Positions 1-54,652 of a stretch of DNA of 54,652 nucleotides are shown piece after piece (position 1 is the first letter of the stretch; the number at the start of each line of letters is the position of its first letter). This DNA is from Paludibacteraceae bacterium (GTDB taxonomy: Bacteria; Bacteroidota; Bacteroidia; Bacteroidales; Paludibacteraceae), in NCBI GenBank assembly GCA_024401435.1, contig JAKSLB010000008.1, positions 1 to 54,652 of the forward strand, in the 5' to 3' direction. The notes beneath the pieces are model-generated. The model saw only the letters and a program-made list of their open reading frames with translations, searched no databases and was not told the origin of the DNA. A program made the position numbers and the translations under genes.

Positions 1-51
1 CGCGACCCCAACCTTGGCAAGGTTGTGCTCTACCAACTGAGCTATTTTCGC
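1..51 (-). tRNA. tRNA-Gly(GCC), 3' part cut off by the window edge
   Basis: Read on the minus strand from 51, a 7-nt acceptor strand GCGAAAA is followed by T8-A9, a D arm (GCTCAGTTGGTAGAGC) and an anticodon arm CAACC-TTGCCAA-GGTTG. The anticodon is GCC, so it decodes glycine. The variable loop begins before position 1, and the T arm and acceptor 3' strand lie outside the window. It is preceded at 90-160 by a decayed tRNA-like sequence, and both appear to be served by the promoter at 202-209. Confidence 0.93.
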
Positions 52-89
52 ATTTCAAATATTCATATTACTCATCAGTTTTACTTTAA

Positions 90-160
90 ATCTCACCAAG
101 ATCGAGGAAACCTCTCTAGTTGGTAAAACTACGCTCTACTGACTGAGCAATTTTTTCGTC
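90..160 (-). pseudogene. Decayed tRNA-like sequence upstream of tRNA-Gly
   Basis: On the minus strand a clear D-arm core (GCTCAGT...GTAGAGC) is followed, at the same spacing as in the neighbouring tRNA-Gly, by a degraded anticodon loop (TTACCAA against TTGCCAA in tRNA-Gly). A T-loop-like TCGATC comes further on. The anticodon stem keeps about four pairs at best, the T stem does not close, and the acceptor strands do not pair. It looks like a relic of a second tRNA, perhaps a tRNA-Gly duplicate, in the same transcript. This is an inference from hand alignment. Confidence 0.6.
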
Positions 161-185
161 TTCTAACAACGAGCACTGAAAGCTA

Positions 186-209
186 TCTCTCAAATGCGTT
201 GCAAAGGTA
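186..209 (-). promoter_or_regulatory. tRNA promoter, -7 box and conserved start region
   Basis: The minus strand carries TACCTTTG at 209-202, which matches the Bacteroidetes -7 consensus TAnnTTTG. It is followed by GCAACGCATTTGAGA, nearly identical to the sequence after the -7 box of the tRNA-Leu promoter at 3278. Transcription would run through the decayed tRNA into tRNA-Gly. Confidence 0.65.
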
Positions 210-276
210 TAATAAAAATCTATACTCACAAAATTTGGTTGGACTATTTTTTCAGTTCTTTGAAAGAAAATTTTCA

Positions 277-1410
277 CTACGACATTCTGCTTTTATAATC
301 AGAGTAATCGAATTCTCTCAATTTCACCAATTTATCATCCTTTGTCCACAACATCAAGGATGGATGGGTAATTCCATTAAACATTGTTGTTTTAACTGTA
401 GTATAATGAATCATATCCATCAAAACAATCTTTTCTCCTATCTGCAACTCATGATCAAAACTCCAATCACCATAATAATCACCAGACAAGCAACTGTTAC
501 CTCCCATTCGATAGGTATACTTTCCATTCTCTACGGATGATAATATGGCTGGTTGATACGGCATCTCCAAACAATCTGGCATATGGCAAGCAAACGAGAC
601 ATTCAAGATAGCTGTTCTGATACCATGATTTTCAACAATATCCACAACTTTTGAAACTAACTCACCCGTTTGCCAGGCAAATGCGCTACCTGGTTCCATG
701 ATAACTTGCAACCATGGATAACGTGAACGAAATTCACGAAGCACATAAATCAAATGTTCAACATCATAATCGGCACGAGTCATCAAGTGACCACCACCGA
801 AATTAATCCATTTTATTTGATTGAAATATTTAGAAAACTTCTGTTCCACTACAGACAAAGTTCTTTCCAAGTCATACGAAGTGGACTCACATAGGGTATG
901 GAAATGAATTCCTTCCACACCTTCTGGCAATTTATCTCCCAACAAATCAGCCACCACACCCAGTCTTGACCCCGGTGCACATGGGTTATATAAATCAGTC
1001 TCTACATCCGAAAATTCCGGATTCACACGCAACCCGCAGGATATAGGATGAGAAACTTTTTGGGTCTCTGGATAAAACCGAGCAAATTGTGTTAATGAAT
1101 TGAATGTGATATGACTACTACACTGAGCAATTTTTGAAAACTCCTCTTCTGTATAGGCTGGAGAATACGTATGAGCCAAATTGCCCATCTCTTCAACAGC
1201 CAGACATGCTTCTGAAAGGGAACTTGCCGTCGAATATGGAATATACTCTCTCACTATCGGAAAGACTTTCCACAAAGCAAAGGCTTTGAAAGCAAGGATA
1301 ATCTCCACCCCTGCTCTCTCCTTTACTGATTTTATCAATGACAAATTTCGTCGAAGACGTACTTCATCCACCACATATGCGGGAGCGGGTACCTGTGCGT
1401 AATCAATCAT
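277..1410 (-). CDS. nspC: Carboxynorspermidine/carboxyspermidine decarboxylase
   Basis: This PLP-dependent decarboxylase of the alanine-racemase-fold group makes spermidine (or norspermidine) from the carboxylated precursor, the last step of the polyamine route used by Bacteroidales in place of SpeD/SpeE. The 377 residues have the family's usual length. The probable PLP lysine is K42 in ILAFKAFAL, and a glycine-rich phosphate-binding segment (NFGGGHLMTR) lies mid-protein. The ATG at 1410 follows the aspartokinase stop by 12 bp, so the two are one operon. The aspartokinase supplies precursor for aspartate semialdehyde, the co-substrate of carboxyspermidine dehydrogenase, whose gene is not in the window. 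The family call is firm. The choice of substrate (carboxyspermidine over carboxynorspermidine) is inferred from what is known in Bacteroides. Confidence 0.93.
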   Translation of the reverse strand: MIDYAQVPAPAYVVDEVRLRRNLSLIKSVKERAGVEIILAFKAFALWKVFPIVREYIPYSTASSLSEACLAVEEMGNLAHTYSPAYTEEEFSKIAQCSSHITFNSLTQFARFYPETQKVSHPISCGLRVNPEFSDVETDLYNPCAPGSRLGVVADLLGDKLPEGVEGIHFHTLCESTSYDLERTLSVVEQKFSKYFNQIKWINFGGGHLMTRADYDVEHLIYVLREFRSRYPWLQVIMEPGSAFAWQTGELVSKVVDIVENHGIRTAILNVSFACHMPDCLEMPYQPAILSSVENGKYTYRMGGNSCLSGDYYGDWSFDHELQIGEKIVLMDMIHYTTVKTTMFNGITHPSLMLWTKDDKLVKLREFDYSDYKSRMS

Positions 1411-1422
1411 ATTCTTATTTTA

Positions 1423-2808
1423 TTATTTAGCCACGCATAGTGCATTATTCAACGCAACAATAGCTGCCGAATAATCTTTTCTTTCTATGACAAACTGCAT
1501 GTTAACTTGACGTAAAGATTGTGCGAAACACTCAATATTGATATTATTATCACACAATGCCTTTGCTGCTTTATACAAGAAACCCGGATGTGCTATGTTT
1601 GTACCCATACAACATACGATTGCCACATCTTTAACAGTCACTTGATAGAATTTCTCTTTCAATTCTTCTATCAATCCTTGCGACTTAGCCTTATCCCATA
1701 TTACCATCGTAATGCTGTTGGCATTTGTTGATTTTAAAATATAGCTTACACCATGTTTTTCAAACACTTGCATAATGCGAAGATCAAAGCCAACCTCTCC
1801 TACCATCATAGGATCATGAACTTCAACCGCCAAGACCTTATCTGTTCCTGAGACTATTTCTATACGAGATTTCTCTGCAACATAATTTTTAGAAATCAAT
1901 GTACCAGGATGTTCTGGTTCGAACGTATTTTTTATACGAATGTCAATGCCTGCCAATTCCAATGGTTTAGATGCCTTTGGATGAATTGCTTCCATACCAA
2001 CATCTGCTAATTGATCAGCAACCATAAAGTTAGTGTTACCCACAATGATTGAGTTCTCTTTACCCACCAACTTCGGATCTGCAGAAGACAAATGGAACTC
2101 TTTATGAATAACAGCCTCATTCGCTTTCACATCCACAGCAATTTTAGAGAAAGTAACTTCTGAATAACCACGGTCAAATGCTCTCATGATTCCTTCTGTT
2201 CCTTTCGTATAACCTGTAGCCACACAAAGTGTCTTGGAAAAATCAATTCCAATGAAAGCCTTATGAATACGCTCATCAATAGTCAAAGCTTCCGAATCAT
2301 CAAATCCGCACAAATCAATAAACGTTGCATTGATGCCATTATTTTTTATGATGTTGACAGAATTGAATGCTGAATGAGCCTCTCCAATAGAAGAAAGAAT
2401 CTCACGTGCAGCTAAATATATATCGTTTCGATCCACATAACCAGAAGCTAACACGCTATGCATAGAGCGAAGGAAACTTTTTGCCTTTTCTATACGATTG
2501 ATAACAAATTCATCAGCTACTTTTTGGTCTAACTTAATATCAGCAAAACCACGGTTTAACGCGATCAATTTTTGACACAACTCATCAAGAGCCGCCTCAT
2601 AATTATCATCCTTTAAAAATTTTACATAAATTCCAGGTTCTCCTGTCTTCTTATGTTCAAGCAACCAGTTTGTAACATTATTATAGGCAGAAACAACGAA
2701 TATTCGATTATACATTTCTGCACCACTACGTTTTCCAATGATAATGTTGTTCAAGACATCCTTGAACTGTGACATGGAGGTTCCTCCGATTTTCTCTACT
2801 GTTAACAT
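1423..2808 (-). CDS. Aspartate kinase, ectoine-cluster (Ask_Ect) type
   Basis: Phosphorylates aspartate to aspartyl-4-phosphate, the first step toward aspartate semialdehyde. The N-terminus carries the kinase motif KIGGTSM (residues 6-12), a variant of the usual KFGGTS. The segments VVSAYNNVTNWLLEHKKTGEPG and GEAHSAFN are those I associate with the Ask_Ect aspartokinases of ectoine clusters, not LysC or ThrA. The C-terminal 150 residues look like paired ACT domains. No ectoine genes are seen. The next gene, 12 bp downstream, is nspC, so the likely role is supplying aspartate semialdehyde for carboxyspermidine synthesis. Ask_Ect enzymes are often weakly feedback-inhibited, which would suit a dedicated pathway, but that is not readable here. 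A good promoter lies at 2853-2880. Confidence 0.9.
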   Translation of the reverse strand: MLTVEKIGGTSMSQFKDVLNNIIIGKRSGAEMYNRIFVVSAYNNVTNWLLEHKKTGEPGIYVKFLKDDNYEAALDELCQKLIALNRGFADIKLDQKVADEFVINRIEKAKSFLRSMHSVLASGYVDRNDIYLAAREILSSIGEAHSAFNSVNIIKNNGINATFIDLCGFDDSEALTIDERIHKAFIGIDFSKTLCVATGYTKGTEGIMRAFDRGYSEVTFSKIAVDVKANEAVIHKEFHLSSADPKLVGKENSIIVGNTNFMVADQLADVGMEAIHPKASKPLELAGIDIRIKNTFEPEHPGTLISKNYVAEKSRIEIVSGTDKVLAVEVHDPMMVGEVGFDLRIMQVFEKHGVSYILKSTNANSITMVIWDKAKSQGLIEELKEKFYQVTVKDVAIVCCMGTNIAHPGFLYKAAKALCDNNINIECFAQSLRQVNMQFVIERKDYSAAIVALNNALCVAK

Positions 2809-2852
2809 ATGTTGATTTGTAATTATTAATCTAAAAAAAACAATCTAAATTG

Positions 2853-2880
2853 CAAAATTACAAAAAAATTCAGTTACCAA
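2853..2880 (-). promoter_or_regulatory. Promoter of the aspartokinase-nspC operon
   Basis: On the minus strand TTG (2880-2878) and, after 17 bp, TAATTTTG (2860-2853) match the Bacteroidetes -33/-7 elements. The expected transcript start is about 35-40 nt upstream of the ATG at 2808. Confidence 0.65.
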
Positions 2881-3030
2881 CCCGTTCTCTTTAAAGATAT
2901 TTAGAGACGATTTTTTTTCATAATTTTTTCATCAACACACAATAAAGTATAAAACACAACGTATATATAGTGTAATGTTTAATATCTTATGCGTTTTTAT
3001 TTAGATTAAACAATGTTTAGTTCTATACAG

Positions 3031-3060
3031 AAGCCAATTTGCTGAGAAGCAGATTGGCTT
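3031..3060. terminator. Strong 13-bp hairpin, possible terminator
   Basis: AAGCCAATTTGCT (3031-3043), loop GAGA, AGCAGATTGGCTT (3048-3060), with one mismatch in the stem. Neither side carries a clean U tract: the plus strand continues TATTTATAGG and the minus strand CTGTATAG. It lies between the tRNA-Leu terminator and the aspartokinase promoter. Its role is uncertain. Confidence 0.4.
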
Positions 3061-3068
3061 TATTTATA

Positions 3069-3118
3069 GGAAATTTCTATAAAATGCTTTGTAGTGCTTT
3101 TGTAGATTTTTCCAGACA
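3069..3118. repeat. Truncated copy (C) of the ~200-bp palindromic repeat
   Basis: This 50-bp stretch matches the left end of the full element at 27064: TTTCTATAAA, then TGCTTTGTAGTG, then TTCCAGACA against TTGTCAGACA. The rest of the element is missing. It lies just beyond the tRNA-Leu terminator, in a 350-bp stretch (2809-3158) that has no gene. Confidence 0.65.
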
Positions 3119-3119
3119 T

Positions 3120-3155
3120 AAAAAAAAGCAGACAAAGAATAAATCTTTATCTGCT
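3120..3155 (-). terminator. Rho-independent terminator of tRNA-Leu
   Basis: The minus strand reads AGCAGATAAAGA, a short loop, then TCTTTGTCTGCT, followed by eight T. It begins 4 nt after the tRNA 3' end. Confidence 0.85.
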
Positions 3156-3158
3156 CAG

Positions 3159-3242
3159 TACCCAGACCCGGGGTCGAACCGGGATGGAAGTGAATCCACT
3201 GGTGTTTGAGACCAGCGCGTCTACCGATTCCGCCATCTGGGC
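3159..3242 (-). tRNA. tRNA-Leu(CAA)
   Basis: The minus-strand sequence of 84 nt has acceptor GCCCAGA paired to TCTGGGT (with a G-U first pair) and discriminator A. The anticodon arm is CTGGT-CTCAAAC-ACCAG with anticodon CAA. A long variable arm typical of class II tRNAs (TGGATTCACTTCCA region) and a T arm CCCGGTTCGACCCCGGG follow. The 3' CCA is not encoded. Confidence 0.95.
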
Positions 3243-3254
3243 ATCATTGAGTTG

Positions 3255-3278
3255 TTTCTCAAATGCGGTGCAAAGGTA
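3255..3278 (-). promoter_or_regulatory. tRNA-Leu promoter
   Basis: The minus strand has TACCTTTG (3278-3271) followed by GCACCGCATTTGAGA. That sequence is nearly identical to the tRNA-Gly unit at 209-186, including the bases downstream of the -7 box, so both tRNA units use the same extended promoter. Confidence 0.7.
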
Positions 3279-3439
3279 TAACTATTTTTTGTTCTCACAA
3301 ACTTTTACATCAAAAAAAATGAGTAAAACAACTGCATTTTTATTTAATCTCTTATTACTCAAAGAAATATTTTTCTCTCTGAAACTTCTTTCTAACATAT
3401 TAGATTCACGAACAGAAGTTCGTGTTTCCCACAAGAAAA

Positions 3440-3979
3440 CTAATCAAATTTTTCTTTCTTAACAGAACAATATAACGAAACAACACCTTTATTGTCAGGT
3501 GTTCCTAATTTCAAATTGATTTTTGCAGTAAATTGGTCATTTGTATCTTCAAGATATATTGATGCTGCATCTGGAGTCGTCCAATACGTTTTGTTATTAT
3601 TAATCAAAACATAGGAATTTCCTTTTTCATAATGATATGTGAATTTACCTCCTTCTCCTTTATTCTCTATAACATCAATATGCCAATCTTGAAGGGTTAA
3701 CAAATTGACTTCTGTATATGTTGGAATCGGAGTTCCTTCCTTTTCCAGGATGACACTTGTCCCTGTTTTGTTCGACACGAATTGCAAACGTGTTTCTGGG
3801 GTTAAATAAGTATTAACAAAGTCAATAGTATACTCTGTTCCATCAATAACCATTCGATTGTTAGGATCTGGAAGTTCTTCTTTTACACAACCTGTAAGAA
3901 CAAGACTTACAAAAGCTAATAAGATTTGTGCAATTCTTGATTTCATATGCAATTTTATAACTAAATATTGAATTTTCAT
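3440..3979 (-). CDS. Small surface lipoprotein of unknown function
   Basis: I do not recognise the family. The protein has a lipoprotein signal ending in VLTGC (Cys about residue 31 from the ATG at 3979, or residue 20 from the internal ATG at 3946), then about 150 residues rich in beta-strand-like segments (NRMVIDGTEYTIDFVNTYLTPETRLQF and similar pieces). The ATG at 3979 overlaps the upstream stop as TAATG, which favours translational coupling, but the start at 3946 gives a more normal signal peptide of about 19 residues. It is the second gene of an operon with the beta-helix lipoprotein at 3979-5721 and may be its partner at the cell surface. Confidence 0.75.
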   Translation of the reverse strand: MKIQYLVIKLHMKSRIAQILLAFVSLVLTGCVKEELPDPNNRMVIDGTEYTIDFVNTYLTPETRLQFVSNKTGTSVILEKEGTPIPTYTEVNLLTLQDWHIDVIENKGEGGKFTYHYEKGNSYVLINNNKTYWTTPDAASIYLEDTNDQFTAKINLKLGTPDNKGVVSLYCSVKKEKFD

Positions 3980-5721
3980 TAATTATTAGGATCGACAATC
4001 GTATCTACACTCTTTTCATCACCATTTGTCAAAGTATTCCAAATTATCAATTGACCATTTGGCAACACATCCATTTTCTGAATGTCTATCACACTGTTGT
4101 TTTGGAATTCATGACTAATATCACCATAATTACTTCCATGATCCTTGATGACATATCTTCCCTCACTACCAGTCACCGCAGCAGCAACAGTTTTTGCCTT
4201 ACAATGGCTAAAGTCATTTGAATTGGAATTTATCACACCATTCTCCTCACTTGTATTATAGATTCTAAAGATAGTTTCCTCATAATTTACATCCACTTGA
4301 TCCGTTTCAACATCATCAACAATAATATTATTAGAGAAAGTAATGTTTGAACCACGATTATCTCCTTCGCGAACATAAATAATACCCGACCCTGGAAGAG
4401 TTGTATTTTGATAACGCTCGCAACGAGCACCTCTCGCAAATGTATTACCTAAAATATTGATACCATTTATACTAGGATTATGTATTTCAGAATCAGGCAA
4501 CGAATTATCTTCATTCTTTTCATTAAACAACATAATACAACTATGCGTTGCAGCATCAAACAAACAATTTTCCACATTAACAATAGTAGCAGCTTCATCT
4601 ATAAGGAAGTGAATGAAATTGTATTCAAACCTACAATTAACAAATTGTGTCATACTCGAACCTTTCAGACAAACACCAGCACCAACCTTACGAATTGCAT
4701 TAGGATTCGTATCGTCAATTTTAGCAGCTGACAAATTGTAATTCAACATGTTTGTATTAAAATGGCAATCCTCACAAATGTAATCCGACGTGTATGCCGT
4801 ATACAATCCGAAACGACATGCACTGAAATACGTACGATTGATTCTTTCTATATATCCACCAATCGAACGGATACCATAAGTAAAACCAACAATAGAGCAA
4901 TCCCTCATAGCTGTTAAAGAACCATGAACACCATTATCATCAGCATAAAGGAATACACCACAAGTAAAAATCCCCTCTCTTGTATTTCCACCAATATACA
5001 AATTGCTATTACCTATAATCGAAACTCCGTACAAATTCAAGCTACCACCCACATCAAACTTAATCGCAGTAATATTCGATGAAGTTTTGATTCCATATTC
5101 AGAATTTTCAACCTGAGTGGCATAAACATTTTCCGACCAATCAATACCACGTATAGTAATAGATTTTGGAATCACAATTGAAGAATTAATCGCATACAAT
5201 CCATCCAGCACCAAAGTCTCTGGAATAATTTTCAAGACTTGATTGATAATCGTAGAGTTATCTGTATTAGAAGTAGATGCACCAAACCATGAGAGAGCAA
5301 CCTCTTTGTTATACAAAGACCCTGAAAAGGAACAACCACTAAACATCACCAATCCTTCAATGTAAGTATTATCAAAAGTAACTAGTGCATTTTTTATAGA
5401 GCCACCATTGAAACGAAGAATGGAATTTGCTGGTATTGTAATTTTCCCACCCTTTAAATCAAAATCACTCGTGAGTTCATAGATTGTTTTTGAAGTAGCT
5501 AACTGACTGGATATAGATTTTGACGGATCTAACAAGACGTATGCGAATTCAGAATCATCGCCCGGACTGTTTAACGCTAATTTAGATGAAAGGTCTGTCG
5601 CAATCTGAGTTACTTCACTTTCATCTTCTTTATCTTCATAAACAAGATCTTCTTTACTACATCCAACAAAAGATAGGAATATAAATATAGGCAAGAAATA
5701 AATAAAAAAAACTTTTCTCAT
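3979..5721 (-). CDS. Right-handed beta-helix (pectate-lyase-fold-like) lipoprotein
   Basis: The 580-residue protein starts with a lipoprotein signal (hydrophobic run, then FVGCSKED, Cys 21). From about residue 90 it has the opening of a pectate-lyase-superfamily beta-helix (GGKITIPANSILRFNGGSI, then GASTSNTDNSTIINQVL), followed by repeating short coils rich in N, G, V and I such as NVENCLFDAATHS and NINILGNTFARGA. Such proteins bind or cleave polysaccharide, but no catalytic residues can be assigned by eye. It leads a two-gene operon and is divergent from the GLUG-repeat gene at 5991. An adhesin or sugar-binding role is as likely as a lyase. Confidence 0.8.
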   Translation of the reverse strand: MRKVFFIYFLPIFIFLSFVGCSKEDLVYEDKEDESEVTQIATDLSSKLALNSPGDDSEFAYVLLDPSKSISSQLATSKTIYELTSDFDLKGGKITIPANSILRFNGGSIKNALVTFDNTYIEGLVMFSGCSFSGSLYNKEVALSWFGASTSNTDNSTIINQVLKIIPETLVLDGLYAINSSIVIPKSITIRGIDWSENVYATQVENSEYGIKTSSNITAIKFDVGGSLNLYGVSIIGNSNLYIGGNTREGIFTCGVFLYADDNGVHGSLTAMRDCSIVGFTYGIRSIGGYIERINRTYFSACRFGLYTAYTSDYICEDCHFNTNMLNYNLSAAKIDDTNPNAIRKVGAGVCLKGSSMTQFVNCRFEYNFIHFLIDEAATIVNVENCLFDAATHSCIMLFNEKNEDNSLPDSEIHNPSINGINILGNTFARGARCERYQNTTLPGSGIIYVREGDNRGSNITFSNNIIVDDVETDQVDVNYEETIFRIYNTSEENGVINSNSNDFSHCKAKTVAAAVTGSEGRYVIKDHGSNYGDISHEFQNNSVIDIQKMDVLPNGQLIIWNTLTNGDEKSVDTIVDPNN

Positions 5722-5847
5722 CTTTTCTATAAGTTAAATATATATATTTCTATGTAGAAGCATTGTTTCTCTGCGAATTTAACAATAAAAACCATTTTTT
5801 TGAGAATGCAAAAGCAAATTACTCACAACTACACTTCATACACTTTA

Positions 5848-5855
5848 CAAAAGTA
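5848..5855 (-). promoter_or_regulatory. -7 box of the beta-helix lipoprotein operon
   Basis: TACTTTTG on the minus strand matches TAnnTTTG. This would give a leader of about 120 nt before the ATG at 5721. A CAAA (TTTG on the minus strand) at 5870-5873 is somewhat too close to be an ideal -33 element. Confidence 0.45.
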
Positions 5856-5930
5856 CAAAAAAGATAATTCAAACATAACAAATAAAAGGGAAAATAGATA
5901 ACACATTTATTTAATATTCATTAAAAAGCC

Positions 5931-5957
5931 TTGTTTAAATATTTTTTTTTAATTTTG
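5931..5957 (+). promoter_or_regulatory. Promoter of the GLUG-repeat protein gene
   Basis: TTG at 5931-5933 and TAATTTTG at 5950-5957 match the -33 and -7 elements with 16 bp between them. This argues that translation starts at the ATG at 5991 and not at the TTG at 5931, which would lie inside the promoter. Confidence 0.5.
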
Positions 5958-5990
5958 AGCATTAAATTCTTAATCGTAATAAAACCCAAC

Positions 5991-8351
5991 ATGCATACCA
6001 CAATACGTAATATATTTGCCTTCATATTTCTTTTCATGCTTTCATGTCAACTATCATTTGCAACGCTAACGAAAGATGACGAAGGTTATTATTTGATCGA
6101 AAGCGCTTCCGATTTAGTAGAGTATCGAGACAATGTGAACAGTGGGAAATCAATGGATGGTCGTTTAACAGCTGATATCGACTTAAAATCCGTTTGTGGA
6201 GAAGTAAAAGGGGAAAATATATCATGGACCCCTATTAACACTGAGAAAGTTGCTATTAAGTTTGATGGAGCAAACCATACCATATCCAACTTATATATCA
6301 ACACGAATAATGGAAACCAAGGGTTGTTTTATTGTGCTGATGAAGTAAAAGATTTGACATTAAAGAATATTTACGTAAAAGGAAACGATAATGTTGGTGG
6401 GCTTTCTGCCACAGGAGAAGGTTCTAATGGCAAATGTTTAATCGTCAATTGTCATATAGATGGCGTTGTAAAAGGTTGGTCTAATGTTGGTGGTTTTGTA
6501 GGGTTCATAAATTCCGAGACTTCTTATATAGTGAATTGTTGTAACAATACAATTGTATTAGGTGGAAATGATGTTGGAGGATTCTGTGGAACTTGCTATA
6601 ATACAACATTTTGTAATTGTTATAATTTAGGACGCGTAAAGGCTGTATCACTCATTTCTCCCGACCTTGAAATGACCTACAATGGAATTGCAGGGGGATT
6701 TGCAGGTTGCATTGATGGATGCAATTTTTATAATTGTTACAATTACAATAAGATTAGTGGTTTAGCAAGTGGAAGTATAATCGGACATGTTCTCTCCGAC
6801 AAAGAAGTGACATTTAACAACTGTTTCAGTTTAACCGATATGGCTAAAGATAATGCATATCAAACAGCCGTTCGAAATTTGGCCATCACATCTTTCAAGA
6901 ATGGAACGATGCAAAAGAATCTAAACCTATATTTGAAAACAACGCCAACATGCGAATTACCATCAAGTTCAGACATTTCATATAATTGGACGACAAATAT
7001 TATTCTATATAACGAATGGGTACAAGTTGAAGACGAAGATGATTATCCAAGATTTGACGGCGTTGATTTTTCTCCATCATCCAATTCTATTGTCACATAC
7101 AGAGGCGATTTATTCGACATAGATATCGTTACAGAATCCATGAAATTACCAACCTGTGAAAATCCATTGTTTGAATACTCCTTTGAGAATTCATTTGACG
7201 GGAAAAATGTTGTAAGTGACACCGTAGTCCTTGTCGAAAAGATATTGAAAAAAGACTTTTTGGAAATGGACAAGGATGGTTTTTATATAATCCATAACGG
7301 GAAAGAATTGAGTCTCTTTAGGGATGCTGTAAATAGTGGTGCGAATACAATCAAAGGCAAATTGATGGATAATATCAACATGGCTTCAGAGAGCTTGACA
7401 GGATGGACACCCATCGGAGATGATAAAATAAATGGGAACATACCATTCTCTGGTGTGTTTGATGGAAACGATTACACCATTTTCAATCTACAAGAAGGAA
7501 ATAATTTGGAGTTCGCTGGTTTATTTTCATATGTAAAGAACGCAACCATCCAAAATGTATCACTAAAGAACTCAACCTTTACAGGAATTTACGCAGGTGC
7601 CATTTGCGCATACGCAGAATCATCAGTGATTGTGAATTGTGGTAACGAAGCAACCATTAAAAGCACTTCCTATGATGGTGCTGCAGGTTTTTGTGCTGTT
7701 GTCGACGAATGTTTGGTAGCGAATTGTTATAATATTGGAGAAATCCATTCTGAAGGAAGGGCTGCTGGTCTATTGGGAATAGAACTTGGTAATTCAAAGA
7801 TATACAATTGCTATACTTCATGTATCATAAGCATTGATAGTGCTAAATATGGCAACAGATCGCCTTTCATTTTTGAAAATTGGAATGCAGATGTCTCTAA
7901 TTGTTATTATGATAGTACCCTATTCAACATTTCAGACAATGAAGTCCTTTTGGTGAATGAATTGGCAAATCCGACAAACACAACCACGATTAAGACAAAC
8001 CAATTCATAGCTATATTGAATGATGGAGTCGACTCCTTAAACAGTAAACAAGATACGATTGTTTACCGCTCTTGGGTAAAAGGAGATGTTTCAAGTTATC
8101 CGAAATTTCAAAAGGATGAAAGTGTAGACATCGACAATTGTCCGTCTAATCGTCCTATCACAGATTCAATTGTAGTCTATTCTGTCAATCAAACATTGTA
8201 TATTGAATCTACAAAGGAAAAGAATACTTTCATCTATAATATGAAAGGTCAAATGGTTCTTCCTATCTTTTGCAATATTGGGTTAACTGAAGTGTATGGT
8301 TTACCACAAGGTATTTATGTTATAGAAGGCAAAAGAATTATCTTGAAATAA
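5991..8351 (+). CDS. Exported GLUG-repeat protein with T9SS-type C-terminal domain
   Basis: Signal peptide at residues 1-24 (to SCQLSFA). Two copies of the same module follow. Each begins with a DGYYLI/DGFYII motif, a 'fraDaVNSG' segment and a TPI-G/FDG-hTI-NL strand, then runs into GLUG-type repeats (VGGFVG, VGGFCG, AAGFCA, AAGLLG) joined by N-CYN turns. The copies start near residues 30 and 425. The last 75 residues resemble a type IX secretion sorting domain (YNMKGQMV, then LPQGIYVIEGKRIILK). It is probably a surface adhesin or glycan-associated protein secreted through T9SS. The ATG at 5991 was chosen because it begins the signal peptide and lies downstream of the promoter. No enzymatic residues are recognised. 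Confidence 0.82.
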   Translation: MHTTIRNIFAFIFLFMLSCQLSFATLTKDDEGYYLIESASDLVEYRDNVNSGKSMDGRLTADIDLKSVCGEVKGENISWTPINTEKVAIKFDGANHTISNLYINTNNGNQGLFYCADEVKDLTLKNIYVKGNDNVGGLSATGEGSNGKCLIVNCHIDGVVKGWSNVGGFVGFINSETSYIVNCCNNTIVLGGNDVGGFCGTCYNTTFCNCYNLGRVKAVSLISPDLEMTYNGIAGGFAGCIDGCNFYNCYNYNKISGLASGSIIGHVLSDKEVTFNNCFSLTDMAKDNAYQTAVRNLAITSFKNGTMQKNLNLYLKTTPTCELPSSSDISYNWTTNIILYNEWVQVEDEDDYPRFDGVDFSPSSNSIVTYRGDLFDIDIVTESMKLPTCENPLFEYSFENSFDGKNVVSDTVVLVEKILKKDFLEMDKDGFYIIHNGKELSLFRDAVNSGANTIKGKLMDNINMASESLTGWTPIGDDKINGNIPFSGVFDGNDYTIFNLQEGNNLEFAGLFSYVKNATIQNVSLKNSTFTGIYAGAICAYAESSVIVNCGNEATIKSTSYDGAAGFCAVVDECLVANCYNIGEIHSEGRAAGLLGIELGNSKIYNCYTSCIISIDSAKYGNRSPFIFENWNADVSNCYYDSTLFNISDNEVLLVNELANPTNTTTIKTNQFIAILNDGVDSLNSKQDTIVYRSWVKGDVSSYPKFQKDESVDIDNCPSNRPITDSIVVYSVNQTLYIESTKEKNTFIYNMKGQMVLPIFCNIGLTEVYGLPQGIYVIEGKRIILK

Positions 8352-8459
8352 AATTATCACTATTCGACTTTTATTTGCTTTATTGGATGGGAATGTGCAC
8401 AAAGCTTCCTATTTTTCAACAAACCATCGTTCTTTATTGTTTTATCGCAAAGAAACAAG

Positions 8460-8467
8460 TAACTTTG
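8460..8467 (+). promoter_or_regulatory. -7 box upstream of the UvrD-family helicase
   Basis: TAACTTTG matches TAnnTTTG and ends 16 nt before the ATG, giving a leader of roughly 10 nt. Confidence 0.6.
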
Positions 8468-8483
8468 TGAGGATTTTTAAATT

Positions 8484-10871
8484 ATGGAAGAAATACTCAA
8501 ACAACTGAATGACAATCAAAAGGAAGCCGTATTATACAACGATGGACCTTCCCTTGTCGTAGCTGGCGCAGGTTCTGGAAAGACTCGCGTTCTCACCTAT
8601 AAAATAGCTGCACTATTAAAGCAAGGTTACCTACCCTATCATATCCTTGCCATCACCTTTACCAACAAGGCAGCCAACGAAATGAAAAATCGTATTGCTA
8701 AAATTGTAGGTGATCAAGCTGCTCGTCAACTTTGGATGGGTACATTTCACTCCACATTTTCCAGAATACTCAGAATAGAAGGTAGCGTTCTTGGATTCAC
8801 AAAAGATTTCACCATTTACGATACGGATAGTTCCAAATCCAAAATAAAAGAAATCATTAAGGAGTTAAACCTAAACGACAAAGATTACACTTCAAAAAAA
8901 GTTCTTGCTCGTATTTCAAAATTGAAAAACGACCTTGTCACACCCAATGCATACGATAAACGATTTGATCTTCAAGAGACAGATCGTTATCAAAACATTC
9001 CTCGTCTAAAGGAAATTTACAGAATCTATATGAACCAATGTCATCGAGCAAACGCTATGGACTTTGATGACATTCTACTCTACACAAACATTCTGTTCCG
9101 TGATTTTCCAGACATCTTACAAAAATATCAAAATCAATTTCAATTTGTATTGGTCGATGAGTATCAAGACACTAATTTTTCACAACATCTTATCGTAAAA
9201 AAGTTAGTGGAATCTCATCACAAACTTTGTGTGGTAGGCGACGATGCACAAAGCATCTATTCTTTCCGAGGAGCAAACATTGAAAACATACTCCGTTTTA
9301 AAGATAATTATCCAGAATATAAGCTCTTTAAACTGGAACAGAATTATCGTTCTACGCCTAACATTGTAGATGCAGCAAACAGCCTAATCGCAAAAAATAA
9401 AGGACAGATAAAGAAACATATCTTCTCTGAGAAAAATACGGGTTCAAAAATAAAAGCCTATAGTTCGTTCTCCGATCAAGAGGAAAGTAACATCGTTGGC
9501 AACTTAATCAAGCAACTCAGCAAAGACTATGAATTTCAAGACTTTGCTGTGCTATACAGAACCAATGCGCAATCTCGTCTCTTGGAAGAGGCTCTTCGCA
9601 AGCGTTCCATTCCATACAAAATACATGGTGGAAAATCTTTTTATCAACGTAAAGTAGTAAAAGACATTCTCACCTATCTTCGTCTCATCATCAACCACAA
9701 AGACGAAGATGCATTCAAACGTGCTATCAAATATCCAAGAAAAGGTATCGGTGACACGACCATTGAAAAAATCAACGAGTTGGCAAACAAACTAAACACA
9801 CCTTATTGGGACATCATTTCAGACCCTGTCGGTTACAAATTGGATTTAGGTGCAGCTGCCATAAAAAAACTGAACACCTTCAGAACGCAAATCGAAGAGT
9901 TCTCATCGATAGCCTCAACAACAGATGCCTATTCTTTGACCGATCGAGTGGTTAAAGAATTCGGCATTTTAGTAGAATTAGGGAAAGACACCTCTCCCGA
10001 AGGAAAAGATGACTTAAAACTTGCAGAAGAAGTGCTCTCTGGCATTCACGAATTTTGTGAATCACAACGAGAAGAATATGGCGTGGAAATCAGCACCATT
10101 TCTGATTACCTGCAAACGATTTCTCTTCTTACGGACCAAGACACAGACAAAGCTGAAGATATCAACAAGGTTACCTTAATGACCGTTCACGCAGCGAAAG
10201 GATTGGAATTTAAAAATGTGATTATTGTTGGACTGGAAGAAGAATTATTTCCTTCTGACATGAACCTCGACACAGATGCCGGCATTGAAGAGGAACGTCG
10301 GTTATTCTACGTAGCTATCACACGTGCAGAAGAGAACTGTATCATCACCTATGCGAAAAGCAGATTCCGCAATGGCAGAACATTGTACACTTCTCCAAGT
10401 CGTTTTTTATCTGACATCGAATCTCAATACATTGATTTACCTGTGGATTTCCATGATAGGAACACAAGAGCCAATGACGAATTTGACTTCAACAAACTAA
10501 GAAATTATGGCTCTTCCAACTATGGTTTCAACAGCAGTAACAAGCCAAGATACGCACAAACTCAGCAGAGTTACTACAACACTGAAACAAGGAATTCAAG
10601 TTCTTACAGTCCATCATCGGAAGTCAAGATAACAACACCAACCCCATCCCGTTTAAAGAAAGTTGTATCTTCACCTACAAATGATGTACCGACCACCTCT
10701 ACAAACACAGGACTTCAAGTAGGGAACAAAGTCAAACACGAAAGATTTGGCATTGGAACCATCACTGGCATAGAGACAATGAACGGAGATTATAAAATCA
10801 CCATCAACTTTGAAAATTCAGGAGAGAAAAAAATCTTACAGAAATATACGAAATTAGAGGTGATTTCATAA
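8484..10871 (+). CDS. pcrA: UvrD/PcrA-type 3'-5' DNA helicase (SF1A)
   Basis: ATP-driven helicase for nucleotide-excision and mismatch repair and for clearing RecA or RNA polymerase from DNA. Motifs in order: Q motif LNDNQKEAV (8-16), Walker A AGAGSGKT (27-34), TFTNKAANEM, Walker B VDEYQDTN (about 228), GDDAQSIYSFRGA, LEQNYRST, VTLMTVHAAKGLEF and VAITRA. The roughly 120 C-terminal residues are a low-complexity linker followed by a small domain (GNKVKHERFGIGTITGIE) like the RNA-polymerase-binding Tudor domain of PcrA. The length of 795 is usual for the family. It stands alone, with its own promoter. Confidence 0.95.
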   Translation: MEEILKQLNDNQKEAVLYNDGPSLVVAGAGSGKTRVLTYKIAALLKQGYLPYHILAITFTNKAANEMKNRIAKIVGDQAARQLWMGTFHSTFSRILRIEGSVLGFTKDFTIYDTDSSKSKIKEIIKELNLNDKDYTSKKVLARISKLKNDLVTPNAYDKRFDLQETDRYQNIPRLKEIYRIYMNQCHRANAMDFDDILLYTNILFRDFPDILQKYQNQFQFVLVDEYQDTNFSQHLIVKKLVESHHKLCVVGDDAQSIYSFRGANIENILRFKDNYPEYKLFKLEQNYRSTPNIVDAANSLIAKNKGQIKKHIFSEKNTGSKIKAYSSFSDQEESNIVGNLIKQLSKDYEFQDFAVLYRTNAQSRLLEEALRKRSIPYKIHGGKSFYQRKVVKDILTYLRLIINHKDEDAFKRAIKYPRKGIGDTTIEKINELANKLNTPYWDIISDPVGYKLDLGAAAIKKLNTFRTQIEEFSSIASTTDAYSLTDRVVKEFGILVELGKDTSPEGKDDLKLAEEVLSGIHEFCESQREEYGVEISTISDYLQTISLLTDQDTDKAEDINKVTLMTVHAAKGLEFKNVIIVGLEEELFPSDMNLDTDAGIEEERRLFYVAITRAEENCIITYAKSRFRNGRTLYTSPSRFLSDIESQYIDLPVDFHDRNTRANDEFDFNKLRNYGSSNYGFNSSNKPRYAQTQQSYYNTETRNSSSYSPSSEVKITTPTPSRLKKVVSSPTNDVPTTSTNTGLQVGNKVKHERFGIGTITGIETMNGDYKITINFENSGEKKILQKYTKLEVIS

Positions 10872-10923
10872 AAGGATTAACCATCTCAACCACAATTAAT
10901 TAAACTAATATAGAGTATAAAAT

Positions 10924-10946
10924 TCTTCAGTCCGTTGAAGATTTTT
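10924..10946 (+). terminator. Possible terminator of the helicase gene
   Basis: TCTTCA (10924-10929), loop GTCCGT, TGAAGA (10936-10941), then TTTTT. The stem is only 6 bp, so it is a weak candidate. It lies 53 bp after the stop codon. Confidence 0.4.
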
Positions 10947-10948
10947 AC

Positions 10949-10980
10949 GTAAATTTCTTCAATTGAATGAAGAAATTTAC
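10949..10980. repeat. Perfect 13-bp inverted repeat with 6-nt spacer
   Basis: GTAAATTTCTTCA (10949-10961), ATTGAA, TGAAGAAATTTAC (10968-10980). It has no U tract and its function is unknown. It shares the CTTCA/TGAAG core with the small hairpin just before it. The rest of the 10872-11302 gap holds no convincing gene apart from the possible relic at 11143-11277. Confidence 0.55.
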
Positions 10981-11142
10981 ATTATAGCATAAGATTTAAC
11001 ACTTATACCTATAAGTTTTCGTGAAATAATGCAGTTTTTGAATCTCTCCCCACAATTTTGAGATCTAAAAACTCCAAAACTTACTTATTTCTTCACAGTC
11101 TAATGTCATAAACAATACTCGTGTCTCACTCCCATCGTCATT

Positions 11143-11277
11143 CTATTTCTTCCGTAAAAGCATAGAGAGGAATGAATTCAAACCTATCTTGTTTGATGTT
11201 TTTTCCATGGAGATACGAATGGTTTCAAGGTCTGGATTGTTTAAAATGAAAGGTTCCCTTTTTATCTGATAACGAAT
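11143..11277 (-). pseudogene. Possible 3' relic of a coding sequence
   Basis: On the minus strand, just downstream of the M16 gene, 44 sense codons stay open to a TAG without any start codon near their beginning. The residues include NNPDLETIRISMEK and LNSFLSMLLRKK and have a natural amino-acid make-up. In-frame TAA codons precede it. It may be the remnant C-terminus of a lost gene or chance. I do not recognise the family. Confidence 0.25.
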
Positions 11278-11302
11278 TTATTATCTCCCCACATTCACGT
11301 TA

Positions 11303-12577
11303 TTAGTTACCACCTGCAACAACCTCAAAATAATCGTTCTTATCAAAATACTTTTGTGCCATTTCTAATAAATCCTTCGGTGTGACAGATTGAATTGCAC
11401 ACGTCTTTTCATGAAAGAAATCAGGCAAATCTAATTTTTCTAATGTGACACCAATATACGCATCCACAACAGAGAAAGAACCATCTGCCGAACGTAATAT
11501 ATCGCCTAACATATAATTTTTCACCATTTTCAATTCCTCCTCTGGTATCAGTTCATTACAGAGGCGATCCATCTCCTTATACAATTCAACTAACAAGGGT
11601 TGCACATATTGTACAGCAGCTTGTGTGGCAATAATAGACAACACACCTTTTGACATTCTACGAAGCACAGAATTGATGCCATAGGTATACCCCTTGTCTT
11701 CTCGTATATTAGACATCAATCGACTACCAAAATATCCGCCTAAAACCGTATTCAACACACTTACTTTATGAAAATCCGGATGATATAAGTCAAACAAACG
11801 ACGGCCTACAAAGATAGCTGACTGAACACTGTCTTTTTTAGGTATAAATAATTTCTTGTCTGGATATACTGATTCTTTATAATCTGAAACAACTCTTTTA
11901 TAATCCTTTTGTAGTTGCATAGAACCAAAAATCGCATTCATTGCAGACAAAACTTCTTCACTCGCATTACCAGATAAGAAAAACTGACAGTTGTTTATCA
12001 CATAATACTGATGATAGAATGATTTTATCAAGTCTAACGACAAAGTATCATAATCTTCTTCCTTTGGTGCCTTACCCAACGTACCCTCTATTCCATAAAT
12101 ACAACGTTTCAATCCGCGGTTTGCAATGGTTGTCACCTTACTCTCAGCTATTCTAAAGGATTGTCTTTCTGTCGTTCGCAACAATTCAAATTCACTTTCT
12201 GGGAATGTTGGTTCAAACAAAATCTCATAAAAGAGATTCAACATTTCATTCAAATGTTTCTTTAACGTCAGCAAAGTGAAAATCGTATGCGTCTCCGTCG
12301 TATTGGAGACAAAAGTGGCTCCATAGAAATCGAGTAGTTCCGATATCTCTTTAGACGTGTGATGAAGTGTACCTTCACGCATTAATTTATGCGTAAAAGA
12401 CGCCACAAAGAATTGTGGTTGACAAAGAGTGCCTACCTCTACAACACAATCAATACGTACCATTTCTTCTGGTCCGTAAGGAATAACAGATAGAGGAAGT
12501 CCATTCAAAAGAGATGAAATCTTCATTTTGGGGAAGTGAAACTCCCCTATTGGTTGTATTTCTGGAATAGTTATCAT
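11303..12577 (-). CDS. M16-family (pitrilysin/insulinase-like) protein lacking the zinc site
   Basis: The 424 residues show the usual M16 two-domain layout, including a C-terminal half with LGGYFGSRLMSNIREDKGYTYGI (about 280-300). The catalytic HxxEH that should stand near residues 60-64 reads SFTHK (His to Ser, Glu to His, second His to Lys), so zinc binding and proteolysis are not expected. Such dead M16 members usually pair with an active subunit, as in bacterial PqqF-like or mitochondrial processing peptidase pairs, but no active partner is in the window. The start is the ATG at 12577, which overlaps the kdsB stop (TGATG). The pair is translationally coupled. Confidence 0.85.
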   Translation of the reverse strand: MITIPEIQPIGEFHFPKMKISSLLNGLPLSVIPYGPEEMVRIDCVVEVGTLCQPQFFVASFTHKLMREGTLHHTSKEISELLDFYGATFVSNTTETHTIFTLLTLKKHLNEMLNLFYEILFEPTFPESEFELLRTTERQSFRIAESKVTTIANRGLKRCIYGIEGTLGKAPKEEDYDTLSLDLIKSFYHQYYVINNCQFFLSGNASEEVLSAMNAIFGSMQLQKDYKRVVSDYKESVYPDKKLFIPKKDSVQSAIFVGRRLFDLYHPDFHKVSVLNTVLGGYFGSRLMSNIREDKGYTYGINSVLRRMSKGVLSIIATQAAVQYVQPLLVELYKEMDRLCNELIPEEELKMVKNYMLGDILRSADGSFSVVDAYIGVTLEKLDLPDFFHEKTCAIQSVTPKDLLEMAQKYFDKNDYFEVVAGGN

Positions 12578-13341
12578 CACTTAAAGTTTTTCTGTAAAAA
12601 AGCTTCCGCTGCCTTCAAATCTTCTGGTGTATCAATACCAATTGTTTCAACTTCAGTCACACCCACCTTAATTTTATAACCATTTTCAATCCATCGAAGT
12701 TGTTCTAATGATTCAGCCAACTCTAATGATGATTGAGGCAATTGCGTAATCTCCTTCAAAACATCACCACGATAGGCATACAATCCAATATGCTTATAAT
12801 AAGTATGTAAATTAATCCAATCTTCTTGTTCCTTTCCACGAAGATATGGAATCACATTTCGACTAAAGTAAATAGCCTCACTATCTTTATTTAAAAGCAC
12901 TTTAGGTGAATTAGGATTGAACAAAGCCTTTGTACCATCTGATGATTTAAACGGTTTTACCAAAGTAGCTATTTGAGTCTCCTTATTATCAAAGCATTGG
13001 CAAATTGTCTCTATTTGAGATATTTGGATAAAAGGTTCATCTCCTTGTATATTGATAACAATCTCTTTTCCTGCACCTACCTTCTGAAAAGCTTCAAAAC
13101 AACGATCTGTTCCACTTTTATGGTTTTCAGATGTCATGACAACATTTCCTCCGAAAGCCTCAACAGCATCAAAAATTCGTTGATCATCAGTTGCAACATA
13201 GACGGTTGGTAACACTTTCGATACTTGTTCGAACACACGTTGAATCATACTTTTACCACCTATTAACTGTAGGGGTTTACCTGGAAAACGAGTGGAAGCA
13301 TACCTTGCAGGAATAATTCCTATAAATTTATTATAATCCAT
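12577..13341 (-). CDS. kdsB: 3-deoxy-manno-octulosonate cytidylyltransferase
   Basis: Activates Kdo to CMP-Kdo for the inner core of lipopolysaccharide in the cytoplasm. The 254 residues begin with the nucleotide-binding motif [15 protein letters not shown] (10-24) and contain [18 protein letters not shown] and the sugar-binding segment [12 protein letters not shown], all typical of KdsB. Length is normal for the family. A promoter with TAATTTTG lies at 13368-13375. The next gene (the dead M16 protein) overlaps its stop codon. Confidence 0.95.
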
Positions 13342-13367
13342 TTATCTTCTAATTAATTTTAAAGTTA

Positions 13368-13375
13368 CAAAATTA
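13368..13375 (-). promoter_or_regulatory. -7 box of kdsB
   Basis: TAATTTTG on the minus strand, 27 nt before the kdsB ATG. Confidence 0.6.
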
Positions 13376-13430
13376 AGAAAAACATTTGAGCAGAAATATC
13401 GACTTGCTATTTTTTATTCACTCTTTTCGT

Positions 13431-13438
13431 TATCTTTG
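13431..13438 (+). promoter_or_regulatory. -7 box of the rRNA methyltransferase gene
   Basis: TATCTTTG matches TAnnTTTG and lies 23 nt upstream of the ATG at 13461. An upstream TTG start at 13386 would precede this promoter and is rejected. Confidence 0.65.
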
Positions 13439-13460
13439 CAAAACATTATATTTGATAAGA

Positions 13461-14846
13461 ATGATTCAATTACCATCAGATTTCATACAACAAATGGTTT
13501 CTCTTATTGGTGAGACCGAATTCCAGAAGTTTCAAGATGCCATTCAAACCGAACGCATTACGAGCATTCGTACCAATGAGAACAAAGTAACAGGCAACGT
13601 TAACAATGCCACGCCCGTACCTTGGTGCAAGAATGGTTTCTATCTCAATGACCGACCTGTTTTCACAATGGATCCTCTATTTCATGCTGGATGTTATTAT
13701 GCACAGGAGGCTTCATCTATGTTTGTAGAACAAGCGGTTCGTCAACATTGGGACTCCATGGAAGAGAACGAACCATTGATACTAGACTTATGTGCAGCAC
13801 CAGGAGGGAAATCTACCCATTTAGTCTCTTTACTCAATGGAAGAGGTTGGTTAGTCTGCAATGAAGTTATGAAATCAAGAATAGGTATCTTAAATGAAAA
13901 TATTACGAAATGGGGTGCATCCAATGTGACTGTCACAAACAATGATCCTAAGGATTTCGGTCAACTGAATGGTCTGTTCGATCTCATATTAATAGATGCC
14001 CCCTGTTCTGGAGAAGGTATGTTCCGCAAAGATGACAAAGCAATAGAAGATTGGTCGTTGGATAATGTTCAACTTTGTTGTGAGCGTCAGAGAAGAATTG
14101 TAGCAGATGTGTTCCCTGCTTTAAAAGAAGGTGGATTATTACTATATAGTACTTGTACATACAATGAAGAGGAAGACGAAAAAAATGTTCATTGGATTGA
14201 AGAGAATTTAGGGGCAGAAATCTTAGAGATTAAGACAAAGGACGATTGGAACATAACTACGCAAGGAGCAGGTTACCACTTCTATCCGCACAAAACACAA
14301 GGAGAAGGATTCTTCTTAGCTGTATTGAAAAAAACAACAGAAGAAAGTACCACGAAGATAAAAACTCCTAAGCAAATCTCACTGGCATCTAAAGATATTA
14401 GTACTATTTGTACGAAATGGCTCACCAACCAAGATGTCAAGATTCTTCAAGAAGGCGACAAACTGACAGCCATTCCTAATCAATGGTTAGACACACAATT
14501 GTTTTTAAAACAAAAACTAAGAATAGTACACTATGCCTTACCAATAGGAATTGTCAAAGGGAAAGACATCATTCCTGACGAAGCATTGGCACTCTCATGG
14601 ATTCTTAAACAAGACCAATTTACCAAGGTAGATTGCACATGGGAACAAGCCATACAATTCTTGAAAAAGGAAAACATAATATTAGAGAATATTTCCAAAG
14701 GAATCGTATTGTTTTGCTACAAAAATATTCCATTAGGATTTGGGAAAAATTTAGGTAACCGATGTAACAACCTCTACCCTTCCGAATGGCACATTCGAAT
14801 GAATGCTGATAAAGACAAACATACTGAGATAATAGACTTTCATTAA
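13461..14846 (+). CDS. NOL1/NOP2/Sun-family rRNA (cytosine-C5) methyltransferase, RsmF-like
   Basis: SAM-dependent methyltransferase that makes 5-methylcytosine in rRNA. The 461 residues show the SAM-binding motif LDLCAAPGGKSTHL (about 108-121), the DAPCSGEGMFRKDD active-site loop with one catalytic Cys, and the second Cys in YSTCTYNEEE. The C-terminal part resembles the RsmF (YebU)/PUA-like domain and ends in LGNRCNNLYPSEWHIR. The family is firm. The exact target, by analogy 16S C1407, is inferred. The CDF transporter gene follows 11 bp downstream and is probably cotranscribed. Confidence 0.9.
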   Translation: MIQLPSDFIQQMVSLIGETEFQKFQDAIQTERITSIRTNENKVTGNVNNATPVPWCKNGFYLNDRPVFTMDPLFHAGCYYAQEASSMFVEQAVRQHWDSMEENEPLILDLCAAPGGKSTHLVSLLNGRGWLVCNEVMKSRIGILNENITKWGASNVTVTNNDPKDFGQLNGLFDLILIDAPCSGEGMFRKDDKAIEDWSLDNVQLCCERQRRIVADVFPALKEGGLLLYSTCTYNEEEDEKNVHWIEENLGAEILEIKTKDDWNITTQGAGYHFYPHKTQGEGFFLAVLKKTTEESTTKIKTPKQISLASKDISTICTKWLTNQDVKILQEGDKLTAIPNQWLDTQLFLKQKLRIVHYALPIGIVKGKDIIPDEALALSWILKQDQFTKVDCTWEQAIQFLKKENIILENISKGIVLFCYKNIPLGFGKNLGNRCNNLYPSEWHIRMNADKDKHTEIIDFH

Positions 14847-14857
14847 ATCATATACCT

Positions 14858-15763
14858 ATGGAATCATCCGACGCACGCGAACAAAAAATAATACGTGTCA
14901 CGCTTATAGGAGCTGTAGCAAACTGTTTATTGACGCTTTGTAAAGTAGCTGTTGGTATCATCGGAAATAGTGCGGCCATGATAGCGGATGGTATTCACTC
15001 ATTGAGTGATCTCATCAGTGACTTTGTTGTCCTTATATTCGTAAAGATTTCTTCAAAAGAACAAGACAAGGAACACGATTATGGACATGGGAAATTTGAG
15101 GTATTAGCGACCCTCATTGTTAGTATGCTTTTGATTTTTGTAGGAGTCAAACTATTAACGAGTGGCATCAATAGTATTCTTTGTTTTATAAATGGCGAAG
15201 AGCTAAAGCAACCAAGTATAATAGCATTTTACATGGCTTTAATATCTATAGCGACGAAAGAGATATTATATCAAATAACCGCTCGTGTCGGTCGAAAAGT
15301 CGAAAGTCAAGCAGTCATTGCCAACGCATGGCACCATCGAACAGATGCCATTTCATCTATAGGTTCTTTATTGGGTATCGCAGGTGCCATCTTTTTAGGA
15401 GAACGGTGCGTTGTACTCGATCCAATAGCAAGTTGCATCATCAGTTTATTCATTTTCTTCATTGCCATCAAAATGGGAGGAGAATCTATCAAAGAATTGA
15501 TGGAAGTTTCACTATCCGATGAAGAAGAGAAAAAGATAACTTCTCTTATTGAATCTGTCGATGGCATTAAAGACGTGCACAATTTAAAGACTCGTCGTAA
15601 CGGGCGAAGTGTTATCATCGATGTTCATATTGTAGTCGACCCCCACATTACAGTGATTGAAGCTCATGAAATGACAGTGGAAGCTGAAAAATCACTTTTG
15701 GAACATTTCGGACATAATTCACAAATCTTTATTCATATAGAACCAGAAGAAAATGCTTTATAG
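14858..15763 (+). CDS. Cation diffusion facilitator (CDF) metal efflux transporter
   Basis: Inner-membrane antiporter exporting zinc, iron or manganese ions in exchange for protons. The 301 residues contain the metal-site motifs DGIHSLSD in membrane helix 2 and HRTDAISS in helix 5, the HDYGHGKFE loop, and a C-terminal cytoplasmic domain of about 90 residues (VHNLKTRRNGRSVIIDVHIVVD). The HD/HD pattern is the usual zinc or iron type, but the metal cannot be fixed from sequence. It sits behind the rRNA methyltransferase and converges on the HAD gene, with no clear terminator in the 43-bp gap. Confidence 0.92.
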   Translation: MESSDAREQKIIRVTLIGAVANCLLTLCKVAVGIIGNSAAMIADGIHSLSDLISDFVVLIFVKISSKEQDKEHDYGHGKFEVLATLIVSMLLIFVGVKLLTSGINSILCFINGEELKQPSIIAFYMALISIATKEILYQITARVGRKVESQAVIANAWHHRTDAISSIGSLLGIAGAIFLGERCVVLDPIASCIISLFIFFIAIKMGGESIKELMEVSLSDEEEKKITSLIESVDGIKDVHNLKTRRNGRSVIIDVHIVVDPHITVIEAHEMTVEAEKSLLEHFGHNSQIFIHIEPEENAL

Positions 15764-15806
15764 CAAATCAATTAAATTCTACATCCATATTGGGAAAAGA
15801 GTATTC

Positions 15807-16619
15807 TTACTTCAACATATAATCCTCTACCACCAACGCAACACCATCTTCATCATTCGTTAAGGTCACAAGATCAGCTGCCGCTTTCACTTCAGGTTGT
15901 GCATTACACATAGCCACACCTAATCCAGCATATTCAATCATAGAACGATCATTAAATCCATCGCCACACGCAATCATCTGTTCTTTGGACAGATTCAAAT
16001 GCTTCAATAGTTTCCCCAACGAATACGCCTTATCAATATTCAACGGCATTATTTCTAAAAAGAATGGTTCGGAACGATATACATTCAACCTATCTCCCAA
16101 CTTCTTCTTTAAACGTTCTTCCTCTTTCACTAATAATTCAGGTTCCCCAACCATCAAACATTTTGTGACAGGCGAACGAAGTGTATCAACGAAATCATCC
16201 ACTTTTACGACCTTCATTCGATTCAAGAAAGCCTCATATTGAATATATTCATTATCTGGGGTTTCTGTCACAATCACATCATCCAAATAAGAAACGATTG
16301 AAACACCTGCCTTCTTAGATTCTTCATATAATATGGGAACAATACCATCAGGCATTACTTTCTCAAAAACGACCTCTTTCGTTTGATAATTAGTAATAAC
16401 AGCACCATTAAAAGAGAGGACATATCCACCAAACTTATCCAACTCCAATTCATTTGCCACATGAACAATACCAGGAGAAGGACGACCTGAAGCCAACACT
16501 ACAACAACACCTTTTTCCTGCGCTGCAAGAATCGCTTGTTTTGTACGAGGTGTAATCTCCTTTTTAGAATTTGTCAGCGTTCCATCAATATCCAACACTA
16601 ATACTTTATAATCTGCCAT
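15807..16619 (-). CDS. Cof-type HAD-family phosphatase
   Basis: Cytoplasmic phosphatase of the HAD superfamily, type IIB (Cof), acting on sugar phosphates or nucleotides such as flavin or pyridoxal phosphate. The 270 residues have motif I LDIDGTLTNSKK (7-18), motif II with VVVLASGRPSPG, motif III with the lysine in ILEIMPLNIDKAYSLG and motif IV CGDGFNDRSMIEYAG. The cap domain lies between about residues 80 and 190. It follows the membrane-protein gene at 16650-17429 by about 30 bp on the same strand. The substrate is unknown. Confidence 0.92.
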   Translation of the reverse strand: MADYKVLVLDIDGTLTNSKKEITPRTKQAILAAQEKGVVVVLASGRPSPGIVHVANELELDKFGGYVLSFNGAVITNYQTKEVVFEKVMPDGIVPILYEESKKAGVSIVSYLDDVIVTETPDNEYIQYEAFLNRMKVVKVDDFVDTLRSPVTKCLMVGEPELLVKEEERLKKKLGDRLNVYRSEPFFLEIMPLNIDKAYSLGKLLKHLNLSKEQMIACGDGFNDRSMIEYAGLGVAMCNAQPEVKAAADLVTLTNDEDGVALVVEDYMLK

Positions 16620-16649
16620 ATTATTTAAAATCTTTTTTTCTTGTTAAAA

Positions 16650-17429
16650 TCACATCTTCTCCATCACACTTTCCATAGGATCCTTCCCCTCCTCTGCCAA
16701 ATGCGTAAGATGTCTCTCCAAACGGTTGGTCATTGGCATAAACAACCATAAAGAAATCAATCCAGATATGATAGCACACAAAGCAGGTACAATTAGGCTC
16801 ATTCCGTTAATCAACATCTCTTTTGTCAAAACGATACCAAACCATTTTGCACATTGTCTTAACACATTAAAGACCATCAACTTTGTTAACATACGAACAG
16901 CGAATCGTTGAATTGCCTGTTTAACAGCCACACCCGCAGCAGATTTTGCCATACGCATTACTTGATGCTTGCCAATCATAATGGTAGATATAAGTAACAA
17001 AATCCATTCTGCCGAGCCATCTAATTTGTTGTTTTCAGAAGACAAACTCTTACATCCATAGAGATATAAAAGTTTTTGCAATATCACAAAAACGAAAAAT
17101 TGAAACTGAAAAAAATCAAACGCGATACACAACCACATCAGCACACCGCTTTGAGGAATAGCAGCAAGAATTGAAAGTAATGTAACAATCAATGCATATT
17201 TATGAGTCTCACCTTTTGCCAATCGTTTTACTTCCTTCATAGGAAGAACAGACAATGGACGTTCTTTCAAAACCAGCGTCATCTCCTCTTCCGTCAAACG
17301 ATTTCCTAATTTCTCACGCAGATATTGATCTTTCTCCACCTTAACGAAAGGAATACAAAGTGCCCATTTCATGGCAGAATCGTATGCCGACATCGCAGAA
17401 GAAATCGTTTTGGAAATAAAATTATTCAT
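16650..17429 (-). CDS. Predicted membrane protein of unknown function
   Basis: I do not recognise a family. The 259 residues have a soluble N-terminal part (about 1-75, with LREKLGNRLTEEEMTLVLKE) and then four or five hydrophobic segments: about residues 80-100, 100-125, 140-158, possibly one near 190, and 210-235. The ATG at 17429 was chosen because the longer frame (TTG at 17465) runs into the cysS terminator hairpin. It lies downstream of cysS and upstream of the HAD phosphatase, and may reach the latter in one transcript. Confidence 0.7.
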   Translation of the reverse strand: MNNFISKTISSAMSAYDSAMKWALCIPFVKVEKDQYLREKLGNRLTEEEMTLVLKERPLSVLPMKEVKRLAKGETHKYALIVTLLSILAAIPQSGVLMWLCIAFDFFQFQFFVFVILQKLLYLYGCKSLSSENNKLDGSAEWILLLISTIMIGKHQVMRMAKSAAGVAVKQAIQRFAVRMLTKLMVFNVLRQCAKWFGIVLTKEMLINGMSLIVPALCAIISGLISLWLFMPMTNRLERHLTHLAEEGKDPMESVMEKM

Positions 17430-17438
17430 ATTGCAAAT

Positions 17439-17476
17439 GCAAAACAAAAAGAAAGCGGTCCACAAGAACCGCTTTC
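17439..17476 (-). terminator. Rho-independent terminator of cysS
   Basis: The minus strand reads GAAAGCGGT, an 8-nt loop, ACCGCTTTC, then TTTTTGTTTT. It starts 10 bp after the cysS stop. Confidence 0.85.
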
Positions 17477-17486
17477 TCTATATTAT

Positions 17487-18953
17487 TTACAAAGACCATT
17501 CATAACCATCTTTCGTATCCTTCACATTGAATCCGAGAGCAGTCAACTCATTTCTAATTTTATCACTAGTTGCCCAATCTTTATTAGCTTTAGCTTGTTT
17601 TCTTATTTCCAACAAGAGATCGATAGCACCTTTATAGGCATCATTATGACTATCAGCAGCTGCTTCAAGACGCAAACCAAGAATATCTTCCAAATAGAGT
17701 TTAAACAAAGATTTCAACTCATCAAGATCAGCAGCCGAGATTGTACCCTTACCATCTGTTATCGTATTAATAGCCTTAGCTGCTTCGAAGAAATACGAAA
17801 TTACTATAGGAGTATTCAAATCATCATTCATAGCATCCTCACATTTTTCGCGCAAACCAGCTATATCAACTGTAGTAGTTGCAGCAGGAGTGATACGTTG
17901 TAGACGAGCGTATGCATCAGACAATTTGTTTAATCCCTTTTCAGAAGCTTGAAGAGCCTCGTTACTAAAATCAACGGTACTACGATAATGAGCCTGAAGA
18001 ATAAAGAAACGGATTGTCATTGGAGAATAAGCTTGTTCCAACAACGGATGACTTCCTGTGAAGAACTCATCCAATGTAATAAAGTTACCCAAAGACTTAC
18101 CCATTTTTTTACCATTAATGGTAATCATATTATTATGCAACCAATAATGAACGGTTTCCTTTCCTAAAACAGCCGTTGATTGAGCTATTTCACATTCATG
18201 ATGAGGGAAGATCAAATCCATTCCACCTCCATGAATATCAAATTCCTCACCTAAATATTTTGTACCCATAGCAGAGCACTCCATGTGCCAACCAGGGAAA
18301 CCATCACTCCAAGGAGAAGGCCAACGCATAATATGTTCAGGTTGAGCTTTTTTCCACAACGCAAAATCTAAAGAACATTGTTTTTCGTCTTGTCCATCCA
18401 ATTCACGCGTTGTTGATAAAAGATCCTCTATATTACGTCCTGACAATTTTCCATAATGATGACTCTTGTTATATTTACGAACATCAAAATATACCGAGCC
18501 TTGACTAACATATGCATAACCAGAATCCAAAATTTTTTGGACAAAATTGATTTGCTCTATTATATGCCCTGATGCATGAGGTTCTATGCTAGGAGGAAGT
18601 ACATTCAAAGCTTCCATAGCTTTGTGATAACGATTCGTATAATATTGGGCAACCTCCATAGGTTCTTTCTCCTCCAATCGAGCTTTTTTGGCTATTTTAT
18701 CCTCTCCTTCATCTGCATCATGTTCCAAATGACCCACATCAGTAATATTACGTACATAACGCACCTTATAACCAAGGTGTGTTAAATAACGAAATAAAAC
18801 GTCAAAAGTTATAGCAGGACGAGCATGTCCCAAATGACCATCACCATAAACAGTAGGTCCACAAACATACATTCCAACATGAGGAGCATTCAACGGCACG
18901 AACAATTCCTTGCATCTGCTCAATGTATTATAGATTAACAATTTATGTTCCAT
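17487..18953 (-). CDS. cysS: Cysteinyl-tRNA synthetase
   Basis: Charges tRNA-Cys with cysteine. The 488 residues show the class I signature region [19 protein letters not shown] (HIGH-type motif HLGH), zinc-binding cysteines (Cys near 30, ECS about 220, HHEC about 245) and the KMSKS-type motif KMGKSLGN (about 280). A C-terminal DALR-like helical part ends in the normal tail. A palindromic repeat (18967-19163) fills the space between its ATG and the -7 box at 19191-19198, so the mRNA would carry a structured leader of about 230 nt. A terminator follows the gene. Confidence 0.96.
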
Positions 18954-18966
18954 CTAATTTTTTTTT

Positions 18967-19163
18967 GGAGGGTTCTATAAATTGATTTCAAAGGATTTTG
19001 AATTTTATCTTGTGCAAGTTGTTGTACAAAAGAAGGAAGCAATCAAACATCACAACCAACTGACGATCAACAAGTTGTCAAGAGAAAAACAAAAGTCTTG
19101 AAAAGTTCATATCGCCCATTTCGTTATACTTCTATTTTAAACGGTGAATTTATAGAACTCACC
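18967..19163. repeat. Full copy (B) of the ~200-bp imperfect-palindrome element
   Basis: The left end reads GGAGGGTTCTATAAATT and the right end AATTTATAGAACTCACC, which are imperfect terminal inverted repeats. The interior is also an imperfect palindrome (for example TCTTG...CAAGTTGTTG on the left against CAACAAGTTGTCAAGA on the right). The right end alone can form GGTGA/TCACC, which in copy A is GGGGA/TCCCC, a compensatory change. It holds no ORF of note. The 439-bp gap between cysS and the next gene contains only this element and two promoters. Confidence 0.75.
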
Positions 19164-19190
19164 TTTATAAACTCTTCAATATTTTTTTTG

Positions 19191-19198
19191 CAAAAATA
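19191..19198 (-). promoter_or_regulatory. -7 box of cysS, beyond the repeat element
   Basis: TATTTTTG on the minus strand matches TAnnTTTG. Transcription would begin near 19185 and pass through the repeat before reaching the cysS ATG at 18953. Confidence 0.55.
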
Positions 19199-19347
19199 CG
19201 AAATAAAAAACGAAATCTTGCTTTTGAAAAGAAAAACGAGCACAAAAAATATGTGATAAAACATAAAACTATCTTAAAAACAGATAAAAATGAGGTGTTT
19301 AATTGAAGTTTAAGTTGTAAATAACCTTTTATATAGATTGATTTTAT

Positions 19348-19355
19348 TATTTTTG
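19348..19355 (+). promoter_or_regulatory. -7 box of the NlpC/P60-like gene
   Basis: TATTTTTG matches TAnnTTTG and lies 38 nt before the ATG at 19393. Confidence 0.5.
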
Positions 19356-19392
19356 CACCCAATTACGTAAAACTTATTTAAGAATTAAAAAA

Positions 19393-20052
19393 ATGAAAAT
19401 TAGACTGACTTTATTAGCAGTTCTTCTTGCTGGCTCTTCAGTATTCGCAGGAACCAGAATGGATATAGTAAACGCAAGATGTAAAACAGTGGGTGAAGCA
19501 ATGGCTGTCATGCACCAACAAACAAACAAGCCATTCGTGGCAAATGGTCGTGGAGATGATGGATTCGACAATGTAGGATTAGCATTATTCCTTTTCAAAC
19601 AATTAGGTATTGATTTACCAGAAGATATGCTTCAAATGAGTGAGTTAGGAAAGGTAATCACCAAAATACCAAAAATGCAACCAGGCGATATTGTATTCTT
19701 TGGCAATCCTCAAAACAAAAAAGAAATCTATCGAATGGGAATCGTACAAAGTGTTTCTATTGATGGACTATCATTTACACTTTTTTATGCTGATGAAAAA
19801 GATGGCATTGTACGTATAGCTCATAGTTCTGAAGACGCATTCAATGGTAGATTCAAGCAAGCAAACAGAATTGTTTCAGACTCCGAATTAAACAACGTTA
19901 GAGCTGAGCATGAAAAAGATCTCGCAAATATTGAAAAAGCAAAAGCCAACCTTGTAAAAGCACAATCTGCCGTTGTTGCTGCAGAAGAAGCTTTAAAAGC
20001 AATGGAAGATACTTATGCTAAAAAGAATGAAGATCCTATTACAGTAAAATAG
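19393..20052 (+). CDS. Exported NlpC/P60-like protein without catalytic residues, C-terminal coiled coil
   Basis: A signal peptide (residues 1-19, VFA) precedes an NlpC/P60-like fold. The typical order is kept: FDxxG helix (58-62), KQLGIDLP (69-76), and the MQPGDIVFF strand (95-103) followed by RMGIV (114-118). In active members the first motif is DCSG and the last HVGI. Here Cys is Asn60 and His is Arg114, so peptidoglycan hydrolysis is not expected. Residues 165-210 form an Ala/Lys/Glu-rich coiled coil (NIEKAKANLVKAQSAVVAAEEALK). It may act as a periplasmic wall-binding or scaffold protein. It is followed at 14 bp by the ribbon-helix-helix gene. The fold assignment is by motif only. Confidence 0.7.
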   Translation: MKIRLTLLAVLLAGSSVFAGTRMDIVNARCKTVGEAMAVMHQQTNKPFVANGRGDDGFDNVGLALFLFKQLGIDLPEDMLQMSELGKVITKIPKMQPGDIVFFGNPQNKKEIYRMGIVQSVSIDGLSFTLFYADEKDGIVRIAHSSEDAFNGRFKQANRIVSDSELNNVRAEHEKDLANIEKAKANLVKAQSAVVAAEEALKAMEDTYAKKNEDPITVK

Positions 20053-20065
20053 ACTTCGTCAATAT

Positions 20066-20305
20066 ATGGCAAGACAAAAGAAAGAGAAATGTAATAACGC
20101 TCCAAGCAAAAGAGACCGTTTGGTTAGAGATAAACGTATGTCTATCACCCTCAACGAAAAAGAGTTAAGGGTGATAGAACGTTTTTTTAAAGAATATAAG
20201 ATTAAGAACAAGTCTAAATTCTTACGAGACACTATCATCCATACAGTTTGGGAAAAACTAGAAGAGAGTGCCCCTACCTTGTTCTCAAAAGACGAAATGA
20301 GATGA
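20066..20305 (+). CDS. Small ribbon-helix-helix-like protein
   Basis: A 79-residue basic protein. After a charged N-terminal tail (about 1-24), MSITLNEKELRVIERFFKEYKIKNKSKFLRDTII has the strand-helix-turn-helix order of ribbon-helix-helix DNA-binding proteins, similar to antitoxins and MobC-type relaxosome proteins. Its stop overlaps the start of tadA by 4 bp (ATGA), so it is translated with tadA. No toxin or relaxase gene lies next to it. It could be a regulator of this operon or an RNA-binding helper, and neither is shown. Confidence 0.7.
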   Translation: MARQKKEKCNNAPSKRDRLVRDKRMSITLNEKELRVIERFFKEYKIKNKSKFLRDTIIHTVWEKLEESAPTLFSKDEMR

Positions 20306-20736
20306 CAGACGAATATTACATGAAACAAGCCCTAACAGAGGCAAAAAAGGCAGAAAAGGAAAACGAAGTTCCTATAGGTGCCGTTATCGTCTGCAACGAC
20401 AAAATTATCGCTCGAGCACACAATTTAACAGAGACACTTACCGATGTCACCGCTCATGCAGAAATGCAAGTCATCACAATGGCGGCTAATCATCTTGGTT
20501 CCAAATACCTAAATGACTGTACCCTCTACGTCACGGTAGAGCCTTGCACCATGTGCGCAGGTGCTATCGGATGGGCACAAATCAGTAAAGTTGTATACGG
20601 CGCAAAAGATGAAAAACGAGGTTATTCTTTGATAGCCCCCACGGCTCTCCATCCCAAATGCATAGTTGTCAATGGCATATTAGAAGACGAATGTTCTGAA
20701 ATCATCAGCAACTTCTTTAAAAAGAAAAGAAATTAA
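20302..20736 (+). CDS. tadA: tRNA adenosine(34) deaminase
   Basis: Converts the wobble adenosine of tRNA-Arg(ACG) to inosine. The 144 residues have the zinc deaminase motifs HAEMQV (His ligand and catalytic Glu, about 50-55) and PCTMCAGAI (two Cys ligands, about 80-88). The ATG at 20302, overlapping the previous stop, gives the normal N-terminus (DEYYMKQALTEAKKA). The longer frame from 20248 would run inside the upstream gene and is rejected. Confidence 0.93.
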   Translation: MTDEYYMKQALTEAKKAEKENEVPIGAVIVCNDKIIARAHNLTETLTDVTAHAEMQVITMAANHLGSKYLNDCTLYVTVEPCTMCAGAIGWAQISKVVYGAKDEKRGYSLIAPTALHPKCIVVNGILEDECSEIISNFFKKKRN

Positions 20737-20863
20737 CATTTCACGCTATTACTATCTGCCAAATATTTTACAAAACAAAAAGTTCAAAACACACATAGAC
20801 ATACTATCAAAAAAAACCGCAGAAAGAAAGTCTTTCCACGATTTTTTTATTTTTCACACATCA

Positions 20864-23416
20864 TCACCACCGCATACCACCGCCTCCCATCTGACTTGCT
20901 GACGTTTCCGACGTGTTAGATATCACATTTCCTCCATTCAAGGCTCCTCCATATTCATAAGTTATCACCGAATTTGTATTCGTACGGAACGTTACACTAT
21001 GTGCCCCCGATAATGTGCCACCACTATAGAATGTTGGTGTACATGGAGCAAAATACATCAAACTTGAAGCTGTTTGTGTGGTGGTGAACGATGAATTCAA
21101 CTGATTATTCGCCATAATTGAATACCTAGTGTTTGCCTGAATTCCACTTATTTTCAATTTAGAAAAATCATTACCAGGAACGCCCTCCGTAGAGCCACCA
21201 AACAACATAAGAATAGGATTATTTGTGTTCACAAATGTCTTTGTCCCGTCACAGTCGATTGTGCTTCCCGACCCTGTTTCACATATAATTACTCCTCCTG
21301 CAAAAGTGACCGAGCCATTGGAATCCATCACATCCGTATCATTTCCACCTGTTATTTTCAAATAATGGTATCCACCATTGACAACTAAACTAGGCGATTG
21401 ATTGCTTCCTGTAGAAGCAACGGATGCATTCCATACATCATCGGTAGAGTAATTGGACGTCACACCTCCATTAAAAGTCATTTTTATACTCTCCATAGCT
21501 TCATAAGAGGCAGAAACCAACACATCACCCCCATTTATGGTCAACTCATTCTCCCCATGCAACCCTTGATCATAGGATGCCCAAGCAGTTATCTTTCCAC
21601 CATTCACAGTCAAGTATGCACCTTTGATAGCAGTGTCATACGATGTGACATCCAACGTACCACTGTTTATCTCAACGGTTCCATCACAATTTATACCTTT
21701 AGGACAACAAGAATACTTAGTCCTATTATTTTCACCTCCCTTGCTGTAAGTGGTTTCTTCCTTACTTCCTGCCACAATCGTCAAAATGAAATCCGAATCT
21801 AATCCATTTTTTGTTCCTAACGTGATTGTATTATCACAAGTAATTCCTTTTCCAGAAGGAACAGTTAAATTAATTGTTCCACCTGTAATCGAAACACTAT
21901 GGTTCCCTTTTATCGCTTTTGAAACAGTTGCATTAGAGACAGAAATAGTTGAAGAGCCCCCACCTGGCCGATTCATTCCTCCGCCTTGCCCCCACGGATT
22001 GGTTGTGGAAGATGATGAAGACGATGTTATTGTAGAGAAATACTTACCATTGTTTTGAATAGTCACTTCTCCTCCTGATATATCAACATAGTCACTTTTT
22101 ATTCCTTTTGACGCATACGCATTCTCTCCTATTTTCACATTTACAATTCCTGCAGATATAGAAGTTTTCACATCCGACTTCAAACCTACGACAGAAGCTG
22201 TATCGGAATTTGCTTTTTCTTCATAATAATTTCCCGTCAATTCTATAGCAAGCGAACCACCCAACACACTAATGTTTGCATCTGAGTTCAATCCTTTCGC
22301 AGCCACACCTGTCCCTTTTATGATAATATTTGCTGCATCTTCAATAAAAATATCAGAATCACAAGATATCGCTGCATTATAACTGTAAGAATTATCTTCA
22401 CCAACAAATGGCTCTGTCGCTGACAAATTCATTTCCATGCTTCCTCCTCTTACCACAACTTTCTTGTCACTTTTTATTGCTTTCGACCCACGTCCAGACA
22501 CATTAGCAGCAACTAAGCCTCCGGATATAACAATGATGCTATCTGATTTTAGTCCTTTAACATCATCAGAAGAAACGTCTATTGTAATCGATCCACCTTC
22601 CACTACAATCTGTTCACTACAATCAACACCATCGCCCAACACATTTGAAATAACGACTTCACCGTCATACAACTTTAACGCATCAGCATTGATTCCATCT
22701 TCTTCAGCCCCCTCAATAATTAAGTCACCACCATAGAATTCAATATTTTTAGATGAATTAATTGCATGTTTTTTTACTCCTTTTACAGTAAGAGATCCAA
22801 AGAATCCTTCATTCACTTTTAATTTAGACTTAGTATAAAATGCAGCCTTTAAACTATTTGTTGGTCCATCCGATATAGAAGAAGATCCAATTAGATTTAA
22901 CGTAGCAGTGAAAGACTCTCCACCGACCGACTCATTTAAGACAATAGGAGCATTAGCATTAGAAAGGCTTAAATTATCAAAGACCAATGTATAACCTCTA
23001 TCTGGAGTTAATTGAAACGAGCCCTCATCAGATTGACCAGACAAATAATAGACAACTCCCTTGATATTGGCAGCAGAAGAAACAATCACATTTGCTCCAT
23101 CAGAATAGACATCGATAGAAGAATAAGGATTGTCAACAGACACTTGATTACCATCATACCTTACAAAAACAGTATCACCTATGCTTGAAGTTAGAGAATC
23201 AAATGAAAATGTCGCACTATCTACAAGTGAAATTTCATAAGACTGACTATCAACACCTTCTATTTTAACATTACCATTAGAGAAACGAATGGTATCAATG
23301 TCAGAAATCTGAAAAGAATTAACTGAGGAATCTGACATGTGAAAATTAATTTTTGTCTGTGCTAACATCAACACTCCCACAAAAACAGCTATAAATAAAG
23401 ATATATTACGTTTCAT
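20864..23416 (-). CDS. Large exported carbohydrate-binding beta-helix protein (Cthe_2159-like)
   Basis: Signal peptide (residues 1-20, to MLAQT), a short beta-rich N-terminal repeat (FQISDIDTIRFSNGNV, YEISLVDSATFSF), then more than 600 residues of right-handed beta-helix with repeats of the kind DGINADALKLYDGEVVI, KGLKSDSIIVISGG and KAIKSDKKVVVRGG. This matches the polysaccharide-binding family typified by Cthe_2159 of Clostridium thermocellum, known to bind acidic glycans and calcium. A glycine-rich insert (GQGGGMNRPGGGSS) breaks the helix near residue 475, and the C-terminus ends in QMGGGGMRW. No sorting domain is visible on this protein. Its start overlaps the stop of the upstream T9SS-type gene, so the two are made together. 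Confidence 0.85.
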   Translation of the reverse strand: MKRNISLFIAVFVGVLMLAQTKINFHMSDSSVNSFQISDIDTIRFSNGNVKIEGVDSQSYEISLVDSATFSFDSLTSSIGDTVFVRYDGNQVSVDNPYSSIDVYSDGANVIVSSAANIKGVVYYLSGQSDEGSFQLTPDRGYTLVFDNLSLSNANAPIVLNESVGGESFTATLNLIGSSSISDGPTNSLKAAFYTKSKLKVNEGFFGSLTVKGVKKHAINSSKNIEFYGGDLIIEGAEEDGINADALKLYDGEVVISNVLGDGVDCSEQIVVEGGSITIDVSSDDVKGLKSDSIIVISGGLVAANVSGRGSKAIKSDKKVVVRGGSMEMNLSATEPFVGEDNSYSYNAAISCDSDIFIEDAANIIIKGTGVAAKGLNSDANISVLGGSLAIELTGNYYEEKANSDTASVVGLKSDVKTSISAGIVNVKIGENAYASKGIKSDYVDISGGEVTIQNNGKYFSTITSSSSSSTTNPWGQGGGMNRPGGGSSTISVSNATVSKAIKGNHSVSITGGTINLTVPSGKGITCDNTITLGTKNGLDSDFILTIVAGSKEETTYSKGGENNRTKYSCCPKGINCDGTVEINSGTLDVTSYDTAIKGAYLTVNGGKITAWASYDQGLHGENELTINGGDVLVSASYEAMESIKMTFNGGVTSNYSTDDVWNASVASTGSNQSPSLVVNGGYHYLKITGGNDTDVMDSNGSVTFAGGVIICETGSGSTIDCDGTKTFVNTNNPILMLFGGSTEGVPGNDFSKLKISGIQANTRYSIMANNQLNSSFTTTQTASSLMYFAPCTPTFYSGGTLSGAHSVTFRTNTNSVITYEYGGALNGGNVISNTSETSASQMGGGGMRW

Positions 23417-23922
23417 AATTTATTGATTTTTATAATTGCTTGATTTACTTTAATAAAATAGACACCATTAGGAAGAGATGAAAAATCGATAGGTTCACCA
23501 TTCTTCGCAACTCCTTGTAGAAGAATTTTGCCATCCACAGAATAGACAACAAAATCAAATGGCACTTGCAAATCTGTTTGGATAGTGACATAATCAATCA
23601 CAGGATTAGGAAATGTAAACAAAGAAGGAGTGGAATACAGGACCATTTCTTCTCCTGCAGTTGACTTCTGGACCACCTCAAAATTCAATTTCGTAATCGA
23701 ACGAATCGGTTTTGAGAGAATATTTCCATTACCCAAAGTATCAATTATCAAATGATCATTTGAAAAATACATTTTACCTGACTCACGCATTGTATACGAG
23801 TCGGTAGAAGAGTCGTGTTGGACAACAACTTTTGTTAATGACTCTGCGTTAGAAGACTCAGACAAACAAGAGGACAACAATATTACCCCCAAAATTTTAA
23901 ATGTTTTTTTATTAATATCCAT
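23413..23922 (-). CDS. Small exported protein with T9SS type A-like sorting domain
   Basis: The N-terminal signal could be lipoprotein type (LLSSC) or be cleaved after SNA. A middle part follows with the short motif KMYFSNDHLIIDT...IRSITKLNF, like the strands at the N-terminus of the next gene. The last 65 residues form a T9SS type A sorting domain (FPNPVIDYVTIQT, VYSVDGKILLQG, LPNGVYFIKVN, ending KINKL). It is the first gene of a two-gene operon with the carbohydrate-binding beta-helix protein (ATGA overlap). A partner or anchor role for that protein is likely but inferred. Confidence 0.78.
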   Translation of the reverse strand: MDINKKTFKILGVILLSSCLSESSNAESLTKVVVQHDSSTDSYTMRESGKMYFSNDHLIIDTLGNGNILSKPIRSITKLNFEVVQKSTAGEEMVLYSTPSLFTFPNPVIDYVTIQTDLQVPFDFVVYSVDGKILLQGVAKNGEPIDFSSLPNGVYFIKVNQAIIKINKL

Positions 23923-23977
23923 AGATGGTATTTATAAATTGGTTAATTAATTATGGTTTTCAAAAATTCTCACAAAG

Positions 23978-23985
23978 CAAATCTA
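23978..23985 (-). promoter_or_regulatory. -7 box of the T9SS/beta-helix operon
   Basis: TAGATTTG on the minus strand matches TAnnTTTG, giving a leader of about 50 nt to the ATG at 23922. Confidence 0.5.
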
Positions 23986-24083
23986 AATTAGGCATGGGAA
24001 GCAAGAAATTTTTTTCAGTGAACGGAAGATTTATTCAACAAACAAGCAATATAATTAAACATAAGATTTTTCGTCTAACACTC

Positions 24084-24140
24084 GGGGAACACAGAATTGT
24101 CTTGTTGTGAATTTGAAAATTTTTTCAGATTGATTATTGA
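24084..24140. repeat. Truncated copy (D) of the ~200-bp palindromic repeat
   Basis: GGGGA at the left, AATTGTCTTGTTGTG, then GAATTTGAAAATTTT and TCAGATTG match the left third of the element at 27064. The TTCTATAAATT end is blurred and the right part is missing. It lies 3 bp after the yraN stop codon. Confidence 0.6.
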
Positions 24141-24142
24141 TT

Positions 24143-24529
24143 TCACATATTGACATAAGGAAGGAAAGCATCTTCTAAATGTTCAAACGTATCCACATTA
24201 CCAGCCGAATCAATCGTCATAGAAATAATATCAAACCTTGTTTGTTTTGTCACATTATACCGTTTAATATATGCATTAGCAGCAAAAACCAAATTTTGAA
24301 TTTTCGTTTTATTAACGCTTTCAACAGGCGATAATAAAGAGCCTTTTTTTCTCGTTTTCACTTCAACAATCACTAAAAAATTGTCCTTTTCCGCAACAAT
24401 ATCGATTTCATATTTTCCATAACGCCAATTTTGTTGCTTGATCACAAAGCCTTTTGATTGTAGATACTCGACAGACTTTCCCTCTCCTAACACTCCTAAA
24501 TCATTATGAGCAGCCATAAATTTTTTCAT
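24143..24529 (-). CDS. yraN: YraN family (UPF0102) endonuclease-like protein
   Basis: Small restriction-endonuclease-fold protein of the UPF0102 family, linked in other bacteria to DNA processing but without a settled function. The 128 residues have the family core: GEGKSVEYLQSKGF (about 15-28), NWRYGKYEIDIVAEKD with the catalytic-type Glu/Asp, and VIVEVKTRKKGS. The end (FDIISMT) is normal. The ATG at 24529 gives four extra residues before the more family-like start MAAHNDLG at 24517, and both are possible. A -7 box lies at 24560-24567. Confidence 0.9.
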   Translation of the reverse strand: MKKFMAAHNDLGVLGEGKSVEYLQSKGFVIKQQNWRYGKYEIDIVAEKDNFLVIVEVKTRKKGSLLSPVESVNKTKIQNLVFAANAYIKRYNVTKQTRFDIISMTIDSAGNVDTFEHLEDAFLPYVNM

Positions 24530-24559
24530 TTATTAATTAAACAATAGATTTTATCATGA

Positions 24560-24567
24560 CAAAAATA
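24560..24567 (-). promoter_or_regulatory. -7 box of yraN
   Basis: TATTTTTG on the minus strand, 30 nt before the ATG at 24529. Confidence 0.5.
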
Positions 24568-24642
24568 AAGAAAATTTGCAGACAAATATGGCTTACTACA
24601 AGAAAAAAGAGAGATTTACAACCAAAAAGCAGAAAAATAGAT

Positions 24643-24650
24643 TAACTTTG
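24643..24650 (+). promoter_or_regulatory. -7 box of the RluA-family gene
   Basis: TAACTTTG followed by CACC lies 24 nt before the ATG at 24675. Confidence 0.6.
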
Positions 24651-24674
24651 CACCGTTAAAGAGATTTCCATAAT

Positions 24675-25577
24675 ATGTATACATATACACCCAAAAAGGA
24701 AAAAGATCGTTTTACTTCTTTCCTTGTAAAAGAAGATGATTCATTATTCGACTTCGCATTCAAAAAAATGGGAAGTATGAGTAAGACATCATTAAAAAGT
24801 CTGCTTATCAAAGGTCAAATATCTGTCAATGACAAAACTATCACCCAATACGACTATTCATTAAAAAAAGGAGACAAAGTAAAAATCGATTTTACCAAAG
24901 GTACTGCTGGACTAAAAAGTTCAAAATTATCAGTCCTCTATGAAGATGATTACATCATTGTCATTAACAAATCAGAAGGACTCCTTTCCATTGCCACAGA
25001 GAAGCAAGAGAAGAACACGGCTTTCCGAATTGTAATGAATCATCTAAAAAAGCAAAACACCAATAACCGTTTATACATTGTTCATCGATTAGATCGTGAA
25101 ACATCCGGAGTATTATTATTTGCCAAGCAAAAAGACATCCAAATGATGTTACAAGAGAATTGGCAAAGAATAGTAACCGAAAAAAAATACTACGCACTTG
25201 TAGAAGGTATTTTGGAAAGAAAGGAAGGCTCCATACACACTTGGTTGAACGAAGACTTGAAATCTAAGAGAGTCTACTCATCCAACTTTGATAATGGCGG
25301 ACAAGAATCACTCACCGAATACAAAGTAGAAAAAGAATATTCGAAAGGTTATTCTCTCCTTTCAGTCAATCTAAAAACCGGCAGAAAAAATCAAATTCGT
25401 GTCCATTTACAAAGCATAGGACATCCTATCGTGGGAGACAAGAAATATGGAGGAAACACATCTCCTATTGGTCGCGTGGGATTACATGCAACAAAGTTAA
25501 CCATTATACATCCGATAACGGGAAAAACAATGACATTCGAAGCACCAATTCCCGAAAAGATGAAAAAATTCAAATAA
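24675..25577 (+). CDS. RluA-family pseudouridine synthase
   Basis: Isomerises uridine to pseudouridine in rRNA or tRNA. The 300 residues carry an N-terminal S4 RNA-binding domain (about 30-75, SKTSLKSLLIKGQISVNDK) and the catalytic domain with VHRLDRETSGVLLFAK (about 137-152), whose Asp is the nucleophile. The downstream motif TGRKNQIRVHLQSIGHPIVGDKKYGG is also present. Family and activity are firm. Which base it modifies (RluA, RluC or RluD type) cannot be told. It is a single-gene unit with its own promoter. Confidence 0.92.
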   Translation: MYTYTPKKEKDRFTSFLVKEDDSLFDFAFKKMGSMSKTSLKSLLIKGQISVNDKTITQYDYSLKKGDKVKIDFTKGTAGLKSSKLSVLYEDDYIIVINKSEGLLSIATEKQEKNTAFRIVMNHLKKQNTNNRLYIVHRLDRETSGVLLFAKQKDIQMMLQENWQRIVTEKKYYALVEGILERKEGSIHTWLNEDLKSKRVYSSNFDNGGQESLTEYKVEKEYSKGYSLLSVNLKTGRKNQIRVHLQSIGHPIVGDKKYGGNTSPIGRVGLHATKLTIIHPITGKTMTFEAPIPEKMKKFK

Positions 25578-25700
25578 TCAGCAGCAAATAATATTACAGC
25601 TATCATTTCACAAGAATTTGTTAATTTTCAAAATGAATCCGAAATGAAGCGTAACGCAAATAGATTTAAATAAAATTAACTTAATTATCTAAAAAAGTAA

Positions 25701-25708
25701 TATATTTG
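25701..25708 (+). promoter_or_regulatory. -7 box of serine palmitoyltransferase
   Basis: TATATTTG matches TAnnTTTG and lies 25 nt before the ATG at 25734. Confidence 0.6.
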
Positions 25709-25733
25709 CAACAAATTTTAGAAATCAAAAAAA

Positions 25734-26918
25734 ATGGGTCTATTACAAGAGAAATTAGCCAAATACACAGAGCCTCAAAGAGTAAAGGCGCTTGGCGTAT
25801 ATCCGTATTTTAGAGTAATTGAGAGTGACCAAGATACGGAAGTTACAATGAATGGTAGAAAGGTTCTAATGTTTGGTTCTAATAGTTACTTAGGACTAAC
25901 CAATCATCCCAAAATAAAAGAAGCCGCAATTGAAGCGACTAAAAAATACGGTTCTGGTTGTGCTGGCTCCAGATTTTTAAATGGAACATTAGATATTCAT
26001 ATTGAATTAGAGAAAAAACTTGCAGAATTTGTTGGAAAAGACGAAGCTTTAATCTTCTCTGCAGGATTTAATGTTAACATGGGAGTAATCTCCAACCTTA
26101 CTGGTCGTGAAGACTATATCATATTTGATGAATTAGACCACGCATCTATCATGACTGGTAAGCAACTCACATTTTCAAAAACACTTAAATTCAAACACAA
26201 CGACATGGCTTCTTTGGAGCAAAAGCTTCAATTATGCGAGCCTGACAAAATCAAATTAATTGTCGTTGATGGTGTCTTCAGTATGGAAGGTGATGTTACT
26301 AAATTACCTGAAATTGTTGCACTCAGCAAGAAATACAATGCAAGCATATATGTTGACGAAGCACATAGCTTAGGTGTATTCGGAAAACAAGGTCGTGGTA
26401 TCTGCGATCACTTCGGATTGACCAAAGATGTTGACCTTATAATGGGTACCTTCAGTAAGTCTTTAGCCTCTATCGGTGGATTCATTGCGGCAGATTCAAG
26501 TGTCATCAATTGGTTAAGACACACTGCTCGTCCTTACATTTTCAGTGCAAGTATCACGCCAGCTGCCACAGCTTCTGTCCTTGCCGCATTGGAAATTATG
26601 AAGAATGAACCTGAAAGAATGGAACATTTGTGGAAAATCACTCATATGGCTCTAAACGGATTCAAAGAATTAGGTTTCGAAATTGGTCACACTGAAACAC
26701 CTATCATTCCTTTGTTTATCCGTGATAACGAAAAAACATTCCTCTTCACAAAACTTTTGTTCGACGAGGGCATTTTTGTTAATCCAGTGGTTAGTCCTGC
26801 AGTACCTTCTAATGATACATTGGTTCGTTTCTCATTAATGGCTACTCATACGGAGGAACAAGTACAAATCGCATTAGAAAAGATCGGAAAGGTGGGTAAA
26901 CAATTAGGAATTATTTAA
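25734..26918 (+). CDS. spt: Serine palmitoyltransferase (alpha-oxoamine synthase family)
   Basis: Condenses serine with an acyl-CoA to 3-ketosphinganine, the first step of the sphingolipid synthesis characteristic of Bacteroidetes. The 394 residues follow the alpha-oxoamine synthase pattern: SNSYLGLTNHP (about 49-59), GSGCAGSRFLNGTL, DELDHASIM, DEAHSLGVFGKQGRG and the PLP lysine K242 in GTFSKSLASIGG. Related enzymes (glycine C-acetyltransferase, BioF) share these motifs. The N-terminus YPYFRVIESDQDTEV is like known bacterial serine palmitoyltransferases, which decides the call. It is a single-gene unit ended by a terminator at 26939-26976. Confidence 0.88.
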   Translation: MGLLQEKLAKYTEPQRVKALGVYPYFRVIESDQDTEVTMNGRKVLMFGSNSYLGLTNHPKIKEAAIEATKKYGSGCAGSRFLNGTLDIHIELEKKLAEFVGKDEALIFSAGFNVNMGVISNLTGREDYIIFDELDHASIMTGKQLTFSKTLKFKHNDMASLEQKLQLCEPDKIKLIVVDGVFSMEGDVTKLPEIVALSKKYNASIYVDEAHSLGVFGKQGRGICDHFGLTKDVDLIMGTFSKSLASIGGFIAADSSVINWLRHTARPYIFSASITPAATASVLAALEIMKNEPERMEHLWKITHMALNGFKELGFEIGHTETPIIPLFIRDNEKTFLFTKLLFDEGIFVNPVVSPAVPSNDTLVRFSLMATHTEEQVQIALEKIGKVGKQLGII

Positions 26919-26938
26919 TCCTATTTTTATAAATCGCA

Positions 26939-26976
26939 AGAAAGGCAATTTCAAGAATGCTTGAGATTGCCTTTCT
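26939..26976 (+). terminator. Terminator of serine palmitoyltransferase
   Basis: GAAAGGCAATTTCAAG, loop AATG, CTTGAGATTGCCTTTC (one mismatch), then TTCTGTCT. It starts 21 bp after the stop. Confidence 0.75.
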
Positions 26977-27025
26977 TCTGTCTAAACGTTTTTTCACATA
27001 TCATTTATTTTTATAGAAGTATCAA

Positions 27026-27056
27026 TTTGTATTATCAACACGAATAACTAAATTTG
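27026..27056 (+). promoter_or_regulatory. Promoter of the rarA operon, just before the repeat element
   Basis: TTTG (27026-27029), 19 bp, TAAATTTG (27049-27056) is a near-ideal Bacteroidetes promoter. The expected start near 27062 coincides with the left end of the palindromic element at 27064, so the whole element would be the rarA leader. Confidence 0.65.
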
Positions 27057-27063
27057 TATAAAA

Positions 27064-27268
27064 TATGGGGATTTCTATAAATTGCTTTGTAGTGAATTTG
27101 AAAATTTTGTCAGACAGATTGCTAATTTGAGCGAAGGAGCCGTGCAAGCACTATGACTGAATGAAAAATCAGCAAGATGGCGACAAAAATTCAAAAGCAC
27201 ACAAAAGATAGAAGAATAATCCTTATTTAATAATTTTAAAAATCGGGGAATTTATAGAAGTCCCCATA
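27064..27268. repeat. Full copy (A) of the ~200-bp imperfect-palindrome element
   Basis: The terminal inverted repeats of 20 bp match at 19 positions (TATGGGGATTTCTATAAATT at 27064-27083, and AATTTATAGAAGTCCCCATA at 27249-27268). Inside them come further inverted segments (TTTGAAAATTTTGTC against GACAAAAATTCAAA; TTGCTAATTT against AAATCAGCAA), so the whole 205 bp could fold as one long imperfect hairpin with the apex near GAGCGAAGGAGCC. It has no coding capacity. It occupies most of the 370-bp gap between serine palmitoyltransferase and rarA. Confidence 0.8.
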
Positions 27269-27288
27269 TATAACTCCGTAGTAAAAGA

Positions 27289-28578
27289 ATGAGTGTTAGT
27301 CTCGTACAACCATTAGCAGAAAGAGTTCGTCCAAAATCATTAGATGAATATGTCGGTCAAAAACATTTGGTCGGTGAAAATGCTATTCTTCGAAAAATGA
27401 TTGAATCAGGAAGAATCTCCTCTTTCATTCTATGGGGACCGCCAGGTGTAGGAAAGACAACACTTGCAGGTATTATTGCAAAAAAACTAGAACGTTCCTT
27501 TTTCACCCTTAGTGCCATAAGTTCTGGCGTCAAAGAAGTAAGGGAGGTGATAGAAAAAGCAAAAACTGCTCGATTGTTTAATCCAGAACCACCCATCTTA
27601 TTTATCGATGAGATTCACCGATTTTCAAAAGCACAACAGGACTCACTCTTAGGTGCAGTAGAACAAGGTATCGTGATTCTTATTGGAGCAACGACAGAAA
27701 ATCCCTCATTTGAAGTAATCACGCCACTGCTTTCACGATGTCAAGTCTATGTACTGAAACACCAAGAAGATGAAGATTTGCTGGAATTAGCACAAAGAGT
27801 TATAAAAGAAGATAAAATACTAAAAGAAAAGAAAATCTTTTTGGATGAAACAGAATCTCTTCTCCGATTTGCAGGTGGTGATGCTCGCAAATTATTGAAT
27901 ATCATTGAACTCGTTGTAAACGCTGATGAAAACAATGATGAGATTCATTTCACAAATGAGAGAGTTATTGAACGTCTTCAAGAAAACCCAAACGCATACG
28001 ATAAAAATGGAGAAATGCATTACGACATTATCTCCGCATTCATTAAATCGATTCGTGGTAGTGACCCCGATGGCGCAATTTATTGGTTAGCCCGTATGGT
28101 TGATGGTGGAGAAGATCCTAAATTTATAGCTCGTAGATTAGTTATATCTGCCGCAGAAGATATCGGATTGGCAAATCCAAACGCTCTTTTGTTAGCAAAT
28201 GCTTGCTTCGATGCAATTCATAAAATAGGATGGCCAGAAGGTAGAATCGTTTTAGCTGAAACAACTGTTTATTTAGCTACAAGTCCTAAAAGCAACTCTG
28301 CTTATCTTTCTATTAATGATGCATTAGCAAAAGTGAAAGAGTCAGGAAATTTACCTGTACCTTTACACCTACGTAATGCACCAACAAAACTGATGGAAAA
28401 ATTGGATTACGGTAAAGATTACAAATATTCTCACAATTATCCAGGACATTTCGTAGTTCAAGAGTTTTTACCCAATGGAATATCAGGTACACAATTTTGG
28501 ATACCACAAGACAATCCTGCGGAAAACAAACTAACAGAGCGAATGAAATACCTTTGGGGTAACCACAAAAAATATTAG
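27289..28578 (+). CDS. rarA: Replication-associated recombination protein A (MgsA/RarA AAA+ ATPase)
   Basis: AAA+ ATPase related to clamp loaders that acts at stalled replication forks. The 429 residues have Walker A GPPGVGKT (50-57), Walker B LFIDEIHRF (about 103-111), sensor 1 GATTENPSFE and sensor 2 GGDARKLLN. The C-terminal tetramerisation domain (SAFIKSIRGSDPDGAIYWLARMVDGGEDPKFIARRLVI) is also present. The length matches the family. It is the first gene of a likely operon with the S41 protease (19 bp downstream) and the nucleotidyltransferase. The leader contains palindromic element A. Confidence 0.95.
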   Translation: MSVSLVQPLAERVRPKSLDEYVGQKHLVGENAILRKMIESGRISSFILWGPPGVGKTTLAGIIAKKLERSFFTLSAISSGVKEVREVIEKAKTARLFNPEPPILFIDEIHRFSKAQQDSLLGAVEQGIVILIGATTENPSFEVITPLLSRCQVYVLKHQEDEDLLELAQRVIKEDKILKEKKIFLDETESLLRFAGGDARKLLNIIELVVNADENNDEIHFTNERVIERLQENPNAYDKNGEMHYDIISAFIKSIRGSDPDGAIYWLARMVDGGEDPKFIARRLVISAAEDIGLANPNALLLANACFDAIHKIGWPEGRIVLAETTVYLATSPKSNSAYLSINDALAKVKESGNLPVPLHLRNAPTKLMEKLDYGKDYKYSHNYPGHFVVQEFLPNGISGTQFWIPQDNPAENKLTERMKYLWGNHKKY

Positions 28579-28597
28579 AAATTCAACAATAGAATAT

Positions 28598-30289
28598 ATG
28601 AATAAAAAAGTTTTAAGTATAGTTGCATTATCATGCTTACTAGCAGCTCCGTTAAATGCAACATCCGTTAATGACTCCATAGATAATCGTCAAGAAGGAT
28701 TATCTAGAAATCTTGATTTGTTCAATTTACTTTTCAAAGAACTGGATGCATATTATGTAGACACCATCGATTCTAAAAAAGTAATCGAGAACGGAATTGA
28801 TGCAATGTTAAATGAATTAGATCCCTATACCATATACATTCCAGAAGAAGAAGAAGAGGACTTCAAATTCATGATGACTGGAGAATATGCCGGAGTTGGC
28901 GCATCTATTGGGAAAATAGGGAAACACATCTGTTTTACTGAAATATACGAAGGAACACCTTCTCACAAAAATGGAATTGTTGCAGGTGATAGAATATTGG
29001 AAATCGCTGGGAAAAATGCAGAAAAAATGTCTATCAATGACATTAGTGAACATTTACGTGGAGAAAGCGGAACCGATGTAAAACTTATTATTCAAAATCC
29101 AATTACAGAAAAGAAAAGAAAGATTACAATCACAAGAGAAAAAATAACCTTACCAACCATTGAATATTGCGACACATTAGAAAATGGAATTGGTTACATA
29201 CGTTTTTCTAGTTTCACAGAAAAATCAGCAGAATATTTCAAAAAGGCTTTTTTAGACTTAAAAGAAAACAAAAAGATTGAATCTTTAATCATTGATTTAA
29301 GAAACAACCCTGGAGGCTTACTCGATCAAGTAACAGAAATCGTCAACTACTTTATTGAAAACCAATCCACTATTGTTTTCACAAAAAGTAAAGTAAAAGC
29401 ATTAGATGAAATGTGCAAAGCAACCAAAAATCCTATTGACAACAAAATACCTATTGTTGTTTTAGTAAACAGTAATTCCGCATCAGCTTCTGAAGTATTC
29501 TCAGGTGCTATGCAAGATTTAGACAGGGCTGTCATTGTTGGAGAAAGGACCTATGGAAAAGGATTAGTACAGACCACACGCCCCCTACCATTTGGAGGAA
29601 ATTTAAAAGTTACCATATCCAAATACTACATACCTAGCGGACGATGCGTTCAAGCCATCAATTACGCAGAAAGAAACGAAGATGGTTCAGTCAAACGTAT
29701 TCCTGATAGTTTAACAACAGAATTCAAAACAAGGAATGGAAGAATCGTACGCGATGGTGGTGGTATTCTTCCTGACGTGAAAGTGGAACATAAAAATATG
29801 TCTACTATCTGTTATAACTTATATAAAGAAAATATAATTTTCAATTACGTTGTTGAGTATATTTCAAAGCATAGTAAAATTGAGAATCCTAAAATTTTCC
29901 AATACAATGACTATGATGAATTTAAAGAATATGTCAAGAAACAACAATTCAGTTATAAATTAAAGACAGAAGAATGTATAAATTCATTAAAAGAAATAGC
30001 AAAAGCCGAAGGATATTTAGACTATTCAAAAGATGAATTTGATGCGTTAGAAAAGAAATTATCTCATAATCTGGAGCAAGATTTAACATTGTTCAAAGAC
30101 GAGATATGCAATCTAATCAGCCTTGAGATTATGAAACAAGTTTATTATCAAAAAGGCGCCATTATTCAATCATTAAAATATGACAAAGTCAAAAATGAAG
30201 CTATCCAAATACTAAAGGACAAAGAAAGATACTCATCATTACTTCAACCACAAAAGGAAGAAGATAACAAAAGTCAAGAGAAGAAATGA
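28598..30289 (+). CDS. S41-family C-terminal processing peptidase (CtpA/Prc type)
   Basis: Exported serine protease that trims or degrades periplasmic proteins. The 563 residues start with a signal peptide (1-21). A PDZ domain follows at about 85-175 (EYAGVGASIGKIGKHICFTEIYEGTPSHKNGIVAGDRI), then the S41 core: FSSFTEKSAEYFK, SLIIDLRNNPGGLL, and VLVNSNSASASEVFSGAMQDLDRAVIVGERTYGKGLVQ with the catalytic Ser (SASE) and Lys (YGKG). The C-terminal 170 residues are charged and helical, as in other Bacteroidetes members. The stop overlaps the next start (ATGA), so it is cotranslated with the nucleotidyltransferase. Confidence 0.93.
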   Translation: MNKKVLSIVALSCLLAAPLNATSVNDSIDNRQEGLSRNLDLFNLLFKELDAYYVDTIDSKKVIENGIDAMLNELDPYTIYIPEEEEEDFKFMMTGEYAGVGASIGKIGKHICFTEIYEGTPSHKNGIVAGDRILEIAGKNAEKMSINDISEHLRGESGTDVKLIIQNPITEKKRKITITREKITLPTIEYCDTLENGIGYIRFSSFTEKSAEYFKKAFLDLKENKKIESLIIDLRNNPGGLLDQVTEIVNYFIENQSTIVFTKSKVKALDEMCKATKNPIDNKIPIVVLVNSNSASASEVFSGAMQDLDRAVIVGERTYGKGLVQTTRPLPFGGNLKVTISKYYIPSGRCVQAINYAERNEDGSVKRIPDSLTTEFKTRNGRIVRDGGGILPDVKVEHKNMSTICYNLYKENIIFNYVVEYISKHSKIENPKIFQYNDYDEFKEYVKKQQFSYKLKTEECINSLKEIAKAEGYLDYSKDEFDALEKKLSHNLEQDLTLFKDEICNLISLEIMKQVYYQKGAIIQSLKYDKVKNEAIQILKDKERYSSLLQPQKEEDNKSQEKK

Positions 30290-31029
30290 AAGCAATGATA
30301 TTCGCTGCCGGGTTAGGAACACGGCTTAAACCTATTACAGATACTATTCCCAAAGCATTAGTACCAGTTGCTGGTAAAACTCTATTGGAGCATATAATTG
30401 AGAAAGTAGCCAATGAAGGATTTGACGAACTCATTATCAATGTTCATCATCATGCCAATAAGATTATTGATTTCCTAAAAGAAAACAATAATTTCGGTTT
30501 ACGAATTGAAATCTCTGACGAAAGAGAAATGTTACTTGACACAGGAGGAGGCATTCGAAAGGCTGCCCATTTTTTTAATGATGGAAAACCATTTCTCATT
30601 CATAATGTAGATATTCTTTCCAATGCTAATTTAAAAGCTTTATACGACAAACATATAGAAGCTGATAATATTGCTACATTATTAGTAAAAGACAGAGAAA
30701 CATCGCGTTATTTACTATTTAACGAGGATGAGAGACTACAAGGATGGATAAACACAAACACAGGGGAAACGAAATCTCCGATTCCGAATTTTTGTCCATC
30801 CAATTATATTCAACATGCATTTTCAGGCATTCATATACTTTCACCTGAAATATTTCAATATATGACTCCCTATCCCCCTAAATTTCCAATAATGGATTTT
30901 TACTTGGAGAATGCAGACAGAATCAAAATAGGCTCTCTATTAAACAATGATTTGCAAATGATCGATGTAGGCAAATTAGATAGTTTACAAGAAGCAGAAA
31001 AATTATTTTCCACAGGAATATACAATTAA
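30286..31029 (+). CDS. Sugar-1-phosphate nucleotidyltransferase (MurU-like)
   Basis: Cytoplasmic enzyme of the nucleoside-diphosphate-sugar pyrophosphorylase family. The 247 residues begin with the signature MKAMIFAAGLGTRLKPITDTIPKAL, contain the nucleotide-site DTGGGIRKA (about 85-93) and a metal-binding Asp in HNVDIL, and end in MIDVGKLDSLQEAE. The size and motifs best fit MurNAc-1-phosphate uridylyltransferase (MurU) of wall recycling or a mannose-1-phosphate guanylyltransferase-like enzyme. The kinase AmgK, the usual partner of MurU, is not next to it, so the substrate stays open. It ends the rarA operon at a bidirectional terminator. Confidence 0.85.
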   Translation: MKAMIFAAGLGTRLKPITDTIPKALVPVAGKTLLEHIIEKVANEGFDELIINVHHHANKIIDFLKENNNFGLRIEISDEREMLLDTGGGIRKAAHFFNDGKPFLIHNVDILSNANLKALYDKHIEADNIATLLVKDRETSRYLLFNEDERLQGWINTNTGETKSPIPNFCPSNYIQHAFSGIHILSPEIFQYMTPYPPKFPIMDFYLENADRIKIGSLLNNDLQMIDVGKLDSLQEAEKLFSTGIYN

Positions 31030-31070
31030 TAACAAGCAAAGATTTATTATTAATTTTTATACTAACACAT

Positions 31071-31102
31071 AAAAAAAAGCGTCATCACAAGATGACGCTT
31101 TT
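31071..31102. terminator. Bidirectional terminator between convergent genes
   Basis: AAAAGCGTCATC, loop ACAA, GATGACGCTTTT, with A8 before and TTTTCTATTTT after. It serves the nucleotidyltransferase on the plus strand and the coiled-coil lipoprotein gene on the minus strand. Confidence 0.88.
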
Positions 31103-31121
31103 CTATTTTATAAGTTTGATA

Positions 31122-31976
31122 TTACTTAACTTGAATGATCAATTTGTGAGTATTTGACCAGAATGCATTGTAGTTAGTAATCTTCAAAACCAAGTTCTTA
31201 TCAGAGTCTGACTTCTTATTAATTGTATAAGAATTTAGAGGGTGAGAAGTCAAGATCAAAGCCTTTGGAGAACCAAGGTCGATTTCTGTAACCTCACGGA
31301 TATCAATTTGCTTGAAATAGCTAGTGTTGATGTTAGCAGAGCTTAACAATTTTGCCTTCAAACCTTTTGCTTTGATAGTAGCTTTATCAGCGATAAAATA
31401 GTATGCTGTATTCAACTCTTTATCTTGAGCTTGGATTGAAGCTAATTGTTGAGCGTTTACTTCATTGATAGAGTCACGAACAGAGTTCAAATTAACAATT
31501 GCACTATCCAAACTAGCGATCTTGATATCTTTCTCGTTCAACTTAGTTTGCATTTGTTTCAAGTTCTCTTCACTGTCAGCCAATTGTTTTTTCAAACCTT
31601 TAACCAAACCGCTGAAATAAGCAGCATTTCCTTTTGCTTTAGTTAAAGCTGAATCCAAAGAAGCAATTTTCTCACGTTGAGAACGGATAGCATCAGTTAC
31701 AGTTCTAAAATCTTGTTGAAGTTTAGACTTAGTGTCTGCATTAACACCTTCTGCACCAGAAGTTTCTTCAATAAGACCCAACTCTGCGCTCTTAATTGTA
31801 CTGAAATTAGATTGAACTTCTTGAATCATAGACAAGTAATTGTTCATCTCATCTTCAACCAATTTCTTCTCTTTCTCGATTGAATCTTTTTGATAATTCA
31901 AGTAATCAATCTCTTTTTGATTACAAGAAGACATCATAAGGGCAACACATGCACCTAAAAATAAAACTTTCTTCAT
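31122..31976 (-). CDS. Coiled-coil lipoprotein of unknown function
   Basis: I know it only as a conserved type of Bacteroidales lipoprotein. The 284 residues have a lipoprotein signal (LMMSSC, Cys 18) and a long heptad-rich coiled coil from about 20 to 190 (KDSIEKEKKLVEDEMNNYL, LKQMQTKLNEKDIKIASLDSAIVNL). A compact C-terminal domain of about 90 residues follows (AYYFIADKATIKAKGLKAKLL, ILTSHPLNSYTINKKSDSD). Presumably it is periplasmic and anchored in the outer membrane. It is a single-gene unit with more even codon use than its neighbours, suggesting good expression. Confidence 0.8.
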   Translation of the reverse strand: MKKVLFLGACVALMMSSCNQKEIDYLNYQKDSIEKEKKLVEDEMNNYLSMIQEVQSNFSTIKSAELGLIEETSGAEGVNADTKSKLQQDFRTVTDAIRSQREKIASLDSALTKAKGNAAYFSGLVKGLKKQLADSEENLKQMQTKLNEKDIKIASLDSAIVNLNSVRDSINEVNAQQLASIQAQDKELNTAYYFIADKATIKAKGLKAKLLSSANINTSYFKQIDIREVTEIDLGSPKALILTSHPLNSYTINKKSDSDKNLVLKITNYNAFWSNTHKLIIQVK

Positions 31977-32059
31977 TTTTTTATTAGATTAAAATTATTA
32001 ATTATTTAATATTATTTACTATGTATAATAAGGTATTCGTTCCTCGTCATCATCCTACT

Positions 32060-32791
32060 TTATTCATCGTCCTCATCATCAGTACATTTATTCACTTTAC
32101 CTTTTTTTTCTTTTCCTCCTAACACCATCACAATTTCACCTTTCGGTTCATGGTGTTCAAAGTGTTCTTTTACATCTTTCAAGGTTCCTCGTACAGTCTC
32201 TTCATGTACTTTAGATATTTCACGAGAAACAGAGACTTTACGTTCAGTACCCATTATTTCCATCAACTGTCCTAATGTTTTAACAAGACGGAAAGGAGAT
32301 TCATAAATAATTACCGTTCTTTCCTCCTCCTCCAATTCTTTCAAACGTGTTTGACGTCCTTTCTTTTGTGGTAGGAATCCCTCAAAACAAAATTTGTCAT
32401 TAGGTAATCCCGAATCCACCAAAGCCGGAACAAAAGCTGTAGCACCTGGTAAACATTCTACGACAATGCCCTCTTCTACGCATGCACGAGACAAGAGAAA
32501 ACCCGGATCTGAAATCGCCGGCGTACCCGCATCTGAAATCAATGCTATATTTTCACCACATTTCAAGCGATCCACAATACCTCCAACCGTTTTATGTTCA
32601 TTAAACTTATGATGAGATACAAGTTTATTCTCTATCTGATAGTGTCTTAATAAAACAGATGACGTTCTTGTGTCCTCCGCTAAGATAACATCCACTTCTT
32701 TCAGTATACGAATGGCACGGAATGTCATATCTTCCAAATTACCGACCGGTGTTGGTACTATATATAATTTACCAAATGTACACTCTTTCAT
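32060..32791 (-). CDS. rsmI: 16S rRNA (cytidine(1402)-2'-O)-methyltransferase
   Basis: Tetrapyrrole-methylase-fold enzyme that methylates the 2'-O of C1402 in 16S rRNA. The 243 residues begin with LYIVPTPVGNLEDMTFRAI (8-26) and contain VDVILAEDTRTSSVLL, ISDAGTPAISDPG (the SAM loop) and IVVECLPGATAFVPALVDSGLP, all diagnostic of RsmI. The C-terminus ends in a short acidic tail (CTDDEDDE). The start overlaps the stop of the upstream unknown gene by 4 bp (ATGA). Confidence 0.95.
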   Translation of the reverse strand: MKECTFGKLYIVPTPVGNLEDMTFRAIRILKEVDVILAEDTRTSSVLLRHYQIENKLVSHHKFNEHKTVGGIVDRLKCGENIALISDAGTPAISDPGFLLSRACVEEGIVVECLPGATAFVPALVDSGLPNDKFCFEGFLPQKKGRQTRLKELEEEERTVIIYESPFRLVKTLGQLMEIMGTERKVSVSREISKVHEETVRGTLKDVKEHFEHHEPKGEIVMVLGGKEKKGKVNKCTDDEDDE

Positions 32792-33513
32792 GAGAATCGA
32801 CTTTGTAACAAATCAAAAAAGTCTTCAACAGCAGGATTTCCTTCATCCCATCCGAAACGCTCCACATACGCAAAGGCCTCGTCTAAAGATGTCAAACGGT
32901 CTAATTCTGCCATAGTTACATTCAACAACTCCATGTCATCATTAAACAATTCTTTTTTATATCGGAATTTATCTCCCAAACACAATTTCAAAGATTTCAC
33001 AAAACGACTTTCCGCTGAAAGACTCTTTTTGGGAACATGCACTGAAGAACTGTTTTTTACTGACTTAACATTTGTTGTGTTTGCCGTTTCATCAACCTTT
33101 TCTTCTCGCTTTATGGATATTTCCTTTTTATCATCTACAACAATTGTGCCAAAATTAGAATTAATTTTGGTTTTATCCACCTTTTTATCTTGAAAATCTT
33201 CACAAACATCTGATTTTTTTTCATTTTTTTCTGTGATATTTTCTTGTATAATAGGTTTCTTTTCTATTTTTTCCTCCTTCTGCTTCTCAACAAGGAGTTG
33301 CGAACTTTGGTCTACAATCTTTTTTCCTTCAACCGAACCTTTTACACTATTTTCTATCAACTGATTCAAAATAGAAACCATTGAATCCGCTTTTTCTTTC
33401 GATAGATTTAATAATGATGTCGGTATTTCATCAATTTCCGAAAGAGACTCACACAATAGATGCATTTCTCTTATCTCTTTAAGCAAAAGATTTGCAAAGT
33501 CTTTATTATTCAT
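32788..33513 (-). CDS. Conserved hypothetical protein with disordered middle
   Basis: Not recognised as a named family. The 241 residues split into an N-terminal helical part (1-75, MNNKDFANLLLKEIREMHLLCESL), a Lys/Glu/Val-rich low-complexity linker (about 75-165) and a conserved-looking C-terminal domain of about 75 residues (FVKSLKLCLGDKFRYKKELFNDDMELLNVTMAELDRL, ERFGWDEGNPAVEDFF). It is cytoplasmic, with no signal. Its stop overlaps the rsmI start, so translation of the two is coupled, and a link to ribosome maturation is possible but inferred. Confidence 0.75.
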   Translation of the reverse strand: MNNKDFANLLLKEIREMHLLCESLSEIDEIPTSLLNLSKEKADSMVSILNQLIENSVKGSVEGKKIVDQSSQLLVEKQKEEKIEKKPIIQENITEKNEKKSDVCEDFQDKKVDKTKINSNFGTIVVDDKKEISIKREEKVDETANTTNVKSVKNSSSVHVPKKSLSAESRFVKSLKLCLGDKFRYKKELFNDDMELLNVTMAELDRLTSLDEAFAYVERFGWDEGNPAVEDFFDLLQSRFS

Positions 33514-33539
33514 TTAACACAATATTGCTAATAAATTTT

Positions 33540-33547
33540 TATCTTTG
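33540..33547 (+). promoter_or_regulatory. -7 box of the AI-2E/prmC operon
   Basis: TATCTTTG lies 53 nt before the ATG at 33601. It sits beside the divergent -7 box at 33558-33565, so the two promoters overlap. Confidence 0.55.
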
Positions 33548-33557
33548 TAAAGATATA

Positions 33558-33565
33558 CAAAATTA
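33558..33565 (-). promoter_or_regulatory. -7 box of the hypothetical-rsmI operon
   Basis: TAATTTTG on the minus strand, 44 nt before the ATG at 33513. Confidence 0.5.
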
Positions 33566-33600
33566 GATTTACTAACAATCAATTTCTTATTTTATTTATC

Positions 33601-34737
33601 ATGGGACAATTTTTTTCAAGACCCTTCACGTTAGACTCCACAGTTCGATTTTTCATCGGGACACTTACAATCATCTCAATCATATTATTATTCAGATATT
33701 TATCACCTGTTTTACTTCCTTTCTTCGTGGCTTGGCTTGTAGCCTACCTACTACATCCTATAGTTTTATTTCTTCAAAGAAAATTTCGCTTGAGAAACCG
33801 AGCTTTGGTTGTCGCCTTCTTAATGCTTTTCTTTATTAGTGCTATTGCCATTCTACTCTATTTTTTTATTCCTGTTTTAATTGACGAATTTAATATTTTA
33901 AAAAATTTCCTCTTCGATTTCGCAAAAGGTCAATTCCAATCTAATGCAACTTGGCAATTGGTATTACAAAACTTCTTCAATTCATCAAACATCCCAGAAC
34001 TATTAAATCAGGAACATTTTAGCGATGCAATTAGTATGCTTTTCCCTCACTTCGGGAAAGTTATCAGTAGTTCCGTTAGTATTGTCATCGGATTATTCTC
34101 CGTTTTTGCCACAATATTGTACATCTTTTTTATTTTGAAAGACTACTCTACTATCACAAAACATTTCATTAGTCTTGTCCCTACCCAATACCAACATTTC
34201 GTTTCATCTTTAATGCAAGATTTGGAACAAGGTATGAACAACTATTACAGAGGTCAATTTCTAGTAGTTTTAATCGTCTCTATTTTATTTAGTATCGGTT
34301 TTTCCGTCATCAGTATGCCTCTAGGTATTTTAATGGGAATTATTGTAGGTCTACTCAACCTCATTCCTTATATGCAAATCATCGGTATCCCCCCTTGCAT
34401 CCTTTTAATGCTCGTTCATTCCATCGAAACTGGATCCTCTCCTATTTATGGACTTGTCGGACTTGCTCTCGTCTTTATTGTTGTTCAAATCATTCAAGAT
34501 GGATTCCTTACACCTAAAATCATGGGACAAAAATTGGGATTAAACGCAGCAGTCATCTTACTTTCACTATCCATATTTGGAATGTTATTCGGTCTTATCG
34601 GATTAATTATCGCTTTGCCTATCACTACACTTCTTTTATCATATTACAAACGATATATTTTAACAGAGGTGAACGAAAAATACAAAATTCGTACTAGTGC
34701 ACAAGATCCTGAGACTATCGAACAATTAAGAAATTAA
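33601..34737 (+). CDS. AI-2E family transporter (TqsA/YdiK/PerM-type membrane protein)
   Basis: A polytopic inner-membrane protein of 378 residues with about eight hydrophobic segments and the family segments YLSPVLLPFFVAWLVAYLLHPIV (about 37-60), MNNYYRGQFLVVLIVS, GILMGIIVGLLNLIPY and QDGFLTPKIMGQKLGLNAAVIL. The family is named for quorum-signal export in E. coli but also includes Na/H antiporters and permeases, so the substrate is unknown. It opens a five-gene run in which prmC follows at 6 bp. Confidence 0.9.
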   Translation: MGQFFSRPFTLDSTVRFFIGTLTIISIILLFRYLSPVLLPFFVAWLVAYLLHPIVLFLQRKFRLRNRALVVAFLMLFFISAIAILLYFFIPVLIDEFNILKNFLFDFAKGQFQSNATWQLVLQNFFNSSNIPELLNQEHFSDAISMLFPHFGKVISSSVSIVIGLFSVFATILYIFFILKDYSTITKHFISLVPTQYQHFVSSLMQDLEQGMNNYYRGQFLVVLIVSILFSIGFSVISMPLGILMGIIVGLLNLIPYMQIIGIPPCILLMLVHSIETGSSPIYGLVGLALVFIVVQIIQDGFLTPKIMGQKLGLNAAVILLSLSIFGMLFGLIGLIIALPITTLLLSYYKRYILTEVNEKYKIRTSAQDPETIEQLRN

Positions 34738-34743
34738 TTCATC

Positions 34744-35586
34744 ATGTTAATCTCTGTTCATGAATTCATAAAAGAAATGGGCTCTCTGTATGACGACACA
34801 GAGACGAAAGCTTTATATTACGAAATTCTTCAATCCATTCTTCATTGTGACAAAACCACGTTACTTATTCATGGCGATAGTCTAATGACAGAAGAGAAAG
34901 CAAAGGAATTCCAAGAAATCGTTTCTCGTCTGAAATCAGGCGAACCTCTTCAATACATATTGGGCAATTGTATTTTTAACAACCTCTCTTTTTCTGTGAA
35001 TTCAAGCGTGTTAATACCAAGACCAGAAACAGAAGAACTTGTTCAATGGATTCTAAACGATCATAACAGAGACCAGCAACTTAATATCATAGACATTGGA
35101 ACAGGCAGTGGTTGCATTGCTATTAGTTTGAAAAAAGAATGGAACCATGCAAACGTTTCTGCCATGGACATTTCAAACGATGCATTAGGCGTCGCCAAAA
35201 AAAATGCACAAAATAACAATGTTTCCATCTCGTTCTATCATGATAACATTCTGCAAACATCAAATGATTATCCGCAATATGATATTATCGTTAGCAATCC
35301 GCCCTACATTATGGAAAAAGAGAAAGTCAATATGCATATTAACGTTCTCGATCACGAACCATCCATTGCATTATTTGTCGATGACAACGACCCATTACTA
35401 TTTTACAAAGAAATTGCGAAATTCGGTCAAAAACATTTAGTGAACAACGGATTCCTTTATTTTGAAATCAATGAAATGTTAGCAAACGAGATGAAAATGA
35501 TGCTTCAAGATAACGGATATCAAAACATTATCATCAGAAAAGACAATAACAACAAAGACAGAATGATCAAATGCCAAAAGAAATAA
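34744..35586 (+). CDS. prmC: Release factor glutamine methyltransferase
   Basis: Methylates the glutamine of the GGQ motif of release factors RF1 and RF2. The 280 residues have an N-terminal helical domain (1-80), the SAM motif IDIGTGSGCIAISL (about 114-127) and the substrate motif SNPPYI (about 188-193) that holds the glutamine. The length is normal. The last 16 bp overlap recX, which starts in another frame at 35571. Confidence 0.95.
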   Translation: MLISVHEFIKEMGSLYDDTETKALYYEILQSILHCDKTTLLIHGDSLMTEEKAKEFQEIVSRLKSGEPLQYILGNCIFNNLSFSVNSSVLIPRPETEELVQWILNDHNRDQQLNIIDIGTGSGCIAISLKKEWNHANVSAMDISNDALGVAKKNAQNNNVSISFYHDNILQTSNDYPQYDIIVSNPPYIMEKEKVNMHINVLDHEPSIALFVDDNDPLLFYKEIAKFGQKHLVNNGFLYFEINEMLANEMKMMLQDNGYQNIIIRKDNNNKDRMIKCQKK

Positions 35587-36083
35587 CATACAAAGAAGCA
35601 TTAAGCAAACTTGCGATTCTTTGTTCTCGTTCAGAACAATGCATACAAGCTTGTAAAGAGAAATTATCGAAATGGGCAATCAATGACACTGATGCAAACA
35701 AAATAATCGACTATCTTATTCAAGAAAAATATATCGATGAAAAAAGATACGCTCTCTTCTTTGCAAAAGACAAACATCAGCTATCTCATTGGGGCAAAAA
35801 TAAAATTAGTCACGCTTTACAAATAAAGAATATCCCCTCACAATACATTGAGACAGCTCTTGCAGAAATAAATGACAATAACTATTCATCTCAATTAAAG
35901 TCGATACTTACCAACAAATTAAAAAGTATAAAGGCAAAAAACACTTATGAAATGAAAGCTAAATTATTTCGATTTGGCGTTGGTCGCGGCTTTGAAAGTA
36001 ATTTAGTATTGAAAACGATTGATACAATTTTAAAAAAAGAAAATATAAAATTTACTGACAATGACGAAATATATATCGATTAA
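35571..36083 (+). CDS. recX: RecX-family regulatory protein
   Basis: Modulator of RecA filaments. The 170 residues show three helical RecX repeats: EALSKLAILCSRSEQCIQACKEKLSKW (about 7-33), IIDYLIQEKYIDEKRYALFFAKDKHQLSHWGKNKISHAL (45-83) and the third to about 150. It overlaps prmC by 16 bp and the CPBP gene by 23 bp, so the run is tightly coupled. recA is not in the window. Confidence 0.85.
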   Translation: MPKEITYKEALSKLAILCSRSEQCIQACKEKLSKWAINDTDANKIIDYLIQEKYIDEKRYALFFAKDKHQLSHWGKNKISHALQIKNIPSQYIETALAEINDNNYSSQLKSILTNKLKSIKAKNTYEMKAKLFRFGVGRGFESNLVLKTIDTILKKENIKFTDNDEIYID

Positions 36084-36948
36084 GGGAATGTTTGCTGATA
36101 GCAGTACACCCGTCAAATTTTTAATTGCATTTTTTACTATTATTTTCTGTTCCTTCTTCTTTGCTGCCATTGGAATCATTGGCATAAAACTCATCACGGA
36201 TCAAACCATAGCACTAAAAATATATCAACTGCTTTCTTCTATCGGAACGTTCATTATTTCACCAATACTCATTTGTTATTTAATCAGTTACAATACAAAA
36301 GAATATCTATCCATTTGCAAAACGAAAGGATACTTTTTCTTAATGGCACTCATTTGTATAACGGTAGCTATTCCATTTATTAATTTCACGACAATTTTAA
36401 ACGAACAGATGGAACTACCAGACTGTTTTAAACAATTAGAAGAAATAATGAAAGGACTTGAAGACAAACAAGGTGAGACCACAAAACTTTTTCTCAATGT
36501 AAATAGTATTCCAGGATATTTATTAAACCTATTAATATTAGCCTTAATTCCTGCTATCGGAGAAGAATTACTATTTAGAGGATTTTTGCAAAAAGCGATA
36601 TTCCTTCACACCAAAAACATTCATATTGCCATTTGGTGCGCAGGTATTCTATTCAGTGCAATACATCTGCAATTTTACGGCTTTTTCCCTCGCTTATTCA
36701 TGGGAGTTTTATTCGGTTATTTCCTTGTTTGGAGTGGCAGCATATTAGTCCCTATGGCCTGCCATTTTATCAACAATGCACTAATTGTAACCTATAGTTA
36801 CATTATGCCTGAAAGCGAAGAAAACATTTTAGAAACATTCGGAAGTAAAGACATCATATTATGTTGTGTTAGTTTTTTCCTAATCATACTAATCTGTACA
36901 TTTATGAATAAGACAAAAGTGGTAACATCAGATAGCGCAAAAGAATGA
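36061..36948 (+). CDS. CPBP-family intramembrane glutamic metalloprotease
   Basis: Membrane protein of the CAAX-protease and bacteriocin-processing (ABI) family. The 295 residues have about eight hydrophobic segments and all three conserved motifs: EELLFRGF (about 168-175), HLQFYGFFPRLFMG (His near 198) and HFINNA (about 239). The catalytic Glu pair and His residues are intact. The target is unknown; in other bacteria such proteins process membrane proteins or confer bacteriocin immunity. The ATG at 36061 lies inside recX; a later Met at residue 10 would reduce the overlap to a few bases. The stop overlaps the patatin start by 4 bp. Confidence 0.88.
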   Translation: MTKYISIKGMFADSSTPVKFLIAFFTIIFCSFFFAAIGIIGIKLITDQTIALKIYQLLSSIGTFIISPILICYLISYNTKEYLSICKTKGYFFLMALICITVAIPFINFTTILNEQMELPDCFKQLEEIMKGLEDKQGETTKLFLNVNSIPGYLLNLLILALIPAIGEELLFRGFLQKAIFLHTKNIHIAIWCAGILFSAIHLQFYGFFPRLFMGVLFGYFLVWSGSILVPMACHFINNALIVTYSYIMPESEENILETFGSKDIILCCVSFFLIILICTFMNKTKVVTSDSAKE

Positions 36949-37793
36949 AAAACGGATTAGTATTGGAAGGTGGCGGAATGAGAGGTATGTTTTCCGCTGG
37001 TGTTATGGATGAAATGATGAACAATGGAATTCATCCCGACGGAATCATCGGTGTATCAGCTGGTGCAACGTTTGGGTGTAACTACAAATCTCATCAACCG
37101 GGACGTGTTTTAAGATATAATATAAAATACAGACACGACCCACGTTATATGGGCATATTATCACTACTTTCAACACGAAATTGGGTGAATGTAAAATTCA
37201 GTTACCATAAACTCCCCTTTTCCTTAGACGTTTTTGACACAGATGCCTTTGAAAAAGATCCAATGGAATTTCATATTGTCTGTACTGACATTGACTCAGG
37301 TACTGCCATATACAAACAATTAGACACACTAACAGAATCAAATATTGATTGGATTAGAGCCTCAGCATCCCTTCCTATCGTTTCGAATCCTGTTTCAATA
37401 GAAGACCACAGATTATTAGATGGTGGCATGACAGATTCCATTCCATTACAATATTTTCAAAACATAGGTTATGATCATAACATTGTTGTACTAACTCAAC
37501 CCAAAGGCTTCAAAAAAGAGCAACCTCGTATTATGCCTTTTGTCAAATTTCTTTTAAGAAAGACTCCAGAAGTCGCTAAATGTCTAGAATTCAGACATAT
37601 TATGTACAATAAAGAGTTAGACTATATTGTTTCACAAGAACAAGAAGGTAACACATTACTCATCTATCCAGAAGAGGAACTTCCCATTGGAAGGATTGAG
37701 CAAAACAAGAAGAAGATGGAATTAGTTTATGAAATGGGTCGAGAAGCCTGTCGATGTAAATTAGATAAAATCAAAGAATTATACGGGAAATAA
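36945..37793 (+). CDS. Patatin-like phospholipase
   Basis: Cytoplasmic lipid acyl hydrolase with a Ser-Asp dyad. The 282 residues have the oxyanion motif LEGGGMRGMFSAGV (5-18), the nucleophile elbow GVSAGATFG (about 36-44) with Ser 38, and the Asp in LLDGGMTDSIP (about 163-173). The C-terminal part (PKGFKKEQPRIMPFVKFLLRKTPEVAKCLEFRH) resembles the YjjU branch of the family. It closes the AI-2E/prmC/recX/CPBP operon (ATGA overlap) and may work with the membrane protease on lipids or lipoproteins, though this is only context. Confidence 0.9.
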   Translation: MKNGLVLEGGGMRGMFSAGVMDEMMNNGIHPDGIIGVSAGATFGCNYKSHQPGRVLRYNIKYRHDPRYMGILSLLSTRNWVNVKFSYHKLPFSLDVFDTDAFEKDPMEFHIVCTDIDSGTAIYKQLDTLTESNIDWIRASASLPIVSNPVSIEDHRLLDGGMTDSIPLQYFQNIGYDHNIVVLTQPKGFKKEQPRIMPFVKFLLRKTPEVAKCLEFRHIMYNKELDYIVSQEQEGNTLLIYPEEELPIGRIEQNKKKMELVYEMGREACRCKLDKIKELYGK

Positions 37794-37836
37794 AATTCTC
37801 AGAGAAATAGTTTATCGGACTAATCATCTAAAGGAC

Positions 37837-38448
37837 TTAGCCCTTAATCAAATTGACAAATTCTTCTCGTGTTTTTTGTGTATTGAAAATCCCCGTAAAA
37901 TCAGAAGTAGTTGTCACAGAATGCATTTTCTCTATACCTCTCATCTGCATACACATATGTTGAGCTTCAATAACCACCATGACACCCAATGGTTCCAACG
38001 TTTGTTGTATGCAATCTTTTATTTGTGTTGTTAAACGTTCTTGTATTTGTAAACGTCGTGAAAGTATCTCTACGACACGAGCTATCTTACTCAAACCTGT
38101 TATTTTCCCATTAGGAATGTATGCGACATGCGCCTTACCAAAAAATGGCAACATATGATGTTCACAAAGAGAAAAGAAATCAATATCCTTTACAATGACC
38201 ATTTGACGATAATCTTCTTCAAAAACAGCAGAACGTAGCACATCTGCAGGATCGATTTTGTATCCGTAAGTCATATATTGCATAGCTTTTGCAACACGTT
38301 CAGGAGTTTTTAACAAGCCTTCACGATTAACATCCTCACCTAAAGAATCAATAATTGATGTTATTAGAGGTGCTATTTTACCTGTAATCTCCTTACTAGG
38401 ATACTTGGCCAAATCCCAAGGTTTAAATTCTAAATCTTCGTTCATCAT
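37837..38448 (-). CDS. folE: GTP cyclohydrolase I
   Basis: Converts GTP to 7,8-dihydroneopterin triphosphate for folate or other pterins. From the ATG at 38448 it has 203 residues with the zinc and active-site motifs [22 protein letters not shown] (Cys and His ligands), [23 protein letters not shown] and the second Cys in [11 protein letters not shown]. The ATG codons at 38448 and 38445 are adjacent; the longer frame from 38526 would begin upstream of the -7 box at 38477-38484 and is rejected. It converges on the patatin gene. Confidence 0.95.
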
Positions 38449-38476
38449 TGTTGAGTATTTAATCTTTACACTTCTG

Positions 38477-38484
38477 CAAAAGTA
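38477..38484 (-). promoter_or_regulatory. -7 box of folE
   Basis: TACTTTTG on the minus strand, 28 nt before the ATG at 38448. It decides the folE start. Confidence 0.6.
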
Positions 38485-38525
38485 GTACAAAAAAACGAAA
38501 GCGAATAATTTACTTTCATATATCA

Positions 38526-38559
38526 TAAAAAGAAAAGGTGACTATTTCAAGTCACCTTT
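38526..38559 (-). terminator. Terminator of the SPOR-domain gene
   Basis: AAAGGTGACT, loop TGAAAT on the minus strand, AGTCACCTTT, followed by TCTTTTTATG on the minus strand. It lies 21 bp after the stop of the SPOR gene. Confidence 0.75.
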
Positions 38560-38580
38560 ATTTATGCACATCTAAATATA

Positions 38581-39084
38581 TTATTTTGCTGTTTCTAATG
38601 ACAAATCGCGAGTTTCCTCATCTCTAACAATGTAGATGTCACCATTCATTTCAGGAAAATCAGCCAACAATTGCTTTGAAAGGACCAATGCCTCTGTATG
38701 AGTTCTAAAATCTCCTACTCTAAGACGCCAAAACGGAGAGACAAAAGACAAATAAGATGTTAATTCAGGATATTTTTCCTTGATTTTTTTCTCTCTTGCC
38801 AATGCATCTGTTTTCGATTTCTTTTGATTATTACCCATATATACTTGAACTCTATATCCAAGATAGGTGATATACTGTTTTTCCTCTGTTTCTGCTATTT
38901 TTTTATCCATCAAAACCCTCATCTTTGCATCTTGATGAATAGTAACATTTCCTTGTCCCTCATTTTTCTTTGACAAAGATTCAAATATATCTTCTTCGTT
39001 AGTTGATTTCACAACTTTGGTCTGTGCCATCGCACAAAAGCCCAAAAAGGACAAAACAAACAATATAAAAAATCTGCGTTTCAT
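38581..39084 (-). CDS. Exported SPOR-domain protein
   Basis: A 167-residue protein with a signal peptide (1-21, to CAMAQ), a charged linker and a C-terminal SPOR-like domain (YITYLGYRVQVYMGNNQKKSKTDALAREKKIKEKYP, FWRLRVGDFRTHTEALVLSKQLLADFPEMNGDIYIV, about 75-150) that binds denuded peptidoglycan glycan strands. The ATG at 39084 was chosen because the -7 box at 39106-39113 covers the longer frame's start. It is a single-gene unit with its own terminator. The role in wall or division is inferred from the domain. Confidence 0.85.
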   Translation of the reverse strand: MKRRFFILFVLSFLGFCAMAQTKVVKSTNEEDIFESLSKKNEGQGNVTIHQDAKMRVLMDKKIAETEEKQYITYLGYRVQVYMGNNQKKSKTDALAREKKIKEKYPELTSYLSFVSPFWRLRVGDFRTHTEALVLSKQLLADFPEMNGDIYIVRDEETRDLSLETAK

Positions 39085-39105
39085 AAACTTAATCTTTTGT
39101 AAAAG

Positions 39106-39113
39106 CAAAGATA
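39106..39113 (-). promoter_or_regulatory. -7 box of the SPOR-domain gene
   Basis: TATCTTTG on the minus strand, 21 nt before the ATG at 39084. Confidence 0.6.
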
Positions 39114-39155
39114 TAAAATTTATTAGTATAATAGTAAAAAGTCAGAAAAGTCTCA

Positions 39156-40436
39156 TTAAGCTTTAAATAAACTTTTCAAAGCATCAGCACAATCTGTCTT
39201 TTCCCACGTAAACAACTCAACCTCACGAGAGAATGTTTTGCCATAACGATCTACAAATTTTTTTGTGACCATCTTAGGCTTACGTCCCATATGACCATAC
39301 GCTGCAGTCTCTTCATAAATTGGATTACGTAATTTCAGACGATCTTCTATTGCCTTAGGTCTCATATCAAAAATCTTACTATCTAAGATTTCCTTAGCCA
39401 TTTGACCGTCGGACATATTCACCTTTGACGTACCATACGTATTGATAAAAAGATTCATTGGTTCGGCTACACCAATAGCATAAGCCACCTGAACCAACAC
39501 CTCATCCGCTAATCCTGCAGCTACAATGTTCTTTGCCAAATGACGAGCAGCATAAGCTGCTGAGCGATCTACCTTTGAAGGATCTTTTCCAGAGAATGCG
39601 CCTCCACCATGAGCACCTTTTCCTCCATAAGTATCAACAATAATCTTACGACCTGTTAATCCGGTATCTCCATAAGGTCCTCCAATAACAAATTTACCTG
39701 TTGGATTCACCAATAATTTATAATCACCCTTAAATAAACTTTTATATTGAGGATGTTTTGTCAAAACACGTGGTATTAATATGTTTTCAACATCAGCACG
39801 TATCTGTGCAACCATTTCCTCATCAGCTTTCAACTGATTCTTAGAATCAACAATAAACTCATCATGTTGAGTTGATATAACAATTGTATCTACTCTCTTT
39901 GGCTTATTATCATCACCATATTCGATAGTCACCTGCGATTTAGAATCCGGACGTAAATACGTCATCTCCTTACCTTCCTTACGAATTGCCGCTAATTCTA
40001 TCAAAAGCACATGAGACATATCCAACGAAATAGGCATCATACTTTCTGTTTCATTACAAGCATAACCAAACATCATGCCTTGATCACCTGCTCCTTGATT
40101 ATATGGATCTTCTCGTTCTACACCTCTATTGATATCTGGAGATTGACCATGCAAAGCATTTAAGATACCGCATGATTCACTATCAAACTTATATTCGCTC
40201 TTTGTGTAACCAATATTTCGTATCACTTCACGAACTATATCTTGTTCGTTAATCAAAGCAGAAGTTTTTACTTCACCAGCAATTATTACCTGTCCCGTTG
40301 TCACTAAGGTTTCACATGCCACCTTTGAATTAGCATCTTGGGCTAAAATATTATCTAAAATAGCGTCTGAAATCTGATCAGCCACTTTATCTGGATGACC
40401 TTCCGAAACTGATTCTGAAGAGAAAAAATAACTCAT
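39156..40436 (-). CDS. metK: S-adenosylmethionine synthetase
   Basis: Makes SAM from methionine and ATP. The 426 residues begin with [25 protein letters not shown] (4-28), carry [13 protein letters not shown] (the ATP-binding GAGDQG) and [24 protein letters not shown] with the [19 protein letters not shown] loop. The size, larger than the 384-residue E. coli enzyme, is normal for Bacteroidetes. Its leader of about 140 nt holds a SAM-II riboswitch (40520-40572), so expression should fall when SAM is high. Confidence 0.97.
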
Positions 40437-40519
40437 ATTATTACTATTTATAGGTTTTAATCATTTATAATATTAGATAGATAAAAAACAAGGCACAACA
40501 AAAACCTACAAATAACGAA

Positions 40520-40572
40520 GATTCGTTTTAGCATTATTTTTGTGTGGTTGCAAGCAGTCAAATCTATCCACA
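40520..40572 (-). promoter_or_regulatory. SAM-II riboswitch in the metK leader
   Basis: The minus-strand RNA of 53 nt follows the SAM-II (metA motif) plan. Stem P1 is TGTGG/CCACA. Between its strands lies ATAGATTTGACTGCTTGCAA, matching the conserved loop (GAUUUaAC...UUGCAa). Past P1 come AAAAATAATGCTAAAA, with the conserved GCUAAA, and CGAATC. The loop segment GATTTG pairs with CGAATC to make the H-type pseudoknot P2. The flanking segment can also form a small alternative hairpin (ACGA/TCGT) that would compete with P2. Placement directly before metK fits a SAM-responsive switch. Recognised by eye against the known consensus. Confidence 0.88.
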
Positions 40573-40583
40573 TTTTTCGGTTG

Positions 40584-40591
40584 CAAAGATA
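40584..40591 (-). promoter_or_regulatory. -7 box of metK
   Basis: TATCTTTG on the minus strand. Transcription would begin near 40578, a few nt before the riboswitch, giving a leader of about 140 nt. Confidence 0.65.
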
Positions 40592-40613
40592 CAACATTAT
40601 CTGTAATTAATAA

Positions 40614-41864
40614 CTATCTATCTAAGATTTTTATTAACGAATCACGAATAGCAAAATAGGCCACTTTGTTAGTATCCGCAATAGGCTCTACTGGTGGCGA
40701 TTTAATAGTCAAAGGATTTACCGGCGTTCCATTTTGATATACTCGAAAATCCAAATGAGGTCCTGTAGACACTCCCGTACTTCCCACATATCCAATCACC
40801 TCTCCTTGCTTTACCATACTACCCACTGATATTTTTCCGAATTTGGACAAATGCATATAAGAGGTTGTATATGTACTGTTATGTTGAATTTTCACAGTAT
40901 TTCCTCCCCCATTGGTCCATCCTTTAAATATCACACGACCATCACCTATAGAAGATACGGGTGTACCCATTGGTGCAGCATAATCAACGCCATGATGAGG
41001 TCTATAATACTTCAAAACGGGATGATAACGTTTATTCGTAAAATGAGAACTAATACGAGAATAACTTAACGGAGCTTTCAAAAAGGCTTTCCTTAAACTA
41101 TTACCTTCTGCATCATAATAATCACATCGTCCATTTTGTACAAATGGGACTGCCAAAAATTCAGTACCACAATGAACAAAGCGAGCTACTTTTATAGTGT
41201 CAATGCGAACAAATGCGGAGTCACACAACACCTCTACATACTGTACTTTATATTGGTCCCCCTTCTGCAAGCCAAAGAAATCAATATTCCATGCATAGAT
41301 ATTAGACAACTGCAAAGCTAAATCAAAAGGAACACCCTGACCAACAACAGAATTCCACAAGGATGTTTCAATCTCACCCGAAACAAATCGTTCCCGACGA
41401 ACCATCTGTTTTTCAACTTTTTGGACTGCAATAGAATCATCAAATGTATAAACGATATATTCTGTCGGATTTATTTCATATATAAAATGTTTTGTCACAG
41501 GAACAGAATCTCTCGTCTGAATAATATGATAACTATTTCCACCACGAATTTTTCGCACATCAAAAACTGATTGAGATTTTTCTGCCAAAGTGTGTATCTG
41601 CTGAGGAGTCAACCCATATTGCAACAATATCTTTCCTAATATTTGATTGTTCGGAATACGTTCGTGCAAAACATCCAAGTCCTCTACATCAAGACCTAAA
41701 AAGGAATCTCGAGGAGCTGGCAAAGTCACCTCAACAGAATCTATTTTCAATGAATCTTGTTTATTATTCTTTTCGCCTTCTTTGTGATTACATGATGCAC
41801 ATCCCAAAATCAAAAAGAACAGCCCCAAAAACTGTATATAATGTTTAATATTATATTCCTTCAT
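40614..41864 (-). CDS. M23-family peptidase lipoprotein (LytM type)
   Basis: Probable cell-wall endopeptidase. The 416 residues have a lipoprotein-type N-terminus (LILGC, Cys 22), a middle region with LysM/OapA-like segments (IPNNQILGKILLQYGLTPQQIHTL) and a C-terminal M23 domain: YRPHHGVDYAAPMGTPVSSIGDGRV (about 285-310) and GSTGVSTGPHLDFRVY (about 362-376). The HxxxD zinc motif is intact, but the usual HLH ends as HLD (His 370, Asp 372), which I recall as common in Bacteroidetes members. It is the last gene of the beta-barrel/miaA/M23 operon, 9 bp after miaA. Confidence 0.88.
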   Translation of the reverse strand: MKEYNIKHYIQFLGLFFLILGCASCNHKEGEKNNKQDSLKIDSVEVTLPAPRDSFLGLDVEDLDVLHERIPNNQILGKILLQYGLTPQQIHTLAEKSQSVFDVRKIRGGNSYHIIQTRDSVPVTKHFIYEINPTEYIVYTFDDSIAVQKVEKQMVRRERFVSGEIETSLWNSVVGQGVPFDLALQLSNIYAWNIDFFGLQKGDQYKVQYVEVLCDSAFVRIDTIKVARFVHCGTEFLAVPFVQNGRCDYYDAEGNSLRKAFLKAPLSYSRISSHFTNKRYHPVLKYYRPHHGVDYAAPMGTPVSSIGDGRVIFKGWTNGGGNTVKIQHNSTYTTSYMHLSKFGKISVGSMVKQGEVIGYVGSTGVSTGPHLDFRVYQNGTPVNPLTIKSPPVEPIADTNKVAYFAIRDSLIKILDR

Positions 41865-41873
41865 ATGATTAAT

Positions 41874-42782
41874 TTATAACATATTTACCACCATATTTAC
41901 TTTTTCTTCCATTGGTAATTGAGAATCAATCCAATGAATTTTAAAGCCTCTTCTCTCCATTCCTCTAAACCACGTCATTTGTCGTTTTGCAAACTGATGA
42001 ATGGCAATCTCTAATTCAGATACCATCTGTTCATATGTAAGGTTACCGAGTATATAATTTGTCAAATATTTATACTCCAATCCATAGTATATCATATCAT
42101 CAGGGGAAACACCAGAATTCAATATGTTTTGAACCTCTTCCACCATTCCCTCTTTCAAACGAACACGTAACCGCTGTGAAATACGTTCTCTTCGCAAATC
42201 TCGTTCGATATCTAGACCAATAATCAAGCTGTCTATTTCAGGGAAATCAACAAACTCTTGGGGATGAACTTTATAATATTCCTGTATTTCAATAGCTCGT
42301 ATCGCGCGTTTTGCAGTATCTACATCCGTAGTGTTGTGCAATGTTTTATAAGTAGATAATATTTGTGTTAATTCTTCTAATGATTTTCCTTCCAATCGAG
42401 TACGCAATTCATCATTTTGAGGAACTGGCATCATTTTATATCCTTTAAGAACCGATTCTAAATACAATCCTGTTCCCCCGCATAAAATTGGCACAACATT
42501 TCTACTTTTAATATCATTATAGGCAAACAAAAAATCACGTTGATATTCAAATAGATTGTATTTATATCCTGGATCTGCTATATCTATTAAATGATACGGA
42601 ATATGTTTTCCATTTATATCATAATCAGCCAAGTCTTTTCCCGTACCAATATCCATTTTCCGATAAATCTGTCGAGAATCTGCACTAATTATCTCTGCAT
42701 TAAGGCAAAAAGCTAATTGTGCAGCAAAGGAAGTTTTCCCACAAGCCGTTGGTCCTAATATCGTAATTAAATCATATTTCAT
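41874..42782 (-). CDS. miaA: tRNA dimethylallyltransferase
   Basis: Adds the dimethylallyl group to A37 of tRNAs that read UNN codons. The 302 residues from the ATG at 42782 have the P-loop GPTACGKT (10-17), ADSRQIYRKMDIGTGK (about 35-50), GGTGLYLESVLKGY and QFAKRQMTWFRGM, all typical of MiaA. A TTG two codons upstream is not used as start here. It lies 13 bp after the beta-barrel gene and 9 bp before the M23 peptidase gene. Confidence 0.95.
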   Translation of the reverse strand: MKYDLITILGPTACGKTSFAAQLAFCLNAEIISADSRQIYRKMDIGTGKDLADYDINGKHIPYHLIDIADPGYKYNLFEYQRDFLFAYNDIKSRNVVPILCGGTGLYLESVLKGYKMMPVPQNDELRTRLEGKSLEELTQILSTYKTLHNTTDVDTAKRAIRAIEIQEYYKVHPQEFVDFPEIDSLIIGLDIERDLRRERISQRLRVRLKEGMVEEVQNILNSGVSPDDMIYYGLEYKYLTNYILGNLTYEQMVSELEIAIHQFAKRQMTWFRGMERRGFKIHWIDSQLPMEEKVNMVVNML

Positions 42783-42795
42783 ATACAACTAACAA

Positions 42796-43383
42796 TTACC
42801 ATTCAAAACCGACCTTGAAATGAATACAATTTAATTTGTTTTTATCTTCTAAAACAGAATGTGAACGATACTGATAGTATCCAAATTTACCTGTTTGATA
42901 GGTATATCCAGCTAATAACGAAACACCATAACGTGTTTCCTTAATAGGAATTCTCACACCAAATGATGGTGAAAAATAAAATCCTTTAATCACCATTGGA
43001 GATCCACCAACTCTTACATCAAGGAAAGGTATTCCCTTTTTCTTACCAAAATTTGACCTCATATCAAAATACAAGGGTATCGAGACACCTTTACCATCAA
43101 AATAATAATCTACTTCAACTCCTCCACCAATAAATAAATAAGTAGGAACGACTTGATAACCATGTGTAGAAGAAAAGCCAAAGCGACTAAATCCGTCACC
43201 CTCTCCTATTCCATACGAAAAGCCCATATCCGCACATCCTCTATAACGTTTTCCTAAAGGTTCAACATTAGAAGATGAAGACGACGTCTTTTCTTTGCTT
43301 ATTTTAGAACTTGAAGTTTGAGCATAACTCTGTCCAAACAAAAAAGAAAAAAACAAGAAAACAATAATATTTCGAAATTTCAT
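42796..43383 (-). CDS. Outer-membrane beta-barrel-like protein
   Basis: The 195 residues start with a signal peptide (1-21, QSYAQ), then a Ser/Lys-rich stretch (23-40) and about 150 residues of alternating hydrophobic strands with aromatic turns (YLFIGGGVEVDYYFDGKGVSIPLYFDMRSNFG, YGVSLLAGYTYQTGKFGYYQY), ending in FEW. This is the pattern of a small beta-barrel outer-membrane protein. It heads an operon with miaA and the M23 peptidase. Substrate or partner unknown. Confidence 0.75.
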   Translation of the reverse strand: MKFRNIIVFLFFSFLFGQSYAQTSSSKISKEKTSSSSSNVEPLGKRYRGCADMGFSYGIGEGDGFSRFGFSSTHGYQVVPTYLFIGGGVEVDYYFDGKGVSIPLYFDMRSNFGKKKGIPFLDVRVGGSPMVIKGFYFSPSFGVRIPIKETRYGVSLLAGYTYQTGKFGYYQYRSHSVLEDKNKLNCIHFKVGFEW

Positions 43384-43408
43384 ATTCTATCTATTTTATT
43401 ACAACAGA

Positions 43409-43416
43409 CAAAAGTA
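43409..43416 (-). promoter_or_regulatory. -7 box of the beta-barrel/miaA/M23 operon
   Basis: TACTTTTG on the minus strand, directly after the terminator of the upstream gene and 25 nt before the ATG at 43383. Confidence 0.55.
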
Positions 43417-43418
43417 AA

Positions 43419-43448
43419 CAAAAAGAGCGAATGAAAACTCATTCGCTC
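43419..43448 (-). terminator. Terminator of the beta-barrel gene at 43455-44060
   Basis: GAGCGAATGA, loop GTTT on the minus strand, TCATTCGCTC, then TTTTTGTTTAC. Confidence 0.85.
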
Positions 43449-43454
43449 TCTGTT

Positions 43455-44060
43455 TTATTTAAAATTAAATGTCACACCGACTGCAGCAGTTGGCAAATTT
43501 CCATATCCAGGTGATCCCCAGTCGAATTGGAATTCAGTTTTTACACCAAACACATCTGTGAAATACCATTTACAACCCGTAAACATACCTCCGGCATATT
43601 TTGCATGATCCCAATTATCTCTTTGCTCATCTGTCCACCATTGTCCTGCTGGCGTATAAATGTTAACACCACTTGTAAGACCAGCAAAAACATCTAATCT
43701 TTTTACAAATTCGAAATGGAATGCAGCACGGAACAATGCTGTGTTTTGTAAATATCCGAAATGTTTTTCATCCCATTTACGATAATGACAGAATGAATAC
43801 AAAAATCCCAAATCTACCGCACCATTTTTTCCAAATGTTTTTGTATTAATAAAACCATCAGCAACGCCCCAATTGCAATCTAACATAACGGAAGGCATAT
43901 TAGCCCTATTCTCATGAGTTGAGCGAATGCCTGGAACTCCAATCATAACGCCTAACGCAAATTTGCCCTTATTAGCAAATTCAATTTGGCTTACCTTCTC
44001 GGCAAAAGAATTAGACATCAACATTGTGATTGATGCTAATAGTAAAAAAATTCTTTTCAT
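43455..44060 (-). CDS. Beta-barrel outer-membrane protein, paralogue 1
   Basis: The 201 residues have a signal peptide (1-20, NSFAE) and a small beta-barrel pattern ending in VTFNFK. It is a clear paralogue of the next gene upstream (44166-44807): both share a VEKIQFANAGD-like strand, DGFINTKTFGxNGAxDLG, FCHYxx, FEFVKRLDVFAGL and a C-terminal VGVTFNF. The function is unknown. It is flanked by its own terminator and has its own intergenic space, so it is probably monocistronic. Confidence 0.78.
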   Translation of the reverse strand: MKRIFLLLASITMLMSNSFAEKVSQIEFANKGKFALGVMIGVPGIRSTHENRANMPSVMLDCNWGVADGFINTKTFGKNGAVDLGFLYSFCHYRKWDEKHFGYLQNTALFRAAFHFEFVKRLDVFAGLTSGVNIYTPAGQWWTDEQRDNWDHAKYAGGMFTGCKWYFTDVFGVKTEFQFDWGSPGYGNLPTAAVGVTFNFK

Positions 44061-44113
44061 TTATTTAGTTTTCTAATTTATAATCAATACAACACAACGA
44101 AAGTCGTGTCAAA

Positions 44114-44156
44114 TAAAAAAAGGAATTTCCGCTATACAATCGCAGAAATTCCTTTT
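44114..44156 (-). terminator. Terminator of the beta-barrel gene at 44166-44807
   Basis: AAAAGGAATTTCCGC, loop of 9 nt, GCAGAAATTCCTTTT (one mismatch), with a T-rich tract following on the minus strand. Confidence 0.8.
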
Positions 44157-44165
44157 CGTATTTCT

Positions 44166-44807
44166 TTAAAAATTAAATGTCACACCAGCTGAAAGATATG
44201 GCATATTGCATCCACCATAATAAGGAGAAACAAAATGGTAATGAGCATCATATTCACGTTCATGATATCTAGTCAACCAGTCTCCTGAATATTCCAACTT
44301 AACACCAAATGCTTCTGTAAACATCCACTTAGCACCTAAATACATACCAAAGATACCATCAGCGAAACCATCGCTATAATATCTATCATCTGTTATCTTA
44401 TTTTTCTCCATAGCATGACAAATTGCCACACCACCTTGAAAACCAGCATATACATCAAGATTTTTTACAAATTCCCAGTGGAATCCGCCACGAAAAGCGA
44501 TTGGCAACTCCCAACTAGCCCATTTCCAATTATCGAAAGATTCTCCATAGTGACAGAAACCAACATATAGACCTAAATCAATAGCTCCATTTTGTCCAAA
44601 AGTTTTTGTGTTAATGAAACCATCTTTAATTCCGAACATACCATCAATTGAAACCATTGGCATATTTGCATCGTGATGAGGTGGAATACCTACCATTAAA
44701 CCTAATGACATATCACCTGCATTTGCGAACTGAATTTTTTCAACATTAGATGCACTTGCAGTAACACAAAGACATGCAGTAGCAATTAATAATAAAATTT
44801 TTTTCAT
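44166..44807 (-). CDS. Beta-barrel outer-membrane protein, paralogue 2
   Basis: The 213 residues have a signal peptide (1-19, ASAS), the strand VEKIQFANAGDMSLGLMVGIP, the shared core GFINTKTFGQNGAIDLG (about 72-88), WEFVKNLDVYAGFQGGVAI and the C-terminal VTFNF. It is similar along its length to the gene at 43455-44060, so the pair arose by tandem duplication. Its own promoter and terminator suggest independent control. Function unknown. Confidence 0.78.
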   Translation of the reverse strand: MKKILLLIATACLCVTASASNVEKIQFANAGDMSLGLMVGIPPHHDANMPMVSIDGMFGIKDGFINTKTFGQNGAIDLGLYVGFCHYGESFDNWKWASWELPIAFRGGFHWEFVKNLDVYAGFQGGVAICHAMEKNKITDDRYYSDGFADGIFGMYLGAKWMFTEAFGVKLEYSGDWLTRYHEREYDAHYHFVSPYYGGCNMPYLSAGVTFNF

Positions 44808-44846
44808 TTCAACTAAAAATTTATCTGGTTATTTAATTTAATCATG

Positions 44847-44854
44847 CAAAAATA
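44847..44854 (-). promoter_or_regulatory. -7 box of beta-barrel paralogue 2
   Basis: TATTTTTG on the minus strand, 39 nt before the ATG at 44807. Confidence 0.5.
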
Positions 44855-44927
44855 CAAAAGAATTCTATCTCGACAAAACAGACATTAGCAAACTATCCCC
44901 CTTGAAATATTAAAAAAACATAAATAA

Positions 44928-45755
44928 TCATGGAAGAACAAACCCACAATTACGACAAACATCTTCAACAACCTGTTTTTGTTGGAACCCTTCTCTCATA
45001 CGTTGTGCTCGTTCACTCAATAGAATTTCATCTAATGGTTGAGTCAAAATATTACCTAGGGCTAAAGCTCCATCTGCATCCAAGCAACAAGGTACAACCG
45101 TACCATCAACAAGTATAGCAATATGATCTCGTAAAGCATAGCAGGTACGATTTTCAATTCCTATTTCTTTTTCTCCTGGCCATGAAAATCGACCAGAACG
45201 TTGTAAGAAAATGTGATCTGATAATTTCACGTTACGACAAGGATCTGTCAACTGTACACGAAAACTCTTCTGCAAGAAATCTATGCATTGCTCATTATAA
45301 GCAAGAGATGATTCAGAACCTTGATTCCATAATCTTAACGAAAAATAACTCTTATCAGAATTACTCTTTGCAAATTCGACAACATCGTTCCAATAAAGAG
45401 ACCAATCAGAAGGCTGAATATTTTCTTCTGCATCATGAAGAGAAATATTGTATTGTCTAATAGAATGATTCGTCAATATAGGTTGCTGTTTTTTTAACAA
45501 CGATCCATTGGTTGTTAGATTTATATGAAATCCCTGATTTTCTGCCATTGATAATAAGACATCTAACTGAGGATGCAACAAGGGTTCTCCTAACACATGC
45601 AGATAAATGTAATCTGTATAAGGCTTTATAGAAAAAAGTATCGCCGAAAAAATTTCCGGCGATATAATGTTTTTCTTTCGATCAGATTTAAAGCAGAAAG
45701 TACAGCAAAAATTACATGTATTCGTAATTTCAATATATATTTTCTTAAACTTCAT
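44928..45755 (-). CDS. Radical SAM/SPASM-domain protein
   Basis: The 275 residues have the radical SAM cluster motif C14-x3-C18-x2-C21 near the N-terminus (ITNTCNFCCTFCFK), then LHVLGEPLLHPQ and INLTTNGSLL, typical of the MoaA-like fold. The C-terminal Cys-rich part (TCYALRDHIAILVDGTVVPCCLDADGALALGNI and EDVCRNCGF) is a SPASM-type segment binding an extra Fe-S cluster. Such enzymes often modify peptides or proteins, but no precursor-peptide gene is seen nearby. It follows the beta-barrel gene at 45765-46442 by 9 bp. Substrate unknown. Confidence 0.88.
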   Translation of the reverse strand: MKFKKIYIEITNTCNFCCTFCFKSDRKKNIISPEIFSAILFSIKPYTDYIYLHVLGEPLLHPQLDVLLSMAENQGFHINLTTNGSLLKKQQPILTNHSIRQYNISLHDAEENIQPSDWSLYWNDVVEFAKSNSDKSYFSLRLWNQGSESSLAYNEQCIDFLQKSFRVQLTDPCRNVKLSDHIFLQRSGRFSWPGEKEIGIENRTCYALRDHIAILVDGTVVPCCLDADGALALGNILTQPLDEILLSERAQRMREGFQQKQVVEDVCRNCGFVLP

Positions 45756-45764
45756 TTGAATGTA

Positions 45765-46442
45765 TTATGGATTATACTCCAAAACACCTGTGTTATAAGC
45801 TCTTTTAAATATTTTAGCATATTGGAATTTGTATCCTACCGATACACTTAATCCTGTTGATTTAGATGTTGTCAATCCCTGAGAAAATCCTGCAGAGAAA
45901 AATAAACCAGATGCTACTTTTTGTAATTCATACGCAATTTTTACATTAGCACCCCAATCAAACTCATCCAAAATACCGTCTGTTCCAAAAGTCTTACCTC
46001 CATTTTCAACAGTACCACCAACACCACCTGACAAGAAGATACCAATACCAGGAGATAATTGACCAGGACCAACATTCAAAAAGTTATAATATACTAAAAT
46101 AGGAATTCGGATATACAATGCAGTTGCATTAACGAAATCTTCTTCTCCAACTTTTATTTTGGATCCTTCCATAGCAAACAATAACTCTGGTTGAATTGAC
46201 CAGTGGTCCTGAATAACCAAATCCATCAAACCACCTGCATGGAAACCAGGTTTTAAACCAGCATCACTAAATTCTGTAATTATACTTTCTGTCGGAAGTG
46301 TATAATTTGGAACCATTTCACCATTCCATTGAGTCATATTAAATCCACCTTCCAAACCAAAACGGACTTTCACATCCTTTTGTGCAGAAACTGTTAATGA
46401 GCCAAGAAGCATCACTAAAAGTGAGAAAAAAATCTTCTTCAT
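45765..46442 (-). CDS. PorT-like outer-membrane beta-barrel protein
   Basis: From the ATG at 46442 the 225 residues have a signal peptide (1-20, LTVSAQ) and a beta-barrel pattern (VRFGLEGGFNMTQWNG, PGFHAGGLMDLVIQDHWSIQPELLFAMEGSKIKVG, LYIRIPILVYYNF, SVGYKFQYAKIFKR) like PorT-type outer-membrane proteins of Bacteroidetes. The longer frame from 46517 begins inside the -7 box and lacks a good signal peptide, so it is rejected. The radical SAM gene follows at 9 bp in the same operon. Confidence 0.82.
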   Translation of the reverse strand: MKKIFFSLLVMLLGSLTVSAQKDVKVRFGLEGGFNMTQWNGEMVPNYTLPTESIITEFSDAGLKPGFHAGGLMDLVIQDHWSIQPELLFAMEGSKIKVGEEDFVNATALYIRIPILVYYNFLNVGPGQLSPGIGIFLSGGVGGTVENGGKTFGTDGILDEFDWGANVKIAYELQKVASGLFFSAGFSQGLTTSKSTGLSVSVGYKFQYAKIFKRAYNTGVLEYNP

Positions 46443-46514
46443 CGTGCAAATTATGTTTTTTATTCTATTTTTTCTTTTAAAATATTTGTTTTCCTTTTTA
46501 CAAAACAAACATCG

Positions 46515-46522
46515 CAAAGATA
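46515..46522 (-). promoter_or_regulatory. -7 box of the PorT-like/radical SAM operon
   Basis: TATCTTTG on the minus strand, giving a leader of about 65 nt to the ATG at 46442. Confidence 0.6.
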
Positions 46523-46573
46523 TTTAAAAAATCTTAAAACAAAAATAACTTTGCAAAAAATAATATGTAATCT

Positions 46574-47293
46574 TTACGATTTTGCATAATTAATGATGAA
46601 ATCAAGTTGTTCTAACAACTCTTTCATGGATGAAAAAACCAAATCTGCGCCTTCTTTCCACAACTCTTCATCTCTTAAAATACCTGTATTGACAGCAATT
46701 GTAAAAATGCCTGCTCCTTTTGCCGAACGAACACCCATTGGTGCATTTTCAATCACAATAGCCTGTTTCGGTTGCAATCCTCCTTTTTTCAAAGCCATCA
46801 AATAAGGTTCTGGATCAGGTTTCCCTTTTTTTACATCAAAAGCAGTTACCATTCTCTCCTTTTTGAAAACATTGGGAAATGATTGGTTTAGTTTATCTAT
46901 CAACGATAATTGTCCCGAACCTGTTACCAAGAATACATCCAACTGACGAGACAAAATAGTTTTAAGAACGTTTCCAACACTATCCATTTCCGGAGCTTGG
47001 CCTAACGAAACAAAATAATCAGCTTTCGTTTTATATATTCGTTTGCAATCTTCTTCCGTTGCTTTTTTATGCAATTGAAGATCAAAGACCTCTTCTATTG
47101 TAGAAGACCCTGTCATTCCCTCCCGAAGATAAACTTCATATTCATCAAACGTAATACCTTCTTGCGCGAAAGCATATGTCCACGCTTTAGCATGAAATGG
47201 CATAGAATCGTATAAGACTCCATCCATATCAAACAAGAACGCTCTCAAATCCAAAGACCTGAGAGCGTCTATTTTTTCATTTACAATTGTCAT
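46574..47293 (-). CDS. HAD-superfamily hydrolase, beta-phosphoglucomutase-like
   Basis: Cytoplasmic sugar-phosphate phosphatase or mutase. The 239 residues have motif I FLFDMDGVLYDSMPFH (19-34), a helical cap with EGMTGSSTIEEVF, motif II LVTGSGQLS, the lysine in DVKKGKPDPEPYLMAL and motif IV VIENAPMGVRSAKGAG. This pattern is shared by beta-phosphoglucomutases and HAD-IA phosphatases. It follows the DUF3078 gene by 3 bp, so the two are cotranscribed. The substrate is unknown. Confidence 0.9.
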   Translation of the reverse strand: MTIVNEKIDALRSLDLRAFLFDMDGVLYDSMPFHAKAWTYAFAQEGITFDEYEVYLREGMTGSSTIEEVFDLQLHKKATEEDCKRIYKTKADYFVSLGQAPEMDSVGNVLKTILSRQLDVFLVTGSGQLSLIDKLNQSFPNVFKKERMVTAFDVKKGKPDPEPYLMALKKGGLQPKQAIVIENAPMGVRSAKGAGIFTIAVNTGILRDEELWKEGADLVFSSMKELLEQLDFIINYAKS

Positions 47294-47296
47294 ATA

Positions 47297-48439
47297 TTAT
47301 TTAAATGTATATGCTACACCTATAGATGCTGACTCCCAGAACTGTAATTTTGCTTGTGGCAATCCAGCATATTTACCTTCTAATGCTTTTCTTTCTGCAT
47401 TGTCATATTTCAATTGGGTCTTGAATGAAAGATTTACATACTTTGACACTTTCAACAAAAACTCTAATTTCCATTTGATATACCAACCATGAATATCTTC
47501 ATACTTATAGTTGTCCACATCAAAATCTGTTTCATCGAATGTATAATCCAACAAGCCTTCTGGATTTTGTTTCTCACAGAAATCGATATATTCGTCTGTT
47601 AAACTTTGTACTGCTTTATTATAGGCATAAAAACCTTCCAACGTACTCAAGAAATGCAAAGACTTAGTTATATCGAAATCAGATTTTAATTTCGCATATG
47701 CACCAAGCTCTGTTCTAAGATGTTTATACTCAGCAGGAATTGCCTTTCTAATCAAATCACCATCTTCATCATATAATGCATCAGCACCCTCTTTTATCAC
47801 TTCCATACCATACTTATCTCCAAGTTCATCTAATCTACAAACAGTGAATCGTGCTGTTATAGGTGACAAAAAGGCTGAAAAATATTTATTAGGAATATAT
47901 TCCATACCTAAAGAAACCTTGATATAAGCTGGCGCAAAGAAATGAGATATTGTAGAAGCCGAATCTTGTCCATTGACATCTTCTAAATATTCATATCCTT
48001 GTGTGAATTGAGTTTCCAAATTTGCAAATGCTGAAGCATACCAATATTTAGAAACCTTATAACCATATTTTGTGTTGATGATAAGTTCATCCAAGTTTTT
48101 TCTAACAAGATCCTCTCCCGTAAACTCTGTTGAATAAATCATTCCATATTTTGCCGCCAAAGAGTTTTCCCAAAGGACTTTTTTCCTCTTATAATTAGCA
48201 TTCAAATTCAAATAGGCATCTAAAGCCACACTAGCACCTGAACCATCTGTACTATAATCATTAAAATAAGCTTGATTAGCATTAATACCAACGGAACCAG
48301 GAAACGTCCATTTTGCAGTATCCGAAGCTTCCTCTACAACTTTCGCATTTTCCAATTTAGATGCAGTGGATACTAAATCATTCGCCATTGCAAAGCTTGA
48401 AGCTATTGCCAATAAACATGTAATGTTGAATTTCTTCAT
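47297..48439 (-). CDS. Exported DUF3078-like beta-barrel protein
   Basis: The 380 residues begin with a signal peptide (1-19, FAMAN). The middle part (WTFPGSVGINANQAYFNDYSTDGSGASVALDAYLNLNANYKRKKVLWENSLAAKYG, about 45-100) matches the Bacteroidetes family DUF3078 as I recall it, with alternating beta-strands through to the C-terminal ASIGVAYTFK. It is likely an outer-membrane protein of unknown role. It leads a two-gene operon with the HAD hydrolase. Confidence 0.78.
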   Translation of the reverse strand: MKKFNITCLLAIASSFAMANDLVSTASKLENAKVVEEASDTAKWTFPGSVGINANQAYFNDYSTDGSGASVALDAYLNLNANYKRKKVLWENSLAAKYGMIYSTEFTGEDLVRKNLDELIINTKYGYKVSKYWYASAFANLETQFTQGYEYLEDVNGQDSASTISHFFAPAYIKVSLGMEYIPNKYFSAFLSPITARFTVCRLDELGDKYGMEVIKEGADALYDEDGDLIRKAIPAEYKHLRTELGAYAKLKSDFDITKSLHFLSTLEGFYAYNKAVQSLTDEYIDFCEKQNPEGLLDYTFDETDFDVDNYKYEDIHGWYIKWKLEFLLKVSKYVNLSFKTQLKYDNAERKALEGKYAGLPQAKLQFWESASIGVAYTFK

Positions 48440-48470
48440 TCTATTTACGTTTTATGAAAATTTTTGTTTG

Positions 48471-48478
48471 CAAATTTA
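48471..48478 (-). promoter_or_regulatory. -7 box of the DUF3078/HAD operon
   Basis: TAAATTTG on the minus strand, 31 nt before the ATG at 48439. Confidence 0.55.
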
Positions 48479-48544
48479 TTACTTTTTTTTCTCTTTTCAC
48501 ACATTTAATATATGTATATTAGTTCATATCCAACGAAATTTATA

Positions 48545-48552
48545 TATTTTTG
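48545..48552 (+). promoter_or_regulatory. -7 box of the rlmD operon
   Basis: TATTTTTG lies 25 nt before the ATG at 48578. Confidence 0.55.
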
Positions 48553-48577
48553 CGTATAAATTAATTCTTATAAAAAT

Positions 48578-49987
48578 ATGGGAAGAAGAAACAAAGAACT
48601 TCCACTTCTTGAAAATATAGAGATTACTGGTGTTGCCAACGAAGGAAAAGCAATAGCCAAAGTGAATGACATGGTCATTTTCACTCAATTTGTTGTACCT
48701 GGAGATGTCGTAGATCTTCAAATAACTAGGAAGAAAAACAGTTATATGGAAGGAAGAGTCACGAAAATTCACAAATATTCCGATCATAGATGTGAGGCAT
48801 TTTGTTCTCATTATGGCGTTTGTGGAGGTTGCAAATGGCAAATTCTTCCATATGAAGATCAACTCAAAGCGAAACAAGACCAAGTATACAACAACCTTCT
48901 TAGAATCGGGAAAGTAGAATTACCAGAAATATCACCCATTTTAGGTTCTGAAAAAATTGTTAGATACAGAAACAAACTCGAATTCACTTTTTCTAACAAG
49001 AAATGGCTCACTTATGAGCAAGTTGCATCTGGCGTCTCTTTTGATAATATGAATGCCCTCGGATTTCACATTCCAGGAATGTTCGACAAAGTTTTAGACA
49101 TCGAAAAATGTTATCTACAAGATGAAGTCTGTGACCAAATCCGCGACTGCATAAAAGAATATGCAAAAAACAACAATCTACCCTTCTATGACATTCGCAA
49201 CCAGGAAGGCTTTCTACGAACCATCGTTGTTCGTACATCTAGCACAGGCGAAATCATGCTAACTGTCGTATTCTTCCACGAAGACAAAGAGAAAAGAGAA
49301 GGATTATTGAATCACCTTATAAAGGAATTCCCTCAAATCACATCCTTGATTTATGTTATTAACAGCAAATGTAACGACACAATAACAGATCAAGAAACAT
49401 TGGTGTTTAAAGGACGAGATCATATATTTGAAGAAATGGAAGGCTTAAAATTCAAAATTGGTCCGAAATCCTTTTATCAAACCAACAGTGAACAAGCCTA
49501 TGAACTATATAAGGTAGCAAGAAAATTTGCCAACTTAACAGGCAACGAATTAGTATATGATCTCTACACCGGTACAGGAACCATTGCATGTTTCGTTTCA
49601 AAGCAAGCAAAAAAGGTGATCGGAATAGAATATGTTCCAGAAGCGATTGAAGATGCGAAAGTCAATGCTATCAATAACAACATTGACAACACTCTTTTCT
49701 TTGCTGGAGATATGAAAAACATTCTCACCAATGATTTCATTGCAGAGCATGGAAAACCAGATGTCATCATCACCGACCCTCCTCGCGACGGTATGCATCC
49801 AGATGTTGTAGACACCATACTCGCCGCAGAGCCCAAAAGGATTGTTTACGTAAGTTGCAATCCTGCGACACAAGCTCGCGACTTAAATTTATTAGATGTC
49901 AAATACAGAGTTACAGCGGTTCAACCAGTAGACATGTTCCCTCATACTCATCATGTTGAAAATGTTGTCGCTCTAGAATTACGATAA
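48578..49987 (+). CDS. rlmD: 23S rRNA (uracil-C5)-methyltransferase, RlmD type
   Basis: Methylates C5 of a uracil in 23S rRNA (U1939 in E. coli) using SAM. The 469 residues have an N-terminal TRAM-like domain (about 8-65), a Cys-rich Fe-S segment CEAFCSHYGVCGGCKW, the SAM region YDLYTGTGTIACFV, the motif TDPPRDGMHPD, and the catalytic Cys 427 in YVSCNPAT. The family is firm. RlmD is preferred over RlmC or the tRNA enzyme TrmA by the TRAM and Fe-S parts. It leads a four-gene operon running to the terminator at 52760. Confidence 0.9.
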   Translation: MGRRNKELPLLENIEITGVANEGKAIAKVNDMVIFTQFVVPGDVVDLQITRKKNSYMEGRVTKIHKYSDHRCEAFCSHYGVCGGCKWQILPYEDQLKAKQDQVYNNLLRIGKVELPEISPILGSEKIVRYRNKLEFTFSNKKWLTYEQVASGVSFDNMNALGFHIPGMFDKVLDIEKCYLQDEVCDQIRDCIKEYAKNNNLPFYDIRNQEGFLRTIVVRTSSTGEIMLTVVFFHEDKEKREGLLNHLIKEFPQITSLIYVINSKCNDTITDQETLVFKGRDHIFEEMEGLKFKIGPKSFYQTNSEQAYELYKVARKFANLTGNELVYDLYTGTGTIACFVSKQAKKVIGIEYVPEAIEDAKVNAINNNIDNTLFFAGDMKNILTNDFIAEHGKPDVIITDPPRDGMHPDVVDTILAAEPKRIVYVSCNPATQARDLNLLDVKYRVTAVQPVDMFPHTHHVENVVALELR

Positions 49988-50002
49988 TTTCATCTCGTTA
50001 TT

Positions 50003-51184
50003 ATGCACGTATACACCAGTGTTCTCATATTGTTAGTTTTATTAGTTGTATTACCAGACCTCTATCTTTATAATAGATTTATGCGTAATAGGACTAATCA
50101 TTCTACAAGCATATTACATGGCATCATATCAATTTATTTTATCATTGTATCCTTGTCTATAATGCTAAACATAAACAACATTTATTCAACAGATACAAGC
50201 TATAGATTGATAATGTTTATTACCGTGCTGGGAGCTGTATACATTCCTAAACTTATATTTTGCACGTTCGACTTACTATTTTTCCTTACAAAAAAAAGGT
50301 GGAGATGGATTCAACGATTAGGCTATGTAGCAGCCTTTATTGCTATATTATCTATTCTTCACAGCGTTGCATACGAAAGATTTAACTTTAAGAAAAGAGA
50401 TGTAGCAATAGAAATCGAGAATCTACCCTCGGCTTTTGAAAACTACAAAATCATTCAAATAAGTGACATGCACCTTGGTAGTTTTGGATTATCTCAAAAA
50501 AGATTAATTCCTCTTATGGACTCCATCAATGCGCAGAATCCAGATTTAATCGTATTCACAGGTGACATGATCAACAATTTTGCTACCGAATGCAACAATT
50601 GGAGCGAAATTTTCAATCGATTAAACTCGTCGACAAACAAACTGGCAGTCCTCGGAAATCACGATTATAGTATATATTTCAAATGGGAAAACGAGGACCT
50701 AAGATCCATGAACAGTATGGCTGTCAGACAAAAAATAAGAGATTTCGGATTCAAACTTCTACTGAACGAATCTCAAATCATACACAAAGAAAATGATTCC
50801 ATAGCTATTATTGGAATTGGGAACTGGGGTCGACGCCCTTCCTCACGGCATGCGGACATAGACAAAGCTATCATCGGGACACAAAACATTGACACTAAAA
50901 TACTTCTATCTCACGACCCTACGTTTTGGAAAGATAGTATTTGTGGCATCTACGATATTGACCTCACTTTATCTGGACATACACATGCTGCACAAACAGG
51001 TATCGATTTAGGAAAATTGAAAATTTCACCAGCAAAGATACTATTTGAATATTGGGACGGATTATACGAACATAAAAATCAAAAATTATTGGTATCAAGA
51101 GGTATTGGTTGTGTTGGCATTCCAGCCAGAATAGGAATGGGACCTTTATACGAAGTTATAACACTAAAGAAAAAACAACCATGA
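50003..51184 (+). CDS. Membrane-anchored metallophosphoesterase (YkuE-like)
   Basis: The 393 residues begin with about four membrane segments (roughly 1-20, 35-58, 70-93, 105-125), then a calcineurin-type phosphoesterase domain with the full metal motifs SDMHLG (about 153-158), TGDMINN, GNHDYS, SHDP and SGHTHAA. The catalytic side should face the periplasm, where such proteins cleave UDP- or lipid-linked phosphoesters, though the substrate is not known. It follows rlmD by 15 bp and overlaps the Nif3-like start by 4 bp (ATGA). Confidence 0.9.
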   Translation: MHVYTSVLILLVLLVVLPDLYLYNRFMRNRTNHSTSILHGIISIYFIIVSLSIMLNINNIYSTDTSYRLIMFITVLGAVYIPKLIFCTFDLLFFLTKKRWRWIQRLGYVAAFIAILSILHSVAYERFNFKKRDVAIEIENLPSAFENYKIIQISDMHLGSFGLSQKRLIPLMDSINAQNPDLIVFTGDMINNFATECNNWSEIFNRLNSSTNKLAVLGNHDYSIYFKWENEDLRSMNSMAVRQKIRDFGFKLLLNESQIIHKENDSIAIIGIGNWGRRPSSRHADIDKAIIGTQNIDTKILLSHDPTFWKDSICGIYDIDLTLSGHTHAAQTGIDLGKLKISPAKILFEYWDGLYEHKNQKLLVSRGIGCVGIPARIGMGPLYEVITLKKKQP

Positions 51185-51966
51185 AAATACGAGAAATAAC
51201 ACAACAAATAGAAGATTTTGCTCCTCTTAAATATCAGGAATCTTTTGACAATAGCGGAATACAAGTAGGCGACATTGACGCAGATGTAAAAGGTGTGCTT
51301 TTATGTATTGACATTACAGAAGATGTCGTGAACGAAGCAATAGAAAAAGGATGTAATCTAATTATTTCTCATCACCCACTCATTTTCAGAGGAATCAAAA
51401 AAATCACTCCGGAAAATTATATTTCAAGGACAATCATAAAAGCAATTGAAAATCAAATTGTTTTATACTCTAGTCATACGAATATGGATAAAGCACCTCA
51501 TGGGGTAAACTACCATGTGGCAACAAAATTAGGCATTGTTGTAGAAAAAATGCTTTGTTCCGAGAAAGACAATAGCGATTTCGGATTAGGTGTGGTTGGA
51601 GAATTACAAGAAGAAGAAGATTGTATCCATTTTTTGAAAAGAGTAAAAACAATTTTAAATATCGGTTGCATACGACACACAGATATACCAGAAGGTAAAA
51701 AAGTCAAAAGAATAGCCCTTTGTGGTGGTTCTGGAAACGAATTTCTACCATATGCCATCCGAGAAAATGCCGACATATATCTTACAGGAGATTTAAAATA
51801 TCATCAGTTTTTCGAAACAGAAAAACAAATCATAATGGCAGATTTTGGACATTTTGAATCAGAACAATTCACAAAAGAGATTTTTTATGAGATAGTTTCA
51901 AAAAATAATGCTAACTTTGCAATATATTTTTCAGATAGTAAAACTAATCCGATTAATTACATATAA
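51181..51966 (+). CDS. Nif3-like dinuclear metal-centre protein (GTP cyclohydrolase 1 type 2 family)
   Basis: The 261 residues from the ATG at 51181 have the N-terminal domain KIREITQQIEDFAPLKYQESFDNSGIQVGD, the metal motif LIISHHPLIFRG (about 59-70) and VLYSSHTNMDKAPHGVNYHVA, and the second-half ligands in DIYLTGDLKYHQFFE and MADFGHFESEQF. These are the conserved residues of the Nif3/YbgI family, whose function is not settled. The start overlaps the upstream stop as ATGA; a frame extending back to 51109 is rejected. Confidence 0.93.
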   Translation: MKIREITQQIEDFAPLKYQESFDNSGIQVGDIDADVKGVLLCIDITEDVVNEAIEKGCNLIISHHPLIFRGIKKITPENYISRTIIKAIENQIVLYSSHTNMDKAPHGVNYHVATKLGIVVEKMLCSEKDNSDFGLGVVGELQEEEDCIHFLKRVKTILNIGCIRHTDIPEGKKVKRIALCGGSGNEFLPYAIRENADIYLTGDLKYHQFFETEKQIIMADFGHFESEQFTKEIFYEIVSKNNANFAIYFSDSKTNPINYI

Positions 51967-51969
51967 GAC

Positions 51970-52734
51970 ATGTCAGAAAAAGATACAAAAGAGATTTCAG
52001 TAGAAGAGAAATTAAAAGCACTCTTCGATTTACAGTTAGTGAACTCAGAAATCGACAAAATTAAGACATTGAGAGGTGAACTTCCTTTGGAAGTACAGGA
52101 TTTGGAAGATGAAATCACAGGTTTAACCACTCGTGTAGCAAACTTAAACGAAGATCTTCGTCAAATCGACTCAGAAATAACGGGAAGAAAGGGAGAAATC
52201 GAAGGTGCTAAAGGTCTTATCAAGAAGTACCAAGAGCAACAAGATAACGTTAAGAACAATCGCGAATACGAAAATCTTTCTAAAGAAATCGAATTCCAAA
52301 CTTTGGATATCGAATTACATGAGAAGAAAATCAGAGAAGCTAAAAAATTGGGCGAAGTAAAAAGAGAAGAATTAGCAAAAGCTCAAGATTTAATCGCTGA
52401 TCGTCAAGAGGCTCTTTCTCAAAAGAAAGCTGAATTGGAAGAAATCGTATCCGAAACAAAACAAGAAGAAGAAAAACTTCGTGATAAAGCCAAAGAAATC
52501 GAAGCTAAAATCGAAGAACGTCTTTTGAACGCATTCAAACGTATTCGTAAAAACGCAAGAAACGGATTAGCTGTCGTTCCAGTTGAACGTGATGCTTGTG
52601 GAGGTTGCTTCAACAAGATTCCGCCTCAAAGACAACTTGACATACGTCTTCGTAAAAAAATTATTGTTTGCGAATATTGCGGTAGAATTCTTATCGATCA
52701 AGAAATGGCAAACGAAGAACAAGGCAACGCCTAA
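51970..52734 (+). CDS. Coiled-coil protein with C4-type zinc ribbon (CT398/HP0958-like)
   Basis: The 254 residues form a long charged coiled coil (about 8-185, many heptads of E, K and L) followed by a zinc ribbon with two CxxC pairs, CGGCFNKIP (about 211-219) and CEYCGRIL (about 236-243). This is the layout of the CT398/HP0958 family, whose members bind RNA or RpoN-type sigma factors in other phyla. The role in Bacteroidetes is not known. It is the last gene of the rlmD operon, 3 bp after the Nif3-like gene. Confidence 0.9.
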   Translation: MSEKDTKEISVEEKLKALFDLQLVNSEIDKIKTLRGELPLEVQDLEDEITGLTTRVANLNEDLRQIDSEITGRKGEIEGAKGLIKKYQEQQDNVKNNREYENLSKEIEFQTLDIELHEKKIREAKKLGEVKREELAKAQDLIADRQEALSQKKAELEEIVSETKQEEEKLRDKAKEIEAKIEERLLNAFKRIRKNARNGLAVVPVERDACGGCFNKIPPQRQLDIRLRKKIIVCEYCGRILIDQEMANEEQGNA

Positions 52735-52759
52735 ATTCACACAACATATTTGAGAAACG

Positions 52760-52794
52760 AATTGCAAAGAGTTTTCACTCTTTGCAATTTTTTT
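52760..52794 (+). terminator. Rho-independent terminator of the rlmD operon
   Basis: ATTGCAAAGAG, loop TTTTCA, CTCTTTGCAAT, then TTTTTT. It lies 26 bp after the zinc-ribbon stop. Confidence 0.92.
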
Positions 52795-52804
52795 ACATAA
52801 GTAT

Positions 52805-53620
52805 ATGATAAATTTTCATTCTATAAAATATCTATTACTCACTCCTCTCCTATTGATAACATGTTGTTCATTAAACAACAAAACGAATTCCTCCTCGAAT
52901 TCTTTTGTCGTAACTATAGACAACTATTCTTTCAAAATGATTTATTTAAAAGGAGGTTCGTATAGCTACGGAATAAGTAAAAACAAAAGTTTCAATGTCT
53001 CTCCTTTTTATATAGGTGAAACAGAAGTAACGCAAGAATTATGGATAAAAATTATGGAATACAATCCATCATTCTTTGAAGGAGACAGTCTTCCTGTGGA
53101 ATCTGTCTCATGGAATGAATGCCAAGATTTCATTGAGAAATTAAACGAAAAAACAGGTCTGGAGTTTCGTCTACCAAACGAACTTGAATGGGAATATGCC
53201 GCCAATGGAACCAATAAAAAAGAGAATCGTCCCTATGCAGGCAATGCGAACATAGATGAAATTGCGTGGTATTGTATGAATTCTGGAGACAAGGAAATTA
53301 TAGAATCTCAATGGTCAAAAGACATATTGTTTGAAAACAATTGTTCTACTCATAAAATAGGGACAAAGAAGTCCAATCGTTGGGGATTATATGATATGTG
53401 TGGGAATGTATGTGAATGGTGCAATGACTGGTATAGTAGCGATTTTTCTCACACAAAAGGGAAATATCAAAGTCCTCTAACAGGCACCCTTAAAGTATAC
53501 AAAGGAGGCAGTTGGTGTCACACGGAAGAATATTTACACACTGATTATAGACACGGGAATTTTCCGGAAAACAGAAGGAACTGCATAGGGTTACGTTTAG
53601 CATTGAATAAAAAGCAATAG
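52805..53620 (+). CDS. Formylglycine-generating-enzyme-like (SUMF1) lipoprotein
   Basis: The 271 residues begin with a lipoprotein signal (LLLITCC, Cys 20 or 21), then a SUMF1-like (FGE-sulfatase) domain: FKMIYLKGGSYSYG (about 43-56), YIGETEVTQELWIKIMEYNPSFF, LPVESVSWNECQDFIEKLNEKTGLEFRLPNELEWEYAA, RWGLYDMCGNVCEWCNDWY and YKGGSWCHTEEYL. This is the fold of GldJ/GldK-type lipoproteins and of formylglycine enzymes, but at this small size it is probably a binding or scaffold lipoprotein. It starts 11 bp after the preceding terminator. No clear promoter is visible. Confidence 0.85.
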   Translation: MINFHSIKYLLLTPLLLITCCSLNNKTNSSSNSFVVTIDNYSFKMIYLKGGSYSYGISKNKSFNVSPFYIGETEVTQELWIKIMEYNPSFFEGDSLPVESVSWNECQDFIEKLNEKTGLEFRLPNELEWEYAANGTNKKENRPYAGNANIDEIAWYCMNSGDKEIIESQWSKDILFENNCSTHKIGTKKSNRWGLYDMCGNVCEWCNDWYSSDFSHTKGKYQSPLTGTLKVYKGGSWCHTEEYLHTDYRHGNFPENRRNCIGLRLALNKKQ

Positions 53621-53658
53621 ATCTTATACAATAAAGTCCCAACTAAATTGTTGATATA

Positions 53659-54652
53659 ATGGAAGATTTAATAAAAGATAAACTTTGGGGTGAATTGGAA
53701 TACCAGGAAGTTGCATGGGTAGGAGAATTGAATACTCCAATTCTTAATTCCGATGGAAATTTGACACTTGTAGTTCAAGATGCCAACAAAGAAGGAATTT
53801 TAGACAGTCAAAGAGAGGCTTATAAGATCTATTTGCAGAACGAGGAAAAGTATAAAAGCTGCGTGACGGATTTTCTTTTGGACTATTACAAGTGGAACAA
53901 CGAATATTTTATGCGTTCGGTGTCTGGCATTGATGAAACTTATCATAAGGATGTTGTTACAGCGAAACAGCTCTTTACTACTATGACTTTATGGTATCTC
54001 TTCATCTGCAGAGATGGCAGCTTCGGTTATGCATTCGGGTGTTGTTGGGATAAAGAGAATGGCATAGCGGTTCTCTTGTCCGAATCGGAGCCACGTGTGA
54101 TTTCCAGAACCCAGCTTGAAAATCTACACAAGCTCAATGACAACACCTTCAGTCTGTTGATCCATGACAATGAACGCTATTGGACCACATGGGACGAGCT
54201 GTCCTTCTTTGACGAGACCATCAGAGTCCAGGTAGAGGTGGAAGGAAGCGTGGAAGATGGCGTGAACAACGCTCAACGCAAGGCTTACAATGATTATCTG
54301 TTGCATAAGACTGAACACCTCCGCCGATTGGGCAACTTCTTGTTGCCGACCTATTTGGGCAGTAAAGCGGAGGCGGATGAGTTTATTGCCGCTGGTCAGC
54401 AGGTGGGCGTGAAGGATGTCATGCCTAGCCGTCTGGTCATCGATAAAAAAGGTAATTACGGATGGATATGTTATACCCAATGGGACGACTCTTATCTCGG
54501 AATACTTCTGTCGGAGAAAGATATTCATATCATGGAGGTAAACCAGTTGCGTGATTTCGCGAAAGAAAAGAAGATGAAGGATGAAAAGTGCGGCTACCTT
54601 TTTAGGGAGCATAATTTTTGGAGCCAAACCATTCTGCATCGATTCTTCAAGG
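53659..54652 (+). CDS. Partial protein with two tandem repeat units (unknown, DUF6985-like?)
   Basis: An ATG at 53659 opens a frame that stays open for 331 codons to the window edge. Two copies of the same unit are visible. Copy 1 runs NSDGNLTLVVQDANKEGILD-QREAYKIYLQNEEKY, then RDGSFGYAFGCCWDKENGIAVLLSE. Copy 2 runs FDETIRVQVEVEG-AQRKAYNDYLLHKTEHL, then KKGNYGWICYTQWDDSYLGILLSE. It has no signal peptide, so it is probably cytoplasmic. The layout resembles Bacteroidetes proteins with DUF6985-type domains, some of which I recall near polymorphic-toxin immunity genes; this assignment is weak. Base composition changes inside the gene (15 G+C of 60 at 53641-53700, 33 of 60 at 54181-54240), suggesting a mosaic origin. 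It lies 38 bp after the FGE-like gene. Confidence 0.8.
   Translation, partial: MEDLIKDKLWGELEYQEVAWVGELNTPILNSDGNLTLVVQDANKEGILDSQREAYKIYLQNEEKYKSCVTDFLLDYYKWNNEYFMRSVSGIDETYHKDVVTAKQLFTTMTLWYLFICRDGSFGYAFGCCWDKENGIAVLLSESEPRVISRTQLENLHKLNDNTFSLLIHDNERYWTTWDELSFFDETIRVQVEVEGSVEDGVNNAQRKAYNDYLLHKTEHLRRLGNFLLPTYLGSKAEADEFIAAGQQVGVKDVMPSRLVIDKKGNYGWICYTQWDDSYLGILLSEKDIHIMEVNQLRDFAKEKKMKDEKCGYLFREHNFWSQTILHRFFK

What the first reader, a model, noticed from the sequence alone, without database searches (positions are those of the whole stretch)
27064..27268. Palindromic ~200-bp element family, full copies placed as leaders of rarA and cysS
Copy A (27064-27268) and copy B (18967-19163) share near-identical TTCTATAAATT ends, imperfect inverted repeats through the interior and a similar apex (GAAGGA...CTGA), but have diverged elsewhere. 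In A the transcript start expected from the promoter at 27026-27056 falls at the element's edge, and the element ends 20 bp before rarA. In B the element sits between the cysS -7 box (19191-19198) and the cysS ATG. So both full copies would be long structured 5' leaders of housekeeping genes. A miniature inverted-repeat transposable element is the simplest reading. A regulatory RNA is possible, because the right-end hairpin shows a compensatory change (GGGGA/TCCCC to GGTGA/TCACC). Truncated copies C and D are separate findings.
Basis: partly seen in the sequence, partly recalled or inferred. Interest (0 to 1): 0.72.

Follow-up and report, generated by a model that had tools for sequence, protein, structure and literature searches.

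The report
Jumping DNA hairpins sharing one core
The two palindromic elements are copies of a short transposon-like repeat that jumped in front of rarA and cysS, and they carry a folded hairpin core that also occurs in other gut bacteria inside repeats with quite different ends, which hints that the folded core itself does something.

Summary
Copy A is exactly 27067-27265 (199 bp), flanked by ATAT/ATAT; copy B is 18967-19163. They belong to a miniature inverted-repeat element family (MITE) with at least 28 near-full copies in this genome, 4-bp target duplications (55 of 83 elements; permuted mean 14.5) and empty sites at rarA and cysS in sister species. The ends match IS1168, an IS5-family insertion sequence. 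An intact relative sits in a same-genus genome rich in these elements; in this genome only remnants were found. Leader placement is real for A and B but is not a family rule: 22 of 47 tandem-gene insertions lie nearer the downstream start, and orientation is 23 to 24. The unexpected part is the interior. A 64-nt hairpin with changes on both sides at 16 of 20 pairs, and G.A mismatches kept in register, recurs in other Bacteroidales families between unrelated terminal repeats with 3-bp duplications. Nesting of one element inside another shows how ends can be exchanged. The seven IS1168-type loci searched lack the hairpin; no credible Rfam match. Best reading: a MITE mobilised by IS1168-type transposase, carrying a portable folded core under selection. 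What the core does, and whether as RNA or single-stranded DNA, is unproven.

The parts
27067..27265 (+). Copy A, full MITE, 199 bp
   Evidence: Ends GGGGATTTCTATAAATT ... AATTTATAGAAGTCCCC; one of 28 near-full copies found by BLAST in the genome
27063..27066 (.). Target duplication ATAT, left of A
   Evidence: single ATAT at the empty site in G003, G004 and G014
27266..27269 (.). Target duplication ATAT, right of A
27116..27180 (+). Core hairpin of A
   Evidence: Covariance model R1, 63.4 bits, E 3.7e-12; A is one of the sequences the model was built from
27245..27265 (+). Right-end hairpin of A, GGGGA-ATTTATAGAAG-TCCCC
   Evidence: B has GGTGA/TCACC
27026..27056 (+). Likely rarA promoter (TTTG 27026-27029, TAAATTTG 27049-27056) just upstream of A
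   Evidence: TAAATTTG stretch conserved in G002, G003, G004 and G014 without the element. Promoter type from general knowledge
18967..19163 (+). Copy B, full MITE, 197 bp, diverged subtype, antisense to cysS
   Evidence: Ends GGAGGGTTCTATAAATT ... AATTTATAGAACTCACC
19016..19078 (+). Core hairpin of B (degenerate)
   Evidence: Model R1, 38.1 bits, E 2.9e-6; also one of the model's own sequences
19143..19163 (+). Right-end hairpin of B, GGTGA-ATTTATAGAAC-TCACC
3068..3118 (+).
   Evidence: Repeat families D2 and D8; not found by the core model
24095..24143 (+).
   Evidence: Repeat family D7, 82% to A; not found by the core model

Best explanation
A and B are copies of a non-autonomous IS5-family transposon (MITE) of about 199 bp. 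Shown: its ends match those of IS1168-type insertion sequences; it makes a 4-bp AT-rich target duplication; sister species have the rarA and cysS sites empty. Inferred: an IS1168-type DDE transposase supplied in trans recognises the terminal repeats and moves it. Shown: the inserts lie just downstream of conserved promoter-like sequence. Inferred: the transcripts of rarA and cysS therefore carry the element as a 200-nt folded leader, as a by-product of insertion. Shown: the interior holds a 64-nt hairpin whose base pairs co-vary and whose two inner tandem 5'-GA-3'/3'-AG-5' mismatches are kept in register, and the same core sits in Bacteroidales repeats with unrelated terminal repeats. Inferred: the core is under selection as a folded single strand (RNA or ssDNA) of the left-to-right strand, and keeps its place when elements exchange ends, for instance by nesting.
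For: Copy number: 28 near-full copies in the own genome (which scored 40 of 138 candidates). Target duplications: 55 of 83 elements identical over 4 bp, permuted mean 14.5, maximum 26 in 2000 permutations. Empty sites: rarA in G003, G004 and G014, cysS in G003 and G014. Ends: IS1168 is ATTA|GGGGACTTCTATAAATT...AATTGATAGAACCCACC|ATTA. An intact 1327-bp relative (61% aa) in G013 has TAAA duplications. Transposase is NCBIfam NF033581, Pfam PF01609 and PF05598. Core covariation: 16 of 20 pairs change on both sides, score 0.485 against shuffled 0.186 (sd 0.011) and at most 0.139 when slid. The model built only from the IS1168-type set found cores in other families. Terminal repeat plus duplication around the core: 25 of 52 loci against 0 of 50 control placements. 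Nesting. Prospective: scans for three foreign terminal repeats alone gave 8 loci; the one with a paired end carries the core.
Against: In the own genome only transposase remnants were found, and G003, G004, G006 and G014 carry the repeats without a detected transposase, so recent mobility rests on the insertions; draft assemblies may miss the IS. The two ends of each IS are only partly alike and only partly identical to each MITE end. 27 of 52 core loci in other genomes gave no terminal repeat with duplication under the rule used, and the terminal-repeat rule alone does not discriminate (48 of 52 against 46 of 50). The third tandem G.A (positions 14-15) is not kept across elements with other ends. 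Strand asymmetry is weak: G.U 112 against A.C 65 in the unfitted alignment A1, with shuffles also asymmetric (145 against 113). No orientation bias relative to genes. One copy (L118) shows the 5' arm rewritten as the exact complement of the 3' arm over 18 nt, so part of the covariation may be mutational.
Confidence: 0.8

Rival explanations
1. The elements are regulatory leader RNAs of housekeeping genes (for example sensing a ligand or controlling rarA and cysS together).
For: A and B both lie between promoter-like sequence conserved in sister species and the start codon, and the interior has genuine covariation.
Against: Among 83 elements: 47 tandem, 17 divergent, 6 convergent, 5 inside open frames by a simple caller, 8 at locus edges; 22 of 47 tandem cases lie nearer the downstream start (control 50%); orientation 23 to 24. 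Sister species lack the inserts at rarA and cysS. No Rfam match for the elements at gathering score in the window or up to E 5 for A.
Confidence: 0.04
2. The hairpin core is a passive palindrome kept pairing by templated mutation (template switching between arms) and by shared ancestry, without function.
For: L118 carries a 5' arm that is the exact complement of its 3' arm over 18 nt, unlike its relative L120. Palindromes are prone to such events (general knowledge).
Against: That process would erase mismatches, yet the inner G.A/A.G mismatches are kept in register: 47, 59, 49 and 55 of 67 in A1 and 35, 42, 43 and 44 of 51 in A3 (A3 was fitted to the model). Nearly all matched cores are 62-66 nt long also between other ends, while the linker beside the hairpin differs between subtypes.
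Confidence: 0.2
3. The core is needed at the DNA level for transposition, as a cruciform or host-factor site that serves several IS5-type transposases.
For: It occurs in elements with several terminal repeats, and insertion orientation to genes is unbiased.
Against: The seven IS1168-type loci searched do not contain it. The kept mismatches are G.A on one strand only; on the other strand they would be T.C, which is less stable (general knowledge).
Confidence: 0.25

Closest known systems
IS1168 / IS1169 (IS5 family, Bacteroides)
   Same: Terminal repeat GGGGACTTCTATAAATT (IS1168) or GAGGAGTTCTATAAATT (IS1169), and a 4-bp duplication at the IS1168 copy examined
   Different: These code for a transposase, are about 1.3 kb, and gave no match to the core model; the IS1169 copy examined shows no 4-bp duplication
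BrickBuilt and other MITEs of Porphyromonas gingivalis (PMC4596501, passages seen)
   Different: Different ends (such as AAGACCTTTGCA in its table) and internal 23-nt tandem repeats; no shared core described in the passages seen
ERIC, Correia/NEMIS, BOX and RUP palindromic repeats (PMC2267715 and PMC3049150, passages seen)
   Same: Small mobile palindromes that fold when co-transcribed and can affect neighbouring mRNAs
   Different: Other lineages. Searching the text of PMC3049150 for 'compensat' or 'covaria' gave none. In the passages seen no core was shared between elements with different terminal repeats

Membership tests
MITE | Short, non-coding, many copies | tested here: met
   79 of 86 rows 194-201 bp; 28 near-full copies; too short to code for a transposase
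MITE | Terminal inverted repeats | tested here: met
   about 17-bp ends
MITE | Target site duplication | tested here: met
   55 of 83 identical 4-mers, permuted mean 14.5
MITE | Occupied and empty sites in relatives | tested here: met
   rarA and cysS
MITE | Autonomous element with matching ends | tested here: met
   IS1168 and the G013 relative; only remnants found in the own genome
MITE | Observed transposition | not testable with these tools
   needs an experiment
IS1168-type (IS5 family) internal-deletion derivative | Interior derived from the insertion sequence | tested here: not met
   The core model finds nothing in seven IS loci; the rest of the interior was compared by eye only, at the ends
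Cis-regulatory leader RNA | Fixed position and orientation before genes | tested here: not met
Known Rfam family | Match above the gathering score | tested here: not met
   None on the elements (window); permissive searches: none for A, five with E 0.18 or worse for L105, and in nine other loci a tRNA at a locus edge and one miRNA model at E 0.3

The most novel reading that the evidence does not exclude
The folded core, not the transposon ends, is the persistent replicating unit: a small structured RNA or ssDNA module of Bacteroidales that spreads by riding on whichever IS5-type ends are available, switching ends through nested insertion, so that one lineage of core has been mobilised by several different transposases.
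Probability: 0.3. Interest if true: 0.85.

Novelty: new variant of a known kind. Interest (0 to 1): 0.66.

Why it matters
MITEs are usually thought of as ends with disposable filling. Here the filling is the most widely kept part: it co-varies, keeps special mismatches and is found between different ends. That makes it testable whether non-autonomous elements carry functional folded modules, and whether they can change the transposase that moves them. It also warns that covariation in a leader need not mean a riboswitch.

Tried and rejected
Leader enrichment was tested and rejected. Autonomous partner inside the loci held by then (L001-L197): no end pair 330-6000 bp apart with a 4-bp duplication, up to 2 mismatches per end. 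PF01609 in the own genome gave six partial matches; L087 proved to be an IS1168-type remnant. Plasmid search with copy A: no match. A core pattern in viral contigs: none. Seven IS1168-type loci searched for the core: none. Strand choice by G.U against A.C: mismatches in fold without G.U 101 against 21, in distinct contexts 25 against 12; A1 112 against 65; A3 108 against 21 but fitted to the model: suggestive at best. Rows dropped: of 99 rows in the right orientation or undecided, 13 were dropped by the orientation rule, among them the genuine copy L011; reverse-strand duplicates were skipped. Three of the 86 kept rows are 185 bp or shorter (second readings of L015 and L027, and L124); the 83 others are used for duplications and context. 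28 of 83 were lost to a regular expression in the exploratory. L041 and L062 (2 of 69 distinct cores) were left out of A1 as too divergent; 34 of A1's 67 sequences were left out of A2 to thin it. L309 (G396) is probably a false core match: no terminal repeats with duplication and very AT-rich. L320 contains masked bases.

The literature searches did not show this family or a core shared across terminal repeats. They cover only the held open-access library, and I saw listings and starts of abstracts; passages were seen in four papers, none read whole.

Full report
What was checked first. The sequence at 27064-27268 and 18967-19163 is as described. The exact element in copy A is 27067-27265, with ATAT on both sides. 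Copy B is 18967-19163 with TTTT on the left and TTTA on the right. The shared end TTCTATAAATT occurs 118 times in the 3.83-Mb draft genome against 8 for the reversed pattern. BLAST with A gives 56 matches, of which the first 28 (A included) are near full length at 82-100% identity (40 of 138 candidates were scored). B finds itself, two diverged relatives, fragments and ends of A-type copies.

It is a transposed element. After orienting by the right-end hairpin, 86 rows from this genome and relatives were kept and 13 dropped; 83 are longer than 185 bp. Of these 83, 55 have identical 4-mers on both sides, where permuting partners gives 14.5 on average and at most 26 in 2000 trials. The duplications are AT-rich, TTAA most often. 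79 of the 86 rows are 194-201 bp long. The distribution is patchy: 8 of 41 genomes, the own included, by DNA similarity and 21 of 200 genomes of the family, in 7 of 33 genera, by exact end pattern.

Empty sites. The rarA orthologues of G003, G004 and G014 (93% identity) carry the same stretch TAACTAAATTTGTA upstream with one ATAT and no element there. At cysS, G003 and G014 have TATTTTTGCAAAAAA before the ATG without the element; G004 has a roughly 40-bp relic further upstream. The promoter type is taken from general knowledge. A possible older relic (TTTATAGAA followed by CCTACC in G003 and G004) lies upstream of the rarA promoter in these species and as TTTATAGAAG in the window.

No leader rule. 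Of 83 elements, 47 lie between tandem genes, 17 divergent, 6 convergent, 5 inside an open frame by a simple caller and 8 at locus edges. AT-rich intergenic control positions of the same loci are 2065, 1076 and 360. In tandem cases 22 of 47 are nearer the downstream start (control 50%), and the two orientations are 23 and 24. Leader placement is thus a consequence of intergenic insertion.

The likely mover. A scan of viral contigs with the end pattern (33 stretches) turned up a 1321-bp insertion sequence with a 355-aa transposase. The protein is 99% identical to a plasmid transposase annotated IS1168 family, and 78% to one annotated IS1169 family. NCBIfam and Pfam place it in the IS5 family. 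The IS1168 copy has ends ATTA|GGGGACTTCTATAAATT and AATTGATAGAACCCACC|ATTA. In the window's genus 3 of 16 genomes have relatives: G013, with 30 exact end matches, has an intact one of 1327 bp with TAAA duplications; G007 has a broken one; the own genome has two remnants on one contig. Against this, G003, G004, G006 and G014 have elements but no detected transposase. So the IS1168-type transposase is the best candidate, not a demonstrated mover.

The interior is not filler. The middle 64 nt form a hairpin of almost constant length. In alignment A1 (67 of 69 distinct cores; two left out as too divergent) 16 of 20 pairs show changes on both sides, 88.5% of cells pair, and the covariation score is 0.485 against 0.186 (sd 0.011) in shuffles and at most 0.139 when slid. 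Between the paired stretches lie tandem G.A/A.G mismatches: 47, 59, 49 and 55 of 67 at the four inner positions; the next pair outward is G.A in 27 and A.G in 45 of 67. Folding of A and B is better than shuffled sequence (z -4.98 and -2.64). The linker to the right of the hairpin stem differs between subtypes.

The core is found between different ends. A covariance model from the IS1168-type elements alone hit 6 of 198 Bacteroidales genomes, the own included. A model widened with the new cores hit 15 of 393 genomes, the own included, in 11 of 207 genera, with 11 matches in a one-contig genome (G455) and 13 and 12 in G432 and G572 (at most 13 were scored per genome). Around these cores the ends differ: besides IS1168-like ends there are GAGCTTGTTTAAWAATAAAT, GAGCCTGTCTAAATTTT, GAARCTGTTTRAATTT, GAAGTCATTTAAACTT and GAGATWGTCTAAAA, each with at least one 3-bp TNA duplication. 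By one fixed rule, 25 of 52 loci have a terminal repeat with duplication (24 of 3 bp, 1 of 4 bp) against 0 of 50 control placements; the terminal-repeat rule without duplication does not discriminate (48 of 52 against 46 of 50). Across these loci the core again covaries (0.601 against 0.212, 51 distinct rows), and the inner mismatches are kept in 35, 42, 43 and 44 of 51 while the outer one is not, but that alignment was fitted to the model. A forward test: scanning viral contigs for three of the foreign ends alone gave 8 loci; one has a paired end (233 bp, TTA duplication), and that one carries the core at E 9e-8; the other seven have neither. Seven loci with IS1168-type sequences gave no core.

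How ends can be exchanged. In G006 and G013 the B-type element sits inside a roughly 392-bp repeat with GAAGYTGTTTAAATTT-like ends. The nested composite has therefore most likely moved on foreign ends.

RNA, ssDNA or neither. The kept G.A mismatches favour folding of one strand, because on the other strand they would be T.C (general knowledge). G.U exceeds A.C (112 to 65 in A1), but shuffles are also asymmetric (145 to 113), so this is weak. One copy, L118, has a 5' arm that exactly complements its 3' arm over 18 nt, which its relative L120 does not; such events can imitate covariation, although they would remove the kept mismatches. Rfam gives no credible match.

Verdict. The finding is a real MITE family with an IS1168-type partner, and the leader placement is incidental. 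The new part is the conserved, portable hairpin core. Its function is open, and I rate functional selection on the fold as more likely than passive maintenance.

Noticed in passing
window 40518-40577 (-): SAM-II riboswitch, 67.5 bits, upstream of the minus-strand ORF 39156-40436.
   Followed up: no
window 181-236 and 3250-3305: A 56-nt repeat at 77% identity; the second copy lies beside the tRNA-Leu gene (3158-3242), the first about 130 bp from a partial tRNA match (1-51). It reads TACCTTTG on the minus strand in the second copy, so possibly a shared tRNA promoter.
   Followed up: no
window 27007-27020; L199, L200, L201: A possible relic of an element end (TTTATAGAA) just upstream of the rarA promoter, also in three sister species.
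   Followed up: no
L061, L062, L063 (G003, G004, G014): A decayed element at the same place upstream of the same gene (protein start MGAKKNFVLDTN) in three species: an old shared insertion.
   Followed up: partly
L197 4262-4326, L158 7196-7288, L034 1498-1594: Mini-elements of 64-96 bp with both ends and a matching 4-bp duplication, probably internal deletions.
   Followed up: partly
G432 (L321-L325): Elements of 322 bp with two cores in inverted orientation about 160 bp apart.
   Followed up: partly
L118 4859-4922 compared with L120: One arm rewritten as the exact complement of the other over 18 nt, likely a template-switch event.
   Followed up: partly
G572 (L344, L345): A further end type, GACCCCGTTC..., near the core; terminal repeats not resolved by the rule.
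   Followed up: no
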